Source of the DNA: Geopsychrobacter electrodiphilus DSM 16401
GTDB taxonomy: Bacteria; Desulfobacterota; Desulfuromonadia; Desulfuromonadales; Geopsychrobacteraceae
Assembly (NCBI RefSeq): GCF_000384395.1
Contig: NZ_ARWE01000001.1
Coordinates: forward strand, 1,550,001-1,614,000
Direction of reading: 5' to 3'
Length of the DNA stretch: 64,000 nucleotides
The notes below the pieces were generated by a model, which saw only the letters and a list, made by a program, of their open reading frames with translations, was not told where the DNA came from and searched no databases. The translations under genes and the position numbers were made by a program. Positions 1 to 64,000 of the stretch are shown one piece after another (the stretch's first letter is position 1; each line of letters opens with the position of its first letter).

Positions 1-1551
1 TGCTACGGTCTGATCGGTGCCAACGGTGCCGGGAAATCGACCTTTCTTAAGATACTGGCTGGAGATACCGAACCCGACAAGGGCGAGGTCGCGATCGCCA
101 AGGGACTGCGTCTGGCCGTCTTGCGCCAGGATCAGTTTGCGTTTGATGATGAAACGGTCTTCAACACAGTGATTATGGGTCACAAGCGGCTCTATGAGGT
201 GATGGTCGAGCGCGAGGCAATTTATGCCAAAGGAGAGTTCACCGAAGAAGATGGTGTCCGCTCTGGTGAGCTTGAAGCCGAGTTCTCCGAGATGAACGGC
301 TACGATGTCGAATCTGAAGCGGCGGTCCTGCTGAACGGCCTGGGGATCGGCGAAGATCTGCGACAGAAGAAGATGAAAGAGCTCGAAGGAGGAGAAAAAG
401 TTCGGGTTCTCCTGGCGCAGGCCCTTTTTGGCAATCCGGATATTCTGTTGCTCGATGAGCCGACCAACCACCTGGACCTGAAATCGATTCAATGGCTCGA
501 AGAATTTCTTGGTCGTTTCCAGAACACCGTGATCGTGGTCTCTCACGACCGGCATTTTTTGAATCAGGCCTGCACCCATATTGCCGACATCGATTTTGGC
601 ACCATCCGCGCCTATGTCGGGAACTATGATTTCTGGTACGAGGCGAGTCAGTTGGTGCTGAAGCAGAAACAGGATGCGAACCGCAAGACCAGTGACAAGG
701 CCAATGAACTGAAAGAATTTATTGCACGCTTCAGCTCCAACGCGTCCAAGGCCAAACAGGCAACCTCGCGCAAAAAGCTGCTTGATAAGCTGGAGATCGA
801 GGAGATGCCGGTCTCTTCGCGCAAATACCCCTTCGTGCTCTTCAAGCCCGAACGCCCCTGCGGCGATATTATCCTCGAAGTGAAGGGTCTGACCAAAAGT
901 ATCGGTGGGATCAAGATTCTCGACAATTTTGATCTGACTGTGAGCAAGGGCGAGAAGATTGCCTTCGTTGGTGGCAACAGCCTGGCCAAGACGACTTTGT
1001 TGCAGATTTTGGCGGGGGACCTCAAACCGGACAGCGGAACTTGTCGCTGGGGTATAACGATCACCAGCTCCTACTTTCCTAAAGAGAACAGCAGCTATTT
1101 TGCCAATGACCTGAGCTTGATCGAGTGGCTCTGTCAGTATCCACCGCATGAGGGTGAAAATTTTGCCCGCGGATTTTTGGGGCGGATGCTTTTTTCAGGG
1201 GATGAAGCGACCAAGATGACCAATGTGCTGAGCGGTGGCGAAAAGGTCCGTTGCATGCTGGCGCGCATGATGCTGACCAGCGCCAATGTGCTGATTTTTG
1301 ATGAGCCGACCAATCACCTGGACCTCGAATCGATTACGGCACTTAATAACAGCCTGATGGAATTTTCCGAAGTGATCCTTTTTACCTCGCACGACCAAAA
1401 GTTTGTCTCTACGATTGCGACCCGTATTATTGAATTGACCTCGGGTGGTGTGATCGATCGGGTCATGAACTTTGATGAGTATCTGATAAATCCGGATGTC
1501 AATGCATTGCGCGCCAAACTCTGTCAGGGTGAAGCTGATCTCAAACTTTAA
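1..1551 (+). CDS. ABC-F family ATPase (YbiT-like), 5' end outside the window
   Basis: Translation is open from base 1 in this frame and gives 516 residues. The true start lies upstream. ABC-F proteins are soluble tandem ATPases without membrane domains, and many act on the ribosome. The first ATPase domain opens the window with a Walker A (GANGAGKST) and has LEGGEKVR and LLDEPTNHLDL. The linker is charged. The second domain has LSGGEKVR and IFDEPTNHLDL, but its Walker A reads GGNSLAKTT, with Ala where the glycine before Lys is expected. The domain pattern is closest to YbiT-type proteins, so a ribosome-associated role is inferred. The assignment to ABC-F is firm; the exact subfamily is less so. 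Confidence 0.9.
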   Translation, partial: CYGLIGANGAGKSTFLKILAGDTEPDKGEVAIAKGLRLAVLRQDQFAFDDETVFNTVIMGHKRLYEVMVEREAIYAKGEFTEEDGVRSGELEAEFSEMNGYDVESEAAVLLNGLGIGEDLRQKKMKELEGGEKVRVLLAQALFGNPDILLLDEPTNHLDLKSIQWLEEFLGRFQNTVIVVSHDRHFLNQACTHIADIDFGTIRAYVGNYDFWYEASQLVLKQKQDANRKTSDKANELKEFIARFSSNASKAKQATSRKKLLDKLEIEEMPVSSRKYPFVLFKPERPCGDIILEVKGLTKSIGGIKILDNFDLTVSKGEKIAFVGGNSLAKTTLLQILAGDLKPDSGTCRWGITITSSYFPKENSSYFANDLSLIEWLCQYPPHEGENFARGFLGRMLFSGDEATKMTNVLSGGEKVRCMLARMMLTSANVLIFDEPTNHLDLESITALNNSLMEFSEVILFTSHDQKFVSTIATRIIELTSGGVIDRVMNFDEYLINPDVNALRAKLCQGEADLKL

Positions 1552-1599
1552 CTCTGGTAGTATTCGACGGTTTCGAAGTTTTACGCATAAGGAGTGGTC

Positions 1600-1776
1600 A
1601 TGGAACAACTTATTCTGGTTTGGGTTGTGTTTGGTGCCGCGGCGGCCTCTATGGCAAAAGGCAAGGGGCGTAATGTCTATTTATGGATGCTGATCGGAGT
1701 CCTGATCGGTCCTTTTGCGGCCTTGATTGTCGGGCTGATGAAAAAGACAGAGACCGGCGATAAGAAATATGACTAA
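1600..1776 (+). CDS. small membrane protein, unknown function
   Basis: 58 residues starting at an ATG with AAGGAG six bases upstream (1588-1593), which decides the start over the GTG at 1594. It has two short hydrophobic stretches (about residues 3-18 and 28-46) separated by a KGKGR turn, and a charged C-terminal tail, so a two-helix inner-membrane protein is likely. It overlaps the next small gene by 8 bases, which suggests translational coupling. I do not recognise a family. Confidence 0.6.
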   Translation: MEQLILVWVVFGAAAASMAKGKGRNVYLWMLIGVLIGPFAALIVGLMKKTETGDKKYD

Positions 1777-1978
1777 GGGGAAGAAAAGCCAAAAGAAACC
1801 CCAATTATCCGTTTTTGCCGAGGCTCGGCAACATATGGCGACAGATTTTGAAAAAATTCTGCCGCAAAGTTTACATGGTCGCAAAGGGAAGTGGAAGTTC
1901 GGTCTTCTGCTGGTCTTTTTCGAGTTAGTGGTGCTGGGTCTGTTGGGGGGGTCTATTTACCGTTGGTTTGCTGGTTAA
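1769..1978 (+). CDS. small single-span membrane protein, unknown
   Basis: 69 residues. The N-terminal 40 are basic and soluble-looking (MTKGKKSQKK at the start), followed by one hydrophobic helix (about residues 44-62) and a short tail. It overlaps the preceding small membrane gene by 8 bases, so the two are probably translated together. No family recognised. It could be an accessory subunit of the same membrane assembly as its neighbour. Confidence 0.55.
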   Translation: MTKGKKSQKKPQLSVFAEARQHMATDFEKILPQSLHGRKGKWKFGLLLVFFELVVLGLLGGSIYRWFAG

Positions 1979-2122
1979 TCTTTCACCTTTGCCATAATTT
2001 TGCGCTCGGAACTTAACTCCTCCCATCCCCGAGTTACACGCAGCCACCCGAACTCTGGTCGGCTGGAAAATTTTCTGTTACTATCTCCGAATTCTTCTCT
2101 GACCAATCCAAATCGGGGTTCC

Positions 2123-2695
2123 ATGCAAAAACACCGCTATCTCTATCTGCAGATTTTAACCGCGTCGCGCATTTTTCTGGCGGCCATTCTGGCGAGCGTT
2201 TTTGCCGTTTACGGTCTAAATGCCTGGACAATCCTGGCTGCGGCTATTCTGGGTTGCATGGCTGAACTGACTGACCTGTTCGATGGGATGCTGGCGCGGA
2301 AGTACGGACTGACCAGTGATTTTGGTAAGTTTTTTGACCCCTATACTGATTCGATCGCCCGCCTCATCATGTTCTTTGCGTTGGCCTATGTCCATCTGGT
2401 GCCGCTCTGGTTACCGGTCGTGATGGCGTTGCGTGATGTGTCGGTCAGCTATATCCGTCTGTTTGCCATGAAAGAGCATGTCGTCATGGCTTCACGACTG
2501 TCAGGCAAGATCAAAGCCTGGGCTCAGGGTGTCGGGTTTTTCCTGCTGTTGTTGATTGGACTTTTGGGCCGATTTGATCTTAACCTCAGCCAACTTGTCC
2601 CGTATATCGCCCTGTTTGTTCTGCTCGTCACCCTGTGGTCCCTGTTCGATTACGCAGCGTATCTCTTTTATCTGGTCAGAAAAAAAACGCCTTAG
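2123..2695 (+). CDS. CDP-alcohol phosphatidyltransferase (PgsA-like)
   Basis: 190 residues from the ATG at 2123. An in-frame upstream extension to 2000 is low-quality sequence and was not used. The family signature D-x2-DG-x2-AR-x8-G-x3-D-x3-D is complete around residues 44-70 (DLFDGMLARKYG then GKFFDPYTDS). Several hydrophobic helices follow. These integral membrane enzymes transfer a phosphatidyl group from CDP-diacylglycerol to an alcohol. The next gene is a YqeG/GEP4-like phosphatase of the type that dephosphorylates phosphatidylglycerophosphate, so glycerol-3-phosphate is the most likely acceptor. The acceptor is inferred from context. Confidence 0.85.
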   Translation: MQKHRYLYLQILTASRIFLAAILASVFAVYGLNAWTILAAAILGCMAELTDLFDGMLARKYGLTSDFGKFFDPYTDSIARLIMFFALAYVHLVPLWLPVVMALRDVSVSYIRLFAMKEHVVMASRLSGKIKAWAQGVGFFLLLLIGLLGRFDLNLSQLVPYIALFVLLVTLWSLFDYAAYLFYLVRKKTP

Positions 2696-2715
2696 ACCCC
2701 GATTACGGAATCCTG

Positions 2716-3285
2716 ATGAATCATGTCCTTTACAGCCTGGTTGCCGGTCATCGTCAGCGTCTTGCTCTGGCCAGTTTGTTTGCTGGAGCAATCAGGCAGG
2801 GGACGGCTGAGGTCGATCTCGCCGCGTTAAAGGCTTCTGGGATCGCCGCCCTGGTGTTCGATTTCGATGGCGTCCTGGCTCCCCATGGGGCACAAGCGCC
2901 GCTGCCAGAGACAGAAAGGGTACTCGCCCAGGCTCTGGAAGTTTTTGGTTCCGGTCATGTTTATATCCTGAGTAACAAGCCATCTCCTGAGCGTCTGGCC
3001 TATTTCAAGCGACAGTTCCCCAGCATCATTTTTATCAGCGGTGTACGCAAAAAGCCCTATCCAGATGGCTTGATGAAAGTTGCATCCGTCGGACAATACG
3101 CGCCAAATCAGATCGCCCTGCTCGATGATCGACTCATGACCGGCGGTTTAGCCTGTGTTCATGCAGGCTCTAAATTCGTATATATTTCGAAACCTTACAC
3201 ATCATTCCTTCAACACCCTTTTAAAGAATTTTTTTTCGCCAGCGTACGTCTCTTCGAGGTGCTGCTGGCCCGCCTTGCTGCTTGA
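2716..3285 (+). CDS. HAD-family phosphatase, YqeG/GEP4-like (possible phosphatidylglycerophosphatase)
   Basis: 189 residues from the ATG at 2716, 20 bases after the phosphatidyltransferase gene. HAD motifs are visible: DFDGVL (nucleophile Asp, about residue 51), SNKPS (motif II), RKKPYP (motif III Lys) and LLDDRLMTGG (motif IV). Spacing and motif IV resemble YqeG and fungal Gep4, which remove phosphate from phosphatidylglycerophosphate. Paired with the upstream synthase, this would complete phosphatidylglycerol synthesis. A general sugar or nucleotide phosphatase is the alternative. Confidence 0.75.
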   Translation: MNHVLYSLVAGHRQRLALASLFAGAIRQGTAEVDLAALKASGIAALVFDFDGVLAPHGAQAPLPETERVLAQALEVFGSGHVYILSNKPSPERLAYFKRQFPSIIFISGVRKKPYPDGLMKVASVGQYAPNQIALLDDRLMTGGLACVHAGSKFVYISKPYTSFLQHPFKEFFFASVRLFEVLLARLAA

Positions 3286-3341
3286 AAAAAATAAATGTTT
3301 ACTGTTTATTCGTTGGCCTTTGCTTTTAGGTGCATACCCTA

Positions 3342-3369
3342 TTGACTTCAGGCCTGTGGGCAGAATAAT
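3342..3369 (+). promoter_or_regulatory. sigma70-like promoter of the Lrp/AsnC gene
   Basis: TTGACT (3342-3347), a 16-base spacer, then AATAAT (3364-3369). The -10 hexamer sits inside a 17-bp perfect palindrome (3360-3376). Transcription would start only about 5 bases before the ATG at 3381, and no Shine-Dalgarno sequence is present, so the mRNA may be nearly leaderless. Confidence 0.55.
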
Positions 3370-3376
3370 ATTCTGC
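3360..3376. promoter_or_regulatory. perfect 17-bp palindrome, likely Lrp-type operator
   Basis: GCAGAATA-A-TATTCTGC is a perfect dyad overlapping the predicted -10 element just before the Lrp/AsnC coding region. Lrp/AsnC proteins commonly bind AT-rich dyads near their own promoters, so autoregulation is the simplest reading (inference). Confidence 0.55.
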
Positions 3377-3380
3377 GTAT

Positions 3381-3842
3381 ATGAGTGATTCGAGAATATT
3401 TGACGATATTGATCTGAAGATTTTAGAGATTCTTCAGGAAAAAGCCCGTATCCCCAACGCCGAGGTTGCCCGTCAGGTTGGCATGGCCCCCTCGGCGATC
3501 CTGGAGCGGATTCGTAAGCTGGAGTTGCAAGGGGTTATTCAGGGGTATGAGGTACGTCTCGACCCGGCCCATTTTGGCCAGGGATTAACCGCTTTTGTTG
3601 AACTACAGACTTCCGGAGCAGTCGATATCGGGCAACAACTCATGGCGATCCCCGGTGCTCAGGAAGTCTTTCAGACCAGTGGAACCAGTAACTACCTCTG
3701 CAAATTGCGCTTAACGTCCCTGGAGGATCTGGGGCGTTGTTTGCGCGATGACTTCGGTGCCCTCGATGGTGTCAGTCATGTCAGCGCCAGAGTCGTACTT
3801 GATACCCTCAAAGAAACTCGCAAGATCAGTCTTGACCTATAA
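3381..3842 (+). CDS. Lrp/AsnC-family transcriptional regulator
   Basis: 153 residues. The N-terminal winged helix-turn-helix (IDLKILEILQEKARIPNAEV, then VGMAPSAILERIRKLE) is followed by the RAM/AsnC ligand-binding domain (about residues 65-145). Length and layout are standard. The gene lies 12 bases before the decarboxylase-like gene and is probably cotranscribed with it, so an amino-acid or diamine effector related to that enzyme is plausible. A palindrome over its promoter suggests self-control. Confidence 0.92.
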   Translation: MSDSRIFDDIDLKILEILQEKARIPNAEVARQVGMAPSAILERIRKLELQGVIQGYEVRLDPAHFGQGLTAFVELQTSGAVDIGQQLMAIPGAQEVFQTSGTSNYLCKLRLTSLEDLGRCLRDDFGALDGVSHVSARVVLDTLKETRKISLDL

Positions 3843-3854
3843 GGAGCCAGTCTC

Positions 3855-5123
3855 ATGCCGATGTCAAAAGATTTCAAAGTCCGCTTGGAGCCCGTTATTG
3901 AGGAGATTGCCGCCCATTACGGAACCCCTTTTCATATTTATGACGAAGTTGGCATCCGCGAAACAGGTGAGGCGCTTAAGCGCGCATTTGCCGGTATCGA
4001 AGGGTTTCAGGAGTATTACGCGGTCAAGGCGTTACCAAATCCCAAAATTCTTCAATTGATGCAGGAGATGGGTTTTGGTTTCGACTGCAGTTCGATTCCG
4101 GAGTTGATTCTCAGCCGCAACGCTGGTGCGCGCGGCGAGCAGATTATGTTCACCTCGAATAATACCACCCTTGAAGAGTTCAATTTCGCCGCGCAGGACG
4201 GCGGTTGTATCCTGAATCTGGATGATATCTCGTTGCTCGAGAAAGTGCCGGAAATGCCTGAACTGGTCTGTTTTCGATATAATCCCGGTCCGCGCCGCAC
4301 TGGCAATATCATTATCGGTAATCCGGTCGAGGCCAAGTACGGGGTAACCCATGATCAGCTGGTGGAAGCATACCGCAGAGCACAGAAGCTGGGGGCCTGT
4401 CGTTTCGGTCTGCATACCATGGTTGCCTCGAATGAACTCGACTACACCTACATGGTTGAAACCTCGCGGATGTTACTGGAGCTCTCCACCGTTGTTGAGA
4501 AGGAACTTGGCATCCGCTTTGAATTTGTCAATATCGGCGGCGGTTTTGGCATTCCTTATCGTCCTGAGCAAAAACCCCTCGATCTGCAGGCGATGTCACA
4601 GGAGATCACTGCGCTCTTCGCTCAATTTAAGGTCGAGCATGGGTATGCGCCGCGAATGGTTATGGAGAGCGGCCGTTTCATGACCGGCCCACATGGCGTC
4701 TTGGTGACCCGTGCGATCAACCATAAAAATACCTACCGTAAATATGTCGGGGTTGATGCCTGCATGTCATCCTTGATGCGACCGGCGATGTACGATGCCT
4801 ATCATCATGTAGAGGTTGTCGGTGGTGATGAACGCGCAACCGAGGTGATTGATCTGGTCGGTTCATTGTGTGAGAACAATGACAAGTTCGCGGTCCAGCG
4901 GGAACTGCCGCAGATCGCCGAAGGTGATCTGCTCGTGATTCATGACTCCGGCGCTCATGGACATGCGATGGGTTTTCAGTATAACGGACGTCTGCGGCCC
5001 AAGGAATTGCTGCTGCGCGCTGATGGACGTGTTGAACTGATCCGGCGGGCTGAAACCAACGAAGATTACTTTGCGACCAACAACTTTAACGCTGATGAGT
5101 TCCGCCCTGCAGGTCGGGGTTAG
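3855..5123 (+). CDS. fold-type III PLP decarboxylase (diaminopimelate decarboxylase-like)
   Basis: 422 residues with an AAGGAG just upstream. It has an alanine-racemase-type barrel with the PLP lysine in YAVKA (K58), the glycine-rich phosphate-binding segment NIGGGFGIPY, and ESGRFMTGPHG. The C-terminal domain carries GSLCENNDKFA, matching the position of the catalytic Cys (usually CES) of LysA. The usual substrate-shaping segment GLHCHIGSQ of classical LysA reads GLHTMVASNE here. It may make lysine from meso-diaminopimelate, but this divergent branch could use another diamino acid (for example a D- or L-ornithine/lysine-type substrate). Cotranscription with an Lrp-type regulator fits amino-acid control. 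Family firm, substrate uncertain. Confidence 0.82.
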   Translation: MPMSKDFKVRLEPVIEEIAAHYGTPFHIYDEVGIRETGEALKRAFAGIEGFQEYYAVKALPNPKILQLMQEMGFGFDCSSIPELILSRNAGARGEQIMFTSNNTTLEEFNFAAQDGGCILNLDDISLLEKVPEMPELVCFRYNPGPRRTGNIIIGNPVEAKYGVTHDQLVEAYRRAQKLGACRFGLHTMVASNELDYTYMVETSRMLLELSTVVEKELGIRFEFVNIGGGFGIPYRPEQKPLDLQAMSQEITALFAQFKVEHGYAPRMVMESGRFMTGPHGVLVTRAINHKNTYRKYVGVDACMSSLMRPAMYDAYHHVEVVGGDERATEVIDLVGSLCENNDKFAVQRELPQIAEGDLLVIHDSGAHGHAMGFQYNGRLRPKELLLRADGRVELIRRAETNEDYFATNNFNADEFRPAGRG

Positions 5124-5125
5124 GC

Positions 5126-6427
5126 GTGCCTGAAGGGCTGATCGGACCGCTCGAGATCCATTCCCTCGCTTTTGGCGGGAACGGTGTTGCCCGCTATGAC
5201 GGGCGCGTAATCTTTGTGCGCGGTGCGGTCCCTGGTGACCTGGTCCGGGTTCGGGTGCTGCGTGAAAAAAAACGCTATGCCGAAGCCGAAGCCGTGCACT
5301 TTGATCGGCTGTCGCCAACGCGCTGCGAACCGGGTTGTCCGGTCTTTGGCGAATGCGGTGGCTGTCAGTGGCAGATGCTTCCTTACGCAGCGCAGTTAGA
5401 GTACAAAACCCGGATTTTTCGGGACATCTTGCGCCGGCAGGCCGGTGTCGCGGAAGAGCTGATTTTGCCGATCCTGGAATCGCCGGCCATCTGGAATTAT
5501 CGATGCCGCATGCAGTTTAAGTGTGAGCTGCGTTCAGATGCCAGGCTGGCAATCGGATTTTTTCGTCCCGGCAGTCATCAGGTGGTCGATACAGACAGCT
5601 GCCCGGTAGCGGCGCCGTTATTTAATCGGTTGTTGCCTGTGGTACGAAGCCTTTTGCAACAAACTCCCTTCGCCGCGCACATTTCACAGCTCGATATGGA
5701 GTCAGGTGACGCTGAGGATGTTCGTCTGGTGCTGCACTACGCAGGCTCTGACCTCAAAGGTTTAAGTCGGTGTCTGCAGCCCTTGTTGAGTAATCAATCG
5801 CTTTCGCTTTATGTGCAGCAGGGGAGGAAATCTGCCTTGCAATATCTGGGTGGCCCGCGTGAATTGACGTTTAGTGTCGACAGTCCCGCACTGGAACTTT
5901 CTTACGGAGCCGGTGGTTTTTCACAGATTAATCTGGAACAGAATCGCAGGATGGTTGCTGAAGCGTTGCGTATGGTAGATGTCCAGCCTGACTGGCGGGT
6001 GCTTGATCTGTATTGTGGGATGGGGAACTTCAGCTTGCCCTTCGCGTCTCGAGTGGCGCAGGTAGTTGCCGTCGAGGAATTTGCTGGTTCAGTAAAGCAG
6101 GGGGCGGTTAACGCCCGTCGCAACCGGATCGAAAATATTGAATTTGTCGCGCGCTCAGCCGCGGGAGCGTATGTGGCTTTCAGCGCAGCAGCTGGCTTTG
6201 ATCTGGTGATACTCGATCCGCCACGTAGCGGTGCCAGGGAGGTTGTCACTGATCTGGTTGCGCAAAAGGCGCCGCGAATTCTCTACGTTTCCTGCGACCC
6301 AATGACTCTGGTGCGGGATCTCAATGAACTCCAGCGGGGGGGGTACCATTTGGTCGCAAGCAGACCTGTCGATATGTTTCCGCATACCTGGCACCTTGAA
6401 AGCTTGACCATGCTGGTGCGTGATTGA
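5126..6427 (+). CDS. rlmD: RlmD/TrmA-family 23S rRNA (uracil-5-)-methyltransferase
   Basis: 433 residues starting at GTG, two bases after the decarboxylase stop, so likely in the same operon. It has an N-terminal TRAM domain (about 1-60), then four cysteines (C67, C71, C77, C80, in a CEPGC...CGGC pattern) that bind a [4Fe-4S] cluster in RumA. The SAM-binding domain has LDLYCGMGNFSLP, and the catalytic Cys lies in YVSCDP (C390). These features match RlmD (RumA), which methylates U1939 of 23S rRNA. An RlmCD-like dual specificity cannot be excluded from sequence alone. Confidence 0.88.
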   Translation: MPEGLIGPLEIHSLAFGGNGVARYDGRVIFVRGAVPGDLVRVRVLREKKRYAEAEAVHFDRLSPTRCEPGCPVFGECGGCQWQMLPYAAQLEYKTRIFRDILRRQAGVAEELILPILESPAIWNYRCRMQFKCELRSDARLAIGFFRPGSHQVVDTDSCPVAAPLFNRLLPVVRSLLQQTPFAAHISQLDMESGDAEDVRLVLHYAGSDLKGLSRCLQPLLSNQSLSLYVQQGRKSALQYLGGPRELTFSVDSPALELSYGAGGFSQINLEQNRRMVAEALRMVDVQPDWRVLDLYCGMGNFSLPFASRVAQVVAVEEFAGSVKQGAVNARRNRIENIEFVARSAAGAYVAFSAAAGFDLVILDPPRSGAREVVTDLVAQKAPRILYVSCDPMTLVRDLNELQRGGYHLVASRPVDMFPHTWHLESLTMLVRD

Positions 6428-6624
6428 TCTGATTTTGGTTTGGTCAAAAAGGACGCTGATCAAAGCGTTTGGTTGTGATTCAATTCCATTATATTTTATC
6501 GACCATGTATGTCCAGTAGCTCCCGTTTTTAATGAGTCAAGCTTGCAGTTGTCCAACGGGATGTCTATTATGGATCCTCTGATTCGCTGCTTGTCTCTGT
6601 TGTCCCTATGCTGGAGATTTTTTG

Positions 6625-7155
6625 ATGTTGCAATTAAATACCGAAATTGAATCAAAAGGCCTACTGGAGTCAGCGCGACAGATCTGCCTTGCAGCTCGCA
6701 CAGCCCCCAAGGGACGAGGGAAGGATCTTTTGACAACTGCAATAGTTTCTGGACCAGAAAAGAAGCTGATTGCAGAACGCATGCGTCAAATCGGCGAGCG
6801 CTGTGTCCTGCCGTTTTTTCTACGTGATGCCGACAATATCGATGCGGTCGAACTGCTGGTACTTATCGGCACGTGCAAGGAACCGCTTGGTCTTCCACAC
6901 TGTGGCTTCTGTGGCTTTGCTGATTGCCGGACCATGCTTGACGCTGGAGGATGCTGCAGTTTTAATGTCGGAGACCTTGGTATTGCGCTCGGTTCTGCCG
7001 TGAGTCGTGCGGCAGATATGCGCGTGGATAATCGCATCATGTATTCAGTTGGCAAGGCGGTTCTTGAACTGGAGCTGCTGGATAAATCGGTCTCACTTGT
7101 TTATGGCCTGCCACTCTCAGCGACAAGTAAAAGTCCCTTTTTTGATCGGGGTTGA
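6625..7155 (+). CDS. DUF2148 iron-sulfur (ferredoxin-domain) protein
   Basis: 176 residues from the ATG at 6625 (CTGGAG eight bases upstream; the overlapping TTG at 6622 is disfavoured). The centre has the cysteine pattern CGFCGFADC followed by GGCC, typical of DUF2148 proteins, which are common in anaerobes and probably hold a [4Fe-4S] cluster. No catalytic function is established for the family. It stands alone, with 197 bases of non-coding DNA before it and the glnB promoter region after it. Confidence 0.8.
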   Translation: MLQLNTEIESKGLLESARQICLAARTAPKGRGKDLLTTAIVSGPEKKLIAERMRQIGERCVLPFFLRDADNIDAVELLVLIGTCKEPLGLPHCGFCGFADCRTMLDAGGCCSFNVGDLGIALGSAVSRAADMRVDNRIMYSVGKAVLELELLDKSVSLVYGLPLSATSKSPFFDRG

Positions 7156-7316
7156 TGGTCTGTTTTGATGTTTGCTTATTTTCTGGACATCAGGGTCAGA
7201 TGCTGTTTGTTTCTTGGGCAGTGTTGTTCAGGGTGACCAGCGCTCAATAACACCTTTTGTCGCCAAAGAGCCCGAATATGAGGCCTTTAAATATCGGTTC
7301 TTTCCGGTTGATCTCT

Positions 7317-7331
7317 GGGCATACATATTGC
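7317..7331 (+). promoter_or_regulatory. candidate sigma54 (-24/-12) promoter of glnB-glnA
   Basis: GGGCATA-CATA-TTGC matches the sigma54 consensus TGGCACG-N4-TTGC at GG, CA and TTGC with exact 12-base GG-to-GC spacing. It lies 93 bases before glnB, whose expression is sigma54-dependent in many proteobacteria. The same -24/-12 form (GGCATA-N4-TTGC) recurs at 58816-58831 on the other strand. Confidence 0.6.
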
Positions 7332-7405
7332 GTTGTTGCCGCAACAGGTATTGCTGGATTGCCGGAATATTTTACAAGACGCCATTTGGAAACCGTTTAA
7401 CCTAG

Positions 7406-7762
<357 letters not shown>

Positions 7763-7823
7763 CCCCGCTTTTAATACTGATCCGTTACAATTTTAACCAA
7801 GGAAACCAAGGAGATTGAATCAG

Positions 7824-9233
7824 ATGACAGGAAAAGAAGCACTGAAGTTTGCCGCAGATAACGGCTGCAAAATGGTTGATTACAAGTTCCTCGACTTTGT
7901 CGGTGTCTGGCAGCATTTTTCGACTCCGATGGCAGAACTCAGTGAGGATACTTTTGAAGAAGGGATCGGTTTTGACGGTTCTTCAATTCGCGGCTGGCAG
8001 CCGATTCATCAGTCCGACATGCTGCTTATGCCCCAGCCTGAAACTGCCAAGATAGACCCCTTTATTGAGGTTCCGACCCTGAGCTTGATCTGTAACGTCG
8101 CCGATCCGATCACCCGTGAGGGGTACAGCCGCGATCCGCGTTATATTGCCCAAAAGGCGGAAGCCTACCTGAAATCCAGCGGCATGGGTGACACTGCGTA
8201 TATCGGTCCCGAGCCAGAGTTTTTCATTTTTGACGATGTTCGTTTTGCATCAAGCGCCAACGAATCGTTCTATTGTGTCGATTCGGTTGAGGGTGCCTGG
8301 AACACTGGCCGCGAGGAGTTTCCTAACCTCGGCTATAAACCCGCCCACAAAGGCGGATATTTTCCCTGTGCTCCGACTGACAGCCTGGTTGATCTGCGTA
8401 ATGAAATGGTTGAAGTGCTGCAGAGTGTCGGTATGCATATCGAGGCTGTTCACCATGAGGTTGCTTCGGGTGGTCAGTGCGAAATCGACATGCGCTTCGA
8501 TTCTCTGTTGAACATGGGTGACACCCTGCAGTGGTTCAAGTACATCGTCAAAAACGTTGCTTACCGTAACGGCAAATCGGTGACCTTTATGCCGAAACCG
8601 GTCTTCAACGATAACGGTTCAGGGATGCATTGCCATATGTCGATCTGGAAAGAAGGCAAAAACCTCTTTGCCGGTGATGGCTACGGTGGCCTGAGCAAGA
8701 TGGCGCTCTATTTTATCGGCGGTATCGTTAAGCATGCCAAGGCGCTGAATGCTTTCACCAATCCGACTACCAATAGCTACAAGCGGCTGGTCCCTGGTTA
8801 TGAGGCTCCGGTTAATCTGGCCTATTCAAACCGCAACCGTTCTGCCGCGCTGCGGATTCCAAATACCAACAGCGATAAGGCGAAACGTGTCGAGTGCCGC
8901 TTCCCGGATCCGGCTGCCAACGGGTACCTCTGTTTCTCGGCCTTGTTGATGGCCGGTCTTGATGGTATTGAGAACAAGATCGATCCGGGTCAGCCGATCG
9001 ATAAAGATCTCTATGGTCTGTCGCCTGAAGAGATGAAGGATATCCCGCACGTCGCCGGGACTCTGCCTGAAGCCCTGAACTGCCTCGAAGCAGATCATGA
9101 CTTTTTGCTGAAGGGTGATGTCTTCACCAAGGATGTTATTGATATGTGGCTCAGTTACAAGCGTACACATGAAGTTGATCCGGTCCGGATGCGTCCTTGT
9201 CCAGAAGAGTTCTCCCTTTACTACGATTGCTGA
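7824..9233 (+). CDS. glnA: glutamine synthetase, type I
   Basis: 469 residues from the ATG at 7824, with AAGGAG ten bases upstream; the TTG at 7815 sits too close to that site. It condenses glutamate and ammonia with ATP. Motifs include [18 protein letters not shown], the ATP-binding segment [17 protein letters not shown], and NRSAALRIP. The adenylylation site is Tyr397 ([10 protein letters not shown]), so control by GlnE is expected. It is cotranscribed with glnB and ends at a strong terminator. Confidence 0.97.
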
Positions 9234-9250
9234 TGCCTGCAGTTGTTTTT

Positions 9251-9288
9251 AAAAAAAGCCCCTGGCATTGCCTGGGGCTTTTTTTTTG
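9251..9288 (+). terminator. intrinsic terminator after glnA
   Basis: AGCCCCTGGC and GCCTGGGGCT arms around ATT, with one mismatch, flanked by A and T runs. The T run overlaps the first bases of an FNR box that serves the next gene. Confidence 0.85.
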
Positions 9289-9299
9289 ATGTGAATCAA
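9286..9299. promoter_or_regulatory. perfect FNR-type box
   Basis: TTGAT-GTGA-ATCAA is an exact match to the FNR consensus TTGAT-N4-ATCAA. A weak -10 (TATGAA, 9325-9330) would put the box near position -44, roughly where class II activators bind. It is the only regulatory site seen before the ferredoxin-type gene at 9367, so control by oxygen or redox through a CRP/FNR-family protein is likely. Confidence 0.75.
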
Positions 9300-9366
9300 G
9301 GATATATATTTAAAGTTATTGCACTATGAACCTGCAAATAACAACAAACGCTGACGGAGAAAAATT

Positions 9367-10137
9367 ATGGCAGTACGCGAAATGGTCAATATTGACGAAG
9401 CAAAATGTAATGGCTGCGGTGATTGTGTGCCTTCATGCGACGAAGGTGCGATTCAGATTATCAATGGCAAGGCGAAACTGCTGTCAGATAGCTTATGCGA
9501 CGGACTCGGGGCATGTCTTGGTGATTGCCCACAGGGTGCGATTACGATTGGGAAACGAGAAGCTGATGCTTATGACGAAGAAGCTGTCACCCATCACCTG
9601 AAAGAGCTTTGCCGTGCGCCGGCCCCCCATCATGTAACTGCCGCGGTTGCACCTGCGATGGCCGGCGGTTGCCCATCGACACGCGTGCAGAGTTTCGGTG
9701 GCTGTCCCTCTGCGCAGGTTAAAGCCGTCGCTCCTGCAAGTTCAGAAATATCTGATGTCAGCGGGCAACGCTCCTCCGAGCTGCGTCAATGGCCTGTTCA
9801 ACTGCATCTTATCCCAGCGACAGCACCGTTTCTGCAGGGGGCCAATCTGTTGATTGCTGCAGACTGTGTACCTTTTGCCTATGCTGACTTTCATAAGGAT
9901 ATGTTGAAAGAGAAGGCTCTGGTCATCGCTTGTCCAAAATTGGATGATGGGCAGGCCTATATCGAAAAACTTTCTCAAATGTTTGCGCAGGGCGGGATCA
10001 AGTCCTTGAGTGTAGCGATTATGGAAGTTCCTTGTTGTTCAGGTCTGGTCGCCATTGTGCGGCAGGCGTTGACCAAAAGTGGCGCTGACATTCCGCTTAA
10101 GGTTGTTACCATCAGCATTAAGGGAGAATTTAAGTAA
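9367..10137 (+). CDS. 2[4Fe-4S] ferredoxin-domain protein with C-terminal cysteine domain
   Basis: 256 residues with GGAG upstream. The N-terminal 65 residues form a two-cluster ferredoxin-like domain (CNGCGDCVPSC and CDGLGACLGDCPQG). The middle contains repeated GGCPS segments (about 100-115). The C-terminal domain has DCVPFAY, ACPKLDD and VPCCSG, a layout seen in anaerobes for putative electron-transfer or redox-sensing proteins related to hydrogenase or nitrogenase accessory ferredoxins. Exact function unknown. The perfect FNR box upstream fits anaerobic expression. Confidence 0.8.
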   Translation: MAVREMVNIDEAKCNGCGDCVPSCDEGAIQIINGKAKLLSDSLCDGLGACLGDCPQGAITIGKREADAYDEEAVTHHLKELCRAPAPHHVTAAVAPAMAGGCPSTRVQSFGGCPSAQVKAVAPASSEISDVSGQRSSELRQWPVQLHLIPATAPFLQGANLLIAADCVPFAYADFHKDMLKEKALVIACPKLDDGQAYIEKLSQMFAQGGIKSLSVAIMEVPCCSGLVAIVRQALTKSGADIPLKVVTISIKGEFK

Positions 10138-10233
10138 TTGTAGACCTGTGAGCGTTTCCCAATAAAAAGTTGACAATTAATTTCCTGATATGCTTTTATG
10201 ACCCTAAGGGATGGGGGAAAAACCTAGACCTTG

Positions 10234-10274
10234 AAACCCGTCAGTTGGCTACCTCCGGCTGGCGGGTTTTTTTT
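10234..10274 (+). terminator. intrinsic terminator
   Basis: Arms AAACCCGTCAG and CTGGCGGGTTT (one G-T pair) followed by a run of eight T. It ends either the ferredoxin-type mRNA or a short RNA from the promoter at 10170. Confidence 0.8.
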
Positions 10275-10305
10275 CGTTTTATATCTCACCCTTCAGCTGA
10301 TTTCC

Positions 10306-10347
10306 CCTCAAAATTCAGAATTTTCCCGGGTTCTTGACCTTTTGAGG
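10306..10347. promoter_or_regulatory. nested dyad upstream of the ygbA-like gene
   Basis: An inner perfect palindrome AAAATTC-A-GAATTTT (10310-10324) lies inside outer 8-bp repeats CCTCAAAA (10306-10313) and TTTTGAGG (10340-10347). Possible operator for a nitric-oxide- or redox-responsive regulator. The regulator is not identifiable from sequence. Confidence 0.35.
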
Positions 10348-10450
10348 AAGAGGTATGAACGCGGTGATTTAAGCATGGTGAAGTAGTATCCTGAAAGGAA
10401 GCGTCAGGTGCTTGAACTTTCCTTAAAAATAAGTAGCAGGTAAAAATTTC

Positions 10451-10783
10451 ATGGATAAAGAAACCAAGGATTTAAAGGTACTGGCGCTCTTTACACGAGT
10501 CTATTGTGCCGATCATCACGCTGCTCGAGAGCGTGATGTCGTCGTCCCGGGGATTGCCAGTACCGCAAAAGGTCACTATTGCACAGAGTGCGCAGATTTC
10601 CTGAGCTATGCTATCGATCGTCGCCGGTGTTGTCCGTTGGATCCCAAGCCCAGTTGTCGACACTGCACCATTCACTGTTACCGGCCTGGCCATCGAGACA
10701 AGGTCCGGGAAATCATGCGTTATTCAGGCAAGGTTCTAATCATGCGGGGGCGCTTCGATCTCCTGTGGCATTATTTTTTTTGA
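10451..10783 (+). CDS. YgbA-like protein (nitrous oxide-stimulated promoter family)
   Basis: 110 residues. The cysteine-rich core matches the YgbA family: YCADHH near residue 18, HYCTECADFLSYA (about 42-54), then CCPLDPKPSCRHCTIHCY and the C-terminal VREIMRYSGKVLIMRGRFDLLWHY. Members are found near nitrosative-stress genes, and enterobacterial ygbA is under NsrR control; the biochemical role is unclear. Its last 13 bases overlap the convergent CDF transporter gene. Confidence 0.8.
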   Translation: MDKETKDLKVLALFTRVYCADHHAARERDVVVPGIASTAKGHYCTECADFLSYAIDRRRCCPLDPKPSCRHCTIHCYRPGHRDKVREIMRYSGKVLIMRGRFDLLWHYFF

Positions 10784-11703
10784 GCCGCGACGATGCGTGA
10801 TTTATCCTGTTCACAAATACCAATGCCAGGACAGTGACCTTCGGGGCAGGGCTCGACATGAATGGTGACATCGGCTCCGAGGATTCGGTCTTCGATCCCT
10901 TTTTCTAACTGATCGGCAATATCGTGGGCTTCTTTGACGCTCATGTGCTGGCAGACTTCAAGATGAAAATCCATTATTTTACGTGAACCGGCACGTCGGG
11001 TGCGCAAGTTGTGATAGCCGGCCAGCGGCAGGTTCTGATCAATAATCACCTCACGGACCTGAGTCTTGATCTCATCCGGGAGTTCGTGGTCAAGAATATC
11101 ACGCAAGGCATGACGGAACAATTTAAAGGCTTCAGAGAGGATGTACGCGGCGACCAGAATTGACAGAGTCGGGTCGAGCCAAGGGAGATGAAATATACGG
11201 ATGAGCAGCATGCCGAACAACAGGCCAAGGTTGCTGAAGATATCCATTCTGAAGTGTAGCGAGTCTGCGGCAAGTGCGGAAGAGTCGGTTCTGACCGCCG
11301 CTTTTTTAAGGTAGGTTGAGATTCCCCAGGCGGCAAGGGTCCCAAAGGCCAGGATGCCAATTCCCTGATCAACGTTGAGGTTCTGCTGGCCAGTGTAGAG
11401 CCGATTACCTGCTTCGTAGACGATCCAGCCGCCGGTACCCATAATAACCAGGGCCTGAAACATCGTGGCCAGGGTTTCAAATTTACCATGGCCAAAAGGG
11501 TGGCAATCATCCGCGGGCTGTTCGGCGTGTCGAATGGCGAGCAGATTCACTCCCGACATGACGATGTCGAGCAGGGAATCGACGGCCGATGCCATGACCG
11601 CCATGGAGCCGCTGGTTAATGCGAACACAACTTTGATGAGTGCCAGAAGCACGGCAGAGGTGATCGAAACCGTAGCTGCTCTGACTTTCGGGTTTTTTAG
11701 CAT
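10771..11703 (-). CDS. cation diffusion facilitator (CDF/FieF-like) metal exporter
   Basis: 310 residues with about six membrane helices. The intramembrane metal site is present as DSLLD (D42, D46) in helix 2 and HFRMD (H150, D154) in helix 5, the Asp-rich arrangement of FieF/YiiP-type zinc/iron exporters. The cytoplasmic C-terminal domain (about 200-290) has the expected His residues (HLEVCQHMSVKEAHD, TIHVEPCPEGH). It ends with extra cysteines (CPEGHCPGIGIC) that may bind metal. It follows the upstream minus-strand gene by 3 bases, so the two form an operon. Confidence 0.9.
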   Translation of the reverse strand: MLKNPKVRAATVSITSAVLLALIKVVFALTSGSMAVMASAVDSLLDIVMSGVNLLAIRHAEQPADDCHPFGHGKFETLATMFQALVIMGTGGWIVYEAGNRLYTGQQNLNVDQGIGILAFGTLAAWGISTYLKKAAVRTDSSALAADSLHFRMDIFSNLGLLFGMLLIRIFHLPWLDPTLSILVAAYILSEAFKLFRHALRDILDHELPDEIKTQVREVIIDQNLPLAGYHNLRTRRAGSRKIMDFHLEVCQHMSVKEAHDIADQLEKGIEDRILGADVTIHVEPCPEGHCPGIGICEQDKSRIVAAQKK

Positions 11704-11706
11704 CGT

Positions 11707-12219
11707 TTATTTCAGCGGGCAGGCCTGGTTCCAGGCTCTGTACTCGTCGTCTTGCAGTTGATAAAAGGCATCGATACGGCCCTGGTAAAAATCGACCTGG
11801 GCTGCAGCCTGTTCAATCTCCTCGGCGATCGTTGAATCGACAAGGTCAAGCTCTACTGCATATTTATAGAAGAGGCTGGTCCCACGTAACATCGGTTCCA
11901 GTTCAGGCAGGTTCGGCTCAAGATTGCTGACGATATACCAGTTCCCTCCAAACTGCCGCAATTGTTCTGCGGTCGCCTGAAAGATGTTCTGACGCCTGGC
12001 GCCGATCATAAAATCACAGAGAAAGTAATCGACACCGGCGGCAAGTCGCCCCGCCTCCAGCGCTTCAGACCGTCGTTCGTCGAGGAGCCAGCGATGAAAA
12101 GCTTTGAGCAGCTGTTTACAGCAGCGGTCGGCGGTGATCTCTGTCTCAAGCGATTCTATATCATAGGTTCGCACGTTGCTTAGTTCAGCAAAGGGGATGA
12201 TGGCAGGGGTTAGCCCCAT
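11707..12219 (-). CDS. conserved hypothetical protein, 170 aa
   Basis: Soluble, leucine- and acid-rich protein, predicted mostly helical, with no signal peptide or membrane span. The C-terminal half (EIEQAAAQVDFYQGRIDAFY) looks helical and could be amphipathic. It is the first gene of a two-gene minus-strand operon with the CDF exporter, transcribed away from mutS. No known domain recognised. Confidence 0.6.
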   Translation of the reverse strand: MGLTPAIIPFAELSNVRTYDIESLETEITADRCCKQLLKAFHRWLLDERRSEALEAGRLAAGVDYFLCDFMIGARRQNIFQATAEQLRQFGGNWYIVSNLEPNLPELEPMLRGTSLFYKYAVELDLVDSTIAEEIEQAAAQVDFYQGRIDAFYQLQDDEYRAWNQACPLK

Positions 12220-12322
12220 TAATTTGAGTTCTCCATGAGTATTGGTTATTGAGTGATGTTTGCCGCATCATAAACAACTGCATTTGAAACCGTCAAGCAC
12301 CGCAAGGAAGCGGCGACAACGT

Positions 12323-12351
12323 TTGCCTGACCGGGGGGTTTCTGTTAGTAT
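12323..12351 (+). promoter_or_regulatory. sigma70-like promoter of mutS
   Basis: TTGCCT, 17-base spacer, TAGTAT, located 72 bases before the mutS ATG. The 204-base divergent region between the 12219 gene and mutS holds no other clear feature. Confidence 0.55.
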
Positions 12352-12423
12352 GCGCGCTCCGCAACCGGTCGCTGCCGCCGAGATGCAATTCTGTGTAACC
12401 CTAAGAAAAAACAGGCTTATTAG

Positions 12424-15039
12424 ATGTCTACCACCACCCCGCTCATGCGCCAATATCTCCAAATAAAATCAGAATATGAGGATGCGATTCTCTTTTTTCG
12501 ACTGGGCGATTTTTATGAAATGTTTCTTGATGATGCGGTAACGGCATCGCGGGTCCTTGGCATTACCCTGACCTCGCGCAACAAAGGGGATAAGGATGCT
12601 ATCCCCCTTTGTGGCATCCCCTATCACAGTAGTCAGGGTTATATCGCCAAACTGGTTGGCAGCGGCTATAAGGTTGCCATCTGTGAACAGGTGGAGGATC
12701 CCAAAACTGCTAAAGGAATCGTAAGACGTGAGGTGGTCAGGGTCGTCACTCCCGGGTTGGTGACTGATACTGACACGTTGGAACCGAAAGAGAACAATTA
12801 CCTGCTTGCGCTGGTTGGTGATACGGCGTCCGGCTATGGTCTGGCGCATGTCGACATTACGACCGGTGAATTCCGGGTAACTCAGCTCGAAACGACCGAA
12901 AAGGTCGTGAGTGAACTTGCTTCTTTGCGTCCGCGGGAAATTCTGCTGCCGGTTGAAGTTGAGGGTGACAGCCTGCAACAGCAGTTTTTGCGCAGTCTCG
13001 AGGGGATGCTGGTCAATCGTCTGGGTGACTGGGAGTTTGAGACCGATCGGGCCTTTGAAACCATTTTCAACTTTTTTAAATGTGGCAGCTTGCAAGCCTT
13101 TGGGTGCCAGGATCTTCCGCAGGCGATTCGGGCTGCCGGAGGGCTTCTCTCTTATCTGCAACGAACGCAGATGGATGATCTGCGTCATATCAGGAATCTC
13201 ACAACTTATCATACGCGCGACCACATGGTGCTTGATGAAGCGACCCGGCGTAACCTTGAGTTGACGGCGACTCTTCAGGACGGGCGAAAAAAGGGATCGT
13301 TGCTCGGTGTGCTTGATCGGACCGTGACGGCAATGGGGGGGCGCCTGTTGCGTCAATGGATCCATTATCCACTGATTGACCGAAATCGTATTACCCGCAG
13401 GCAGGATGCTCTGGAAGTGTTGCTCGATGATTCCCTCGGGCGGTTTGACCTGAGCGAAGCTCTGGACGGGATTTATGATCTGGAGCGACTGAACGGCAAG
13501 ATATCGATGGCCAGTGCAAACGCGAAAGATATCGTTGCGCTGCGAGATTCCTTGCAGCGCTTGCCACGCATCGATGAACTGTTGCGAGATCGGAAATCCG
13601 AGTTGTTACAGTCCCTGCGTGACGGCATCGATCTGCTTCCCGAGCTTGTCGCTGAAATAAGCCGCGCGCTGGTGGATGATCCCCCCTTTGTTTTACGCGA
13701 CGGTGGAATTATTCGTGATGGTTATAACTCTGAACTTGACGAATTGCGGGGCATGAGCCGCGAGGGGAAGGGTTGGATCGCACGCCTGGAACAACAGGAG
13801 AAGGCGCGCACCGGCATCAGTGCGATGAAGGTCAAATACAATCGGGTTTTTGGCTATTTTCTCGAGGTTCCGCGACGATTTTCAGAAGATCTCCCCGCAG
13901 ATTATCAACGCAAACAAACTCTGGCCAATGCCGAACGCTTTATTACACCGGCTCTCAAAGAGTATGAAGAGAAGGTGCTGGGGGCCGAAGAGCGTCTGGT
14001 CGAACTAGAATATGAACTTTTCCAAGAGGTTCGTAAGAAAACTTCTGAACAAGGCGCTCGCATCCAGCAGACTGCCAATATGCTGGCTCAGCTGGATGCG
14101 TTGCTCTCACTCGCCGACCTCGCGCATGACCGTCAATATGTAAGGCCGCTGATTGACGACAAAGATGTGTTGGTGATTGAAGGGGGGCGCCACCCGGTTG
14201 TCGAACAGATGAACCTCCAAGAGCCATTTGTGCCGAATGACGTACAGCTTGATCTGCAGGAAAACCAGATTCTGATTATCACCGGCCCGAATATGGCCGG
14301 TAAGTCAACTTTTATGCGACAGGTAGCTCTGATAACCCTGATGGCCCAGATGGGGAGTTTTGTGCCAGCAGACAAGGCGCGGATCGGGGTTGTTGATCGC
14401 ATCTTTACTCGGGTCGGGGCCAGTGATAATCTGGCAAAGGGTGAATCGACCTTTATGGTTGAAATGAATGAAACCGCCAATATCCTGCGGCATGCGACCA
14501 GCAAAAGCTTGTTGATTCTGGATGAAATTGGACGCGGGACCTCAACCTTTGACGGTGTGAGTATTGCCTGGTCGGTCGCTGAGTTTCTGCATGACAATAA
14601 AGAGATCGCGGCTAAAACTCTTTTTGCAACCCATTATCATGAATTGACCGATCTCTGCCTGACCCGTAAGCGGATTAAAAACTATAATATTGCCGTCAAG
14701 GAATGGAACGATCAGATTATCTTCCTGCGTAAAATTGTGGCTGGTGGAGCCAGTCGCTCCTACGGAATTCAGGTCGGGCGCCTGGCCGGATTACCTCAGC
14801 CGGTCATTGACCGCGCCAAAGAGATATTGCATAACCTTGAAGCCGGTGAATTCAGCCGGGAAAATGAACCGCGTATTGGACGCAGCAAAACGCAGGCAGC
14901 GCCGAAGTTTAATCCTCAACTGGCTCTGTTTTCTTCAAACGATGATCCCTTGCGCGAGCGTCTGACCCTTGTTGATGTCAGCAGGACGACGCCGCTTGAA
15001 GCCTTAAGTCTTCTTGATGAATTGAAGAAATTGCTTTGA
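12424..15039 (+). CDS. mutS: DNA mismatch repair protein MutS
   Basis: 871 residues, the full family length. The mismatch-contacting Phe-X-Glu lies at residues 30-32 (GDFYEMF). Domains in order: mismatch binding, connector, core and clamp, then the ATPase with Walker [10 protein letters not shown] (about 621-629), [14 protein letters not shown] and FATHYHELT, and the C-terminal dimerisation helix-turn-helix. It heads a run of plus-strand genes including the amidase and glnD. Confidence 0.98.
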
Positions 15040-15044
15040 ATATC

Positions 15045-16739
15045 ATGAAATGTACAGTTATTCAGTTTGTCATTCTAACGCTGCTGCTGTTGAGCACTTC
15101 TGGCGCTTTTGCTGCAGAGCCAAACTATCATGCTGTGCGCGCTGAATATGCAGCGCTGCTTGCCTCCCCTCGGGCCCAGCGGCAGAGGGATAATTGGCTG
15201 AGGCTGGTTAAACATATTGAATCCTTCATTGCCCTGAACAAGGATATTGCCCGCAAAGATGACGCAGAATTTCTGCTTGGGCGCGTTTGGCACGGCCTCT
15301 CACGTGCCTCCGGTCGTCGCGCCGATGCGCGGAAAGCTCAGGATCTCTATGAGTCGATGGCGCGAAACTACCCTAACAGTAATCTGGCGGACGATGCTCT
15401 GATTGCAGCCGCAGATATTGCGCTCGAAACCTTCTCAGATCAGACCGCTGCCTATAATGATTATTTGCAGATAACTACTGTCTTGCCGCCTGGAGATATG
15501 CTTGGTGTTGCTCTGTCGCGTCTCAAGAGGTTGGCTTATGCTGCTCCCTCCATTCCAGCTCAATCTCAAAAACAGCCAAGTCAGGCCTCTGGTGCCAAGG
15601 GGAAGTTATCTGCTATCCGAGTCTGGAATAGCCCTGAATATACACGGGTGGTGATTGATTTGAACCAGGCCACGGATTATGACTCTCATCAGTTAAAAGG
15701 GAGTGAGCCACGTATCTATCTTGATTTTGCCGACATCGAACTGGCGGAAGGTATTTTGGCTACCCAGCCTGTCCACAAAGGTATTTTGCGTCAGATTCGA
15801 AGTGGCCCCATAGACAGCGGAGGGGTGCGAGTCGTCCTTGATCTGCTTCAGGGCGGGGAGTTTCAGGTCTTTAACCTTGAAAAACCTGATCGTGTGGTGA
15901 TCGATATACGGACAGCCAGATCGTCGGATGACAGTGCCGTTGAAATTAAGGCGTCAGCTCCGGCCGGACCCGATTCGATAGGTGGTATCCTTGATGACGT
16001 TCCCATCAGTACCCCCCCCGTTTTACATGTCCCGCAGCATAATACCAGCGAAGGAATTCATCTGATTGTCGTCGATGCAGGACACGGGGGGAAGGATCCG
16101 GGTGCGGTTGGACGCAACGATACCTTCGAGAAGGATATCACCCTCTCGGTTGCGCTCAAGCTTGCGTCAGCCCTGCGCAAAGAGCTGAAGTGCAAGGTTT
16201 TGCTGACGCGCAGCGACGATCGTTTTATTCCTTTGCACGCCAGAACCGCTTACGCCAACAAGGTCGGAGCGGACCTGTTTATCTCGTTGCACGCAAATGC
16301 CAGTGCCAATCGCAAGGCCTACGGTCTTGAAACCTATTATTTAAATCTGTCGAAGAACAATCAGGCCGCCGAAGTGGCGGCTCGGGAGAATGGCACGTCA
16401 CTCGAGGAAGTCGGCAACCTCGAAGCGATTCTTTTTGACCTGATGGCGAACGCCAAAATAAACGAGTCCAGCCGTTTGGCGGCTGAAATCCAGCAAGCAC
16501 TTATTCAACAACTTTCGCCGAAATTTTCTAATATTAAGGACCTCGGGGTGCGGCAGGGTCCCTTTCATGTTTTATTGGGGGCCACCATGCCGTCAGTTCT
16601 TGTAGAGACTGCGTTTATCAGTAACCGTCGCGAAGAGAAACGGTTGATTTCCAGGGCATATCAAGAACGCGTAGCAGAGGCGATCGTGCAGGGGGTCAAG
16701 GATTATTCTCAGACGATCAAACAGGTTGCGGGTAAATGA
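15045..16739 (+). CDS. N-acetylmuramoyl-L-alanine amidase with AMIN domain
   Basis: 564 residues from the ATG at 15045; the TTG at 15036 overlapping the mutS stop is less likely because the ATG gives a clean signal peptide (hydrophobic core about 7-24, cleavage near AFA-AE). A tetratricopeptide-like helical region (about 30-165) precedes an AMIN domain (about 185-285, cell-wall targeting) and an Amidase_3 zinc domain (about 340-555) with VVDAGHGGKDPGA, the metal Glu in FEKDITL, SLHANA and VLVETAFISN. It cleaves the amide bond between MurNAc and the stem peptide, as AmiC does in cell separation. It overlaps glnD by 4 bases. Confidence 0.93.
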   Translation: MKCTVIQFVILTLLLLSTSGAFAAEPNYHAVRAEYAALLASPRAQRQRDNWLRLVKHIESFIALNKDIARKDDAEFLLGRVWHGLSRASGRRADARKAQDLYESMARNYPNSNLADDALIAAADIALETFSDQTAAYNDYLQITTVLPPGDMLGVALSRLKRLAYAAPSIPAQSQKQPSQASGAKGKLSAIRVWNSPEYTRVVIDLNQATDYDSHQLKGSEPRIYLDFADIELAEGILATQPVHKGILRQIRSGPIDSGGVRVVLDLLQGGEFQVFNLEKPDRVVIDIRTARSSDDSAVEIKASAPAGPDSIGGILDDVPISTPPVLHVPQHNTSEGIHLIVVDAGHGGKDPGAVGRNDTFEKDITLSVALKLASALRKELKCKVLLTRSDDRFIPLHARTAYANKVGADLFISLHANASANRKAYGLETYYLNLSKNNQAAEVAARENGTSLEEVGNLEAILFDLMANAKINESSRLAAEIQQALIQQLSPKFSNIKDLGVRQGPFHVLLGATMPSVLVETAFISNRREEKRLISRAYQERVAEAIVQGVKDYSQTIKQVAGK

Positions 16740-19429
16740 AAACAACATTACGACCTGATACTCAAGCGTTCAATCCTTTGGATCTGGTGCAAAAGGCGGT
16801 CAGTTATGAGATTGCTCGACCGCTTCTGCTTGAAGCCAGTCGTGCCTATCTCGATCAGCAGTTGGGATCTATCCGAAATTTCCATCGAACCGGTGCCAGC
16901 GGCAGTAAAGTCACTCTGGCCCTGACCCAGTTGTTTGATGATATCACCCAGCAGTTATTTGCCGCCGCCGCCTGGAAGTTGGACGCTGCATCAGTGGAAA
17001 ATTGTGCCCTTTTCGCACTCGGTGGGTACGGTCGTTGTGAGATGAACCCGCGTTCGGATCTTGATCTGATGTTTTATTATATTGACGGTGGGCGCGATGC
17101 TGCCGAAAAAATATCTGATCGCATGCTTTATCTTCTCTGGGATTTGGGGCTTGATGTCGGTTATTCTGTGCGTTCGGCGCCAGATTGTCTTGAACAGGCC
17201 CGTCAGGATATTACAGTGCGCACTGCCATGTTGGACACGCGATTTCTGGCCGGCAGTCAGACGGCATGGGATGGTTTTAAGCGCAGCGTATTTCCTCATG
17301 TCCTGGGGGATACGACTTCAAAATTCATCAAAGCCAAGCTCGAAGAGAATCAGGAGCGTCGCCGGAAGTATGGTTCCTCGGTGTATCTGCTGGAGCCGAA
17401 TATCAAAGAGGGTGAGGGGGGACTGCGCGATCTGCATGCCGCACTCTGGACGGCGCGCATCAAATTTAAGGCTTCCTCTCTGCGCGATCTGGTGATCAAG
17501 GGGGTGCTGAACGAAGAAGAGGCCGCTGCGATTGAGGGAGCCTATGATTATTTATGGAAGATTCGCAACGAACTCCATTTTCTGGCGACACGCAAGAGTG
17601 ATCAGGTACTGTTCGAGCATCAGAGTAAAATCGCGGCATTCCTCGGTTATAAGGATGATAAACGCGCCCCTGCAGTTGAGCAGTTCATGCAGGAATACTA
17701 CACTCACGCTGCTCACGTTGAGCATCTTTCCAGCGGCCTGATCATCAAGGCGACCCAGCGTGACGAATCCAGAGCTGGCGTGCTCGGGTTTTTCGTTCGT
17801 CGTAATCTTGAGGACGGTTTCACCATTTTGCGCGGTGAGATTCGTCTCGAATCTGAAGAGCGTCTGCGTGAAAAGCCGGCACTCATCATGAAAGCATTTG
17901 AACTGGCACAGTATCAGGGGGCTGAGTTGAGCGTGCCACTCAAACTGCAAATCCGCGATAATCTGAACCTGATTAATGATCGTGTCCGCCGGTCCAAGGA
18001 GATAAATGAGTCCTTTCTGCGCATCTTGCGTCACCCCAAAGGAGTCGGAAGAACCTTGCGTCAGATGCATCATCTGCACGTCCTGAATCACTTTATCCCA
18101 GAATTCAAACGGATATTCTGCAAGGTTCAGTTCGATCTGTATCATATCTACACGGTCGATATTCACAGCCTGTTTGCGGTTGAAGAGACCTGTCGGTTGT
18201 GGGATGGCGGCTACGACAAGGAATATCCGCTGCTTGCTCATCTGGCTAAAGATGTCGAAAAGCGCGAGTTGCTGTTGTTGGCCGTCCTGTTCCATGATAT
18301 CGGCAAAGGGGAGGGGAAGGACCATTCAACCAAGGGTGCCTCAATGGTGCCGACCATCGCACGGCGTATGGGACTTAATCGCGAAGACAGTGCTCGCCTG
18401 GAGTTTCTGGTGCAGAATCATTTGAGCATGGTGCATGTCTCCCAGCGCCGGGACCTTAATGACCGGCGGACTATTTCAGATTTCGCGGGGTTGATGGGGA
18501 TGAGCGAAAATCTGAAAATGCTCTACCTGTTAACCTTTGCCGATGTACGTTCGGTAGGACCAGATGTCTGGAGTGGATGGAAGGGGCAGTTGCTGCAGGA
18601 ACTCTATGAGAAGACCTTTGACCTGCTCGAAAAAGGTGATTTCTTTCAGGAGAAACATTCAGAAAAAGTGCGCAATCGTAAACGCAAGGTACGTGCTGCG
18701 TTGCTGGAAGATTTTCCGGAATCACGGGTCAATCGCTGTCTGGCCAATCTGAGTACCCGCTACCTGTTGAGTTACCATTCCAAGGAGATTGTCGGCCATC
18801 TGCAGTTATCGCTGGGTCGTGGTAAAGAGACCCTGGCTCTGCAGGTTGAGCAGCATCAGGCGCATAACTACACCCAGGTGACGCTGGCGACCCTCGACCA
18901 CCCGGGTTTGTTTTCGCAAATTGCCGGGGTGATGGCAGCGCATGCGATAAATATTCTAGGAGCGCAGATCCATACCCGTAAAAACGGTCTGGTGCTCGAT
19001 GTGTTGAAGGTGAACAGTTCAACCGGAACGGCGGTTGAGAATGGTTCCAAATGGAAGCGGCTAGAAAAGGATCTGGCTGGGGTGATTGAGGGGCGTCTGT
19101 TTGTGGATAATCTACTCAAACGTCAGAAGGCACCCAGCTTTATGGCGAAGCGCGATAAACCACAGCGACCTAATCATATCGACATTTTGAATGATGTTTC
19201 AGATAAATATACCGTTATTGATATCTATACTCACGACCGGATCGGTCTGCTCTACGATATTACGCGAACCCTGACCGAACTTGGACTCTATATCGCGGTG
19301 TCGAAGATTTCGACCAAAGTCGATCAGGTTGCTGACGTTTTCTATGTTCGGGACATCTTTGGACAGAAGATCGTTCAACCTGAGAAGTTGAGGAAAATTG
19401 AAAACGATCTTCTCGCCTGCCTGGATTAA
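16736..19429 (+). CDS. glnD: bifunctional P-II uridylyltransferase/uridylyl-removing enzyme
   Basis: 897 residues. The nucleotidyltransferase signature GGYGRCEMNPRSDLDLMF is near residue 95. A GlnD linker region follows, then an HD hydrolase domain (FHDIGKGEGKDHS, about residue 520) that removes UMP, and two C-terminal ACT domains (about 710-790 and 820-895) that sense glutamine. It modifies Tyr51 of the P-II protein encoded at 7424. The start ATG overlaps the amidase stop (ATGA), so translation is coupled. Confidence 0.97.
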   Translation: MKTTLRPDTQAFNPLDLVQKAVSYEIARPLLLEASRAYLDQQLGSIRNFHRTGASGSKVTLALTQLFDDITQQLFAAAAWKLDAASVENCALFALGGYGRCEMNPRSDLDLMFYYIDGGRDAAEKISDRMLYLLWDLGLDVGYSVRSAPDCLEQARQDITVRTAMLDTRFLAGSQTAWDGFKRSVFPHVLGDTTSKFIKAKLEENQERRRKYGSSVYLLEPNIKEGEGGLRDLHAALWTARIKFKASSLRDLVIKGVLNEEEAAAIEGAYDYLWKIRNELHFLATRKSDQVLFEHQSKIAAFLGYKDDKRAPAVEQFMQEYYTHAAHVEHLSSGLIIKATQRDESRAGVLGFFVRRNLEDGFTILRGEIRLESEERLREKPALIMKAFELAQYQGAELSVPLKLQIRDNLNLINDRVRRSKEINESFLRILRHPKGVGRTLRQMHHLHVLNHFIPEFKRIFCKVQFDLYHIYTVDIHSLFAVEETCRLWDGGYDKEYPLLAHLAKDVEKRELLLLAVLFHDIGKGEGKDHSTKGASMVPTIARRMGLNREDSARLEFLVQNHLSMVHVSQRRDLNDRRTISDFAGLMGMSENLKMLYLLTFADVRSVGPDVWSGWKGQLLQELYEKTFDLLEKGDFFQEKHSEKVRNRKRKVRAALLEDFPESRVNRCLANLSTRYLLSYHSKEIVGHLQLSLGRGKETLALQVEQHQAHNYTQVTLATLDHPGLFSQIAGVMAAHAINILGAQIHTRKNGLVLDVLKVNSSTGTAVENGSKWKRLEKDLAGVIEGRLFVDNLLKRQKAPSFMAKRDKPQRPNHIDILNDVSDKYTVIDIYTHDRIGLLYDITRTLTELGLYIAVSKISTKVDQVADVFYVRDIFGQKIVQPEKLRKIENDLLACLD

Positions 19430-19445
19430 TTGCCTGTCCGGATAG

Positions 19446-20339
19446 ATGGTTATGGACTCATACCTCGATTCGTTTTTAAATTATCTAGTGGTTGAAAAAG
19501 GGTTGTCCGTCAATACTCTTGAGGCTTATGGTCGTGACCTTCGCCGATACCTTGATTATCTGATGAGTCAGGATATCAACGGAATAGATCAGATTACCCA
19601 GGCGCAGGTCATCGGTTTTCTCGCGGCCCTTAAGGATGAGGGTCTGGCGCCGAGAAGTCGCGCCCGTGTACTCAGCTCCATCCGCAGCTTTCATCGGTTT
19701 TTGCTCGGCGAAAAACATGCGAAGAATAATCCGACCCTCTTGCTTGAATCGCCACGAACCCTGCGGGCTCTGCCGCGACTCTTGTCGCAGCAGGAGGTTG
19801 AATCCTTGCTGGCGACGCCGAACGGGACCGACCCGCTGACTCTGCGTGACCGTGCGATGCTTGAAGTTCTTTATGCTACGGGACTCCGGGTTTCTGAACT
19901 TGTCGGGCTGAAGCGGGCCGATATAAATCGGGATATCGGCTGCCTGTCGGCGTTTGGCAAGGGGAGTAAACAGCGACTCGTACCTTTGGGTGAGGTTGCA
20001 TTAACCGCTCTTGAAGAGTATCTTGCCCAGGGCCGTGCGCTGTTGAAGCCTGCATCTGCCTGCCAGTATCTGTTTCTTAATCGTCGAGGCGGTGGTCTCA
20101 GCCGGCAGGGGTTCTGGAAGATACTCAGGCGTATTGCACTGCAATCCGGGATCAATTGCACCATCTATCCGCACATGTTGCGTCACTCCTTTGCCACGCA
20201 TCTGCTCGAAAATGGTGCGGATTTACGCGCTGTGCAGACCATGCTGGGGCATGCGGATATCAGCACGACCCAGATTTATACCCATGTTATTCGTGAACGA
20301 CTGAAACAGGTTCATCAGCAATTTCATCCTCGCGGCTGA
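19446..20339 (+). CDS. xerD: tyrosine recombinase XerD/XerC
   Basis: 297 residues, typical length. It has an N-terminal SAM-like core-binding domain (about 1-90) and a catalytic domain with the full set R148, K172, H243, R246, H269 and nucleophile Y278 (HMLRHSFATHLL, LGHADISTTQIYTH). It resolves chromosome dimers at dif together with its partner. The N-terminus (LDSFLNYLVVEKGLS) looks more XerD- than XerC-like, but the distinction is not certain. Confidence 0.92.
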   Translation: MVMDSYLDSFLNYLVVEKGLSVNTLEAYGRDLRRYLDYLMSQDINGIDQITQAQVIGFLAALKDEGLAPRSRARVLSSIRSFHRFLLGEKHAKNNPTLLLESPRTLRALPRLLSQQEVESLLATPNGTDPLTLRDRAMLEVLYATGLRVSELVGLKRADINRDIGCLSAFGKGSKQRLVPLGEVALTALEEYLAQGRALLKPASACQYLFLNRRGGGLSRQGFWKILRRIALQSGINCTIYPHMLRHSFATHLLENGADLRAVQTMLGHADISTTQIYTHVIRERLKQVHQQFHPRG

Positions 20340-20378
20340 GCACTGGTCGCACTGAACACTTATTACAGGCAGGAGCGT

Positions 20379-21575
20379 ATGAAGTATCTGGTACTTTTAG
20401 GTGATGGTATGGCCGACGAGCCGATTGAGGTCTTGGGCGGTTTAACCCCTCTGCAAAAGGCTCATACGCCGCATATGGATATTCTGGCCAATTCCGGAAT
20501 CCTCGGTATGGCCGCGACGGTGCCCAAAGGGTTTCACCCCGGGAGTGATGTCGCCAATCTGGCCGTTTTCGGCTATGACCCGGCGCTCTCTTATTCGGGC
20601 CGTGCGCCGCTTGAAGCCGCCAGTATTGGGGTCGACCTCGGGCCGGATGATATTGCCTTTCGTTTGAACCTGGTCTGGCTCGAAGCACATTACGGCAAAC
20701 TCTACATGGGCGACTTCTCGGCTGGGCATATCTGCACCAGCGATGCCGCTGAGTTGATCAACTCTCTGCAATCCGAATTGGGGGATGACCAGTTCAGTTT
20801 TCATCCCGGCATCTCTTATCGTCACCTTCTGGTCTGGCATGGCGGCAGGGAGAAGCTGACATGTACACCTCCTCACGATATCAGTAGTCAGAGTATCGAA
20901 TCCCATCTGCCGCAGGGGGAAGGGAGCGCTGAGCTGATTGCGCTGACGACTTCGGCACAGATGCTCCTGGCCAACCATCCGGTCAATAATGCGCGGCTTG
21001 AACGCGGCGATCTCCCCGCAAATTCCATCTGGCTGTGGGGACAGGGCCGACGCCCGCAAATGAAGACTTTCCAAGAGCTTTACGGATTGGACGGAGGGGT
21101 CATCTCTGCGGTTGACCTGATTCGAGGACTGGGAGTTTGTGCTGGTCTCAAAATTGTCGAGGTTCCCGGTGCGACAGGCTATATCGATACCAATTATTTA
21201 GGGAAGGGTGAAGCGGCTCTCGAGCTTTTAAAGGAATCTGATTTTGTCTATCTGCATGTTGAAGCGCCAGATGAAGCGGCACATGGTGGTTTACTGGATG
21301 AAAAAATCCAGGCTATCGAAGATTTTGACCGTTTTGTGGTGGGGACTATTTATGCTCATCTGGACCAGATAGGGGACTGTCGTATCCTGGTGATGCCGGA
21401 TCATCCAACCCCGGTCGAACTGCGAACCCATACAGCGAAGGCCGTGCCCTATCTGCTGTTTGATAGCCGCACACCTCACATTCAAAGGGATAGTGGTTAT
21501 TCTGAAGTGAGCGCCGAATCTACGGGCGTGCGCTGCGCCGGGCATCTTCTCTTGCCACAACTTCTCGAACTTTGA
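20379..21575 (+). CDS. ApgM-type cofactor-independent phosphoglycerate mutase homologue
   Basis: 398 residues of the alkaline-phosphatase superfamily. N-terminal metal-binding GDGMAD, a serine-bearing region near PGSDVANLAVFGYDP, and C-terminal metal ligands in HVEAPDEAAHGG and MPDHPTP. The branch is the archaeal-type ApgM family. Some bacterial members have been reassigned as homoserine kinases, and the adjacent genes here (xerD, holC) do not decide between the two. Family firm, reaction uncertain. Confidence 0.8.
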   Translation: MKYLVLLGDGMADEPIEVLGGLTPLQKAHTPHMDILANSGILGMAATVPKGFHPGSDVANLAVFGYDPALSYSGRAPLEAASIGVDLGPDDIAFRLNLVWLEAHYGKLYMGDFSAGHICTSDAAELINSLQSELGDDQFSFHPGISYRHLLVWHGGREKLTCTPPHDISSQSIESHLPQGEGSAELIALTTSAQMLLANHPVNNARLERGDLPANSIWLWGQGRRPQMKTFQELYGLDGGVISAVDLIRGLGVCAGLKIVEVPGATGYIDTNYLGKGEAALELLKESDFVYLHVEAPDEAAHGGLLDEKIQAIEDFDRFVVGTIYAHLDQIGDCRILVMPDHPTPVELRTHTAKAVPYLLFDSRTPHIQRDSGYSEVSAESTGVRCAGHLLLPQLLEL

Positions 21576-21606
21576 TTGTTTTATCCTATCGAAAACCAAG
21601 TCTGAT

Positions 21607-22050
21607 ATGTCCGAATCGGTGAGGCTGAAGTTGGTAGAAGTGCGGTTTATAAAACTTGATCGGCCGGAGAAGGCCCTGCATCTGTGTCGTCTGGCCGATG
21701 AGCATTTTCTCGCGGGAACCCGCAGCCTGGTTGTGATTGACGATGAAAATCGTGCCGTGACACTGGACCGTTTTATGTGGGTCTGGGACAAGTGCTCGTT
21801 TTTACCCCATGCCCTTGATAATGGCACCGTTGAGTGTTTGGATGAACCGGTGGTGATAAGCACTGAGGAGCACAACAGCAACCAGGCACAGGTGCTCATT
21901 ATGGGCACCACCTGCATGGATGATGGCTTTATGGCGCAATTTGATTTGATTTATGATTTTGCTGAAACCTATGATGAACGACTGGCGGAGGAGGCCAGAA
22001 CGCGCTTTCGCAGATATCGTTCTCTTGGCTATAACCCCACCATGGTATGA
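21607..22050 (+). CDS. holC: DNA polymerase III chi subunit
   Basis: 147 residues. The layout matches HolC: VRFIKLDRPEKALHLCRLADEHFLAGTRSLVV, then LDRFMWVWDKCSFLPHAL, EPVVISTEE and a C-terminal DERLAEEARTRFRRYRSLGY. Chi links the clamp loader to SSB. It sits 31 bases after the ApgM homologue. Confidence 0.85.
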   Translation: MSESVRLKLVEVRFIKLDRPEKALHLCRLADEHFLAGTRSLVVIDDENRAVTLDRFMWVWDKCSFLPHALDNGTVECLDEPVVISTEEHNSNQAQVLIMGTTCMDDGFMAQFDLIYDFAETYDERLAEEARTRFRRYRSLGYNPTMV

Positions 22051-22096
22051 TCATTACTCTCTCTTCCTTTTTATCTGAAAGTCTAAGACGCGAATT

Positions 22097-22852
22097 ATGG
22101 CATCTCCGTTTCAGTTGAAAAACATTTGTGTGGTTCTGGTAGAACCTCAGGGCCCTCTAAATATAGGTTCTGTTTGCCGGGCAATGATGAATTTTGGTTT
22201 GTGCGATCTGCGTCTGGTCAATCCGCAAACCGACCATCTGGTTCACAGCGCACGTCAAATGGCCGTCAAGGCGACAGTTCTTTTAGAACAGGCCTCTGTC
22301 TTCAACTCTCTGAGGGATGCGCTGGATGATTGTGTCACCGCTTTTGGTACGACGCGACGGTTTGGCAAGTATCGCGAAGGTATGCTCTATCCCGATGTGG
22401 CGGCAGAACAAGCCTTGCCCCTGAGTATTAACGGGCGCGTCGGATTTGTTTTCGGTCGTGAAGATAAGGGATTACATACCGCTGAACTTGATCTTTGTCA
22501 GCGTTTTATCACCATCCCGACCGATGCCGATTTGCCTTCAATGAATCTGGCTCAGGCTGTAGCCCTCTGCCTCTATGAACTGCGTCGTGCCCAGGAGAGG
22601 CTTCTGGGCGCATCTAGTGCACAGAAAAAACTGGCCGGGGTGAAATCAATGGAAGAAATGTATACGCACATGGAGAATACACTGGCCAGTTGCGGTTATT
22701 TGAATCCCCAGAACCCCGACCATATTTTACGCGCCTTCCGGCGGATTTTTAGCCGTGCGGATTTGAATGCGCGCGAAGTCAGGATTTTACGTGGTCTCTG
22801 GAGCCAGATTGATTCTTTACAAAGCCAGTTGCAAGGCCCGACCAATGACTGA
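22097..22852 (+). CDS. trmJ: TrmJ-like SpoU-family RNA 2'-O-methyltransferase
   Basis: 251 residues with the SPOUT trefoil-knot methyltransferase fold. Motif 1 near the N-terminus reads VEPQGPLNIGSVCRAMMNFG, motif 2 VGFVFGREDKGL, and motif 3 IPTDADLPSMNLAQAVALCLYEL. The helical C-terminal extension is typical of TrmJ, which methylates position 32 of several tRNAs. It overlaps the next gene by 8 bases. Confidence 0.87.
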   Translation: MASPFQLKNICVVLVEPQGPLNIGSVCRAMMNFGLCDLRLVNPQTDHLVHSARQMAVKATVLLEQASVFNSLRDALDDCVTAFGTTRRFGKYREGMLYPDVAAEQALPLSINGRVGFVFGREDKGLHTAELDLCQRFITIPTDADLPSMNLAQAVALCLYELRRAQERLLGASSAQKKLAGVKSMEEMYTHMENTLASCGYLNPQNPDHILRAFRRIFSRADLNAREVRILRGLWSQIDSLQSQLQGPTND

Positions 22853-23174
22853 GGTCCTCCTCCGCAAAGTAGAGATAAATAAGAGTCTGACCCTTGAATT
22901 TTATGATCTGAGCAATCGATACTTTGGTGATTATTACCGGGTCTTGATCGAGATTGAGGCTCTGCCGGCCTCACCCTGTGGAGTGCTTCGCTTGCGTTAT
23001 CAACGCCCGCTTAAAAAAATGGGTGTTGCCGGAGCTGAAGTTGAGTTGCAAAAGGAGAGATTGATCGATCAGTTTCTCCAGACTACGGCGCAGTATATGG
23101 GGCAGCCTGGATTTGTGCAGCAATTGTTGGTTGCAATGAGTAAATCAGATCAGCGGCTTTGGAAGCACATATAA
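22845..23174 (+). CDS. conserved small protein, 109 aa, unknown
   Basis: The start is the ATG at 22845, inside the last codons of trmJ; upstream in-frame sequence is trmJ in another frame. The product is a soluble mixed alpha/beta protein (TEVLLRKVEINKSLTLEFYD at the start) with no cysteine cluster or signal peptide. Overlap with trmJ implies coupled translation. Function not recognised. Confidence 0.65.
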   Translation: MTEVLLRKVEINKSLTLEFYDLSNRYFGDYYRVLIEIEALPASPCGVLRLRYQRPLKKMGVAGAEVELQKERLIDQFLQTTAQYMGQPGFVQQLLVAMSKSDQRLWKHI

Positions 23175-23206
23175 GTGAATTGATGGTCTAAAAGGGGCGT
23201 TTTTTC

Positions 23207-23234
23207 TTGCATTCCCTCTCCTCGTTGTGATAAT
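23207..23234 (+). promoter_or_regulatory. sigma70 promoter of the rimP-nusA-infB operon
   Basis: TTGCAT (23207-23212), 16-base spacer, GATAAT (23229-23234). The predicted start is about 23241, only about 26 bases before the terminator-like hairpin at 23267. Confidence 0.65.
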
Positions 23235-23266
23235 AATTCAGCGTTTGTTGACTGTACCATTAAGAA

Positions 23267-23290
23267 AGTGAGCTCCGGCTCGCTTTTTTT
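23267..23290 (+). terminator. terminator-like hairpin in the rimP leader (possible attenuator)
   Basis: GTGAGC-TCCG-GCTCGC (one G-T pair) followed by a run of seven T, ending 19 bases before rimP. It lies downstream of the promoter at 23207, so the operon must read through it. NusA, encoded in this operon, modulates intrinsic termination, which makes feedback attenuation possible. Confidence 0.65.
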
Positions 23291-23308
23291 GTTGTTTGGG
23301 AGTCTGGT

Positions 23309-23791
23309 TTGAGTCGCATAATTGAACAAGTTGAGCAGCTAGTGCAGCCAGTAGCTGAAGACCTTGGGTTGGAACTGGTTGATATCGAGTACCAGCGAGA
23401 AGATCGTGGCTGGGTTCTTAGAATTTATCTCGATAAGACGGGCGGTATCAATCTTGATGACTGCGCGAATGCGAGTCGTGAGATCAGCACCCTGCTTGAC
23501 GTTGAAGATGTTATCGGCACAGTTTATACTCTGGAAGTCTCTTCGCCCGGCATCGAGCGAGTGATCAAGAAATTAGACGATTTCGAGCGTTTCCGTGGTC
23601 AGATGATTAAAATAAAGACCTGTCGCAGTTGTGATCCAGATGGACGAGGACAGAATCGAAAAATCTTTATCGGAGTATTGCAAGGGGTAAGAGAAGGGCA
23701 AGTGTTTTTGATCCAGGCGGACAAAAAGACTGGAGAGATCGCTTTTGACCTGCAGGCTATTGAAAAAGCCAATCTGGTTTTTGAGTTTTAA
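23309..23791 (+). CDS. rimP: ribosome maturation factor RimP
   Basis: 160 residues starting at TTG with GGGAG upstream. The N-terminal domain has LGLELVDIEYQREDRGWVLRIYLDK and the conserved SPGIER. The C-terminal SH3-like domain (about 85-155) is complete. RimP assists 30S assembly, and its place before nusA is the usual one. Confidence 0.93.
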   Translation: MSRIIEQVEQLVQPVAEDLGLELVDIEYQREDRGWVLRIYLDKTGGINLDDCANASREISTLLDVEDVIGTVYTLEVSSPGIERVIKKLDDFERFRGQMIKIKTCRSCDPDGRGQNRKIFIGVLQGVREGQVFLIQADKKTGEIAFDLQAIEKANLVFEF

Positions 23792-23867
23792 TTGAGAAAT
23801 TACTGTTCACTGTTTCGGGTCTGCTTACGTCAGGCTACGGATAAAAACAACATTAAAGGGGACAATC

Positions 23868-25025
23868 ATGATGGTGGGTAACCTGAATCACATCATCGAT
23901 CAGGTGGTTAAAGACAAGGGCATTGCGCGCGGCGTTTTGGTCGAAGCGCTAGAGTCAGCCGTCCTGAGCGCCGCCAATAAAAAATATCGCAATACGCGCG
24001 ATCTGGAAGCTCACTTCAACCAAGAAATCGGCGAAGTCGAGGTCTTTGAATTCGTGACAGTTGTTGACGAGGTTGTAGACTCCTACAAGGAGATCGATCT
24101 GGGAGAAGCCAAAGAAGTTGATCCCGAGGTCGAGGTTGGTGATTCCCTGGGGATGATGCTTGAAGCTAGCGGCTTCAGTCGTATTGCTGCCCAGACCGCG
24201 AAGCAGGTCATTATTCAGAAAGTTCGTGAAGCCGAACGCGAGGGTGTTTTTAACGAATTTAAAGACCGCATCGGTGAGGTTGTTAACGGGATAGTGCGCC
24301 GATATGAGCGTGGTGATCTTATTGTCGATCTCGGTCGTGCCGAGGCTCTGCTTCCTTCGCGAGAGCAGGTGCCTCGTGAAAATTATCGCCAGTCAGATCG
24401 TGTCCGAGCTTATATCTCTGAAGTGAAGATGTCGACCAAGGGGCCGCAGATTATTCTTTCCCGGACCCATCCAGGGTTGCTGATCTCTCTCTTTAAATCT
24501 GAAGTACCAGAGGTTGCCGAGGGGATTGTTGAGATCAAGGGCGCGGTGCGTGAACCAGGGAATCGGGCTAAAATTGCAGTTGTCTCACATGATGTCGATG
24601 TCGATCCAGTTGGTGCTTGCGTCGGGATGCGTGGTTCACGTGTGCAGAATGTGGTCACTGAACTCCGCGGTGAGCGGATCGATATTATCCCATGGAGTCC
24701 TGACACGGCGCGGTTTGCCTGCGCTGCGTTGGCGCCCGCTGAAGTCTCTCGTGTCTACATCGATGAAGACGGTAAGTCTCTTGAGGTTATTGTTCCGGAT
24801 GACCAACTGTCACTGGCGATCGGCAAGAAAGGCCAAAACGTCCGTCTTGCGGCTATGCTAATTGGCTGGAAAATCGATATCAAGAGTGAGACACGGGCAA
24901 AAGAAGAAGAACAGGAAGAGGTCGTTCCCGATAATGAGGTTGTCAGCGAGGCAGAAGAGAACGATACTGCTGTGAACGTTGTTGAAAATTCGGGAGAAGA
25001 TGTTGTCGATGAGGACCAGGATTGA
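23868..25025 (+). CDS. nusA: transcription termination/antitermination factor NusA
   Basis: 385 residues. The N-terminal RNA-polymerase-binding domain (about 1-125) is followed by S1 ([25 protein letters not shown]), KH1 and KH2 ([16 protein letters not shown] and [13 protein letters not shown]). Instead of the acidic repeat domains of E. coli NusA it ends in a short acidic tail (about 345-385), as in many deltaproteobacteria and Gram-positives. Confidence 0.96.
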
Positions 25026-25618
25026 GCAAACGTTGCAGAGAGCCTGAACGAACTTGTATCGCTTGTCGAACATCGCAACCGCAAGCAGCGTTGCTTCGAT
25101 ATGTCTTGTCTCCACAGCACCAATTGTTAGTCGATTACCGGCATAAGTTACCGGGACGAGGAATATATACCTGTTTCGAACTTGATTGCATCCGTAATGC
25201 CATTGAGCGCAAGCAGTTTCAACGTGGGTTAAAGGTCGATCATCAGCCGGTGACGGTGGACGAGATCGTTGCCTCCATCCTTGAAACCCTGCGGCAGAGG
25301 ATAGAAAATCTGCTTGGGATGGCTCGTAAATCCAGTCAGGTGGTTTCGGGGAGCGAGGCCGTTATTAATGGACTTAGAAAAAAAGACGGCCTGGTCTTTG
25401 TTCTATTGAGCGATGATGTTTCCTCTGGTATAGCTGAAAAGCTTCTGCCCGTGGCCAAAAGACAGTCAATAGAAGTTTTTCAGATGTTTAGCAAGGGCAG
25501 GATAGGTGAGATTTTGGGGAAGGGTGAGCGCAGCGTTGCTGCTTTGCACGCCGGAAAACTGGCTGTTGCAATGAAGCTCGAAGTGCAACGTTATAAGCGG
25601 ATGTCAAGGGAGAATTGA
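25022..25618 (+). CDS. YlxR (DUF448) - L7Ae-like fusion protein
   Basis: 198 residues. The TTG start overlaps the nusA stop (TTGA). The N-terminal 80 residues are a YlxR/DUF448 domain ([21 protein letters not shown]). Residues about 95-190 are an L7Ae/L30e-type RNA-binding domain ([28 protein letters not shown]). In firmicutes these are separate genes ylxR and ylxQ between nusA and infB; here they are one polypeptide in the same place. Probable RNA-binding role. Confidence 0.88.
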
Positions 25619-28332
25619 TGGGTACCAAACGGGTATACGAACTGGCTAAGGAAATGGGCCTCGAAAATAAGGAACTGCTGGCCAAGTTGGAAGAGGCCGG
25701 AATTGAGGGAAAGTCCCACTCCAGTTCATTGTCTGATGATGAGCTTGCCGCTCTTACGCATTCGAAAACTCCAACTGAGGAAAAAATCGAGGAGAGCCGG
25801 ATTAAGCCGGGAATCATTCGTCGGCGTCGAACAGTCGTGAATGTACCCGAACCCGAGCCTGAAGTTGCCCCTGTAGTGGAGGCGCCGGTCGTTGCCCCAA
25901 ACGCTGAAGAGGTCGAACCCCTTGTGGCAAAAACTGCCACCAGCGTTTCCGATTCCGATGTTGGCCTTGTTAATGAACCGGAGCAACCTGCAGTAGCAAA
26001 GACAAAGGTTAAACCGACCAAGGAAACTCAATCGGAAGTCGATGCTCTTGGAAAAACCCCCAGCCAGCCTGTTTCACCTGCGGCTGCTGAGCCCCTGGCT
26101 GAATCCAGTGCCAATCGAGCTATTATCCTCGGTCGGGTCGAGTTGCCTAAGCCTGCGCCTCCGGCGCAAAGACGGCCATCCCGGCCGCAGGATCGCCCCG
26201 AGCGCGCAGGACGTCCAGAAGGTGCCGCCGCTCGTCCCGGCTCTGCGAGACCTACCGCACATCCTGGATCTGCAAGACCTTCGACACATCCTGGCTCTGC
26301 AAGACCGGCATCTGCACGACCCGGTGGTGGATCATCATTACCGAATGTTATGGCCCCGGTTGCGCCGCCTTCTGAAAAAGAGGATACACGGAGTAAACGG
26401 AAGAAAAAGTCACGTAACAATAGTAATGAATCTGAGGCTGATGGACGTGTTTCTCGTCGTGGCCGCCAGGTGGAGGTTTTCGAGCCTTCCCGTATGGGCC
26501 AGCGGCGTAAATTGAGAAAGGGTGAAAAAGCCCTGCGCAAAACTGAAATTACGATCAGCAAGGCGATTAAGCGGGTCATCCGGATTACCGATTCCATTAC
26601 GGTGGGTGAGTTGGCCAAACGGATGGGCATCAAGGCAAATGAAATTATTTCTGAATTGATGCGTCAGGGAACGATGGTTTCCATTAACCATCCGCTTGAT
26701 TTTGAAACTGCGGTTCTGATCGCTTCTGAATTTAGCTATGAAGTAGAGAACGTAGCATTTGACGAAGATATTGCAATCGCCGGCACCGGTGATAAAGCAT
26801 CAGAGGAGCTTGATGAGAATCTTCAGTCACGTCCTCCTGTTGTTACAATTATGGGTCACGTTGACCATGGTAAAACCAGCTTGCTTGATGCCATTCGTGA
26901 GGCAAAAGTTACTGAAGGCGAAGCAGGAGGCATCACCCAGCATATTGGTGCGTATGATGTTGAGCTTGAAGGTCGTAAAATTACATTTTTAGATACTCCT
27001 GGTCACGAAGCTTTTACCGCAATGCGAGCGCGTGGTGCGGGTGTGACAGATATCGTTGTGCTGGTTGTCGCAGCGGATGATGGCGTCATGCCGCAAACTA
27101 AAGAGGCAATAAATCACTCTAAGGCGGCCGGTGTCCCGATCATTGTTGCGATCAATAAAGTTGATAAACCTGACGCAAACCCTGACCGGGTCAAGCAAGA
27201 ATTGACCGAATTTGAACTCGTTCCTGAAGAATGGGGTGGAGTTACTATCTTTGTCGAAGTCTCTGCCAAGGCCAAAACGAACATTGATACGCTGCTTGAA
27301 ATGATTCTGCTTCAGGCTGAGATCTTAGAACTTAAAGCCAATCCAGATAAGAATGCGCGCGGATCTATCGTCGAAGCACGTCTTGATAAGGGTCGCGGAG
27401 CAGTGGCGACGGTCCTTGTTAAAGAAGGAACGCTTAAGGTCGGAGACCATATCGTTGCTGGTACCCAGTATGGTCGTGTTCGTTCTATGACGAATGCCGC
27501 GGGGCTTGCTGTCAAAGAAGCTGGACCGTCTTTTCCGGTAGAGGTTACCGGGCTTGCGGGTGTTCCTCATGCAGGAGATCTCTTTCATGCGGTTGATAAT
27601 GAAAAAACCGCACGTGAGGTTTCGATGCACCGTCAGCAGAAACAACGCGAAATTGAACTTTCAAAGACCAGTAAGGTCTCGCTTGAGCAACTCTTTGCTA
27701 AAATGCAAGAAGGCGAAGTTGAGGAGTTGGCAGTCATCATTAAAGCCGATGTCCAGGGCTCAGTCGAGGCTGTTCGTGAATCGCTTTTGAAGTTAACCAC
27801 CAGTAATTGTCGTCTTAACGTGATCCACACAGGTGTCGGCGGAATCAATGAATCAGATGTGACGTTGGCGAATGCTTCGAATGCCATAGTTCTTGGATTT
27901 AACGTTCGTCCTGAGGTTAAGGCTAAGGCCCTGGCTGAAAGTGAAGAGGTTGATATTCGTCTTTATAGCGTCATTTATGATGCTGTAAATGATATACGAG
28001 ATGCTATGGAAGGGCTCTTGGCTCCGACTCTGCGTGAAAGGGAACTTGGCCGTGTTGAGGTGCGGGACACTTTCCATGTTTCACGTGTCGGCACTATCGC
28101 AGGTTGTTACGTGACTGAGGGTAAGATTCTGCGTAATGCCCAGACTCGGTTGGTGCGGGATAGCGTTGTTGTGTGGGAAGGGAAGCTTCATTCTCTCAAG
28201 CGTTTCAAAGATGACGCTAAAGAGGTCGCGAGTGGTTACGAGTGCGGTATAGGTCTTGAAAATTACAATGATATTAAGGTTGGAGATATCATTGAAGTGT
28301 TCGAAATTGAATCTGTTAAGACCAGCCTCTAG
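25618..28332 (+). CDS. infB: translation initiation factor IF-2
   Basis: 904 residues from the ATG at 25618 (AGGGAG at 25607-25612), which overlaps the previous stop by one base. An IF2 N-terminal helical domain (about 1-55) is followed by a long disordered linker rich in Pro, Arg and Ala with tandem HPGSARP units (about residues 215-240), a second IF2_N-like segment, then the GTPase with GHVDHGKTS (about 412), DTPGHEAF and NKVDKP, and domains II-IV. It places initiator tRNA on the 30S subunit. Confidence 0.97.
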
Positions 28333-28363
28333 TCCAGGTTTAGCTGGAACAATAGGATACAGT

Positions 28364-28726
28364 TTGAGTAGTTATCGTCCCGAACGTGTTGCCGGTCAGA
28401 TGCATAAGATAGTTTCTGAGATGCTGTTGAGCGGCGAAATTAAGGATCCGCGGGTTGCTTTGATCACCCTGACTGAAGTCAATGTGACCCGTGACTTGAG
28501 CTTGGCCCGTATTTATTACACCTGCCTTGGTGATGAGGCCCAAAAGCAGGAGGCAGCAGAGGGGCTCAACAAGGTCGCTCCCTTTGTTCGCCGGTTGCTG
28601 GGCCAACAGATGAAGCTTCGGCACATTCCGGAAATTCGTTTTGAATATGATAAATCCTCGGATACCGGGCGGCGCATCGAAGAACTTTTGCGCGAAGCTG
28701 ACTCTGAAAATAAGCATGATCACTGA
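28364..28726 (+). CDS. rbfA: ribosome-binding factor A
   Basis: 120 residues from the TTG at 28364 (AGGA upstream). The longer reading frame that starts inside infB is not supported. It shows the RbfA pattern YRPERVAGQMHKIVSEMLL, EIKDPR, VTRDLSLARIYYT and a C-terminal RHIPEIRFEYDKSSDTGRRIEELL. It aids 30S maturation. Confidence 0.92.
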   Translation: MSSYRPERVAGQMHKIVSEMLLSGEIKDPRVALITLTEVNVTRDLSLARIYYTCLGDEAQKQEAAEGLNKVAPFVRRLLGQQMKLRHIPEIRFEYDKSSDTGRRIEELLREADSENKHDH

Positions 28727-29663
28727 AATTATTAAACAGATTGACGGTGGGCAGCGCTTTCTGGTTTGTGCCCATTCCAGTCCCGATGGTGATGCCATCG
28801 GGTCGACTTTAGGCCTTATGCTTGGCCTTGAAAAGCTGGGCAAAGAAGTTGTCGCCTATAATGCCGATGGTGTTCCAGATACACTACGTTTTCTTCCGGG
28901 AGCCGACCGCCTCGTCACGGACCTTTCTGATCAGCCCGCCTTTGATTGCGTCTTTGTGCTTGATGCCGGTGATTTAAAAAGAACCATTGACCCGGTGGCA
29001 GAACGTGCTCCGGTGCTGGTCAATATTGACCATCATCCAGGTTCAACGTTCGGTACGATTTGCTATCTGGATGTCACTGCTGCAGCGACAGCAGTGATGA
29101 TCTATCGCTTGTTTAAAGCTTGCAACCTCACCCTGGATACCGATATCGCCCTGGCGCTCTATACCGGACTACTTTCAGACACGGGATCTTTTCGGTATTC
29201 CAACTCGAATGCTGAGGCCTTTGCGGTCGGCGGTGAACTGGTCGCTTTCGGGATTAATCCTTGGGATGTTGCTAGCGCACTCTATGAGAGTCAACCTCCT
29301 GAACGGATGAAGCTATTATCACTGGTGTTGGCAACCCTGCATATTTCGACCGATCATAAATATGCTTCTGTTGCGATGTCCCTCGATATGTTGCAGGAGG
29401 CAGGGGCATTGCCTGAGCATTCTGAGAGTTTTGTAAATTATCCCCGTGCTATTTCAGGCGTTGAAGTTGCAGTTTTTTTTCGTCAGGTTGATCCAACCAA
29501 GGTCAAGTTGAGCTTCCGTTCTCGCGGTCGTATTGACGTCAGCTGCCTGGCGAATCAATTAGGCGGCGGTGGTCATAAAAATGCCGCTGGTGGTGAGATG
29601 TCAGGTTCTCTTGAGTCGGTTGTCCCCCAAGTTCATTCTCTTCTAGAAACCCTTCTTAATTGA
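28716..29663 (+). CDS. nrnA: DHH-family nanoRNase/pAp phosphatase NrnA
   Basis: 315 residues from the ATG at 28716, overlapping rbfA by 11 bases. DHH domain motifs AHSSPDGDAIGS, FVLDAGD, NIDHHPGS and LSDTGSFRY are followed by the DHHA1 domain with GGGGHKNAAGG. It degrades short oligoribonucleotides and 3'-phosphoadenosine 5'-phosphate. The position between rbfA and truB is the usual one. Confidence 0.92.
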   Translation: MITEIIKQIDGGQRFLVCAHSSPDGDAIGSTLGLMLGLEKLGKEVVAYNADGVPDTLRFLPGADRLVTDLSDQPAFDCVFVLDAGDLKRTIDPVAERAPVLVNIDHHPGSTFGTICYLDVTAAATAVMIYRLFKACNLTLDTDIALALYTGLLSDTGSFRYSNSNAEAFAVGGELVAFGINPWDVASALYESQPPERMKLLSLVLATLHISTDHKYASVAMSLDMLQEAGALPEHSESFVNYPRAISGVEVAVFFRQVDPTKVKLSFRSRGRIDVSCLANQLGGGGHKNAAGGEMSGSLESVVPQVHSLLETLLN

Positions 29664-30577
29664 GTGTAATGCACGGACTTTTGTTGCTGGATAAACCGGC
29701 AGGGCTTTCATCTTTTGATGTTGTCCGTCAGGTACGGCGTCATTTCAAGACCCGTAAGGTCGGACACGCCGGAACTCTCGATCCGCTGGCAACCGGCGTT
29801 CTACCGGTCGCTATTGGTGAAGGAACTAAACTTCTGCAATTTCTCCTGGCAGAGAATAAGTCTTATCGTGCGACCATGCGCCTTGGTGTCACGACCGATA
29901 CCCTTGATTCAGAGGGGGTTGAACTCAGCAGGCATGAAGTTCCTGAGTCTGTAATGACTGATCTGCCAGGGGTTTTTGCGAAATTTACAGGGGTAATAGA
30001 ACAGATTCCTCCAATGTTCTCGGCCTTGAAACGCAATGGCGTACCGCTCTACAAGCTGGCACGGGCAGGCGAAGTTGTAGAACGTGAAGCTCGGCGTGTC
30101 AGCATTGAGCGTCTGGATTTAATCAGTACTCAATTGCCGGATGTGACGATCGAAGTTGATTGCACCAAAGGCACCTATATTCGCACCCTATGTGCCGATA
30201 TCGGAGAGGCTCTCGGGTGCGGTGCTCATGTCGTAGCTTTGCGTCGATTACGCACCGGACAATATCCGATTGAAAACTGCCTTCCCCTGGAGCAGTTAAG
30301 CGAAGTTGGTGATGTGACTCAACATCCATCTTTTCTGTCGGTAGGCGATGCTTTGTTTGATCGTCCGGCTGTAGAGCTTTCAGCAGTTGCAATGTCACGT
30401 CTGAGGAACGGTGTTCCTCCCGAAATAGACGGAGTTATGAATGCTCTCACGGCGAAAGACGGAGAGCTGGTCCGGCTGTTTTATGATGGAATATTGCAGG
30501 CAATCGCGCGTTTTGCTCCGGAACGTCAGAATGATAAACGGGGCGATTTTGAATTGATAAGAATTTTTAATTGCTAG
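29660..30577 (+). CDS. truB: tRNA pseudouridine(55) synthase
   Basis: 305 residues. The start is TTG overlapping the nrnA stop, or the ATG at 29669 three codons on. Catalytic GHAGTLDPLATGVLP (Asp41 from the TTG start), YRATMRLGV, and a C-terminal region of PUA-like length. It makes pseudouridine 55 in the T-loop of tRNAs. Confidence 0.94.
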   Translation: MSVMHGLLLLDKPAGLSSFDVVRQVRRHFKTRKVGHAGTLDPLATGVLPVAIGEGTKLLQFLLAENKSYRATMRLGVTTDTLDSEGVELSRHEVPESVMTDLPGVFAKFTGVIEQIPPMFSALKRNGVPLYKLARAGEVVEREARRVSIERLDLISTQLPDVTIEVDCTKGTYIRTLCADIGEALGCGAHVVALRRLRTGQYPIENCLPLEQLSEVGDVTQHPSFLSVGDALFDRPAVELSAVAMSRLRNGVPPEIDGVMNALTAKDGELVRLFYDGILQAIARFAPERQNDKRGDFELIRIFNC

Positions 30578-30700
30578 GCTGCAGGGTGATTGGCACTTTA
30601 CAGTTTAGGCCAGCTGTGGTAGTTGTTTTCGTTGTATTGCTGGCAAAAATCAGCTCTCCATAACGGGGTGCATTAAAGTAAAATACAAAGGAGAATCCAG

Positions 30701-30967
30701 GTGCTTGGCACAGAACGCAAACAAGAAATCATTGAACAGTACAAGCGTCACGAAGGTGATACCGGTTCCCCGGAAGTGCAAATTGCTCTTCTTACCGAGC
30801 GGATTACCTATCTAACTGATCATTTTAAGACTCACAAAAAAGATCACCATTCACGTCGGGGCCTGCTGAAAATGGTCGGTCAGCGACGTCGCTTGCTCGA
30901 TTATCTGATCAAGCAGGACGTTGAGGGCTATCGTTCGATCATCAAAGCTCTCGGTATCCGCCGTTAA
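30701..30967 (+). CDS. rpsO: 30S ribosomal protein S15
   Basis: 88 residues, GTG start with AAAGGAG. Motifs [43 protein letters not shown] and a C-terminal [12 protein letters not shown] are all conserved. It sits between truB and pnp as in most bacteria. Confidence 0.97.
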
Positions 30968-30972
30968 AAAGA

Positions 30973-31002
30973 GCAGCATGCTCACTCGTTTGAGCATGCT
31001 GC
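30973..31002 (+). terminator. hairpin after rpsO
   Basis: GCAGCATGCTCA and TGAGCATGCTGC form a perfect 12-bp stem with a 6-base loop, but no T run follows, so it is either a weak terminator or an RNase processing site between rpsO and pnp. Confidence 0.55.
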
Positions 31003-31024
31003 ATTTAGTTCCACCCTTGGCTCT

Positions 31025-31093
31025 GGAGGCTGTCCGGAGAGAGTATCTGCTTAAGCAGGTTCTGTCTCAGGCCAACCTCCAAAAGCTTTTTTT
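31025..31093 (+). promoter_or_regulatory. pnp leader with terminator-like fold
   Basis: GGAGG-CTG (31025-31032) can pair with CAG...CCTCC (31068-31080) around an inner CTGC-TTAA-GCAG hairpin, followed by a run of seven T (31087-31093). A second hairpin GGGCAG-ATGG-CTGCCC (31112-31127) sits just before the pnp ribosome-binding site. pnp leaders are structured and autoregulated in enterobacteria; an analogous role is inferred. Confidence 0.4.
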
Positions 31094-31145
31094 GGTTTAG
31101 AAGTTTAGGAAGGGCAGATGGCTGCCCGCTGAATAGGAGTTAAAG

Positions 31146-33245
31146 ATGGCTTATCACAAGGTAGAAATTGACTTTAACGGTCAACCGTTAACGATTGAAA
31201 CTGGCAAGGTTGCACGTCAGGCTGACGGCGCTGTTATTGTTACTTATGGCGAAACCAAGGTTCTGTGTACCGTGGTTTCTGCTCGGAAAATGCGCGAAGG
31301 TCAGGATTTTTTCCCCCTGACTGTCAACTATGCCGAAAAATTTTACGCAACCGGTAAAATACCGGGGTCCTTTTTCAGACGTGAACGTGGTTCGACAGAG
31401 CGTGAAACTCTCATCTGTCGTCTGATCGACCGCCCGATGCGGCCGCTTTTCCCAAAAGGGTACATGTTTGAAACTCAAATCATGCCGTCGGTTATTTCGG
31501 CTGATTGCATCAATGATCCGGACACCTTGGCAATGGTTGCCGCTTCGACCTCGGTCGCGATTTCTGATATCCCATTTAACGGCCCGATAGCCGCTGTTCG
31601 GGTGGGTCGCGTCGATGGAAAACTTATCGCCAACCCGACAACTGAGCAAAAGCTGTTAAGCGATCTTGAAATTGTGGTCTCCGGTTCACGTGAAGCGGTC
31701 ATGATGGTTGAAGGTGAATCAGATTTTTTCACCGAGCAGGAGATGCTTGATGCGATCTTCTTCGGGCATGAAGCGCTGCAACCGCTGATCGAAATTCAAT
31801 CACAGTTGGCTAAGCTTGTTGGGAAAACCAAGCGTGAATTTTTGATCGCTGAAGTTGATGCCGAACTGGCTACCAAGGTTACGAAACTCGCTGAGGCCAA
31901 GGTTCTTGAGGCCGTAAAAATTCAGGCGAAACAGGATCGTTACGCTGCGCTGGCTGAAAACCGCACTGCGGTCAAAGCTCAGCTTGCTGCTGAATATGAG
32001 GGTCGGGAAGAGGAGATTTCTTCTATCCTTGGTTCTGTTGAGAAGAAGGTCGTGAGGCAGATGGTGACCCGCGACAGAATCCGGATTGACGGTCGCGATA
32101 TGAAGACTATCCGTCCGATTACCTGCGAGATTGGTGTTCTTCCGCGCGCACATGGGAGTGCGATTTTTACCCGAGGTGAGACTCAGGCGCTGGTCACTAC
32201 TACTCTCGGTACCGGAACAGACGAACAGCGGATGGACAATATCCAGGGGATGGAATTCAAAAAGTTCATGCTGCATTACAATTTTCCTCCGTTCTGCGTT
32301 GGTGAGACCAGCATGCGTCTTTTCCCGGGTCGGCGTGAAATTGGCCACGGAATGTTGGCGGAGCGCAGTGCTTCTAAAATTCTGCCGAGCCACGAAGTTT
32401 TCCCTTACACAATCCGTATCGTTTCGGACGTCCTTGAATCTAATGGATCTTCTTCCATGGCTTCGGTCTGTGGGGCTTCACTCTCCCTAATGGATGCGGG
32501 TGTACCGGTTAAAGAACCGATCGCCGGTATTGCGATGGGACTGATCAAAGAAGGCGATGCAGTCGCGATTCTGTCAGACATCCTTGGTGATGAAGATCAT
32601 CTGGGCGATATGGACTTCAAGGTGACCGGCTCTGCAAACGGCATTACTGCTCTGCAGATGGATATCAAGATCACCGGTGTGACTAAAGAGATCATGGAAG
32701 GCGCGCTTGAACAGGCGAAAGAAGGTCGGATTCATATTCTGGGTGAAATGGCTAAGGCCATCAGCACTTCGCGGGATGATCTGTCGGCTTACGCTCCACG
32801 TATCACTACGATCAAGGTAAAAACTGATCAGGTGCGCACGGTTATCGGTTCGGGCGGTAAGAACGTGCGTGGCATTATTGACGCCACCGGCTGCGCTATC
32901 GATATCAAGGATGATGGCACGATCAATATCGCCTCGAGTGATGGTGACGCCGCTAAATTAGCGATCAAGATGATCCGTGATCTGACCCAGGAAGCCGAGG
33001 TCGGCAAACTTTACGAAGGAACCGTCCGTAAAATTATGGAATTCGGTGCTTTCGTTGAGATTTACCCAGGGACTGATGGTCTGGTGCATATTTCTGAACT
33101 GTCCAAGGAACGTGTTCGCACTGTGAACGAAGTCCTGAATGAAGGGGACAAGGTTCTGGTTAAATGTATTGGAGTTGATAAACAGGGCAAAATCAAACTT
33201 TCGCGTAAGGAAGCTCTTGATCAGAAGTTGCCTGCAGAAGGCTGA
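31146..33245 (+). CDS. pnp: polyribonucleotide nucleotidyltransferase (PNPase)
   Basis: 699 residues. Two RNase PH-like domains (about 1-210 and 310-540), with [26 protein letters not shown] in the first and the active-site region [15 protein letters not shown] in the second. KH ([17 protein letters not shown]-type) and S1 ([17 protein letters not shown]) domains follow. It is a 3'-5' phosphorolytic exoribonuclease of the RNA degradosome. Confidence 0.97.
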
Positions 33246-33295
33246 TTTTATCGGTTCAAACTGAACCTGGTTGAAAATATGTAGACGTTGAAAAT

Positions 33296-33350
33296 AGCCC
33301 CTTAAACAGCACTGGCTCAGAAACCTGAGCTCTGCTATTTAAGGGGCTTT
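33296..33350 (+). terminator. long hairpin terminator after pnp
   Basis: AGCCCCTTAAA (33296-33306) pairs with TTTAAGGGGCT near 33338-33348, and an inner GCTCAG-AAAC-CTGAGC stem lies within. A short T run follows. Confidence 0.75.
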
Positions 33351-33445
33351 CACGTTCTTATGTTCCTGTTTTACTTTCAGGGGCTTATGCTTTTCCTTGT
33401 GAATCGCTGGCCTCTCCATTTCAAGATGAGAATTGAAAGGTGATT

Positions 33446-33907
33446 ATGCCAAACAACCCGATACTTCAATTTAAAAAAATCAATTCTGCTGCTATACTCC
33501 CGGCCTATATGACAGAATTAGCCGCTGGCATGGATATTTGTGCCTTGCCGACTGAAACGATCAATCTCCTCCCCGGTGCACGCTGCCTTGTCCCCACCGG
33601 GTTGGCAGTTGCTATCGAGCCAGGATATGAAATACAGGTCAGACCACGTTCTGGTTTGGCCTTGCGCCATGGGATCACGCTGGTAAACAGTCCGGGAACT
33701 ATAGATGCTGATTATCGCGGTGAGATCGGTGTGATTGTTATTAATCATGGTGATGCCCCCTTCGATATTTCACCTGGAGATCGCATTGCGCAACTTGTTG
33801 TTGCACCAGTGGTACAATCGCGCATTACCGAAGTTGTCGAACTGTCTCAGACGGTCAGAGGGGCAGGAGGCTTTGGTCATACCGGAATGAATGGAATAAC
33901 AAAATGA
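33446..33907 (+). CDS. dut: dUTP diphosphatase
   Basis: 153 residues from the ATG at 33446 (GAAAGG upstream). All five trimeric dUTPase motifs are present: [46 protein letters not shown] and the C-terminal [10 protein letters not shown]. It hydrolyses dUTP to dUMP. It overlaps the next gene by 4 bases. Confidence 0.96.
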
Positions 33908-34176
33908 CTGAAACAACAAATCCTGAAGATTTGTTGGAGTTTCCCTGCCATTTTACTTTCAAGGCAATGGGCGTAAGTGGTGAACTTTTTGTGAAGGGCA
34001 TAACTGCAGCGGCTAGAAATTATGCAGCAGTGCCACAAGATGCGATTAGTATCCGTCCGAGTCGCAATGGGAACTATCAGTCTGTCTCAATTATTGTGTG
34101 TCTGAAAAATTATCAACAGCTCAAAGATATATACGCTGGCATGAAAGAGGTCGCAGGCCTGAAAATGTTGCTTTAA
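33904..34176 (+). CDS. DUF493 (YbeD-like) small protein
   Basis: 90 residues: [15 protein letters not shown] near the start, a central [12 protein letters not shown] segment and a C-terminal [11 protein letters not shown]. This is the YbeD/DUF493 fold, an ACT-like small domain of unclear role. Its ATG overlaps the dut stop, so translation is coupled. Confidence 0.85.
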
Positions 34177-34224
34177 TTTGTTTACTGAGTTAATTTTCTC
34201 TGATTCTTAAATCAGGAGGTTGGC

Positions 34225-34833
34225 ATGCGGCACAAGATAAACCCGGATAATCCACAACTGCGCCTTATCCGCCATGTTGTTGATAGTCTGCGGCAGGGTG
34301 GCGTTATCATTTATCCGACCGACACAACTTACGGCTTGGGATGCGACATTTTTAACCCTAAGGGGATCAAGAAAATCTACCAGATCAAACAACGTGATCC
34401 GCGTAAACCCTTCTCATTTATCTGTAGTGATCTGACCGAGGTCGCAAATTATGCTCATGTGAGTAATTTTGCCTTTCGTATTTTAAAGCGTCATTTGCCA
34501 GGCCCTTACACTTTTATTCTGGAAGCATCTAAGGTTGTGCCGGATTCACTAACCACCCGGCAGAAGACGGTGGGAATCCGCATCCCCGACAATACTATCT
34601 CCCGCATGATTGTTCAGGAGCTTGGTCATCCACTGGTGACAACCAGTGCCAATATCTCCGGGGAAAATGTCATTCAGGACCCTGAAATTATCGACCCGCG
34701 CATAGAAAGACTGGTCGATGTCATTGTCGATGGCGGTCCGTCCATGGGAAAAGAGTCCTCGGTCATCAGCCTGATCGGTGATCGAATTGAAGTTTTGCGT
34801 GAAGGCGCTGGCGACCTCTCCTGGATCGATTAA
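34225..34833 (+). CDS. YciO-type Sua5/YrdC-family protein
   Basis: 202 residues with AGGAGG upstream. The N-terminus INPDNPQLRLIRHVVDSLRQ and YPTDTTYGLGCDI are closer to YciO than to TsaC. KRHLPGPYTFIL, GIRIPDN and TTSANISGE are conserved. Sua5/TsaC members make threonylcarbamoyl-AMP for tRNA modification; YciO proteins share the fold and may have lower or different activity. Four bases separate it from the next gene. Confidence 0.82.
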   Translation: MRHKINPDNPQLRLIRHVVDSLRQGGVIIYPTDTTYGLGCDIFNPKGIKKIYQIKQRDPRKPFSFICSDLTEVANYAHVSNFAFRILKRHLPGPYTFILEASKVVPDSLTTRQKTVGIRIPDNTISRMIVQELGHPLVTTSANISGENVIQDPEIIDPRIERLVDVIVDGGPSMGKESSVISLIGDRIEVLREGAGDLSWID

Positions 34834-34836
34834 TTA

Positions 34837-35244
34837 ATGTTCACTGCTTCCTCAGATATTCAAAAGATACAAGTTGTCCTTTATCAACGCGTCTCGGCTA
34901 TTGACTGTAACTGGAGAGACCAGAGTAACTGGTCGGCGATTATGACTCTTTTACACGATTTTGCCGATGAACTACGACCGTTGAATATCGATTTACAGGT
35001 TTTAACCGATGAGGCGCAGATGGTTGTTCGCGGGTATGGGGATGTTCTTAACTCGATCCGGTTGCGTTATCCGCCGGCTGGTTTTTCCAATGCTTGTCTT
35101 GGTCATATCATCGGTACCAGCTTCAATCGTGATCTGGCTGATGATCTCAGACGGGGCATCAATCGTTTGCTCTTCGCTCCAGAGACGATAGAGCCAGTAG
35201 GGAGCGATAAGGTGGTCTGCCATAATTGTGGTTGTGGTTGCTGA
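34837..35244 (+). CDS. conserved hypothetical protein with C-terminal CHNCGCGC
   Basis: 135 residues, soluble. The C-terminus ends in CHNCGCGC, a short metal-binding-looking tail, after a helical body of otherwise unremarkable composition. It lies 3 bases after the YciO-type gene and before a shared terminator. No domain recognised. The tail could bind zinc or iron, which is speculative. Confidence 0.6.
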   Translation: MFTASSDIQKIQVVLYQRVSAIDCNWRDQSNWSAIMTLLHDFADELRPLNIDLQVLTDEAQMVVRGYGDVLNSIRLRYPPAGFSNACLGHIIGTSFNRDLADDLRRGINRLLFAPETIEPVGSDKVVCHNCGCGC

Positions 35245-35263
35245 GGAGATCGAAGTTCGTTTA

Positions 35264-35301
35264 TAAAAAAAGCTGTCCGGAGAATAGGGCAGCTTTTTTT
35301 A
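35264..35301. terminator. bidirectional intrinsic terminator
   Basis: AAAAAAAGCTGTCC, an 8-base loop and GGGCAGCTTTTTTT form a stem with A and T runs on both sides. It separates the plus-strand YciO-type operon from the convergent PilT gene. Confidence 0.85.
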
Positions 35302-35319
35302 TAACCTCGTGCCGAATTT

Positions 35320-36390
35320 TTATCGGGTGAAGGTCAACTTCCGTTCGAGATCCATTGAGTGAGAAAGACGCTTGGCTTGCTCAATACTGATAATGTCTTT
35401 CTGACAAAGTTGAATCAGGTGTTGATCCATTGACTGCATATGATATTGTGCGCGGCCTTTCTCAATATGCTGCTCGATCTCATCGAGTTGACCTTCTTTA
35501 ATACAGTGCTGAATTGTAGTGGTTGAACGCATGACTTCAATCACAGGAAGGACCTTTTCTCCCTTTTTATCCTTAATCAAGCGCAGTGACACAGTTGCAA
35601 CCAGAATGTCGGCCAAACGTTGGCGGATATTGTCCTGTGATTCCGGCGGATAGTAGCTGATGATCCGGTTGATGGTCGAGGAGGCATTCTGGGTGTGCAG
35701 GGTTGAAAAGACCAGATGCCCGGTTTCAGCCGCCTTAATGCAGGCATCGATTGTTTCAAGATCGCGCATTTCTCCCACCATAATGACATCGGGATCCATT
35801 CTTAACGCCGCACGTAGTGCACTGCTGAAATTCGCGGTATCAATGCCAACTTCGCGCTGAATGATACAGCTTTTATCCGAAGAGAAGAGGAATTCCACTG
35901 GATCTTCGATCGTCAGGATGTTGTAACTGAAATTCTCATTAATAAATTGAATCATTGATGCCAGGGTTGTGGATTTGCCATTCCCGGTTGGACCAGTTAC
36001 TAAAACAAGGCCGTTTGGAGCCTTTACAATCTCTCCCAAAACGGGTGGAAGGCTTAATTCTTTAAAGGTGCCGATTTCTGGAGGGATGACCCGCATGACA
36101 ATACCGATATACCCGCGTTGCTTGAAGAGGCTGACGCGGAAACGCCCACCATTGTCGAGTGAGTAGGACGCATCAAGTTCAGTTAAATCGTCCGGAAGAG
36201 GGCGATTATTTTTTTCCATGATTTTGCGTGCAATAAATTCAGTATCCTGCCCACTGAGTACCGGTAATTTCGAACGAATTAATTGCCCACGGCCGCGGAA
36301 AAACGGCGGGTTGTTGACTTCAAAATGGACATCTGAGACACGTTTTTCAAAAGCAATCTGCAAAATCTGGTTAAGTGTTCTTGCATCCAT
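35320..36390 (-). CDS. PilT-family type IV pilus retraction ATPase (paralogue)
   Basis: 356 residues. An N-terminal PAS-like domain (about 1-95) precedes the ATPase with Walker A GPTGNGKST (about 133-141), the Asp box TIEDPVEF, Walker B region VIMVGEMRDLETI and the His box HLVFSTLHTQNASSTINRII. PilT hexamers depolymerise the pilus. The sequence after Arg/Lys-rich QRLADIL departs from canonical PilT (no AIRNLIRE-type tail), so it is likely one of several PilT/PilU-type paralogues. The next gene on the same strand is a DUF4388 regulator. Confidence 0.88.
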   Translation of the reverse strand: MDARTLNQILQIAFEKRVSDVHFEVNNPPFFRGRGQLIRSKLPVLSGQDTEFIARKIMEKNNRPLPDDLTELDASYSLDNGGRFRVSLFKQRGYIGIVMRVIPPEIGTFKELSLPPVLGEIVKAPNGLVLVTGPTGNGKSTTLASMIQFINENFSYNILTIEDPVEFLFSSDKSCIIQREVGIDTANFSSALRAALRMDPDVIMVGEMRDLETIDACIKAAETGHLVFSTLHTQNASSTINRIISYYPPESQDNIRQRLADILVATVSLRLIKDKKGEKVLPVIEVMRSTTTIQHCIKEGQLDEIEQHIEKGRAQYHMQSMDQHLIQLCQKDIISIEQAKRLSHSMDLERKLTFTR

Positions 36391-36447
36391 TTGAATCGAC
36401 TCCCAAATAAGCGAAAGAAAATTAAGGTTCCATACCCTCTGCGACGT

Positions 36448-38220
36448 TCAGCCCTTGTTCCTGATCAATTTATCCAGAGCCATCCCAGCAACCCAGGCCA
36501 GACTTTGCAGGTATTCACAGTCGATTGTGTTGACTTTTGATTGACCGAAATCGGCATAGATCAGACCCAATGTCCGATCGACTGCAACTAGAGGTAAGAG
36601 CAGAATTTTTGATTTGTCCGGCGCGCTAATCTCTCCAAAAATTGATTCGCGGATTGTTGGGTCATCCATGGCCGAAAAGAAGAGAGTCCCGTCTTTTATA
36701 ACCCTGTCCAGCAAACCCTCCTTTGTGATCTTAACTTTAAATCGAAGGGGGGCTGAGGGGCCTGATGCCTTTTCTGTATCGATGCCGAACGATCTTTCGG
36801 CGACCAATTCACCTTTTTGCAAGACAAAAGTCAGGCTACGTTCGAAGAATTGACTGATCTGTTCAAGCAGGAAAAAAGAAATTTGTGATGCTGATGACAT
36901 CCTTCTGAGGTCGTTTAGCATCTCAGTCTGTTTTGTTTTGATCTGGGTTTTTCGGCGAAATAAACCGTGAATGAATTGAGGAAAACTATCCAGAAATTGA
37001 ATGAAATCAGGAATAAACGTATCATGTCGGTTCTCAGCAATTGACCGCGGAATGATGGCGTTTGCCCCGGAACTCAGAGCTTGCAGAGCGTAGATATGGT
37101 CGACAGGTGATGCAATTTGTACCGTTTGCAATTGTGGATAGAGGCTCGCTGTCTTTTGACGGAGAGTGGTGATGTCATCTTTTGTGAACCCCTCTTTTGT
37201 AGCTGCCGGACAATCGAAGACCAGAATGGGGGAAAGGCCACGTTCAAGGCTTTGAACTATTTTATTTTCAAACTCCGATGGGACTGATGCGGTAAATACC
37301 ATAATCCCTTCATATTTGCAGGCACTCATCAACCCATGCTCAGTTAGTTCGTCAGCGCCATAAAGGATTATTGTTTGTTTATGCTCCTGATCAACATTTT
37401 CCTGATTTTCAACAATATTAGTCAGCTCAGTAAGAAAAATGACCAGTTCTTCACGTTGCGAGGACGGGAAATCAGGAAGAATCTCGCGCACTTTTTGCCG
37501 GTGAATTTCTGAAGGGTCGAAAGCTTCCAGACTGGTAAAAAACTCCGGTATCGGCATCGCTATTTCATCGATTGATTCAAGTCCAAGAATGTCAGCAGAT
37601 AGTATTTGATCCGACTCTAAATAAACGTGTTCCGGTTGTGACCTGTTTTCGGTCGTAGCATGTGCCTCGTTGGCCACTGAAAAGTCTGCTGGTTTAAGCC
37701 CGGCAGCTCGTTTTTCATCGTAGATGCGCAGGGCGTCCAGCAAGACCATCTGGGTATCAAAATTCAGGTCCTGTTGAAGGTTTTCAGGGATGTATCGGTA
37801 CTCGTCATTAATATCAATACAGTCAACGTCAAGAGTAAACGTCCCTTTCTGCCAGCTGACCATTTCAACAATAATCATTTCAATCAGACACTCCAATCCC
37901 TTGTAGGCGATATTTTTTTCAATTGCATGTTTTTCTATTAACATTCCGATGAGGGGTTTTCTCTGTTCTCCCGCAAGAGTTTGCTCCTTCAGCGCCTCTT
38001 GCAAGATCTCTTCGCTGATGACCCCCATCTCGATAAGAATTTTGCCTATTCTTACAGAGCCATCATAGTGATTGGCACTGACGATAAAACCATTGATGAA
38101 GACAATCTGACTTTGACCTTTACCACAGGAAACACATAGCGTCCCAGATTTCCGGGTTGAATGCAGGAGTTGGATGACATCGACAATAGCCAGGTCTTCA
38201 AGGTTGCCGGCAAACGACAT
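36448..38220 (-). CDS. DUF4388 - pseudo-receiver - GAF regulator
   Basis: 590 residues. The N-terminal DUF4388 domain (about 1-120: MSFAGNLEDLAIVDVIQLLH, SGTLCV) is common in Geobacter-type signalling proteins. Residues about 270-400 resemble a receiver fold (PILVFDCPA...IIPRSIAEN) without a clear acceptor Asp. The C-terminal about 400-590 is GAF-like (FEISAP, LLLPLVAVDRTLGLIYADF). It may sense a small molecule and act on pilus or motility functions encoded next to it; this is inferred from context only. Confidence 0.75.
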   Translation of the reverse strand: MSFAGNLEDLAIVDVIQLLHSTRKSGTLCVSCGKGQSQIVFINGFIVSANHYDGSVRIGKILIEMGVISEEILQEALKEQTLAGEQRKPLIGMLIEKHAIEKNIAYKGLECLIEMIIVEMVSWQKGTFTLDVDCIDINDEYRYIPENLQQDLNFDTQMVLLDALRIYDEKRAAGLKPADFSVANEAHATTENRSQPEHVYLESDQILSADILGLESIDEIAMPIPEFFTSLEAFDPSEIHRQKVREILPDFPSSQREELVIFLTELTNIVENQENVDQEHKQTIILYGADELTEHGLMSACKYEGIMVFTASVPSEFENKIVQSLERGLSPILVFDCPAATKEGFTKDDITTLRQKTASLYPQLQTVQIASPVDHIYALQALSSGANAIIPRSIAENRHDTFIPDFIQFLDSFPQFIHGLFRRKTQIKTKQTEMLNDLRRMSSASQISFFLLEQISQFFERSLTFVLQKGELVAERSFGIDTEKASGPSAPLRFKVKITKEGLLDRVIKDGTLFFSAMDDPTIRESIFGEISAPDKSKILLLPLVAVDRTLGLIYADFGQSKVNTIDCEYLQSLAWVAGMALDKLIRNKG

Positions 38221-38397
38221 AGGTTCTTTATCTCCTCAAACTATCTGCAGGAATCAGTAGCTATTTTAGTGCTGACATTAAACTAAAAAATGGTTAAGGT
38301 TTCAAGGATTCTTATGCTTTTCCAATTAATTGTTGGTTTAACTGATAACTGTTCCATTTAATTGATCTAATCTCAACACATTCAAGAGGACTTTTCG

Positions 38398-39303
38398 ATG
38401 CTAAAGTGTTTAATTATTTCGTTCGTACTTTTGAGCTCTTCGGTTTTGATCTATGCGCAACCGATTTCCTTAAAATCCAATACCAAACCATATTCGCAAG
38501 ATACGGCATCTAGCGACAAATCGACGGAGACCAGAACTTTTAAGGAACCAGAGACCGGGATTGAATTTGTATTGCTCAAGGGCGGCTGTTATGAAATGGG
38601 AAGTTTGACAAGTGAGATGGATCGCGAACAAAACGAAGGACCAAGCCATCAAGCCTGTGTTGATGATTTCTGGATGGGTCGATATGAAGTGACAAATGCG
38701 CAATATCGGCTTTATAAGCCGAAACACCATAGCCGTAGTTTTAACAAGAATTCTCTTGATGAAGACCAGCAGCCAGTGGTGTTCGTCAGCTGGTCCGATG
38801 CCAGAGACTTTGGAAACTGGTTGGGCCATAAAATAGGCCGCTCTGTTCGTTTGCCCACCGAGGCTGAGTGGGAGTATGCCGCACGAGGGGGAACACTGAC
38901 CCCTCATTATTGGGATGCTGAATCTAAAATCGCCTGTCTCTATGCAAACGTTGGTGATAAGTCAGCAAGTCAGAACTGGCATGGATCGACCTATTTTGGT
39001 TGCAATGACGGGCATATTGTAAGTTCTATCGTTGGGACCTATAAACCGAATGCTTTTGGTTTATATGACATGCTTGGGAATGTGTGGGAATGGACTGGTG
39101 ATTGGTACCGCAAGATGTACGACACTAGCCTTTCAAAGGATAATCCACACGGCCCTGAGGCCGGTAATATGAAAGTTCTTCGGGGCGGGAGTTGGTTCAG
39201 CAATCCGAAAAACAGCAGGGTGGCTATGCGGTCCTGGTATCGACCTGACTCGAGCAATAACAGTCTTGGCTTCAGATTGGTTATGAGGGTAAAGAAGAAG
39301 TAG
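38398..39303 (+). CDS. exported SUMF1/FGE-like domain protein
   Basis: 301 residues with a signal peptide (hydrophobic 3-20, cleavage near YAQ-P). The rest is one formylglycine-generating-enzyme-like fold: FKEPETGIEFVLLKGGCYEMGS, RYEVTNAQYR, VRLPTEAEWEYAARGG, LGNVWEWTGDW and VLRGGSWFSN, ending LGFRLV. The catalytic Cys pair of true FGE is absent: the RGGSW segment is followed by FSNPKNSRVA. It is therefore probably a binding or scaffold member. Divergent from the DUF4388 gene. Confidence 0.8.
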   Translation: MLKCLIISFVLLSSSVLIYAQPISLKSNTKPYSQDTASSDKSTETRTFKEPETGIEFVLLKGGCYEMGSLTSEMDREQNEGPSHQACVDDFWMGRYEVTNAQYRLYKPKHHSRSFNKNSLDEDQQPVVFVSWSDARDFGNWLGHKIGRSVRLPTEAEWEYAARGGTLTPHYWDAESKIACLYANVGDKSASQNWHGSTYFGCNDGHIVSSIVGTYKPNAFGLYDMLGNVWEWTGDWYRKMYDTSLSKDNPHGPEAGNMKVLRGGSWFSNPKNSRVAMRSWYRPDSSNNSLGFRLVMRVKKK

Positions 39304-39323
39304 CTTCAGAGCCTGGCCCAAAA

Positions 39324-40313
39324 CTACATCACATTTTGATCTCGCTGAGTGCTCTTGCCCTCTCGCTGGAGTTGATGGATCAGCCCTATCCGTTCAAGCT
39401 GTAATTGTGCATGAGTCGCCAGTTGGGTCATGAAGAGGAGATCGTGCTCAGCAAAAGGTGCTGTTTTCTGGTGTCCAGAAACGATCATGACACCGGCAAC
39501 GCGTTCTTTGATACGAAGTGGAATGCTGAGCATTCCTGGGCAAGTGATCAGGTGTTCCCTCTCTTCCGGCGAGCTGAGAGCTTTGAGACCCTCAGGTAAA
39601 TCCTCACTGACCAGAATCGGTTTTCCGCGTCTGGCGATAACCAAAGACAGGCCGGGCGGGATTTGTTTTGCATATGTTTGACAGATTGATTTACTAATAT
39701 TGTGTGAGACCTTAATTCCAAGATTCTCTCCGCTACGATCAAATAAGGCGACAAATCCAGTTTTTGAGCCAACCTCATTTATTGACGCGCGCAACATCTC
39801 GGTAAAAATTGACTGGATGTCGTTACATGCAGCCAATCCTCGGAATGCGTCGTTGAGGGATTGGAGGCGATGGAGAGTCTGGTTGAGTTGGCGATTTTTT
39901 ACTTCAAGCTCTAAGAGCAGGCTCTCTTTTTCTTTTTTCTGACGTTGATATTCAAATGCACGCTCCAAGGTGTTGAAGAGAATCTCTCCGGTATCAATTG
40001 GGCGGACGATAAAATCATAAGCGCCATGCCGCAATGCCTGAAGTAAAGTAAAGGAGGATGCGTTATGTGTCAGGAGGATGATTTCAACATCTGGATAATG
40101 CTTTTTGGTTTCCTGCAGCAAGTAAATACCGCTTTTCCGAGGAAGTTCAGTCTCACTGAGGATCAGACTCACTGGCTCGTGGAGAAGGATGCGTAACCCT
40201 TCTTCACAGCTTGAGGCTTGGATTGATGAAATCCCCTGATTTTCCAACAAAGCAACTAGGTGCTCACGACGGTCGACTTTGTTGTCGACAACCAGGATCC
40301 GCCCATCAATCAT
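39324..40313 (-). CDS. degenerate receiver - GAF protein
   Basis: 329 residues. The N-terminal receiver domain (about 1-120) has Glu54 in place of the phosphoacceptor Asp (LSETELP) and Arg104 in place of the conserved Lys (VRP), while Thr82 is kept. A coiled-coil linker (about 125-155) leads to a GAF domain (about 160-310). Glu at the acceptor position can mimic phosphorylation, so this may be a constitutively 'on' regulator or a ligand-only sensor. Lone gene between a SUMF1-like gene and the ResB gene. Confidence 0.78.
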   Translation of the reverse strand: MIDGRILVVDNKVDRREHLVALLENQGISSIQASSCEEGLRILLHEPVSLILSETELPRKSGIYLLQETKKHYPDVEIILLTHNASSFTLLQALRHGAYDFIVRPIDTGEILFNTLERAFEYQRQKKEKESLLLELEVKNRQLNQTLHRLQSLNDAFRGLAACNDIQSIFTEMLRASINEVGSKTGFVALFDRSGENLGIKVSHNISKSICQTYAKQIPPGLSLVIARRGKPILVSEDLPEGLKALSSPEEREHLITCPGMLSIPLRIKERVAGVMIVSGHQKTAPFAEHDLLFMTQLATHAQLQLERIGLIHQLQREGKSTQRDQNVM

Positions 40314-40439
40314 ACCTGCCTCCTAGATATTGCAGAAATTTTAACTATATCATTAAAATTTATGAGAACAAAGGCATAAAAGTCAGGGAGTATGGCTAAA
40401 TCATTGAAGTTAATTAGCCTTGAACCTTAACTTGGCGAG

Positions 40440-41465
40440 TTACAGCTCTGGACGATCGGTACGTTTTCGCTTGTGGTAGAAGGAGAAAAGGGTAAGGAAA
40501 CAACCAATCGCTGCGATAATTCCACCAGACGCCGTCACGTGGATTCCCGGATCTTTGGTTATCGTCAGGGTGCTATAGCGGGTATAAAGCGGGTATAAAG
40601 GGCGCAACTGCAGGGGGTGCAGGATTTCGGGAGGCTTTTTGCTCAAAAAGTACCAACCCTGCCATGTTGCGCGGTCTGCTTCGTTTATACGAATCTCCAA
40701 GGCTGGAGACCCAATTCGGTCAGATCGGTATTGCATCTGTCCATTTTCGTTCAGGCGGGCATCGGGCAGGAAGCGGAGGACTTCAAGTCGTTTGTCGTCC
40801 TTGAGTTGAACTTGAGATCCACTCTGCAGGTCGACCTTATCCCCTGCAAGAAGAACGCGGAAGCCACTCGGTATGCGTCCGAAACTGGCCGGGGTAATTA
40901 CTAAACCGTTTGCCAGAAGAGGGTGATTTATTCGGACCTCCCCTGATAAAATGTCGTGCTCACCGGCTAATAATCTGACCTGACTGATCATGTCCATAGG
41001 GCGGCCCTCCTCCCCTAGAACCGCCTGAAAGCTGTCGACAGCAATATAATGACCGGGCCATTGTGGAAGTGGCGTGAGTTTCCCGACTGCACAGGGCAGA
41101 GCAATGTGTCGCCATCCACAGATTGCACCCCAGCAAAAACCGCTAAGCAGTAGAATAACACCTAGATGAATCAGGTATTCTCCAATTTTACGCCATCGTG
41201 TCTGGATATTTATCAGCCAGTCACTAAAACAGCAGAGGGTGTTGAGCGCGAGTAGAACCGTTGTCATCCCAAAAGCATAGAGCCACCAGCTAAGGGAAAG
41301 CGTATGGGATGCTACAAGGGGCAGCCATTTGCCCAGGGGCATGCTGTCGAGGGAATTGAACACCTCTGGGTGGCCGGGGAAGAGCAGGGACCCGCCCATC
41401 AGTAAGAAAGTCGCCAGAGACGCAAGGAAAATCGCCAGCTTAAGCGAACAGCAGAGTTTCCACAT
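40440..41465 (-). CDS. ResB-like cytochrome c maturation protein
   Basis: 341 residues. About three N-terminal hydrophobic helices (LAIFLASLATFLLMGGSLLF near the start), a large periplasmic domain (about 130-300) and a C-terminal helix are the ResB/Ccs1 topology of system II cytochrome c biogenesis. It is the second gene after the CcsA-like gene on the same strand, separated by 18 bases. It would deliver haem to apocytochromes together with CcsA/CcsB. Confidence 0.85.
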   Translation of the reverse strand: MWKLCCSLKLAIFLASLATFLLMGGSLLFPGHPEVFNSLDSMPLGKWLPLVASHTLSLSWWLYAFGMTTVLLALNTLCCFSDWLINIQTRWRKIGEYLIHLGVILLLSGFCWGAICGWRHIALPCAVGKLTPLPQWPGHYIAVDSFQAVLGEEGRPMDMISQVRLLAGEHDILSGEVRINHPLLANGLVITPASFGRIPSGFRVLLAGDKVDLQSGSQVQLKDDKRLEVLRFLPDARLNENGQMQYRSDRIGSPALEIRINEADRATWQGWYFLSKKPPEILHPLQLRPLYPLYTRYSTLTITKDPGIHVTASGGIIAAIGCFLTLFSFYHKRKRTDRPEL

Positions 41466-41483
41466 CAGTTCTGTTGTCCTGTG

Positions 41484-42278
41484 TTAGGCAAGGGGATGGT
41501 TGCTCTCAAGCAACAGACCGATTCCAAGGTAGGTAAACAGGACAACCCCAAAACCGATGATAGAGAGTAGAGCATAACCGGTACCTTGCCAGCGACGAAT
41601 AAATTTAGCGTGGCACATGCCGGCGTAAAACAACCAGATTAAAAATGACCATACGCCTTTTATATTCCATGAAAACCAATAACCCCAAGCCTCGTAGGCC
41701 CAGATTCCGCCGATGAGCATACAGAGGGTAAAGAGAATGAAGCCGAGGAAGATTGATTCTTCATTCAGCTTTCGTAGAAGATGGCAACTCGGCAGGATTT
41801 TCGAATTAAAGCGATTTTGATAGAGATAGAGGACTCCGAGAGAGAAAGCCATCGCGAAAAAAGCATAACCGAGAAAAGACAGAATAATATGAGAACTGAA
41901 ATAGATGGTATCGAGACTCGGAATCAATTGAGGCAATGAGCCATCACGTGTGACAGCAAAACCTACCAGTATGAGATTCAGCAGCATAACGAACAGGCCC
42001 GCCGCGCCTATACGATATTTCAGGTCAAAGTAGAGGTAACAGCAGGCCAGCGCCCAACTGAAAAAAAACAGAGTCGAAAAGAGGTTGGTAACCGGCAGAA
42101 ACCCCGCTAATTTCCAGCGCCATATGAGGCAAGCCGTTTGCAACGTGAATCCGCTAAGGACCAGGGTTAAAGCGCCTTTGCGTAAAATGCCAGAGGGTTT
42201 AAAAATGTGTAGCAAATAACAGCCGACAGCGCATAGGTAGGAAATCCCTGCCAGGTAAAAAAGGTACAGATTAGTCAT
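41484..42278 (-). CDS. CcsA/CcsB-type haem export protein (cytochrome c system II)
   Basis: 264 residues from the ATG at 42278; a longer frame to 42416 begins within the bioW operator and was rejected. About eight membrane helices. The WWD-like haem-binding segment reads WAYEAWGYWFSWNIKGVWSF, whereas the family consensus has WDPKE at WNIKG, so Asp is replaced by Asn and Glu by Gly. His residues in YFSSHIILSF and near the C-terminus (CHAKF) match expected haem ligands. Works with ResB encoded downstream. Confidence 0.83.
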   Translation of the reverse strand: MTNLYLFYLAGISYLCAVGCYLLHIFKPSGILRKGALTLVLSGFTLQTACLIWRWKLAGFLPVTNLFSTLFFFSWALACCYLYFDLKYRIGAAGLFVMLLNLILVGFAVTRDGSLPQLIPSLDTIYFSSHIILSFLGYAFFAMAFSLGVLYLYQNRFNSKILPSCHLLRKLNEESIFLGFILFTLCMLIGGIWAYEAWGYWFSWNIKGVWSFLIWLFYAGMCHAKFIRRWQGTGYALLSIIGFGVVLFTYLGIGLLLESNHPLA

Positions 42279-42352
42279 GTTGTTCAACCCATCGCCAGAG
42301 AAAAAAGTCTGTAAAATTAGCATGCCTGAGTTCTTGTTGTGAAGTCGCATTC

Positions 42353-42385
42353 CTGTAAACCATGAATCTACTGTTAGGTTGACAG
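42353..42385. promoter_or_regulatory. BirA (biotin) operator
   Basis: CTGTAAACC, 15-base spacer, GGTTGACAG: this matches the BirA consensus TTGTAAACC-N14/15-GGTTTACAA in all but two outer and one inner position. It lies 30 bases before bioW and includes the -35 element of the bioW promoter. BirA with biotinyl-AMP would repress the operon. Confidence 0.85.
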
Positions 42386-42407
42386 ACGTCCTGCCGCATG
42401 ATAATTT
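42379..42407 (+). promoter_or_regulatory. bioW promoter overlapping the BirA operator
   Basis: TTGACA (42379-42384), 16 or 17 bases, then ATAATT or TAATTT (42401-42407). Transcription would begin within a few bases of the bioW ATG at 42415, and no Shine-Dalgarno is present, so the mRNA may be leaderless. Confidence 0.6.
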
Positions 42408-42414
42408 TCGCGCC

Positions 42415-43185
42415 ATGAAATCTGAACTTTACAGCTTAAGAATGCGCGCCAGTCGCGGAGAAAAACATATCTCTGGGGCTGAACGGCTGCTCGAATATTC
42501 ACTTTTAGAAGATGCGACTTCGGTCATGTTGAAGCGCGCTCTCAATCATGTACGTGGCAAGGCCGAGAAAATTTGTTTCAAGCTGCAACCGGTTCCATCA
42601 AGGCAGGTGTCAAAAAGAAATTTATTAAACCTGACGACTTTTGAGGTTGCTGATTGGCCGCAGGGGAGGGCTCTGGCCGCTCAGCTGATAGGGAATCTCG
42701 GGGTGAAGAGTTCTATTGTGCAGGAGGCCATGGCGCAACTCGCCGGGGGGCCTTCTCCCGCAGGAGAAGCAATGCGTGGTGCCATGCTGGTCAGTACGGA
42801 GACAGGTCAGCGTCTGGAACCGGACAAAACCCGGGGGGTACGCGTCAGTCGCATGGATCTGGACAAGGATGCAGGACAACGGGTTGAGGCTCTCCTTACC
42901 GATATGGGGTTGAATAATCCACGCGTGATTGAGGCCTGGACTTTGGCCAGCAAAGTCGCCCTCTATCCACAGGTTGTGGCTGCGCTCTGTTGGTCGGACG
43001 ATCCGGACTATATTACCGGCTATGTTGCTTCTGCGCAGAACGGCAATCAACGGGTCATCCGGCTTAAAGAAGCCGGCAGTGAGATCGGTGGCCGAATTTT
43101 TTTTGTGCGTCCGGGGGGGGATTTAAACGATTTGATAAGCCATCTGCAGTATGAACCGGTGCTCTTTGATGCGCCATCCCACTGA
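42415..43185 (+). CDS. bioW: 6-carboxyhexanoate-CoA ligase (pimeloyl-CoA synthetase)
   Basis: 256 residues from the ATG at 42415. It matches BioW throughout: YSLRMRASRGEKHISGAERL at the N-terminus, VRGKAEKICFKLQPV, and a C-terminal GGRIFFVRPGGD. BioW activates free pimelate with CoA and ATP for BioF. It is the first gene of a biotin operon that also contains bioH and bioC, which belong to the alternative route. Confidence 0.9.
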   Translation: MKSELYSLRMRASRGEKHISGAERLLEYSLLEDATSVMLKRALNHVRGKAEKICFKLQPVPSRQVSKRNLLNLTTFEVADWPQGRALAAQLIGNLGVKSSIVQEAMAQLAGGPSPAGEAMRGAMLVSTETGQRLEPDKTRGVRVSRMDLDKDAGQRVEALLTDMGLNNPRVIEAWTLASKVALYPQVVAALCWSDDPDYITGYVASAQNGNQRVIRLKEAGSEIGGRIFFVRPGGDLNDLISHLQYEPVLFDAPSH

Positions 43186-43189
43186 CACT

Positions 43190-44374
43190 ATGCAGCATCT
43201 CAAAAAATATTTAGCTGAACTCGATACCCAAAATATGCTGCGGACCTTGCGTGAGGTTGAGTCGGCCCAAGGTCCTCATGTTCAGATTGGAGGCAGAGAA
43301 TATCTCCTTCTCTGCTCGAATAACTATCTCGGCCTTGCAAACCATCCGGTCTTGATCGAAGCATCCTGCCGCGCCACACATGACTTTGGTGTCGGTTCTG
43401 GCGCCAGCCGTCTGGTGTCGGGCAGTATGAGTCTTCATCATCGGCTTGAAGAGCAAATTGCTGCATTTAAAGGGACAGAAGCGGCCCTGCTGTTCAATAG
43501 TGGCTATGCCGCCAACAACGGGATTATTCAGGGTTTGCTCGGAGCCTCTGATACGGTCTTCTCTGATGCCTTGAATCATGCCTCGATCATTGATGGCTGT
43601 CGTCTTTCAGGCGCCAAAATCGAAATCTACCCGCATAATGACATGGCAGCCCTGGAGCAGATGTTGAACGACGCCAGGGCCAAACGCCGTGGTCGATGGT
43701 TGATTGTCACCGATGGCGTCTTCAGTATGGATGGCGATATGGCCCCCTTGAATCGGCTGGTTGAACTCAAGGAGCAGTTCGATGCCTGGTTGATGGTTGA
43801 TGATGCCCATGGCGGCGGTGTGTTGGGTCAACATGGACGAGGAATCGCCGAGCATTTTGGCTGTCTCGGCCGCATTGATCTGCAGATGGGGACTTTCGGT
43901 AAAGCGTTCGGTGGATTTGGCGCCTATCTGGCCGCCGCACAGCCGGTTATCGATCGACTGATCAATAGTTCGAGGGCATTTATTTTTTCAACCAGCTTAC
44001 CTCCCGGTGTGATCGCGGCGAACGCTGAAGCCTTGCGTCTGGTCGACAGCTCAGAGGGGCAGAAGCGGAGGGAAAACCTTGAAAACAATCGGTACCTGTT
44101 CTCAACGCGACTTCAGCAGGCTGGGCTCAACCTTTGTGGCAGCACCACCCAGATTGTCCCAATTCTGACCTGTCACCCCGAGCCGACCATGCAAGCGGCA
44201 TCAGCCCTGCTTAAGCAAGGGATTTTTTTAAGCGGCATTCGGCCCCCGACCGTTTCTTCGGGCGCCTGTCGCTTGCGAGCAACCCTGATGGCTGATCATG
44301 ATCCCAGCGAAGTTGTTGCCGCGGCCGACAAAATTATTGCATTACTCAAAACCATGGACGCGGTGGATGCCTGA
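43190..44374 (+). CDS. bioF: 8-amino-7-oxononanoate synthase
   Basis: 394 residues from the ATG at 43190; alternatives at 43151 and 43169 lie inside bioW. PLP enzyme of the alpha-oxoamine synthase family with CSNNYLGLANHP, GSGASRLVSG, DALNHASIIDG, VDDAHGGGVLG and the PLP Lys in GTFGKAFGG (K238). It condenses pimeloyl-CoA or pimeloyl-ACP with L-alanine. Four bases separate it from bioW, and its stop overlaps the bioH start region. Confidence 0.95.
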   Translation: MQHLKKYLAELDTQNMLRTLREVESAQGPHVQIGGREYLLLCSNNYLGLANHPVLIEASCRATHDFGVGSGASRLVSGSMSLHHRLEEQIAAFKGTEAALLFNSGYAANNGIIQGLLGASDTVFSDALNHASIIDGCRLSGAKIEIYPHNDMAALEQMLNDARAKRRGRWLIVTDGVFSMDGDMAPLNRLVELKEQFDAWLMVDDAHGGGVLGQHGRGIAEHFGCLGRIDLQMGTFGKAFGGFGAYLAAAQPVIDRLINSSRAFIFSTSLPPGVIAANAEALRLVDSSEGQKRRENLENNRYLFSTRLQQAGLNLCGSTTQIVPILTCHPEPTMQAASALLKQGIFLSGIRPPTVSSGACRLRATLMADHDPSEVVAAADKIIALLKTMDAVDA

Positions 44375-45179
44375 AGATTTAAAAACCGAACAATTCGAAC
44401 ATGGCCAACTTCGCTGGCGCGAGCTGGGTGAAGGGGCGCCGCTGGTCTTGTTGCATGGCTGGTCAATGTCACATGCCGTGTTCACTGAACTAGCCGAGCT
44501 GCTTGCGCCAAACTTCCGTTTACTGATTCCCGACCTTCCCGGGCACGGTGGTTCTGACCCTGTCGACCCCTGCAGTCTTTTTATGATGTCGAAAACACTT
44601 GCGACCTGGCTGAATCGTTTGGCTCTTGGCCCAGTGCTCCTGTTGGGTTGGTCTCTGGGAGGACAGGTTGCGATTCAACTCAGCGTCGACTACCCACAAT
44701 TGGTCGAACGTCTATTGTTGATGTCGAGTACTCCACGTTTTTGCGCGAGTGATAATTGGGCTGCTGGCCTGCCCGTTAATGAACTTCGCGCCTTGCGCCG
44801 TGGGTTAGTTAGGCATTATCTGGCGACCATGGGTGAATTTTTTGATCTTCAATTTAGGGGAGAAGCCATATCGCCCGAGAGACGCCGAGAAATTTTGCAA
44901 TTTGCCGTTCGACCTATCGGATTGCCAACACCGGACGCCGCCCTGTTAACTCTGGATATCCTGGGGCGTGAAGATTTGCGGGATCGTCTCTCTTCAATCC
45001 AGGCGCCGGCGTTGGTTATTCATGGCCAAAATGATCAGATCATTCCCCAAAGTGCTGGGGTTTATCTGACCGAGCATTTACCACGTGCAAGCTTTATCAG
45101 CCTTTCTGGTATTGGACATGCCCCCTTTTTAAGCCGTCCAGGCGAGATAGTACGAATGATAGAAGAATTCTGTCGATGA
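44367..45179 (+). CDS. bioH: pimeloyl-ACP methyl ester carboxylesterase BioH
   Basis: 270 residues, start ATG overlapping the end of bioF. Alpha/beta-hydrolase with HGW oxyanion region (VLLHGWSMSHA), nucleophile in GWSLGG (S96), acid in HGQNDQIIP and His in IGHAPFLSRP. BioH removes the methyl group from pimeloyl-ACP methyl ester after BioC-dependent chain elongation. It is linked to bioC by a 4-base overlap, which supports BioH rather than a generic esterase. Confidence 0.85.
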   Translation: MPEDLKTEQFEHGQLRWRELGEGAPLVLLHGWSMSHAVFTELAELLAPNFRLLIPDLPGHGGSDPVDPCSLFMMSKTLATWLNRLALGPVLLLGWSLGGQVAIQLSVDYPQLVERLLLMSSTPRFCASDNWAAGLPVNELRALRRGLVRHYLATMGEFFDLQFRGEAISPERRREILQFAVRPIGLPTPDAALLTLDILGREDLRDRLSSIQAPALVIHGQNDQIIPQSAGVYLTEHLPRASFISLSGIGHAPFLSRPGEIVRMIEEFCR

Positions 45180-45976
45180 TTCCGGGTGAGAATCGTCTCA
45201 AACTGAAACATGTTCGACGTAATTTTTCGTGGCATGCCGATGAATATGAGCGTTATGCTCTGGTTCAAAAAGTCGTGGTGCCACAACTGTTAAGGCACCT
45301 GTCGCCTGGGGCTGTTTGGCAGCGGGTGCTGGAAGTCGGTTGTGGTACCGGGATGCTCAGTCGGAAGTTTATGAAGGATCATCCCGACACAAAATTAATC
45401 CTTTCTGATCTTGCCCATGATATGAGCCGTCGTGTTGCTTGTGAGTTTCCCTTCCTCCCCGTGGTAGATGCCGACGCCGAAAATCTGCCTTTCAGAGATA
45501 CAAGCTTTGACCTGGTTTTGTCGAGTTCGGTTTACCAGTGGGTTAATCATCTGATGCAGGCTTTTGCTGAACTTGGGAGAATATTGAGCCCTGGCGGAAA
45601 GGTTGCTATGGCGCTTTTTGGTGAGCGAACCCTCCATGAGTTGCGACATTCACATGCCACTGCTTTGTCTGCAGGGAAATCTCATAGTCAGGGATTTCCG
45701 ACTATCAGTCAGGTGCGAGGAGCTGTTGGAGATCATTTCACCGTTGAGTATCTAGAGAGTCAGTTAGAGGTTGAATGGCACCCGGGAGTGCCCCACCTTT
45801 TACGCTCACTTAAGGCGATCGGCGCCCAAAATGCCAGTCGAGACCGACCCTCTGGCCTGACTTCGCGAAGGATGATGCAGCGCATGTATGATTGTTATTC
45901 AGAGAAATTCGGGAGGGAGGGGACTATCCCCGCAACCTACGAAGTGATTTATCTCGTGCTGAAGAAATGTGGTTAG
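45176..45976 (+). CDS. bioC: malonyl-ACP O-methyltransferase BioC
   Basis: 266 residues. Class I SAM methyltransferase motifs VLEVGCGTGMLSR, DADAENLPF, LVLSSSVYQWV and LSPGGKVAMALFGERT match BioC, which methylates malonyl-ACP to start pimelate synthesis. Its ATG overlaps the bioH stop. With BioH it forms the ACP-dependent route, unusual next to bioW. Confidence 0.9.
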   Translation: MIPGENRLKLKHVRRNFSWHADEYERYALVQKVVVPQLLRHLSPGAVWQRVLEVGCGTGMLSRKFMKDHPDTKLILSDLAHDMSRRVACEFPFLPVVDADAENLPFRDTSFDLVLSSSVYQWVNHLMQAFAELGRILSPGGKVAMALFGERTLHELRHSHATALSAGKSHSQGFPTISQVRGAVGDHFTVEYLESQLEVEWHPGVPHLLRSLKAIGAQNASRDRPSGLTSRRMMQRMYDCYSEKFGREGTIPATYEVIYLVLKKCG

Positions 45977-46048
45977 CCTGAACGATGCTGAAAGGGCTCT
46001 CCCCATATTGCAGGGTGGTCTGGTTCAGGGTGAAATTTTCAAGCGGGA

Positions 46049-46375
46049 TCAGATTCTGGAATCGCACACATCATTCGTCAGGATCAGACTACTGAGAAGG
46101 GCACCAACGACTTTTTGTGCCTCAGGGCATGTCACCTGATAGAATACTTCTACTCCCTCCCGGCGGCCCGATATAATTGATTTGTTTTTCAAGAGAGCCA
46201 GATGTTGAGAGACCGTCGCTTGTGGCAAGCCTAAACATTCCCAGATTTTTTTGACATTACAGGACTGTGACATCAGACCGGCGACAATTTTAAGCCGAAC
46301 CGGATGACCCAGCACCTTGAGAATTTCAGATTCACGTGTAAAGTCCTTGTTTTGATCGAAAGGGAGATCTTCCAT
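46049..46375 (-). CDS. ArsR-family transcriptional regulator
   Basis: 108 residues: winged helix-turn-helix with LGHPVRLKIVAGL, GLPQATVSQHLALLKNKSII and GRREGVEVFYQV. Two cysteines near the recognition region (SCNVKKIWECLGL) could be metal or thiol ligands, but the classical CxC of ArsR is absent. A small dyad AATAT-N4-ATATT (46402-46415) lies upstream and could be its operator. Confidence 0.88.
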   Translation of the reverse strand: MEDLPFDQNKDFTRESEILKVLGHPVRLKIVAGLMSQSCNVKKIWECLGLPQATVSQHLALLKNKSIISGRREGVEVFYQVTCPEAQKVVGALLSSLILTNDVCDSRI

Positions 46376-46722
46376 GTTCGGTAACCTCTTGGGTAAAATT
46401 GAATATATGGATATTAATTCTCACGATTCTTATGGTCAAGGCAATTGTTGATAATTTCAGTTAAGGACGCATATTTTTTAAACCAGCCCCCGGGGGGGGT
46501 GTATTTTTGTTCATTGGGGTCTCAGCCTTTATCTTCGGGTTGATCATTCTTACAAAGGTGTAGAATCTCCGCCCCGGGGAGGTCTAAGTCTGCAGGGTTT
46601 TCTTGGGAATTGACCGTTGGTTATCTGCATGACAGAGGTTACTTTTGTGACCGGCATGCCTGATCTGGCAGTTATTTGGTGTTTGCCTCGTTTTATCTTT
46701 TACAAACTGAAGAGAAAATCAG
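46376..46722. other. 347-base intergenic region upstream of the DUF3108 gene
   Basis: It contains a small AT dyad (46402-46415) near the ArsR gene, two short G/C-rich palindromic stretches (46486-46499 and near 46570) and a weak promoter-like TTGATC/TAGAAT pair with 15-base spacing (about 46538-46564). No gene or recognised RNA. Confidence 0.35.
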
Positions 46723-47553
46723 ATGAAAAAACAGATTGTTATTATATTGCTATTAATATTAATGGACCGATCCTTTGCTGTGGCTGCAGAGACGTCCACT
46801 GTTGTTCTTACCGCTTCACGTCCAGTCAATTCTCTGTTAGGTGAAACTTTAACCTACAAAATCTCTTTCCTCTGGTTTGACAAGATCGCTCGCGGAGAAA
46901 TACATCTGGAGGCTGGTAAAAAAAACGGGACATATTTGGCAACGCTTACAGCTAAAACTCTGGGCATTACCGCATTTTTTACCAGCAATCGAATCGAGAC
47001 GTATACAACTCTGATGGAGGAGGGGCCTGGTGGTTTACTCCGGCCCCTGTTGCAGACTTCCGACACGCAAAAGACAAAAAGAGGTAAGGTTACTCATCGA
47101 GAGACCAGTTACACCTTTGATTTTTCTGCTCATCGAGTAACGTATCGCAAAAGAATCAATGGGGTTGATGAGCAGGGAACGGTGTTGCCAATGGATAAGA
47201 ATAAACCGGCCTATGATTTTTTAACCGCATTTTATAACCTCCGACTCAAACGTCTGGGGGCCATAGAAGTTGGGCACGATATTAAACTTGCCGCTTTCTC
47301 TCGCAAAGGACCTGAAGAAATTGTGATTAGTCGCCTCAGCGCATCAGAGCAGAAAAAGCTCAACTTCTCGGATAAGCTTTTACTGTGTCGGGTTGTGATG
47401 GCACCGGAAACCTTTGGCACCAAAAGTCGCGATGTGTATGTCGGTTTTGATGCGCAAGTACGCCCACAATTTGCAATTGTGAAAAATGTTATCGGGTTGG
47501 GAGATGTGCGGGGTCTGTTGATTCAAAGCACTGAGCCAAAATTAAAACAGTGA
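46723..47553 (+). CDS. DUF3108 exported protein
   Basis: 276 residues with an N-terminal signal peptide (KKQIVIILLLILMDRSFAVA, cleavage near VAA). The remainder is a DUF3108 beta-rich domain (SFLWFDKIARGEIHLEA, PAYDFLTAFYNLRL, VYVGFDAQVRPQFAIV), a periplasmic protein family of unknown function. Its stop overlaps the region before the pyrophosphatase gene. Confidence 0.82.
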   Translation: MKKQIVIILLLILMDRSFAVAAETSTVVLTASRPVNSLLGETLTYKISFLWFDKIARGEIHLEAGKKNGTYLATLTAKTLGITAFFTSNRIETYTTLMEEGPGGLLRPLLQTSDTQKTKRGKVTHRETSYTFDFSAHRVTYRKRINGVDEQGTVLPMDKNKPAYDFLTAFYNLRLKRLGAIEVGHDIKLAAFSRKGPEEIVISRLSASEQKKLNFSDKLLLCRVVMAPETFGTKSRDVYVGFDAQVRPQFAIVKNVIGLGDVRGLLIQSTEPKLKQ

Positions 47554-47561
47554 AGGCTGAT

Positions 47562-49211
47562 ATGAAAAAAACGACTACTTATGTCATTGGACATCGCAAT
47601 CCTGACACTGATTCTATCTGTAGTGCTATCGCCTACGCTGAACTTTTAGCTCGTCAGGGACAAACGGATGTTCTTCCTGCACGTGCAGGGAATCTCAACA
47701 AACAGACTGAATTTGTCCTCGAGTTCTTAGGTCAAAAGTCCCCAAGGCACCTGGCGGATGTTTACCCGCGCGTCGGAGATGTGATCAGCGAAGAAACGGT
47801 CATGATTGGTTTAGATGAACCCTTGCCCAAAGCACTGGAGTTGTTTCATCGCCATAAAATAAGAACCTTACCTCTTGTTGATGAAGAAAAAAGACCGCGG
47901 GGTTTGCTCCTGCTTAAAGAAATTACCGAGCGGTTTCTTCTCCCAACCCAACCCGGAGAGATGCGTCGCATTAAAGTCAGTTCGCAATCAGTAGCCAACT
48001 GCTTGCACGCACAAATTGGGACGCTTTATGAACCCGAAGCACTTGAAGAGTTAGACCTTTATGTCGGTGCACGTGATACTCATTCATTTGCCGATTGGTT
48101 GAAGGAGATCGATCCGCGACGCAGTATTTTGATTACAGGGCAACGACCCCAGATAATCACTGCAGCAATTGACGCCGGGATTAGAATGTTAATTCTTTCT
48201 GGGCAGTCGCCTCTGAATCCCGAATTGATTAGAAAAGCACAAGCGGCACGGACCAGTCTGATCTCCAGTCCTCTTGATACTGCCAACTGTTGTTGGCTGA
48301 CGCGTCTGGCTACGCCGGTTTCTGCACTGGTTGGGGAGAGCTTTTTAAAAGTCGGACCTCTGGAGTTGCTCTCAGATTTAAGGTTCAAACTGTTGCATCA
48401 GGATGCAGTTGCCGCCGTAGTGGTTAATGAAGATGATCAGATCCTTGGGATTGTCAGTAAGAGTCATTTGTTAAAAAATGCTCCAGTTCGACTTATTCTG
48501 GTTGATCACAATGAACTTTCCCAAGCCGTAGCTGGTGCAGACAAAGTAGAAATCGATGAAGTGATTGACCATCATCGTCTCGGTAATTTTCAAACAGACA
48601 AACCTATCCGTTTTATTAATCAGCCGGTTGGTAGTACCTGCACCTTGGTGGCAACTCTCTATCGTCAGGCTGGCCTTGAGCCAACAGCTCGCATCGCCGG
48701 GTTGCTGTTGGCCGGTCTGCTTTCCGATACAATAATTCTAAAATCTCCAACCACTACCGACATAGATCGTGAGATTTTTCTGTGGTTAGAAAAATTATCG
48801 GGCCTTGATGCTGAACTATTTGGCAATAAAATCTTTTCATCTGGGAGCCCGATGGCGACTGGTCTCGGAGCTCGGGAACTCATTACAAGTGATTTTAAGG
48901 AATATGAAACCGATGGGAAAAAAATTGGTCTAGGTCAGGTAGAAGTTGTAACCTTTCAGGTCTTTTATGATCGCAAGGATGAACTCGAAGCCGAGTTGAT
49001 ACGACTGCGTGAAGAGAAGGGTTATGTTCTGGCGGCACTGTTGGTGACCGATATTGTAGAAGGGACCAGTTTGCTGTTAACCGCTGGTCCGAGAGAATTG
49101 CCGTTAATCATCGGATACCCAAAGCAAGATTCAAATCTTTATCTGGCGAGAGGAGTGCTGTCGCGTAAAAAGCAACTTGTTCCGCATCTTTTAAAAATTT
49201 TTAAAGTGTAG
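47562..49211 (+). CDS. CBS-domain manganese-dependent inorganic pyrophosphatase (family II)
   Basis: 549 residues from the ATG at 47562; the GTG at 47550 overlapping the previous stop is an alternative. Family II DHH motifs GHRNPDTDS, DHHRLGN, and SDTIILKSPTTT. A CBS-domain pair split by a DRTGG-type insert occupies about residues 65-300 (EETVMIGLDEPLPKALELF; AAVVVNEDDQILGIVSK). CBS pyrophosphatases are controlled by adenine nucleotides. The DHHA2 domain closes the protein. Role: pyrophosphate hydrolysis. Confidence 0.9.
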   Translation: MKKTTTYVIGHRNPDTDSICSAIAYAELLARQGQTDVLPARAGNLNKQTEFVLEFLGQKSPRHLADVYPRVGDVISEETVMIGLDEPLPKALELFHRHKIRTLPLVDEEKRPRGLLLLKEITERFLLPTQPGEMRRIKVSSQSVANCLHAQIGTLYEPEALEELDLYVGARDTHSFADWLKEIDPRRSILITGQRPQIITAAIDAGIRMLILSGQSPLNPELIRKAQAARTSLISSPLDTANCCWLTRLATPVSALVGESFLKVGPLELLSDLRFKLLHQDAVAAVVVNEDDQILGIVSKSHLLKNAPVRLILVDHNELSQAVAGADKVEIDEVIDHHRLGNFQTDKPIRFINQPVGSTCTLVATLYRQAGLEPTARIAGLLLAGLLSDTIILKSPTTTDIDREIFLWLEKLSGLDAELFGNKIFSSGSPMATGLGARELITSDFKEYETDGKKIGLGQVEVVTFQVFYDRKDELEAELIRLREEKGYVLAALLVTDIVEGTSLLLTAGPRELPLIIGYPKQDSNLYLARGVLSRKKQLVPHLLKIFKV

Positions 49212-49364
49212 ATTTTGGTGTTTTTTGACTTGCTTGATGTCGATATCGCAAACAATATCCGACGTCAGGAGGGAGAACGCAGGACAAATGAAATTGTTTT
49301 TTTAATTGTTACGTTTACCATAATCAGCGGACCGGCGGAGCCAAGTAATAATTTAAGAAAATCC

Positions 49365-50436
49365 CGGATTCAAGTTGTAAGTGCAACTCTAATAGTTTGG
49401 TTTGAAGGATAAGCTGCGGTAGGCTCACGGCTTCTTTCACCGACCAAAGTTAGAGGAGCGCGATGATGCACTACACACAGCTTACCCGAGAAGAAAGATA
49501 TCAGATTTCCGCCTTGAAAACAGCCGGTCAATCGAAGGCGCAAATGGCCAAGGTTCTTGGCCGCCATAAATCCACCATTGGCCGGGAGATGGCACGCAAT
49601 TGTGGGTTGAGAGGCTACAGACCCAAGCAGGCTGATGGTCTTGCTGTAAGTCGTCGTCAGGAAAAGGTCACTTGCCGTATCACTCGCGAGTCCTGGGCGC
49701 GCGTCGAGCAGTTGACCCGCGAATACTGGAGTCCAGAGCAGGTCAGCTATTGGCTGCGGCAGGAAGAATGTCTCCATGTTAGTCCCGAGTGGATTTATCA
49801 ATATGTTCTTCGTGACAAGCGGGCTGGTGGTGACATCTACCGATATCTGCGCTGTCAGAAACAACGTAAAAAGCGTTACGGTGCGCCAGATCGTCGTGGC
49901 CAGCTCAAAGGGCGCGTTTCGATCGACGAACGACCAGAGGTGGTCAACGAACGGAGTCGAGTCGGTGATTGGGAAGCCGATACGGTCATTGGCAAACAAG
50001 GCAGCGCTGTTTTGGTCACCCTCGTGGAACGCAAGACCCGTTGGAGCATGATTGGCAAGGCACCCGATCGGACAGCAAAAAAGGTTCGGGCTGTCATAGT
50101 GAAACGATTACTACCGCTGGCCTCACACGTGAAAACGTTGACTTACGACAACGGGAAAGAGTTTGCCTTGCATCTGGACATTGACGAGATGCTTCAGTCT
50201 AGCGGTTATTTTGCGCACCCTTATCATTCGTGGGAACGCGGCTTAAACGAGAACACCAATGGCCTTATTCGCCAGTTCTTCCCAAAAGGCAAGGATCTCG
50301 CTGAAGTGACTGACGAAGAGATTCAGAGAGTGATGAACAAACTCAACAACCGCCCCAGAAAATGCCTTGGATTTAAAACCCCCAATCAGGTATTTTTTGG
50401 AATCAATCCACCGGTTGCACTAGCGAATTGAATCCG
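49365..50436 (+). mobile_element. IS30-family insertion sequence
   Basis: 1072 bp bounded by 23-bp imperfect inverted repeats (49365-49387 and 50414-50436), outer part CGGATTCAA and its complement, inner part AGTGCAAC and its complement. The right repeat overlaps the end of the transposase gene. Both flanks read CC (49363-49364 and 50437-50438), a 2-bp target duplication in line with the IS30 family. It lies upstream of the sensor kinase and interrupts no visible gene. Confidence 0.9.
49463..50431 (+). CDS. IS30-family transposase
   Basis: 322 residues, intact. N-terminal helix-turn-helix (YTQLTREERYQISALK, KVLGRHKSTIGREMARN) and a DDE core with GDWEADTVIG, TYDNGKEF and ERGLNENTNGLIRQFFPKG. 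The C-terminal LNNRPRKCLGFKTP is typical. Intact reading frame and terminal repeats suggest the element could still move. Confidence 0.95.
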   Translation: MMHYTQLTREERYQISALKTAGQSKAQMAKVLGRHKSTIGREMARNCGLRGYRPKQADGLAVSRRQEKVTCRITRESWARVEQLTREYWSPEQVSYWLRQEECLHVSPEWIYQYVLRDKRAGGDIYRYLRCQKQRKKRYGAPDRRGQLKGRVSIDERPEVVNERSRVGDWEADTVIGKQGSAVLVTLVERKTRWSMIGKAPDRTAKKVRAVIVKRLLPLASHVKTLTYDNGKEFALHLDIDEMLQSSGYFAHPYHSWERGLNENTNGLIRQFFPKGKDLAEVTDEEIQRVMNKLNNRPRKCLGFKTPNQVFFGINPPVALAN

Positions 50437-50545
50437 CCTTGCTTATATAATTAAATATTAGTTTTTACTTCAATCGATGGTAAAACACCTGTCTACCAGG
50501 TAGGGTTTTTAGTAAGCAAATTCCAAAGAAATAAAACGGGTTACG

Positions 50546-52384
50546 ATGCTGAAAATTCCTTTCCTGCGCAATATTCTGCTCATCGCAATCCTCTTTGCGA
50601 CCTTATTCCCCCTTTATGATGTTTTTTTTATCATACCCTCATATCAGGACATGTTGGTGCAGGAAACCGAGCGTGATGCCAAACGGTTTGCGCGCTTTCT
50701 TGTCGTTAGTAATCAACCTGACCTGTTTCATTTTACCTCTGAAGTAATACCTGAAGCATTAGCCAGGAATATTGGTCAATTGCGTGAAGAAGGGCTGCTT
50801 GAAAAGATACGAATTTTCTCGTCAGCAGGGGAAATAATATTTTCCACAGATAAAGCTGAAGTTGGAACTCTTAATAAAAATAAATATTTCAGTGAACTGG
50901 TGGCTAAGGGGAAAACTTATTCCAAAGTTGTACATAAAGAATCAGCCACTGCCGAGGGAGCGTTAAGTGATCGTGATGTTGTAGAAACGTATATTCCTGT
51001 CATGAGGGATGATACTTTTTTGGGTGCTCTGGAGGTATATTCAGACATATCAATTATTCAGAAAAGTTTATTCTATATTACACGCAAATCTCTTTCTATG
51101 TTGGTTGTAGCATCTCTTGGCCTGTTGTTTATGACATTACTTGTGTTGTTCCGAGCACGCGACAGTATTGCTGCTCGAGATCAGTCTGAGGCTGCATTAC
51201 ACCACGCCAAAGAAGACCTTGAACTTCGGGTTGGGCAACGTACGGTCGAACTTTCTTCTGCAAATCAGTTGTTGGCCACTGAAATTTCTGCGCGAGAAAA
51301 AGCGCAGTTTGCTCAAAAAAAAGCCTTCATTGCTACGCTTGAAGCTCGAGATCGGATTCATGCGATTATCACCTCGGTCGCTGATGCCCTGTTGGTTGTA
51401 GATAATCTGGATTGCGTTTTATTAATCAATCCTGCGGCAGAAATACTTTTTAATGTAAGAGCTGAAGCGGTTGTTGGTTGTCGCCTGGCTGATGTCATCC
51501 GTTATGACGAGCTATTGCTTCAAATAGCAAAGATCCGCAATCAACTCACCACGCAAGATGTCTGTGAGTTTGATTTTTGTTTACCAAATACAGATTTGCA
51601 ACGTGTGTATCAGGGGCGTGCCTCTGGTCTGCGTGAAACCGGAACCAATGGTTGTGGCCTCATTCTGCTGATTCATGATGTCACTAACGAACGCCAAATT
51701 GATCGAATGAAAAGCGAATTTGTTTCAATGGCTGCTCATGAGTTACAAACTCCGCTAACCATGATTCTTGGTTATAGTGAATTATTACTCGACATTTCTA
51801 AGCAGTTTACACCTGAAGAAAAAAGTGAATTTTTACAGGTTATCAATGATAAGTCGGTTGAACTTTCTGCTTTGATTGATGACATTTTGGATCTGTCTCG
51901 CATCGAAGCTGGCCGCGGTTTGTTGCTTAATTTTTCTCGGGTTGATATTGGAGATCTTTGTCGCAAGCTGGTCTCTGACCTTCGTGAAATCAATACTCTG
52001 CACAAATTTGAAATGAAAATTCCAGAGCAGCCGATTATTATTGAGGCCGATGGTCCACGCTTGACACAGGTGATTGAAAATTTAATGGAAAATGCGATTA
52101 AATATTCTCCTGAAGGAGGCCGGATTCAGGTCGTTTTAAGGCAGGAAGGAAATTGGATGTGTCTTGATATCATTGACCAGGGAATCGGGTTGAGTGCCGA
52201 AGAGAAAACGCATGCATTCGAACGCTTTTATCGGGCCGATTCCTCAAATACGGCCATTCGAGGAACGGGTTTAGGATTGAGTCTTTCACGCTTCATTATT
52301 GATGCTCATGAAGGAACTATCGAAATTTTTAGCAGCAAAGGGAAGGGGACGCGTCTCGAAGTACGATTACCACGGGTTTGTTAA
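50546..52384 (+). CDS. sensor histidine kinase with PAS domain
   Basis: 612 residues. Membrane span (about 9-31), periplasmic sensor domain (about 32-175), second span (about 180-203), coiled coil, PAS domain (about 265-385), HisKA with AAHELQTPL (H398) and HATPase_c with ENLMENAIKYSPEGG, DQGIGLS and GTGLGLSLSRFI. No response regulator is adjacent. An IS30 element sits 110 bases upstream and may affect its expression. Confidence 0.92.
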   Translation: MLKIPFLRNILLIAILFATLFPLYDVFFIIPSYQDMLVQETERDAKRFARFLVVSNQPDLFHFTSEVIPEALARNIGQLREEGLLEKIRIFSSAGEIIFSTDKAEVGTLNKNKYFSELVAKGKTYSKVVHKESATAEGALSDRDVVETYIPVMRDDTFLGALEVYSDISIIQKSLFYITRKSLSMLVVASLGLLFMTLLVLFRARDSIAARDQSEAALHHAKEDLELRVGQRTVELSSANQLLATEISAREKAQFAQKKAFIATLEARDRIHAIITSVADALLVVDNLDCVLLINPAAEILFNVRAEAVVGCRLADVIRYDELLLQIAKIRNQLTTQDVCEFDFCLPNTDLQRVYQGRASGLRETGTNGCGLILLIHDVTNERQIDRMKSEFVSMAAHELQTPLTMILGYSELLLDISKQFTPEEKSEFLQVINDKSVELSALIDDILDLSRIEAGRGLLLNFSRVDIGDLCRKLVSDLREINTLHKFEMKIPEQPIIIEADGPRLTQVIENLMENAIKYSPEGGRIQVVLRQEGNWMCLDIIDQGIGLSAEEKTHAFERFYRADSSNTAIRGTGLGLSLSRFIIDAHEGTIEIFSSKGKGTRLEVRLPRVC

Positions 52385-52720
52385 TATTTTCCTTAAATGT
52401 ATGTTTTTCAAAGCCTGCCGTTACAAAAAATATCTGACACCCTTACCATATCTGGGAACATCTATATTGACTGATAAACAGGTGTATTTACACAGTTCAC
52501 TTCAGTTGATGGACTGAGGTCTGAATTTTATCTGCGTAATATGATAGAAATAGAACAGTATTATGTGTTGACATTGAGCATAGTATTCTGTTTTATGAGA
52601 GCTCAAAAAATCCATAACTACCTAAAATAATTCAAAAAAATTTAGTTTTAATGAAATTTTTTAGCCATCTCAAAAAATCACAAATTTGTAAGTTGTTTAC
52701 GTCTAGAGGAGGACTTCGGC
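52385..52720 (+). other. 336-base intergenic region before pyruvate carboxylase
   Basis: AT-rich. A promoter-like TTGACA (52568-52573) with 17-base spacing to TTTTAT (52591-52596) is the only feature recognised. No dyad or riboswitch seen. Confidence 0.4.
52568..52596 (+). promoter_or_regulatory. candidate promoter of pyruvate carboxylase
   Basis: TTGACA-N17-TTTTAT. The -10 matches only four of six bases. The coding start lies 125 bases downstream. Confidence 0.35.
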
Positions 52721-55700
52721 ATGTCTGTAATAAAGTTTAAAAAAATTATGGCGGCCAACCGCGGCGAAATTGCGATTCGAATTTTTCGGGCATGCACTGA
52801 ACTCGGGATCAACACGGTTGCCATCTATTCGGAGCAGGATCGGCTATCCTTGCATCGCTACAAGGCGGATGAGGCCTATCTGATTGGCAAAGGGAAAGGG
52901 CCGATCGATGCTTATCTCGATTTTGAAGAGATTGTTGACCTGGCTCGCAGAAGAGACATTGACGCGATTCATCCCGGGTATGGTTTTTTATCGGAAAATG
53001 CCGATTTTGCCGACGCTTGCGCGCGGGCCGGAATCGCTTTTATTGGACCCACTGGCGACATCATGCGGAGTCTTGGGGACAAGGTCGCTGGCCGTGAGGT
53101 GGCTATGGCTGCCGGAGTTCCCATCGTACCGGGGACGGTGAAACCTGTTCTGTCTCAAGAAGAGGCGTTACTCTTTGCCAAGCAGTGCGGTTATCCCATC
53201 ATTGTAAAAGCGTCCGCCGGCGGTGGGGGGCGCGGCATGCGGGTTGTGCGCAATCAGCAGGAATTGAAGGAAGGTTTGCGTTCCGCCGCCAGTGAGGCTG
53301 CCGCTTCCTTTGGTAATGCTGAAGTGTTTATGGAAAAATATATCGAAAAGCCCAAGCACATCGAAGTGCAACTGCTTGGTGACCATTACGGCAATCTGGT
53401 GCACTTGTACGAGCGGGATTGCTCCATTCAGCGGCGCCATCAAAAGGTCATCGAAGTTGCTCCGGCCTTATCCTTGACCAAAAAGCAGCGTGAAGAAGTT
53501 TGTGGCTACGCACTGGCGATCGGCAACAAGGTAAAATACCGGAATGCCGGTACGGTTGAATTCTTAATGGACACCGATAACAGGTTCTATTTTATCGAGG
53601 TGAATCCACGCATTCAGGTGGAGCATACGGTTACGGAGCTGGTGACCATGCGCAATCTGGTGCAGGCCCAGATTCAGGTAGCGGAGGGCCATAAACTTTC
53701 CGATCCGGAAATCGGGATTAAGCGTCAGAGTGATATCGAACTGCGGGGAGCTGCTATCCAGTGCCGGATCACCACGGAAGACCCAACCAACAATTTTGCC
53801 CCCGATTTCGGCAAGTTGAAGGTATATCGGAGTGCGGCAGGGCTTGGTGTGCGTCTGGATGCCGGAAGTGCCTATGCCGGTGCCGAGATCAATCCTCATT
53901 ATGATTCGATGCTGGTCAAAGTCTCGACCTATGGTCGTGATCTGCTGCAGGCGTCACGCACCATGGATCGTGCGCTGCAGGAGTTCCGCATCCGCGGGGT
54001 TAAAACCAATATCAGTTTTCTGGAAAAGGTGATTACCCATCCCGATTTTCTGGCCAGTAACTGCAATACCTCATTTCTTGAGACTCACCCTGAAGTATTT
54101 CAATTCCCGATTAAAAAAGACCGCGCCAACAAGATTCTTTCCTTTATCGGGCATACCACAGTCAATGGCTATCCCGGAATTTCGCCGGCCAAGCGACTTC
54201 ATTCGCGACAATTACGCGATGCCACAGTCCCCGTGATCCCCTATGGACAAACCTTGCCACGGGGAAGTCGTGACATCCTGCTTGATAAGGGGCCCGAGGG
54301 GCTGGCGACCTGGGCGCGCAAGAGCAATCGATTGCTAGTGACTGATACCACCATGCGCGATGCCCATCAATCACTGATGGCGACCCGTTTCCGGACTGCC
54401 GACCTCGATCGAATTGCCGAGGCGACGGCACATCTGGGTGGCGGCCTCTTTTCCCTTGAGATGTGGGGTGGCGCAACTTTTGACGTGGCCATGCGTTTTC
54501 TGTGTGAAGACCCCTGGGAGCGTCTGGATCGTCTGCGGGCGAAGATCCCGAATATCTGCTTCCAGATGCTGCTGCGCGGCTCCAACGCTGTCGGTTACAC
54601 CAACTATCCTGATAACGTAGTGCAAGAATTCGTCAAGCATGCTGCTCAAGGCGGGATTGATATTTTTCGGGTCTTCGATTCGCTGAACTGGACCAAAGGG
54701 ATGCAGGTTGCGATGGAGGCAGTGCGCAAAGAAGGCGCTGTGTGCGAAGCGTCTATCTGCTACACCGGGGATATTCTTGATCCGAAACGCGACAAATATC
54801 CACTTGAATACTATATCAAGATGGCCAAGGAGCTCGAGAAGATGGGGGCACATATTCTGGCGATCAAGGATATGGCCGGGCTGCTCAAGCCGTTCGCTGC
54901 AGAAAAACTGGTCAAGGCCCTTAAAAACGAAATTGCCATTCCGATCCATCTACATACTCATGATACCTCCAGTAACGGCGGAGCCACATTGTTGATGGCC
55001 GCTCAGGCTGGTTGTGATGTGGTTGATGCGGCGCTTTCGTCGGTTTCCGGTTTAACCGCACAACCCAATATGAACGCAATGCTGGCTGCTCTTGAGGGCA
55101 CGATCTGGGATCCGCAGCTTGATATGCCCGGGCTGCAGAAACTCGCGAATTATTGGGAGACCTGCCGGACCTATTATGCGCCATTTGAATCTGAGCTGCG
55201 CAGTGGAACGGCTCAGGTTTATGAGCATGAGATCCCCGGGGGGCAGTATTCGAACTACAAGCCGCAAGTTGAAGGGATGGGGTTGGGCCACCGCTGGGAA
55301 GAGTGCAAGCAGATGTACCGCAAGGTCAATGATATGTTCGGCGATTTGGTTAAGGTGACGCCAAGCTCAAAAATTGTTGGTGATATGGCGATGTTTATGA
55401 TCCAGAATAATCTTGAACCCGCAGATGTGATGCAGCGTGGCCATGAGCTGACCTTTCCGCAGGGAGTCATTGATTTTTTTAAAGGGATGATCGGTCAGCC
55501 GTATGGGGGATTTCCCAAGGAGTTACAGAAGATCATCCTGAAGGGCGAGGAGCCGTTGACCTGTCGCCCCGGAGAATTGTTGGAACCGATCGATTTTGTC
55601 GCTAAAAAAGCAGAGCTCGAAAAGAAACTGGACCATAGGATCTCTGATCGTGACGTTCTCTCCGCCGTTCTTTATCCGGGGGTTTTTGAGGAGTTTAACC

Positions 55701-56173
55701 GGTTTCGTGAAAAGTATTCAGATACTTCCGTCCTGCCGACCCCGGTATTTTTCTATGGTCTTGATGTCGGAGAAGAAGTGACCATCGACATTCAGGAAGG
55801 GAAAACGCTGATTGTCAAACTTAACGCTATTGGTAAGGTGCGCAGTGACGGTACACGCAATATCTATTTTGAATTAAATGGTATGCCACGTTCGGCTGTC
55901 GTCACCGATCTATCGGTTGAATCCGATGTCGTCAGTCGGGTGCAGGCGGATCCGGAGAATATCCATCACATTGGGGCACCTATGCCGGGCAAGATTTTTA
56001 AACTGTTGGTCGCTGTTGGCGATGAGGTGAAAGAAGGGGAAACCCTGCTGGCGACTGAGGCCATGAAAATGGAGACCAACGTTAAGGCGAAACAGGCGGG
56101 CAAGATTAAAGAGATTCTCTTTAGTGAAGGTGAGCAGGTAGATCAGGGCGACCTGCTTGTTGTTTTCGAGTAG
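52721..56173 (+). CDS. pyc: pyruvate carboxylase
   Basis: 1150 residues, single-chain form. Biotin carboxylase domain (about 1-460) with ANRGEIAIRIFRAC, the glycine-rich ATP loop KASAGGGGRGMR and EVNPRIQVEHTVTE. The carboxyltransferase barrel (about 530-1000) starts at DTTMRDAHQSLMATRFR and has MAGLLKP. The C-terminal biotinyl domain carries the biotin Lys in EAMKMET (K1116). It makes oxaloacetate from pyruvate, bicarbonate and ATP, an anaplerotic step. Biotin supply is encoded nearby at 42-46 kb. Confidence 0.97.
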   Translation: MSVIKFKKIMAANRGEIAIRIFRACTELGINTVAIYSEQDRLSLHRYKADEAYLIGKGKGPIDAYLDFEEIVDLARRRDIDAIHPGYGFLSENADFADACARAGIAFIGPTGDIMRSLGDKVAGREVAMAAGVPIVPGTVKPVLSQEEALLFAKQCGYPIIVKASAGGGGRGMRVVRNQQELKEGLRSAASEAAASFGNAEVFMEKYIEKPKHIEVQLLGDHYGNLVHLYERDCSIQRRHQKVIEVAPALSLTKKQREEVCGYALAIGNKVKYRNAGTVEFLMDTDNRFYFIEVNPRIQVEHTVTELVTMRNLVQAQIQVAEGHKLSDPEIGIKRQSDIELRGAAIQCRITTEDPTNNFAPDFGKLKVYRSAAGLGVRLDAGSAYAGAEINPHYDSMLVKVSTYGRDLLQASRTMDRALQEFRIRGVKTNISFLEKVITHPDFLASNCNTSFLETHPEVFQFPIKKDRANKILSFIGHTTVNGYPGISPAKRLHSRQLRDATVPVIPYGQTLPRGSRDILLDKGPEGLATWARKSNRLLVTDTTMRDAHQSLMATRFRTADLDRIAEATAHLGGGLFSLEMWGGATFDVAMRFLCEDPWERLDRLRAKIPNICFQMLLRGSNAVGYTNYPDNVVQEFVKHAAQGGIDIFRVFDSLNWTKGMQVAMEAVRKEGAVCEASICYTGDILDPKRDKYPLEYYIKMAKELEKMGAHILAIKDMAGLLKPFAAEKLVKALKNEIAIPIHLHTHDTSSNGGATLLMAAQAGCDVVDAALSSVSGLTAQPNMNAMLAALEGTIWDPQLDMPGLQKLANYWETCRTYYAPFESELRSGTAQVYEHEIPGGQYSNYKPQVEGMGLGHRWEECKQMYRKVNDMFGDLVKVTPSSKIVGDMAMFMIQNNLEPADVMQRGHELTFPQGVIDFFKGMIGQPYGGFPKELQKIILKGEEPLTCRPGELLEPIDFVAKKAELEKKLDHRISDRDVLSAVLYPGVFEEFNRFREKYSDTSVLPTPVFFYGLDVGEEVTIDIQEGKTLIVKLNAIGKVRSDGTRNIYFELNGMPRSAVVTDLSVESDVVSRVQADPENIHHIGAPMPGKIFKLLVAVGDEVKEGETLLATEAMKMETNVKAKQAGKIKEILFSEGEQVDQGDLLVVFE

Positions 56174-56233
56174 CGAATTGGAGAGATAAAAAGGCGTTTA
56201 TTGGCGTCGACGAACTCGTTTTGCAATATTGAT

Positions 56234-56268
56234 ATGGCTGGCCCTCAAAGGGCCGGTCATTTTTTTTA
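56234..56268 (+). terminator. intrinsic terminator between pyc and ptsP
   Basis: GGCTGGCCCT-CAA-AGGGCCGGTC followed by a run of eight T. It terminates pyc; the convergent ptsP ends within it (stop at 56266). Confidence 0.85.
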
Positions 56269-58608
56269 GGAAAACTTCTTAATCGCCCGGGCAAGGCGTT
56301 TTCGAATGTCCTTGCTGCTGCTCATCTGTAATATTTCGGCTGCGACTCCTTGTGCTTCTTCTCTGGAAATTTTGCTGATAAAGTCTTTCATGTGGGGAAT
56401 GTAAGGCGCGGAGAGTGAAAACTGGTCAATCCCTAAGCCGATCAGGGCATAGAGGCAGTTGTTGTCGGAGGACATTTCACCACAAAGACACAGATCGATC
56501 TTCTTGTTTCGCGCGACATTCGCGAGATCTGCCAGAGCGCCGAGAACCGCCGGGTGCAGGGGGTCGTAGTAGCTTTGCACCAGAGAGTTAGAACGGTCGG
56601 CGGCGAGCAGGTATTGGATGAGGTCATTGGTGCCAAGAGCAAAAAAATCAACTTCATTCGCAAGGTGCGGCGCAAGTCTGAGCGCCGCCGGAACCTCGAT
56701 CATGGCTCCAATCGGGATGTCGCCTAGAAATTCAATCTTCTCCTCTTGTAAATGGGCCATAGCTTTTACCACCAGCTTTCGGCAGGCCCTGATCTCTTCT
56801 ATATTGGAAATTAACGGGAAAAGCAGACGCGTCGGTCCGTGAACACCCGCCATCAGGATTGCTTCAATCTGGGTCTGAAAGACATCTTTATGGTCCAGAC
56901 TGATCCGTATCGAACGCCAACCCATAAACGGATTGTCCTCTTTGGGGTGATTGAAATAGGGGAGAGCCTTATCTCCGCCGATATCAAGGGTGCGGATGGT
57001 GACGGGGGCTCCGCTAAATTCTTCGATTACTTTCCGATAGAGTTGATATTGATCATCCCGGTTGGGGAAATTGCTCCGTGCCATATAGGGGAATTCAGTA
57101 CGGTAAAGCCCGACTCCTTCTGCCCCGTTGCGCTTGGCAATTTCGATATCGCTGAGCAGACCGATGTTGGCCCGTAGTTGGATGCGCTGACCGTCTTGGG
57201 TGAGGGCCGGCTTGTCGCGAAAGGTGTTAAGTCGTTCTTTCTCTTGGGTAAGATCAAACTCCAGGCGAAAATATTCATCCAGAATTGTCGCGTTTGGATT
57301 GAGAAAAACACAACCCGAATTAGCGTCAAGAATCAGTTCAGCGCCTGGCTCGATTCGGGCCATTGCTCCCTGAACCCCAATCAGGGCCGGTATCCCCAGC
57401 GCCTTGGCCATAATGACGGAGTGAGCATTGGTCTCATTCGATTCGATTATGAGACCTGAAATTTTATCGTGATCAATGCTCGCCATGTCAGAAGGAAGCA
57501 GGCGATGAGCTACCAGAATTCCCGTATGCTGGAGATGAAGGCGGCCTGATTTCTGCCCCAGCAGGTGACTGAGCAAGCGGCGTCCGATGTCTTCCATATC
57601 CGCAGCTCGTTCGCGCAGATAGGCGTCCTCCATCTTGCCAAAGGCTTCAAGGTAGTTTCTGATAACCTTTTTTAAGGCATAGGGGGCGCTATGCCCCTCA
57701 TCGATCAGCTCATGGAGTTTTTCGATAAAGCCGCGGTCTTCCAGGATCATCAAATGGGTATGAAAAATGGCGGCATCTGCTTGAGTCAGGCGCTCCGCGA
57801 CCCTTTTTTCCAGGTAGAGGGTCGCGATGCGGGTCTTGCGCAGCGCTTCATCAAGACGCGCCAACTCTTGTTCGATATTGACATCATATTCAGCATGAAC
57901 ATCCGAGAAGCCGAGTTCGTCATTAATCAAATTGGCGGGCCCGACAATAACACCGGGATAGGCGACTTTCCCCCGCAGTACTGTTTGTCCGCCCGGGGTT
58001 GTCGAATTTCTGAAGGAGCCGGGCTGTGAGCCTTCTGCAGCAGGAAGAGACGGGTGCTCTGAGGGTTCCTGTTGGCGGTCAATGGTGTCTAGCAGGCGAG
58101 CATTCACCACGATGGAGGAGACCTGAAAAGCGATAGTCGAAAGGGTTGAGGTTTCCTCTTCAGTGAAGACCCTGCGTTCCAGCGTCTGGATAACCATGAC
58201 CCCGAGAGGTTCATTCCGGTCAAAGAGAGGGATGGCCAGAAATGAATGGAACTGCTCCTCACCGGTGCCGGCAAAATAGCGGTAGCGGGGATCACTTTGC
58301 GGTTCTTCAATTGAGAGGATGCTGCGTTGTTGGGCGGCAAGGCCGGTGAGCCCCTCGCCGATTTTCAGCTTTACCCTGCCGACAGATTCAGGTGCGAGTC
58401 CGCAGGTAGCGCGGAGAACCAGCGTGTCACTATTGTCATCCAAAAGGTATAGCGAACAGACTTCAGAATGTGCTCGTTCGGCGACCAGGGTGACAATATT
58501 TTCCAGGGTCTCGTTGAGGTGGTGCGATTGCAGGATGATGGTGCTGATATCCTGTAACGTACTTAGCCCGAGGCGTTTATCTGATTTTTTGAGGTTTTTG
58601 AAGCCCAA
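56266..58608 (-). CDS. ptsP: PTS-Ntr phosphoenolpyruvate phosphotransferase PtsP (GAF-EI)
   Basis: 780 residues from a TTG start (an in-frame stop lies 21 bases upstream). N-terminal GAF domain (about 15-170; CSLYLLDDNSDTLVLRATCG), a linker, then enzyme I: phosphohistidine region ESNETNAHSVIMAKALGIPAL (H396) and the PEP-binding barrel with GLYRTEFPYM, DIGGDKALPYF, and GTNDLIQYLLAADR. PtsP starts the nitrogen phosphotransfer chain; its GAF domain senses glutamine and 2-oxoglutarate in enterobacteria. Phosphocarrier and EIIA genes are not in the window. Confidence 0.95.
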   Translation of the reverse strand: MGFKNLKKSDKRLGLSTLQDISTIILQSHHLNETLENIVTLVAERAHSEVCSLYLLDDNSDTLVLRATCGLAPESVGRVKLKIGEGLTGLAAQQRSILSIEEPQSDPRYRYFAGTGEEQFHSFLAIPLFDRNEPLGVMVIQTLERRVFTEEETSTLSTIAFQVSSIVVNARLLDTIDRQQEPSEHPSLPAAEGSQPGSFRNSTTPGGQTVLRGKVAYPGVIVGPANLINDELGFSDVHAEYDVNIEQELARLDEALRKTRIATLYLEKRVAERLTQADAAIFHTHLMILEDRGFIEKLHELIDEGHSAPYALKKVIRNYLEAFGKMEDAYLRERAADMEDIGRRLLSHLLGQKSGRLHLQHTGILVAHRLLPSDMASIDHDKISGLIIESNETNAHSVIMAKALGIPALIGVQGAMARIEPGAELILDANSGCVFLNPNATILDEYFRLEFDLTQEKERLNTFRDKPALTQDGQRIQLRANIGLLSDIEIAKRNGAEGVGLYRTEFPYMARSNFPNRDDQYQLYRKVIEEFSGAPVTIRTLDIGGDKALPYFNHPKEDNPFMGWRSIRISLDHKDVFQTQIEAILMAGVHGPTRLLFPLISNIEEIRACRKLVVKAMAHLQEEKIEFLGDIPIGAMIEVPAALRLAPHLANEVDFFALGTNDLIQYLLAADRSNSLVQSYYDPLHPAVLGALADLANVARNKKIDLCLCGEMSSDNNCLYALIGLGIDQFSLSAPYIPHMKDFISKISREEAQGVAAEILQMSSSKDIRKRLARAIKKFS

Positions 58609-58653
58609 GATATTTAGCCGCCCTGTTTAAGAATAAGCTCTGTTTCCTAGGTT

Positions 58654-58682
58654 ATTCTACCGTAGAGGGGGACGTTTGACAG
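58654..58682 (-). promoter_or_regulatory. sigma70-like promoter of ptsP
   Basis: Read on the minus strand: CTGTCA (58682-58677), 17-base spacer, TAGAAT (58659-58654), 46 bases before the ptsP TTG. It lies downstream of the terminator at 58684-58723, so ptsP is transcribed separately from the RNA described next. Confidence 0.6.
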
Positions 58683-58683
58683 T

Positions 58684-58723
58684 AAAAAAAACGCCGCCAG
58701 GGGGAGAGAGGTCCCTGACGGCG
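58684..58723 (-). terminator. intrinsic terminator of the candidate small RNA
   Basis: On the minus strand: CGCCG-x-CAGGG-type arms (one mismatch in 11 pairs) with a 10-base loop, followed by eight T. A typical strong intrinsic terminator. Confidence 0.85.
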
Positions 58724-58805
58724 AAAGAAGGGATTGATCTGTGACACTTATCCGTTCGGGCGGGAACGGGTTATATCCCTTGTTGCAATAGGTGTTGCAT
58801 TCGAT
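58684..58805 (-). ncRNA. candidate sigma54-dependent small RNA, about 120 nt
   Basis: Bounded by the sigma54 promoter at 58816-58831 (predicted start near 58805) and the intrinsic terminator at 58684-58723. Within it is a hairpin with CCGTTC and GAACGG arms (minus-strand sense) and direct repeats of TTGCAACA. The only ATG opens an 8-codon frame without a ribosome-binding site, so a protein product is unlikely. Three inverted repeats thought to bind the adjacent hydrogenase-type activator lie 100-220 bases upstream of the start. Confidence 0.6.
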
Positions 58806-58815
58806 GAAATATCCT

Positions 58816-58831
58816 AGCAATAGTTATGCCA
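58816..58831 (-). promoter_or_regulatory. sigma54 (-24/-12) promoter
   Basis: Minus-strand TGGCATA-ACTA-TTGCT matches TGGCACG-N4-TTGCW in 13 positions, with the essential GG and GC doublets at exact spacing. No coding sequence follows before the terminator at 58684. Confidence 0.75.
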
Positions 58832-58902
58832 TGGTTTGAGCTGGAGAAAAACGCCAGTTTTTAAGCTTTTTCTGGGCTGAACGGAGAAATAAGTGATCAG
58901 TT

Positions 58903-58920
58903 TGTGTCACATGTGGCACA
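58903..58920. promoter_or_regulatory. activator-site copy A (inverted repeat)
   Basis: TGTGTCA-CATG-TGGCACA: one mismatch from the TGTGCCA-N4-TGGCACA pattern shared with copies at 58974, 59013 and 61378. Confidence 0.6.
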
Positions 58921-58973
58921 GTTTGATTAACACTGTGGGTGTTTTTGACGAACAGGTGTGGCGTTTGGGCGTT

Positions 58974-59005
58974 TGTTGGATGTGCCAGATATGGCACATC
59001 CAACA
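58974..59005. promoter_or_regulatory. activator-site copy B: 14-bp perfect inverted repeat
   Basis: Arms TGTTGGATGTGCCA and TGGCACATCCAACA around GATA, perfectly complementary. The core TGTGCCA-N4-TGGCACA recurs at the other copies. No T run follows on either strand, so a terminator role is less likely than protein binding, although the hairpin lies 37 bases after the regulator gene. Confidence 0.7.
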
Positions 59006-59012
59006 GTTGTTT

Positions 59013-59030
59013 TGTGACGCAGATGGCACA
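59013..59030. promoter_or_regulatory. activator-site copy C (degenerate)
   Basis: TGTGACG-CAGA-TGGCACA: right half-site exact, left half-site matches 5 of 7. The centre lies 32 bases from the centre of copy B, about three helical turns. Confidence 0.45.
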
Positions 59031-59041
59031 ATCGGTCAGGT

Positions 59042-61330
59042 TTATTTGCGGGCAAATGTGATGTTCTGACGCTGCAGCATACGGTAAAACGTACGACGCG
59101 GGATGTCGGCCATGCGCGCAGCGGCAGAAACGTTGCCGCCTGCTTCTGCAAGGTAGTGCAGCATCAAGTCTTTTTCAATGGTATGCAGTTGTTGATCCCG
59201 TTGATTCCTTAAACCTGTTATCTCTTGCAAAAGATTCTGACCATTCTTCTGCCGTAATTGCTCAGCTAAAACCACCGGCAACTGTTCAAGGTGAATAATT
59301 TGGTCGGGAGAGAGTACGGACGCGCGTTCAATAACATTCTGCAACTCACGGATATTCCCGGGCCAATGGTAGCAGGAAAGTGCCTTTAATGCTGTTTCAT
59401 CAATTCGGTGAATAGTCTTGTTCAATCGGGTTGATGCCTGATTAAGAAAGTGTTCAGCCAGCTTCGGGATTGACTCGAGCCGTTCGCGTAAGGGAGGCAG
59501 GGTAATGCTGAAGACATTGATGCGATAGAAGAGGTCTTCGCGAAACCAGCCCTGAGCTATGCCGTCTTCGAGATGCTTATTGGTTGCCGCAATAACCCTG
59601 ACATCGACTCGAACGCTCGCTGTACTTCCGACCGGTTTTATCTCGCCACTGTCCAGGACTCTCAAGAGCTCAGCTTGCAGTTTCGGGGTGATGTCGCCAA
59701 TTTCATCAAGGAAAATAGTGCCACCATCGGCCGCTTCAAAGAGCCCTTTCTTATTCGCGATGGCGCCGGTGAAGGAGCCTTTTTTATGACCGAAAAGTTC
59801 ACTTTCGAGCAAACTGTCAGTCAAGGTGGTGCAGTTGACCGTGACCAGAGGATTTTCAGCGCGCAAGCTGGCCTGGTGAATCGCGCGGGCGGTTAACTCT
59901 TTTCCGGTACCACTCTCCCCGCGAATCAAGACCGAGGTCGGCGTTGGCCCGACCTGGGCAATTAATTGGCGGACACCCTGGGTTCGGCTGTCGGTGCCGA
60001 TAATATCGTCACTCCCGTAGCTTTGGTCGAGGGCCCGTCGGACAAGATGGTACTTGCGTTCGAGTTTTGACCGGTCGTCTTCGAGACGTTTTTGCGAATA
60101 GGGGTGACACATGCCGACTTCGGCAAGCCCCTGAAAAACGGCAACCGCATGTTCATGGCAGGTGCTGTAACCACAACACCCGCAATTGAGTTCATCGTTG
60201 ACTGAGAATTTATCGGTCTCGTGAAGGATGCGTGTCAGGGCCTCGCTGCTCGGTTGGTCCATCAGTTGTTGACGATCTGAAAAGCCGCGAGTCAGCTGGA
60301 CTCGACCAGTCCCTGCGCTGTATCTGGGGGAAGATTGATAGGGAATCTGTTTCTGCCGATACTCAATAATCAGGTTGCGTTTCGAAAATGCGGTGAGTTT
60401 GTTCGTGCGTCCAGGCCCGCCGATACATCCGCCGGTGCAGAAGCGGACATCGACGTAGCGTGGTGCAATCCGCTGTGCGGCGATATCCCGAATAACCTCC
60501 ATAGTCGCTTCTTCACCAACGGTTGAGATGAACTTTGGGTCGAGACCGTCATGACCGATGCCGAAGATGTGAAATGGTCCGCCGGCAATGGAAAAGCTGC
60601 GACCATTCAGGGTGCTGTTGCCGTTAAAGGGTTCCGGCAGAAGGCGTCGCGGATCTATCCGGTTTTTTTCGAGAATTTTCTTGAGTTCTTTATAGGTCAG
60701 AACCGTATCAACGGCTCCGGCAACCTCTTCATCTTCGATCTCAAACTTCCCGCCGATGCACGAACTGATATAGATCACCTTGACCGGTTGATCATGACAG
60801 GATTTTATGTAGCGCCCAATCGCGACCATCGGTGAAACGATCGGTACCAGATTACCCAATAACTGCGGATAGTGACGTTCAATCAGGTCGACGACTGCGG
60901 GGCAGTGACTTGAAATCAGCGGTACGCCATTGTCGCGACCGAGAAGATTCCGATATTCAGGAGCAATCAGTTCAACCCCTGCTGCTCCTTCCAGCACATC
61001 GACAAACCCGAGTTGCCTTAAAGCCGTTGCCAGTTGGCCGGGTTCAAGATCAAAGAAAAAGGCTGGATAAGAACAGCCGAGAACCGCCACTACCGGGGTG
61101 GCTTCATTCAGCAGGCGTTCCGTAACCCCAATGGAATCAGAAATTACTTTTGCTCCCTGAGAGCAGGCCTGAATACATTTGCCGCAGCCGATACAGCGCT
61201 CGTTCAGGACGACGGCGCAGTCCTTTCTGATTCCAATTGCTTTGGTGGGGCAGGTGCGCACGCAGGCGTAGCATTTACGACAGCGGCTGGCAATGGTCTT
61301 GATCGGTCCTTGATTGTACGCTTCTGGCAT
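59042..61330 (-). CDS. [FeFe]-hydrogenase-like sensor fused to a sigma54-dependent activator
   Basis: 762 residues from the ATG at 61330 (AGGGGAA upstream); the longer frame to 61705 runs into dppF and was rejected. Order: 2[4Fe-4S] ferredoxin domain (C17-C56; CRKCYACVRTC, CIGCGKCIQAC); H-cluster-like domain (about 75-330) with SSHCP (C143), SSCIGGKFE (C191, K195, E197) and FCTGGCIGG (C298, C302); Fe-S motif CGCCGYSTC (C383-C391, C408); AAA+ domain with GESGTGKE (471-478), the sigma54 loop GSFTGA (518-523) and GGTIFLDEIGD; Fis-type HTH (VSAAARMADIPRRTFYRML). All four H-cluster Cys positions are kept, but the proton-transfer Cys is His, as in sensory rather than catalytic hydrogenases. Likely a one-component redox or H2 sensor. 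Confidence 0.88.
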   Translation of the reverse strand: MPEAYNQGPIKTIASRCRKCYACVRTCPTKAIGIRKDCAVVLNERCIGCGKCIQACSQGAKVISDSIGVTERLLNEATPVVAVLGCSYPAFFFDLEPGQLATALRQLGFVDVLEGAAGVELIAPEYRNLLGRDNGVPLISSHCPAVVDLIERHYPQLLGNLVPIVSPMVAIGRYIKSCHDQPVKVIYISSCIGGKFEIEDEEVAGAVDTVLTYKELKKILEKNRIDPRRLLPEPFNGNSTLNGRSFSIAGGPFHIFGIGHDGLDPKFISTVGEEATMEVIRDIAAQRIAPRYVDVRFCTGGCIGGPGRTNKLTAFSKRNLIIEYRQKQIPYQSSPRYSAGTGRVQLTRGFSDRQQLMDQPSSEALTRILHETDKFSVNDELNCGCCGYSTCHEHAVAVFQGLAEVGMCHPYSQKRLEDDRSKLERKYHLVRRALDQSYGSDDIIGTDSRTQGVRQLIAQVGPTPTSVLIRGESGTGKELTARAIHQASLRAENPLVTVNCTTLTDSLLESELFGHKKGSFTGAIANKKGLFEAADGGTIFLDEIGDITPKLQAELLRVLDSGEIKPVGSTASVRVDVRVIAATNKHLEDGIAQGWFREDLFYRINVFSITLPPLRERLESIPKLAEHFLNQASTRLNKTIHRIDETALKALSCYHWPGNIRELQNVIERASVLSPDQIIHLEQLPVVLAEQLRQKNGQNLLQEITGLRNQRDQQLHTIEKDLMLHYLAEAGGNVSAAARMADIPRRTFYRMLQRQNITFARK

Positions 61331-61377
61331 AGGTTCCCCTTTAATCGCGGCGGCAGAAGGTGACGAGGCCGGCCGAA

Positions 61378-61397
61378 TTGTGCCATTAGTGGCACGC
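61378..61397. promoter_or_regulatory. activator-site copy D before the hydrogenase-type regulator
   Basis: TTGTGCCA-TTAG-TGGCACGC: the same inverted core as copies A-C, 48 bases upstream of the regulator ATG (61330). Suggests autoregulation by the encoded activator. Confidence 0.6.
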
Positions 61398-61421
61398 ATG
61401 ATCAAGGGTTTTAGTTGTAAA

Positions 61422-62405
61422 TCAAACCAAGCCAACCCTGTCACTGTGGTGACAGGCGACCTGACTGCTGATCCCATTATCGAGCAAGGCCGGTGACTGC
61501 TGCCGACAGAGATCTGAAGCGTAAGGGCAGCGAGGGTGAAAAGTGCAGCCAGTTGGAGGATTGAGATGTGAGGGGAGCTCCCCTTTGAGGGGCGCAACGC
61601 AATTTTTTCTGGAGGGGTCGGGTTGCGGAATGGAGCGCAACAGGGCTTCAGTATAGGGGTGACGTGGATGGCGGTAGAGTTCTTCCGCCGGGGCGACTTC
61701 AACAATTTTTCCGAGATACATCACGGCAACCCGATCGCTGACATGTTCAACTACCGACAGATCGTGGGCGATGAAGAGAAAGCTGAGATTGTGGGCCTGC
61801 TGAATTTCACGCAGCAGGTTGAGGATTTGCGCCTGGACCGAAAGATCGAGCGCTGAAACAGGTTCATCTGCAATGATCAGTTCGGGCTCAACCGCCAACG
61901 CGCGGGCAATACTGATCCTCTGCCGTTGTCCGCCGGAAAACTCATGGGGGTAGCGTTGTGCGGCCTTGGCGTCGAGACCGACCTGGTCCAGAAGTTGCCT
62001 GATGCGACCCTCTCTGGCCGCCGCCTTGCAAAGTTTGTGGATAATGAGGGGTTCGGTCAGAGTTTCGCCGATGGTCATCCGCGGGTTAAGTGAGGAGAAA
62101 GGGTCCTGAAATATCATCTGGATTTGACGTCGATAGGGGCGCATCTGTCGAGCTGAAAGCTGTGCCAGATCAGTGCCGCGATATAAAACTTCGCCACGAT
62201 CAATCGGGGTAAGTCTCAGCACCAGCTTACCCAGAGTCGATTTTCCACAGCCGGATTCGCCGACCAGGCCCAATGTCTCACCACGGGCAATCTGCAGACT
62301 CACGCCATCGACCGCTTTTAGGTGTGCGGCTCTGGTTCCGGTTTTTCCCGGCAGGCGGTAACTTTTGGCAAGGTCGCGAATCTCAAGAATCGGGGTCAGC
62401 GGCAT
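61422..62405 (-). CDS. oligopeptide/dipeptide ABC transporter ATPase (DppF/OppF-like)
   Basis: 327 residues from the ATG at 62405, one base after the dppD-like stop; the longer frame to 62678 is inside the neighbour. Walker [11 protein letters not shown]-loop region QMIFQDPFSSLNPRM, signature FSGGQRQRISIARAL, Walker B LIIADEPVSALDLS, and the OppF-type C-terminal GCTFHPRCPYA. It pairs with the upstream ATPase. No permease or binding-protein gene is in the window. Confidence 0.92.
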   Translation of the reverse strand: MPLTPILEIRDLAKSYRLPGKTGTRAAHLKAVDGVSLQIARGETLGLVGESGCGKSTLGKLVLRLTPIDRGEVLYRGTDLAQLSARQMRPYRRQIQMIFQDPFSSLNPRMTIGETLTEPLIIHKLCKAAAREGRIRQLLDQVGLDAKAAQRYPHEFSGGQRQRISIARALAVEPELIIADEPVSALDLSVQAQILNLLREIQQAHNLSFLFIAHDLSVVEHVSDRVAVMYLGKIVEVAPAEELYRHPRHPYTEALLRSIPQPDPSRKNCVAPLKGELPSHLNPPTGCTFHPRCPYASDLCRQQSPALLDNGISSQVACHHSDRVGLV

Positions 62406-62406
62406 T

Positions 62407-63390
62407 TTAAGTTCTCCAGCAGCGGACAAAGTGAGCAGGGTTGACCTCGTGAAGCTGGGGAACCTTTGCCCCCCCGGTTGCACAGGGTGTCGGGCAGCGC
62501 TGAAGAAAGGCACAGCCGTCGGCAGCGCGACTACGATCGTCCAGTTGGCCCTGAATGGTCGGCAACGGGCCCTTGTTCCCCAGGCGAGGGATACAGCCGA
62601 GCAGCCCTTTGGTGTAGGGGTGAAGCGGGTGGTTGAAGAGATCTTCAACTCCTGCATATTCAACAATTTTTCCGGCATACATCACCGCCACCCGGTCGGC
62701 GTTGCCTGCTACGACCCCGAGGTCATGGCTGATCAACAGGGTCGCCATCTGGCGCTCACTGGCAAGGTTTGCCAGCAGTTCCATGATTTGCGCCTGAATC
62801 GTGACATCCAGAGCCGTGGTCGGTTCGTCGGCGATGAGCAATTGCGGATTACAGGCCAGGGCCATCGCGATCATCACCCGCTGGCGCTGGCCACCAGAGA
62901 GCTGATGGGGAAAATCGCGCAATCGGGAGGTAGCCGCGGCGATCCCGACGCTGGTTAAAAGATCTGCGGCCTGATCCAGTGCTTCGTTGTTGTTCATACC
63001 CCGATGCAGGCGCAGCACCTCGGCAACCTGCTCGCCGATCTTTAACACCGGGTTGAGTGAAGTCATCGGTTCCTGGAAAATCATCGAGATCCGGTTGCCG
63101 CGCACTCGGCGAATCTCGGTGGGCGGGAGGCGCAGGAGGTCATGCTTATCGAAAAGTATTTGCCCATCGACGATGCGACCCGGTTCAGGGATCAGACGCA
63201 AAATGGAAAGCGAGGTGATAGATTTCCCGCAGCCTGATTCTCCGACCAGGGCCAGAGTCTCTCCGGCGGCGATCTCAAAGGAGACGTCATCGACGGCTTT
63301 TACTAGCCCACTCCGTGTGAAAAAATAGGTTTTAAGTCCACGAACTTGCAGCAGCGGGCCGGTTTGCGTATTTTTTAAAGGGGCGAACAT
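62407..63390 (-). CDS. oligopeptide/dipeptide ABC transporter ATPase (DppD/OppD-like)
   Basis: 327 residues. Walker [25 protein letters not shown], signature [15 protein letters not shown], Walker [14 protein letters not shown] and OppD-type C-terminal [11 protein letters not shown]. First of a two-ATPase operon transcribed leftward from a divergent region with tex. The cognate permeases and solute-binding protein must lie elsewhere or be shared. Confidence 0.92.
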
Positions 63391-63545
63391 CGATCATCCT
63401 TTTGGCGGACTCAATTTTAATTCAGATAAATATAACGCGATCGAACAGTGGCCCACCATCATACCTGAAGCTCTGACCCAGCGCATCTATCAATCCCTGG
63501 CAGGATCAGCCCTTGGCCCTGAGAGCCTGTTCCTGTATAGTCCCT

Positions 63546-63577
63546 CTGCCCTGCCATGAGCAGGCAGACTATATACT
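63546..63577 (+). promoter_or_regulatory. hairpin and -10-like element before tex
   Basis: CTGCC...GGCAG arms (63546-63567) around a CATGA loop, then TATACT (63572-63577), which would put the start near 63584. No convincing -35 hexamer, so an activator or the dyad may control it. The ATG of tex is at 63592. Confidence 0.4.
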
Positions 63578-63591
63578 GACAGGATCGATGA

Positions 63592-64000
63592 ATGATAGAT
63601 CAACTCATTGAAATTATTGCACAAGAAGTCGGTTGCCAGAGTCGGCAGGTTGCTCAGACCATTGATCTTTTTGCCGCTGGCGGTACGGTTCCATTTATCG
63701 CGCGTTATCGCAAAGAGGCGACCGGCGAACTGGATGAGGTCGCCATCCGCGACATTGAGCAGCGGATGAACTACTACCGTGAACTCGAAGATCGTCGCCA
63801 GACGATTCTCAAGGCGATTGAAGAACAGGGGAAGCTGTCCCCCGAGTTGAAAAAACGGATCCTGGCAACCCGTCAGAAAAACGAGCTTGAGGATCTCTAT
63901 CTGCCCTACAAGACCAAGCGTCGAACCAAGGCTTCAGTGGCACGAGAACGCGGGCTTGAACCCCTGGCGGCACAGATTTTGGCGATGGTTGGCTCTCCGG
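63592..64000 (+). CDS. tex: Tex-like RNA-binding transcriptional accessory protein (3' end outside the window)
   Basis: The first 136 residues are in the window: an N-terminal Tex helical region ([20 protein letters not shown]) with [40 protein letters not shown] and [16 protein letters not shown], which are diagnostic of Tex. The YqgF, HhH and S1 domains would follow past the window end. Divergent from the dppDF-like operon. Confidence 0.93.

Follow-up and report, generated by a model that had tools for sequence, protein, structure and literature searches.

A hydrogenase-like Fe-S regulator, a sigma54 promoter and a predicted small RNA that may throttle acetate oxidation in Desulfuromonadales

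Among the closest described systems is the HgtR locus of G. sulfurreducens, in which the gene for an enhancer-binding protein (EBP) lies upstream of GSU3364, a gene with a predicted RpoN promoter (PMC2725144). GSU3364 is reported to be HgtR, an H2-induced repressor of the citrate synthase gene gltA (PMC7894505, PMC7726332), while GSU3363 is not named in the literature searched. In Pseudomonas and Azotobacter, an EBP gene, cbrB, is reported to precede the RpoN-dependent small RNA that its product activates, CrcZ (PMC6292655). RoxS/RsaE of Firmicutes is reported as a redox-linked small RNA that has C-rich regions able to pair with Shine-Dalgarno (SD) sequences and a role in TCA-cycle genes (PMC4409812). 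Finally, sensory [FeFe] hydrogenases (HydS, PAS-type) are reported to hold a hydrogenase-like domain inside a signalling protein (PMC10055695).

The locus described here lies in a 64-kb window, the whole stretch of DNA that was analysed. Unlike the HgtR locus, to which it is likened by arrangement, its output is an RNA rather than a protein. CbrB differs in being a two-component response regulator, and CrcZ in relieving Hfq-Crc repression, the sequence relation to CrcZ having been compared via Rfam alone. RoxS/RsaE is under ResDE/SrrAB two-component control in another phylum, whereas the small RNA here has no Rfam match. Unlike sensory [FeFe] hydrogenases, the regulator here has no PAS match in Pfam and carries a sigma54 AAA+/HTH output. 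No such regulator or RNA is named in the titles and abstracts of the literature matches listed.

The regulator (59042..61330, minus strand) is a single 762-aa protein. Two Fer4 stretches with ferredoxin-type Fe-S motifs are followed by an [FeFe]-hydrogenase-like domain (Fe_hyd_lg_C, 94-306) and a PF04060 FeS domain (381-410), while the C-terminal half consists of Sigma54_activat (443-609), an AAA lid and a Fis-type helix-turn-helix (HTH_8, 716-753). The AAA+ domain carries Walker A/B motifs, and the GAFTGA loop reads GSFTGA in the window's regulator, G[AS]FTGA in 66 of 69 distinct orthologs, and a one-letter variant in the other three. These features, together with palindromes 5' of a -24/-12 element, are those of sigma54 enhancer-binding proteins of the NtrC/NifA class. 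Pfam thus bears out the first-pass annotation, which had read one protein with ferredoxin, hydrogenase-like, Fe-S, sigma54 AAA+ and HTH parts. A full-length match (E<=1e-120) is present in 205 of 277 genomes of the class.

Palindromes, promoter, RNA, terminator and ptsP follow the regulator in this order on the minus strand. Pattern searches place three putative enhancer palindromes at 59012..59031, 58980..58999 and 58902..58921, and a fourth palindrome at 61378..61397, within the regulator's own sigma70-type promoter (all minus strand); each has 2 mismatches from TTGTGCCA-N4-TGGCACAA. With up to 3 mismatches allowed, the pattern gains one more match, at 33798, which makes 5 across the 64 kb where 0.29 are expected. 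The sigma54-type (-24/-12) box TGGCATAACTATTGCT lies at 58831-58816 on the minus strand, and its weight rests on position and conservation, because a relaxed sigma54 pattern gives 7 matches in the window where chance alone would give 11.0. Across the downstream regions of 66 of the 69 distinct orthologs (the 3 with protein output being left out), a box scoring at least 20 is found in 63, compared with 5% of shuffles, and a palindrome in 64, compared with 2.5%. The promoter at 58816-58831 and the enhancer geometry of repeats upstream of it, both proposed at first pass, are therefore upheld, and promoter and repeats, whose conservation in relatives had been named as a check, are present across the window's order. 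Among the inverted repeats then listed, those put at 58903, 59013 and 61378 stand (here 58902-58921, 59012-59031 and 61378-61397), while the one put at 58974 actually occupies 58980-58999.

The fourth palindrome sits between a -35 element, TTGATC (61405-61400), and a -10 element, CACAAT (61382-61377), a placement that makes it likely that the regulator represses its own sigma70-type promoter through this operator; the site is probably not an enhancer. Among 62 upstream palindromes of orthologs, 56 have a TTGACA-like element at a distance of 16-18 nt from CACAA, with 7.3 expected. Genome-wide, palindromes with at most 1 mismatch give 10 matches, and a reversed control gives 2; this locus accounts for 5 of the 10, with one site counted on both strands. 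Of the 5 non-locus matches, the 3 checked as further regulon members (L002, L003 and L008) were rejected, having no sigma54 box (score >=21) within 450 nt.

The predicted small RNA, drawn from alignment A1 and model R1, spans ~122 nt (58684..58805, minus strand), its 5' end at 58805 being set from the -12 element. Folding predicts a 5' stem-loop at 58728..58781 (minus strand); the mean z of the 5' domain is -1.32 over the 65 RNAs, with 39 below -1 and 18 below -2. The terminator hairpin (58692..58723, minus strand) is followed by T8 running to 58684, and 7 of its 10 consensus pairs show compensatory change. Its loop carries the seed CUCUCUCC (58710-58703), found in the terminator loop of 61 of 65 RNAs, and the loop core has a median unpaired probability of 1.00. 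Alignment A1 comprises 65 of 66 located RNAs, L063 being left out. Of the 87 genomes in the window's order that carry the regulator, 81 also have the RNA, and the 6 without it are family f4; a further 7 genomes have the RNA without a full-length regulator, and 6 of these 7 have a sigma54 box. The strong terminator at 58684 seen in the first-pass annotation is confirmed, and the putative RNA of ~120 nt proposed there co-occurs with the regulator. No Rfam family matches the RNA at the gathering threshold (best weak match ncS54, E 0.11), and no tRNA or tmRNA lies within the 64-kb window. A peptide-coding RNA was considered and rejected: among the 65 RNAs, 56 lack any closed ORF of at least 10 codons, ATG occurs in 32, and the longest ORF has 26 codons. 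By its conservation, a circuit from activator through enhancer palindromes and sigma54 promoter to a ~120-nt RNA is strongly supported.

The complement of the loop seed, GGAGAGA, is the ribosome-binding site of gltA in 48 of 49 RNA-bearing genomes, and in 0 of 20 Geobacter-type and 0 of 6 family f4 genomes. These counts, in which the start codon was located in frame and several loci end at contig ends, come from 90 of 244 genomes with a match, among the matches listed (30 loci plus 60 chosen). The background is 5 of 369 long ORFs in regulator neighbourhoods, a set of repeated orthologous genes rather than a whole genome. The loop-gltA duplex has a predicted energy of -15.6 kcal/mol, versus -9.9, -7.6 and -6.0 in three RNA-minus genomes; no compensatory changes between seed and target were seen.

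Within the window's genus, GGAGAGAG-N2-9-ATG recurs in 5 genomes at four gene families, three of which are gltA, icd and mdh by Pfam names, the icd and mdh sites being scoped to this one genus. For the 146 sites in 9 genomes the survey drew on 108 loci, of which 71 had an ORF of 40 aa or more; sites of G004 and G006 were mostly left out of the 108, and these two genomes, counted in the five-genome gltA and icd families respectively, have no RNA match. The pattern has 146 matches versus 33 for a reversed control, but the seed overlaps the SD core, which makes some of this excess, and some of the conservation, trivial. The window's own genome has 16 sites; icd is not among them, and some lie at genes with roles other than central metabolism, such as RNase G-like, TatA and response regulators, the names being given partly by eye.

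Four alternative readings have to be weighed, one of them for the sensor. The first-pass annotation had the regulator sense H2 directly at a true H-cluster, and the four cubane-type cysteines (C143, C191, C298 and C302) are indeed invariant in 69 of 69 orthologs, a set without orthologs that have an in-frame stop or fewer than 650 aa. The [2Fe] site is altered. In alignment to CpI, the position of the lysine that we take to hold the [2Fe] subcluster, K358 in CpI numbering, is G, A or S in 65, 3 and 1 of the 69 orthologs, C299 is replaced by H and M353 by S in all 69, and M497 by R in 68. Residues at C299, M353 and M497 are reported to vary in sensory [FeFe] hydrogenases, so these changes alone are not decisive, while residues hydrogen-bonding the [2Fe] unit are reported to be retained there (PMC10055695). 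Furthermore, the maturase HydG is below cut-off in the window's complete genome (G000) and in 195 of the 205 genomes that carry the regulator, not all of which are complete, and HydF is below cut-off in G000 and over it in 2 of 60 genomes. Set beside sensory-type [FeFe] hydrogenases, the regulator keeps the cubane cysteines and has neither the K358 equivalent nor, in G000, the HydG/HydF maturases. H2 sensing through an H-cluster is thus not borne out, and a true H-cluster is very improbable. Of the broader proposal, a signal from H2 or redox state, a weaker form stands: HgtR, probably what the orthologous locus in Geobacter puts out, is reported to be H2-induced, which would fit an Fe-S redox signal tied to H2-dependent growth.

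The other three concern the RNA. That it is a leader or attenuator of ptsP (56266..58608, minus strand; GAF plus PTS enzyme I by Pfam), which adjoins the RNA unit and is not part of it, is scarcely credible. Although the window and many ortholog loci have ptsP next, on the same strand, the RNA is kept where the 3' flank has no ptsP match (L060, L061, L072, L077, L078, L083 and L143-L145) or ptsP lies only ~3.5 kb away (L064, L091), a strong terminator ends it, and in f4 ptsP follows the regulator without it; the leader reading was rejected on these grounds. It is also improbable that the C/U-rich loop binds a protein, as an Hfq- or Csr-like sponge, or free ribosomes, with incidental citrate-cycle matches. 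The shortness and near invariance of the loop and its presumed likeness to the 16S anti-SD sequence speak for this reading; the contrast of 48/49 with 5/369 speaks against it, as does the fact that three of the four families in which the site recurs most are gltA, icd and mdh. Lastly, GGAGAGAG at gltA may be conserved because a different RNA or the strength of translation requires it, the small RNA having other targets, which we regard as unlikely. Since 14 of 15 RNA-minus genomes in families f1/f17 retain the site, it is not strictly tied to the small RNA, and some of these genomes have another hairpin RNA with a CUCUC-type loop (L133, L134, L135 and L137), a loop that the search model rewards. 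Against this, the site is missing from the 6 f4 genomes, from the RNA-minus genome G052 and from the 20 Geobacter-type genomes examined.

In Geobacter-type genomes, a gene for a small ribbon-helix-helix (RHH)-like protein takes the RNA's place directly 3' of the regulator (70 of the 72 compared, out of 118 regulator genomes outside the order, among the matches listed). Of 30 such loci that were read, all 30 have a sigma54 box and 27 the palindrome. Pfam matches of the RHH-like protein are below cut-off, and by arrangement, not sequence, it is probably HgtR. In family f4, all 6 regulators have no GAFTGA (sigma54-contact) loop and the RNA is absent, with ptsP still 3' of the regulator (partly by eye). 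We lean slightly towards a single orthologous redox switch whose output has been swapped between a DNA-binding repressor (HgtR) and an anti-SD RNA while the target, citrate synthase and acetate oxidation, was kept; a third lineage, f4, has neither sigma54 loop nor RNA nor, where examined, the target site.

Our preferred reading, to which we give a probability of roughly two in three, is that an Fe-S redox switch throttles acetate oxidation, by an RNA here and by a repressor in Geobacter. Starting from the computed architecture, co-occurrence and conservation of seed and target site, we infer signal, transcription, pairing, direction of effect and identity with HgtR as follows. The regulator would be a sigma54 activator of the one-component type, its N-terminal half serving as an Fe-S relay built on a degenerate [FeFe]-hydrogenase fold, with clusters that may signal a reduced, H2-rich or electron-donor-rich state. 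Its palindrome-bound AAA+ domain would open the sigma54 promoter and yield the ~122-nt RNA, and the regulator would probably shut down its own sigma70-type promoter. The exposed terminator loop CUCUCUCC could then pair with GGAGAGAG at the ribosome-binding sites of the genes for citrate synthase, malate dehydrogenase and a member of the acetyl-CoA hydrolase/transferase family, and in relatives also for isocitrate dehydrogenase, lowering translation so that acetate oxidation would fall. In Geobacter-type genomes, the same regulator and promoter architecture precedes the gene for the small RHH-like protein; this is most likely HgtR, a reported repressor of citrate synthase.

If this reading is true, Desulfuromonadales, drivers of acetate oxidation and metal reduction in sediments, would gain a trans-acting RNA whose sensor, promoter and targets are all named. 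The reading would also point to an Fe-S protein derived from a hydrogenase as the activator of HgtR in Geobacter, and an RNA and a repressor protein would have swapped places beneath the same regulator.

The 762-aa regulator (59042–61330, minus strand) carries ferredoxin-type [4Fe-4S] motifs, an [FeFe]-hydrogenase-like domain, a PF04060 Fe-S domain, a σ54-activating AAA+ domain and a Fis-type helix-turn-helix, broadly as the first-pass annotation had proposed for a single protein. The elements it had placed 3′ of the regulator were also found, in order and on the same strand: three palindromes, a −24/−12 box and an RNA-sized stretch with a strong terminator (58805–58684), followed by ptsP. The genome is complete (4.24 Mb, one contig); among named relatives, Geopsychrobacter (85%) stands closest by regulator, followed by Malonomonas (69%); Desulfuromonas and Geobacter are more distant. 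An IS30-type transposase gene was recognized by eye at 49463–50431.

By its terminator pattern, the RNA lies downstream of regulator orthologs in 65/69 distinct regions; a covariance model of the RNA (R1) recognizes one further RNA-bearing region (locus L063, 37 bits), and a small protein gene replaces the RNA in three of the 69 (L082, L084, L085). Of the 66 downstream regions without the protein gene, 63 reach a σ54 score of at least 20, as do 5% of shuffles; a palindrome is present in 64, against 2.5% of shuffles. R1 matches 88 of the 277 genomes of the class at E ≤ 2e-5, all within Desulfuromonadales, and 81 of the 87 genomes of this order bearing the regulator (searched in the 277 genomes at E ≤ 1e-120) also have the RNA. 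The regulator–palindrome–σ54–RNA wiring, whose conserved synteny the first-pass annotation had suggested checking, is very likely real. Seven genomes have the RNA without a full-length regulator (G010, G014, G045, G067, G073, G078, G081), and six of them keep a σ54 box. At the corresponding loci (L129, L130, L131, L147, L206, L207, L208), a palindrome-like site was seen by eye in L206 and L207. Weaker R1 matches (G034, G023, G158, and second ones in G115 and G117) were treated as other RNAs or chance. The regulator frames of L022 (G021, TAA) and L038 (G037, TAG) each contain one in-frame stop, a pseudogene or sequencing error.

The palindrome upstream of the regulator falls within a σ70-type promoter, and 56 of 62 ortholog palindromes have a TTGACA-like element 16–18 nt 5′ of CACAA, where 7.3 would be expected. 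Judged from sequence, the regulator probably represses itself through this site.

Outside the order, the regulator occurs in 118 genomes (E ≤ 1e-120), and R1 gave no strong-score match there among the 277 genomes. Of 72 genomes compared, 70 match a 59-aa ribbon-helix-helix (RHH)-like protein at 234–829 nt 3′ of the regulator; the 30 such loci read have a σ54 box (30/30) and mostly a palindrome (27/30). In genomes that we label Geobacter-type (families f22–f25), the protein replacing the RNA has 59–61 aa in three translated loci (L082 8530–8712; L084, from Geobacter sp. OR-1, 8529–8708; L085 8529–8714), and its Pfam matches, DUF6290 and RHH_1, are both below cut-off. GSU3364 of Geobacter sulfurreducens is reported to have a predicted RpoN promoter with an EBP gene upstream (PMC2725144) and to be HgtR, which is induced by H2 and downregulates citrate synthase (PMC7894505, PMC7726332). 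The gene arrangement suggests that the RHH-like protein is probably HgtR.

The 69 orthologs retain the twelve cysteines of the ferredoxin and PF04060 motifs, apart from gaps at the first seven in one truncated row; the four cubane-type cysteines are invariant. In alignment with the [FeFe]-hydrogenase CpI, C299 is replaced by H (69 of 69) and M353 by S (69 of 69), the position that we take to be K358 is G, A or S (65/3/1), and M497 is replaced by R (68 of 69). Because sensory [FeFe] hydrogenases likewise vary at C299, M353 and M497 (PMC10055695), the argument rests on the K358 position and the maturases. HydG scores above cut-off in 29/277 genomes but in just 10/205 regulator genomes, six of them family f4, and HydF occurs in 2/60 genomes, the window's genome not being among them; some genomes are incomplete. 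Therefore an H-cluster in the regulator is unlikely. The first-pass annotation had named H2 or redox state as the signal; sensing of H2 at an H-cluster is not supported, leaving Fe-S redox sensing. We infer both this remaining mode and the signal that would switch the RNA.

The six RNA-less regulator genomes of the order all belong to f4 (41–44% identity). All six f4 regulators have lost the σ54-touching GAFTGA loop, and ptsP comes after the regulator with no RNA in between (G039; by eye in all six). In these regulators (L186–L191) the Walker motifs and HTH are retained around the deleted loop, and their genomes carry HydG. Across f4, the loop, the RNA and, in the genomes examined, the citrate synthase site are missing together. 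Possibly, the f4 regulators have turned into a repressor.

In the terminator stem, 7 of 10 pairs have undergone compensatory change, and its loop, unpaired in the predicted ensemble, carries CUCUCUCC in 61/65 RNAs. The loop complement in Shine–Dalgarno position, GGAGAGAG-N2–9-ATG, occurs at 146 sites in nine genomes of the genus, 16 of them in the window's genome, versus 33 for a reversed control pattern. Among the 108 loci examined, four gene families turn up in five genomes each: a zinc-type quinone oxidoreductase (a name given partly by eye), citrate synthase, malate dehydrogenase and the monomeric isocitrate dehydrogenase. A LivH-type permease and the large subunit of a NiFe hydrogenase each appear in three genomes; an acetyl-CoA hydrolase/transferase-family gene appears in two, as do two further genes. 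The window genome's 16 sites include citrate synthase, malate dehydrogenase, quinone oxidoreductase and the acetyl-CoA hydrolase/transferase gene, and lack isocitrate dehydrogenase.

The citrate synthase ATG has GGAGAGA ahead of it in 48/49 genomes with the RNA (exception G053), 41 of the 49 having full GGAGAGAG; the background is 5/369 long ORFs in regulator neighbourhoods. The site occurs in 0/20 Geobacter-type genomes and in none of the six f4 genomes examined (0/6; G039, G085, G092 and G128 with the regulator, G059 and G134 without), but also in 14/15 further genomes of the order that lack the RNA (all but G052). Going by conservation, citrate synthase is a likely target of the RNA. Separately, a second small RNA-like element of two hairpins with CUCUC-type and CUCC-type loops was seen at L133 1427–1520, L134 1751–1843, L135 3971–4063 and L137 3976–4066, in the last three it lies just past the 3′ end of a GlcF/LutA-like gene (named by eye), and these genomes lack the main RNA but retain GGAGAGAG at citrate synthase.

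Compared with CbrB–CrcZ (PMC6292655) and RoxS/RsaE (PMC4409812), the locus consists of parts of known kinds. The sensor–activator fusion, the RNA family and the exchange of RNA and repressor under one regulator look new, judging by titles and abstracts among the papers listed.
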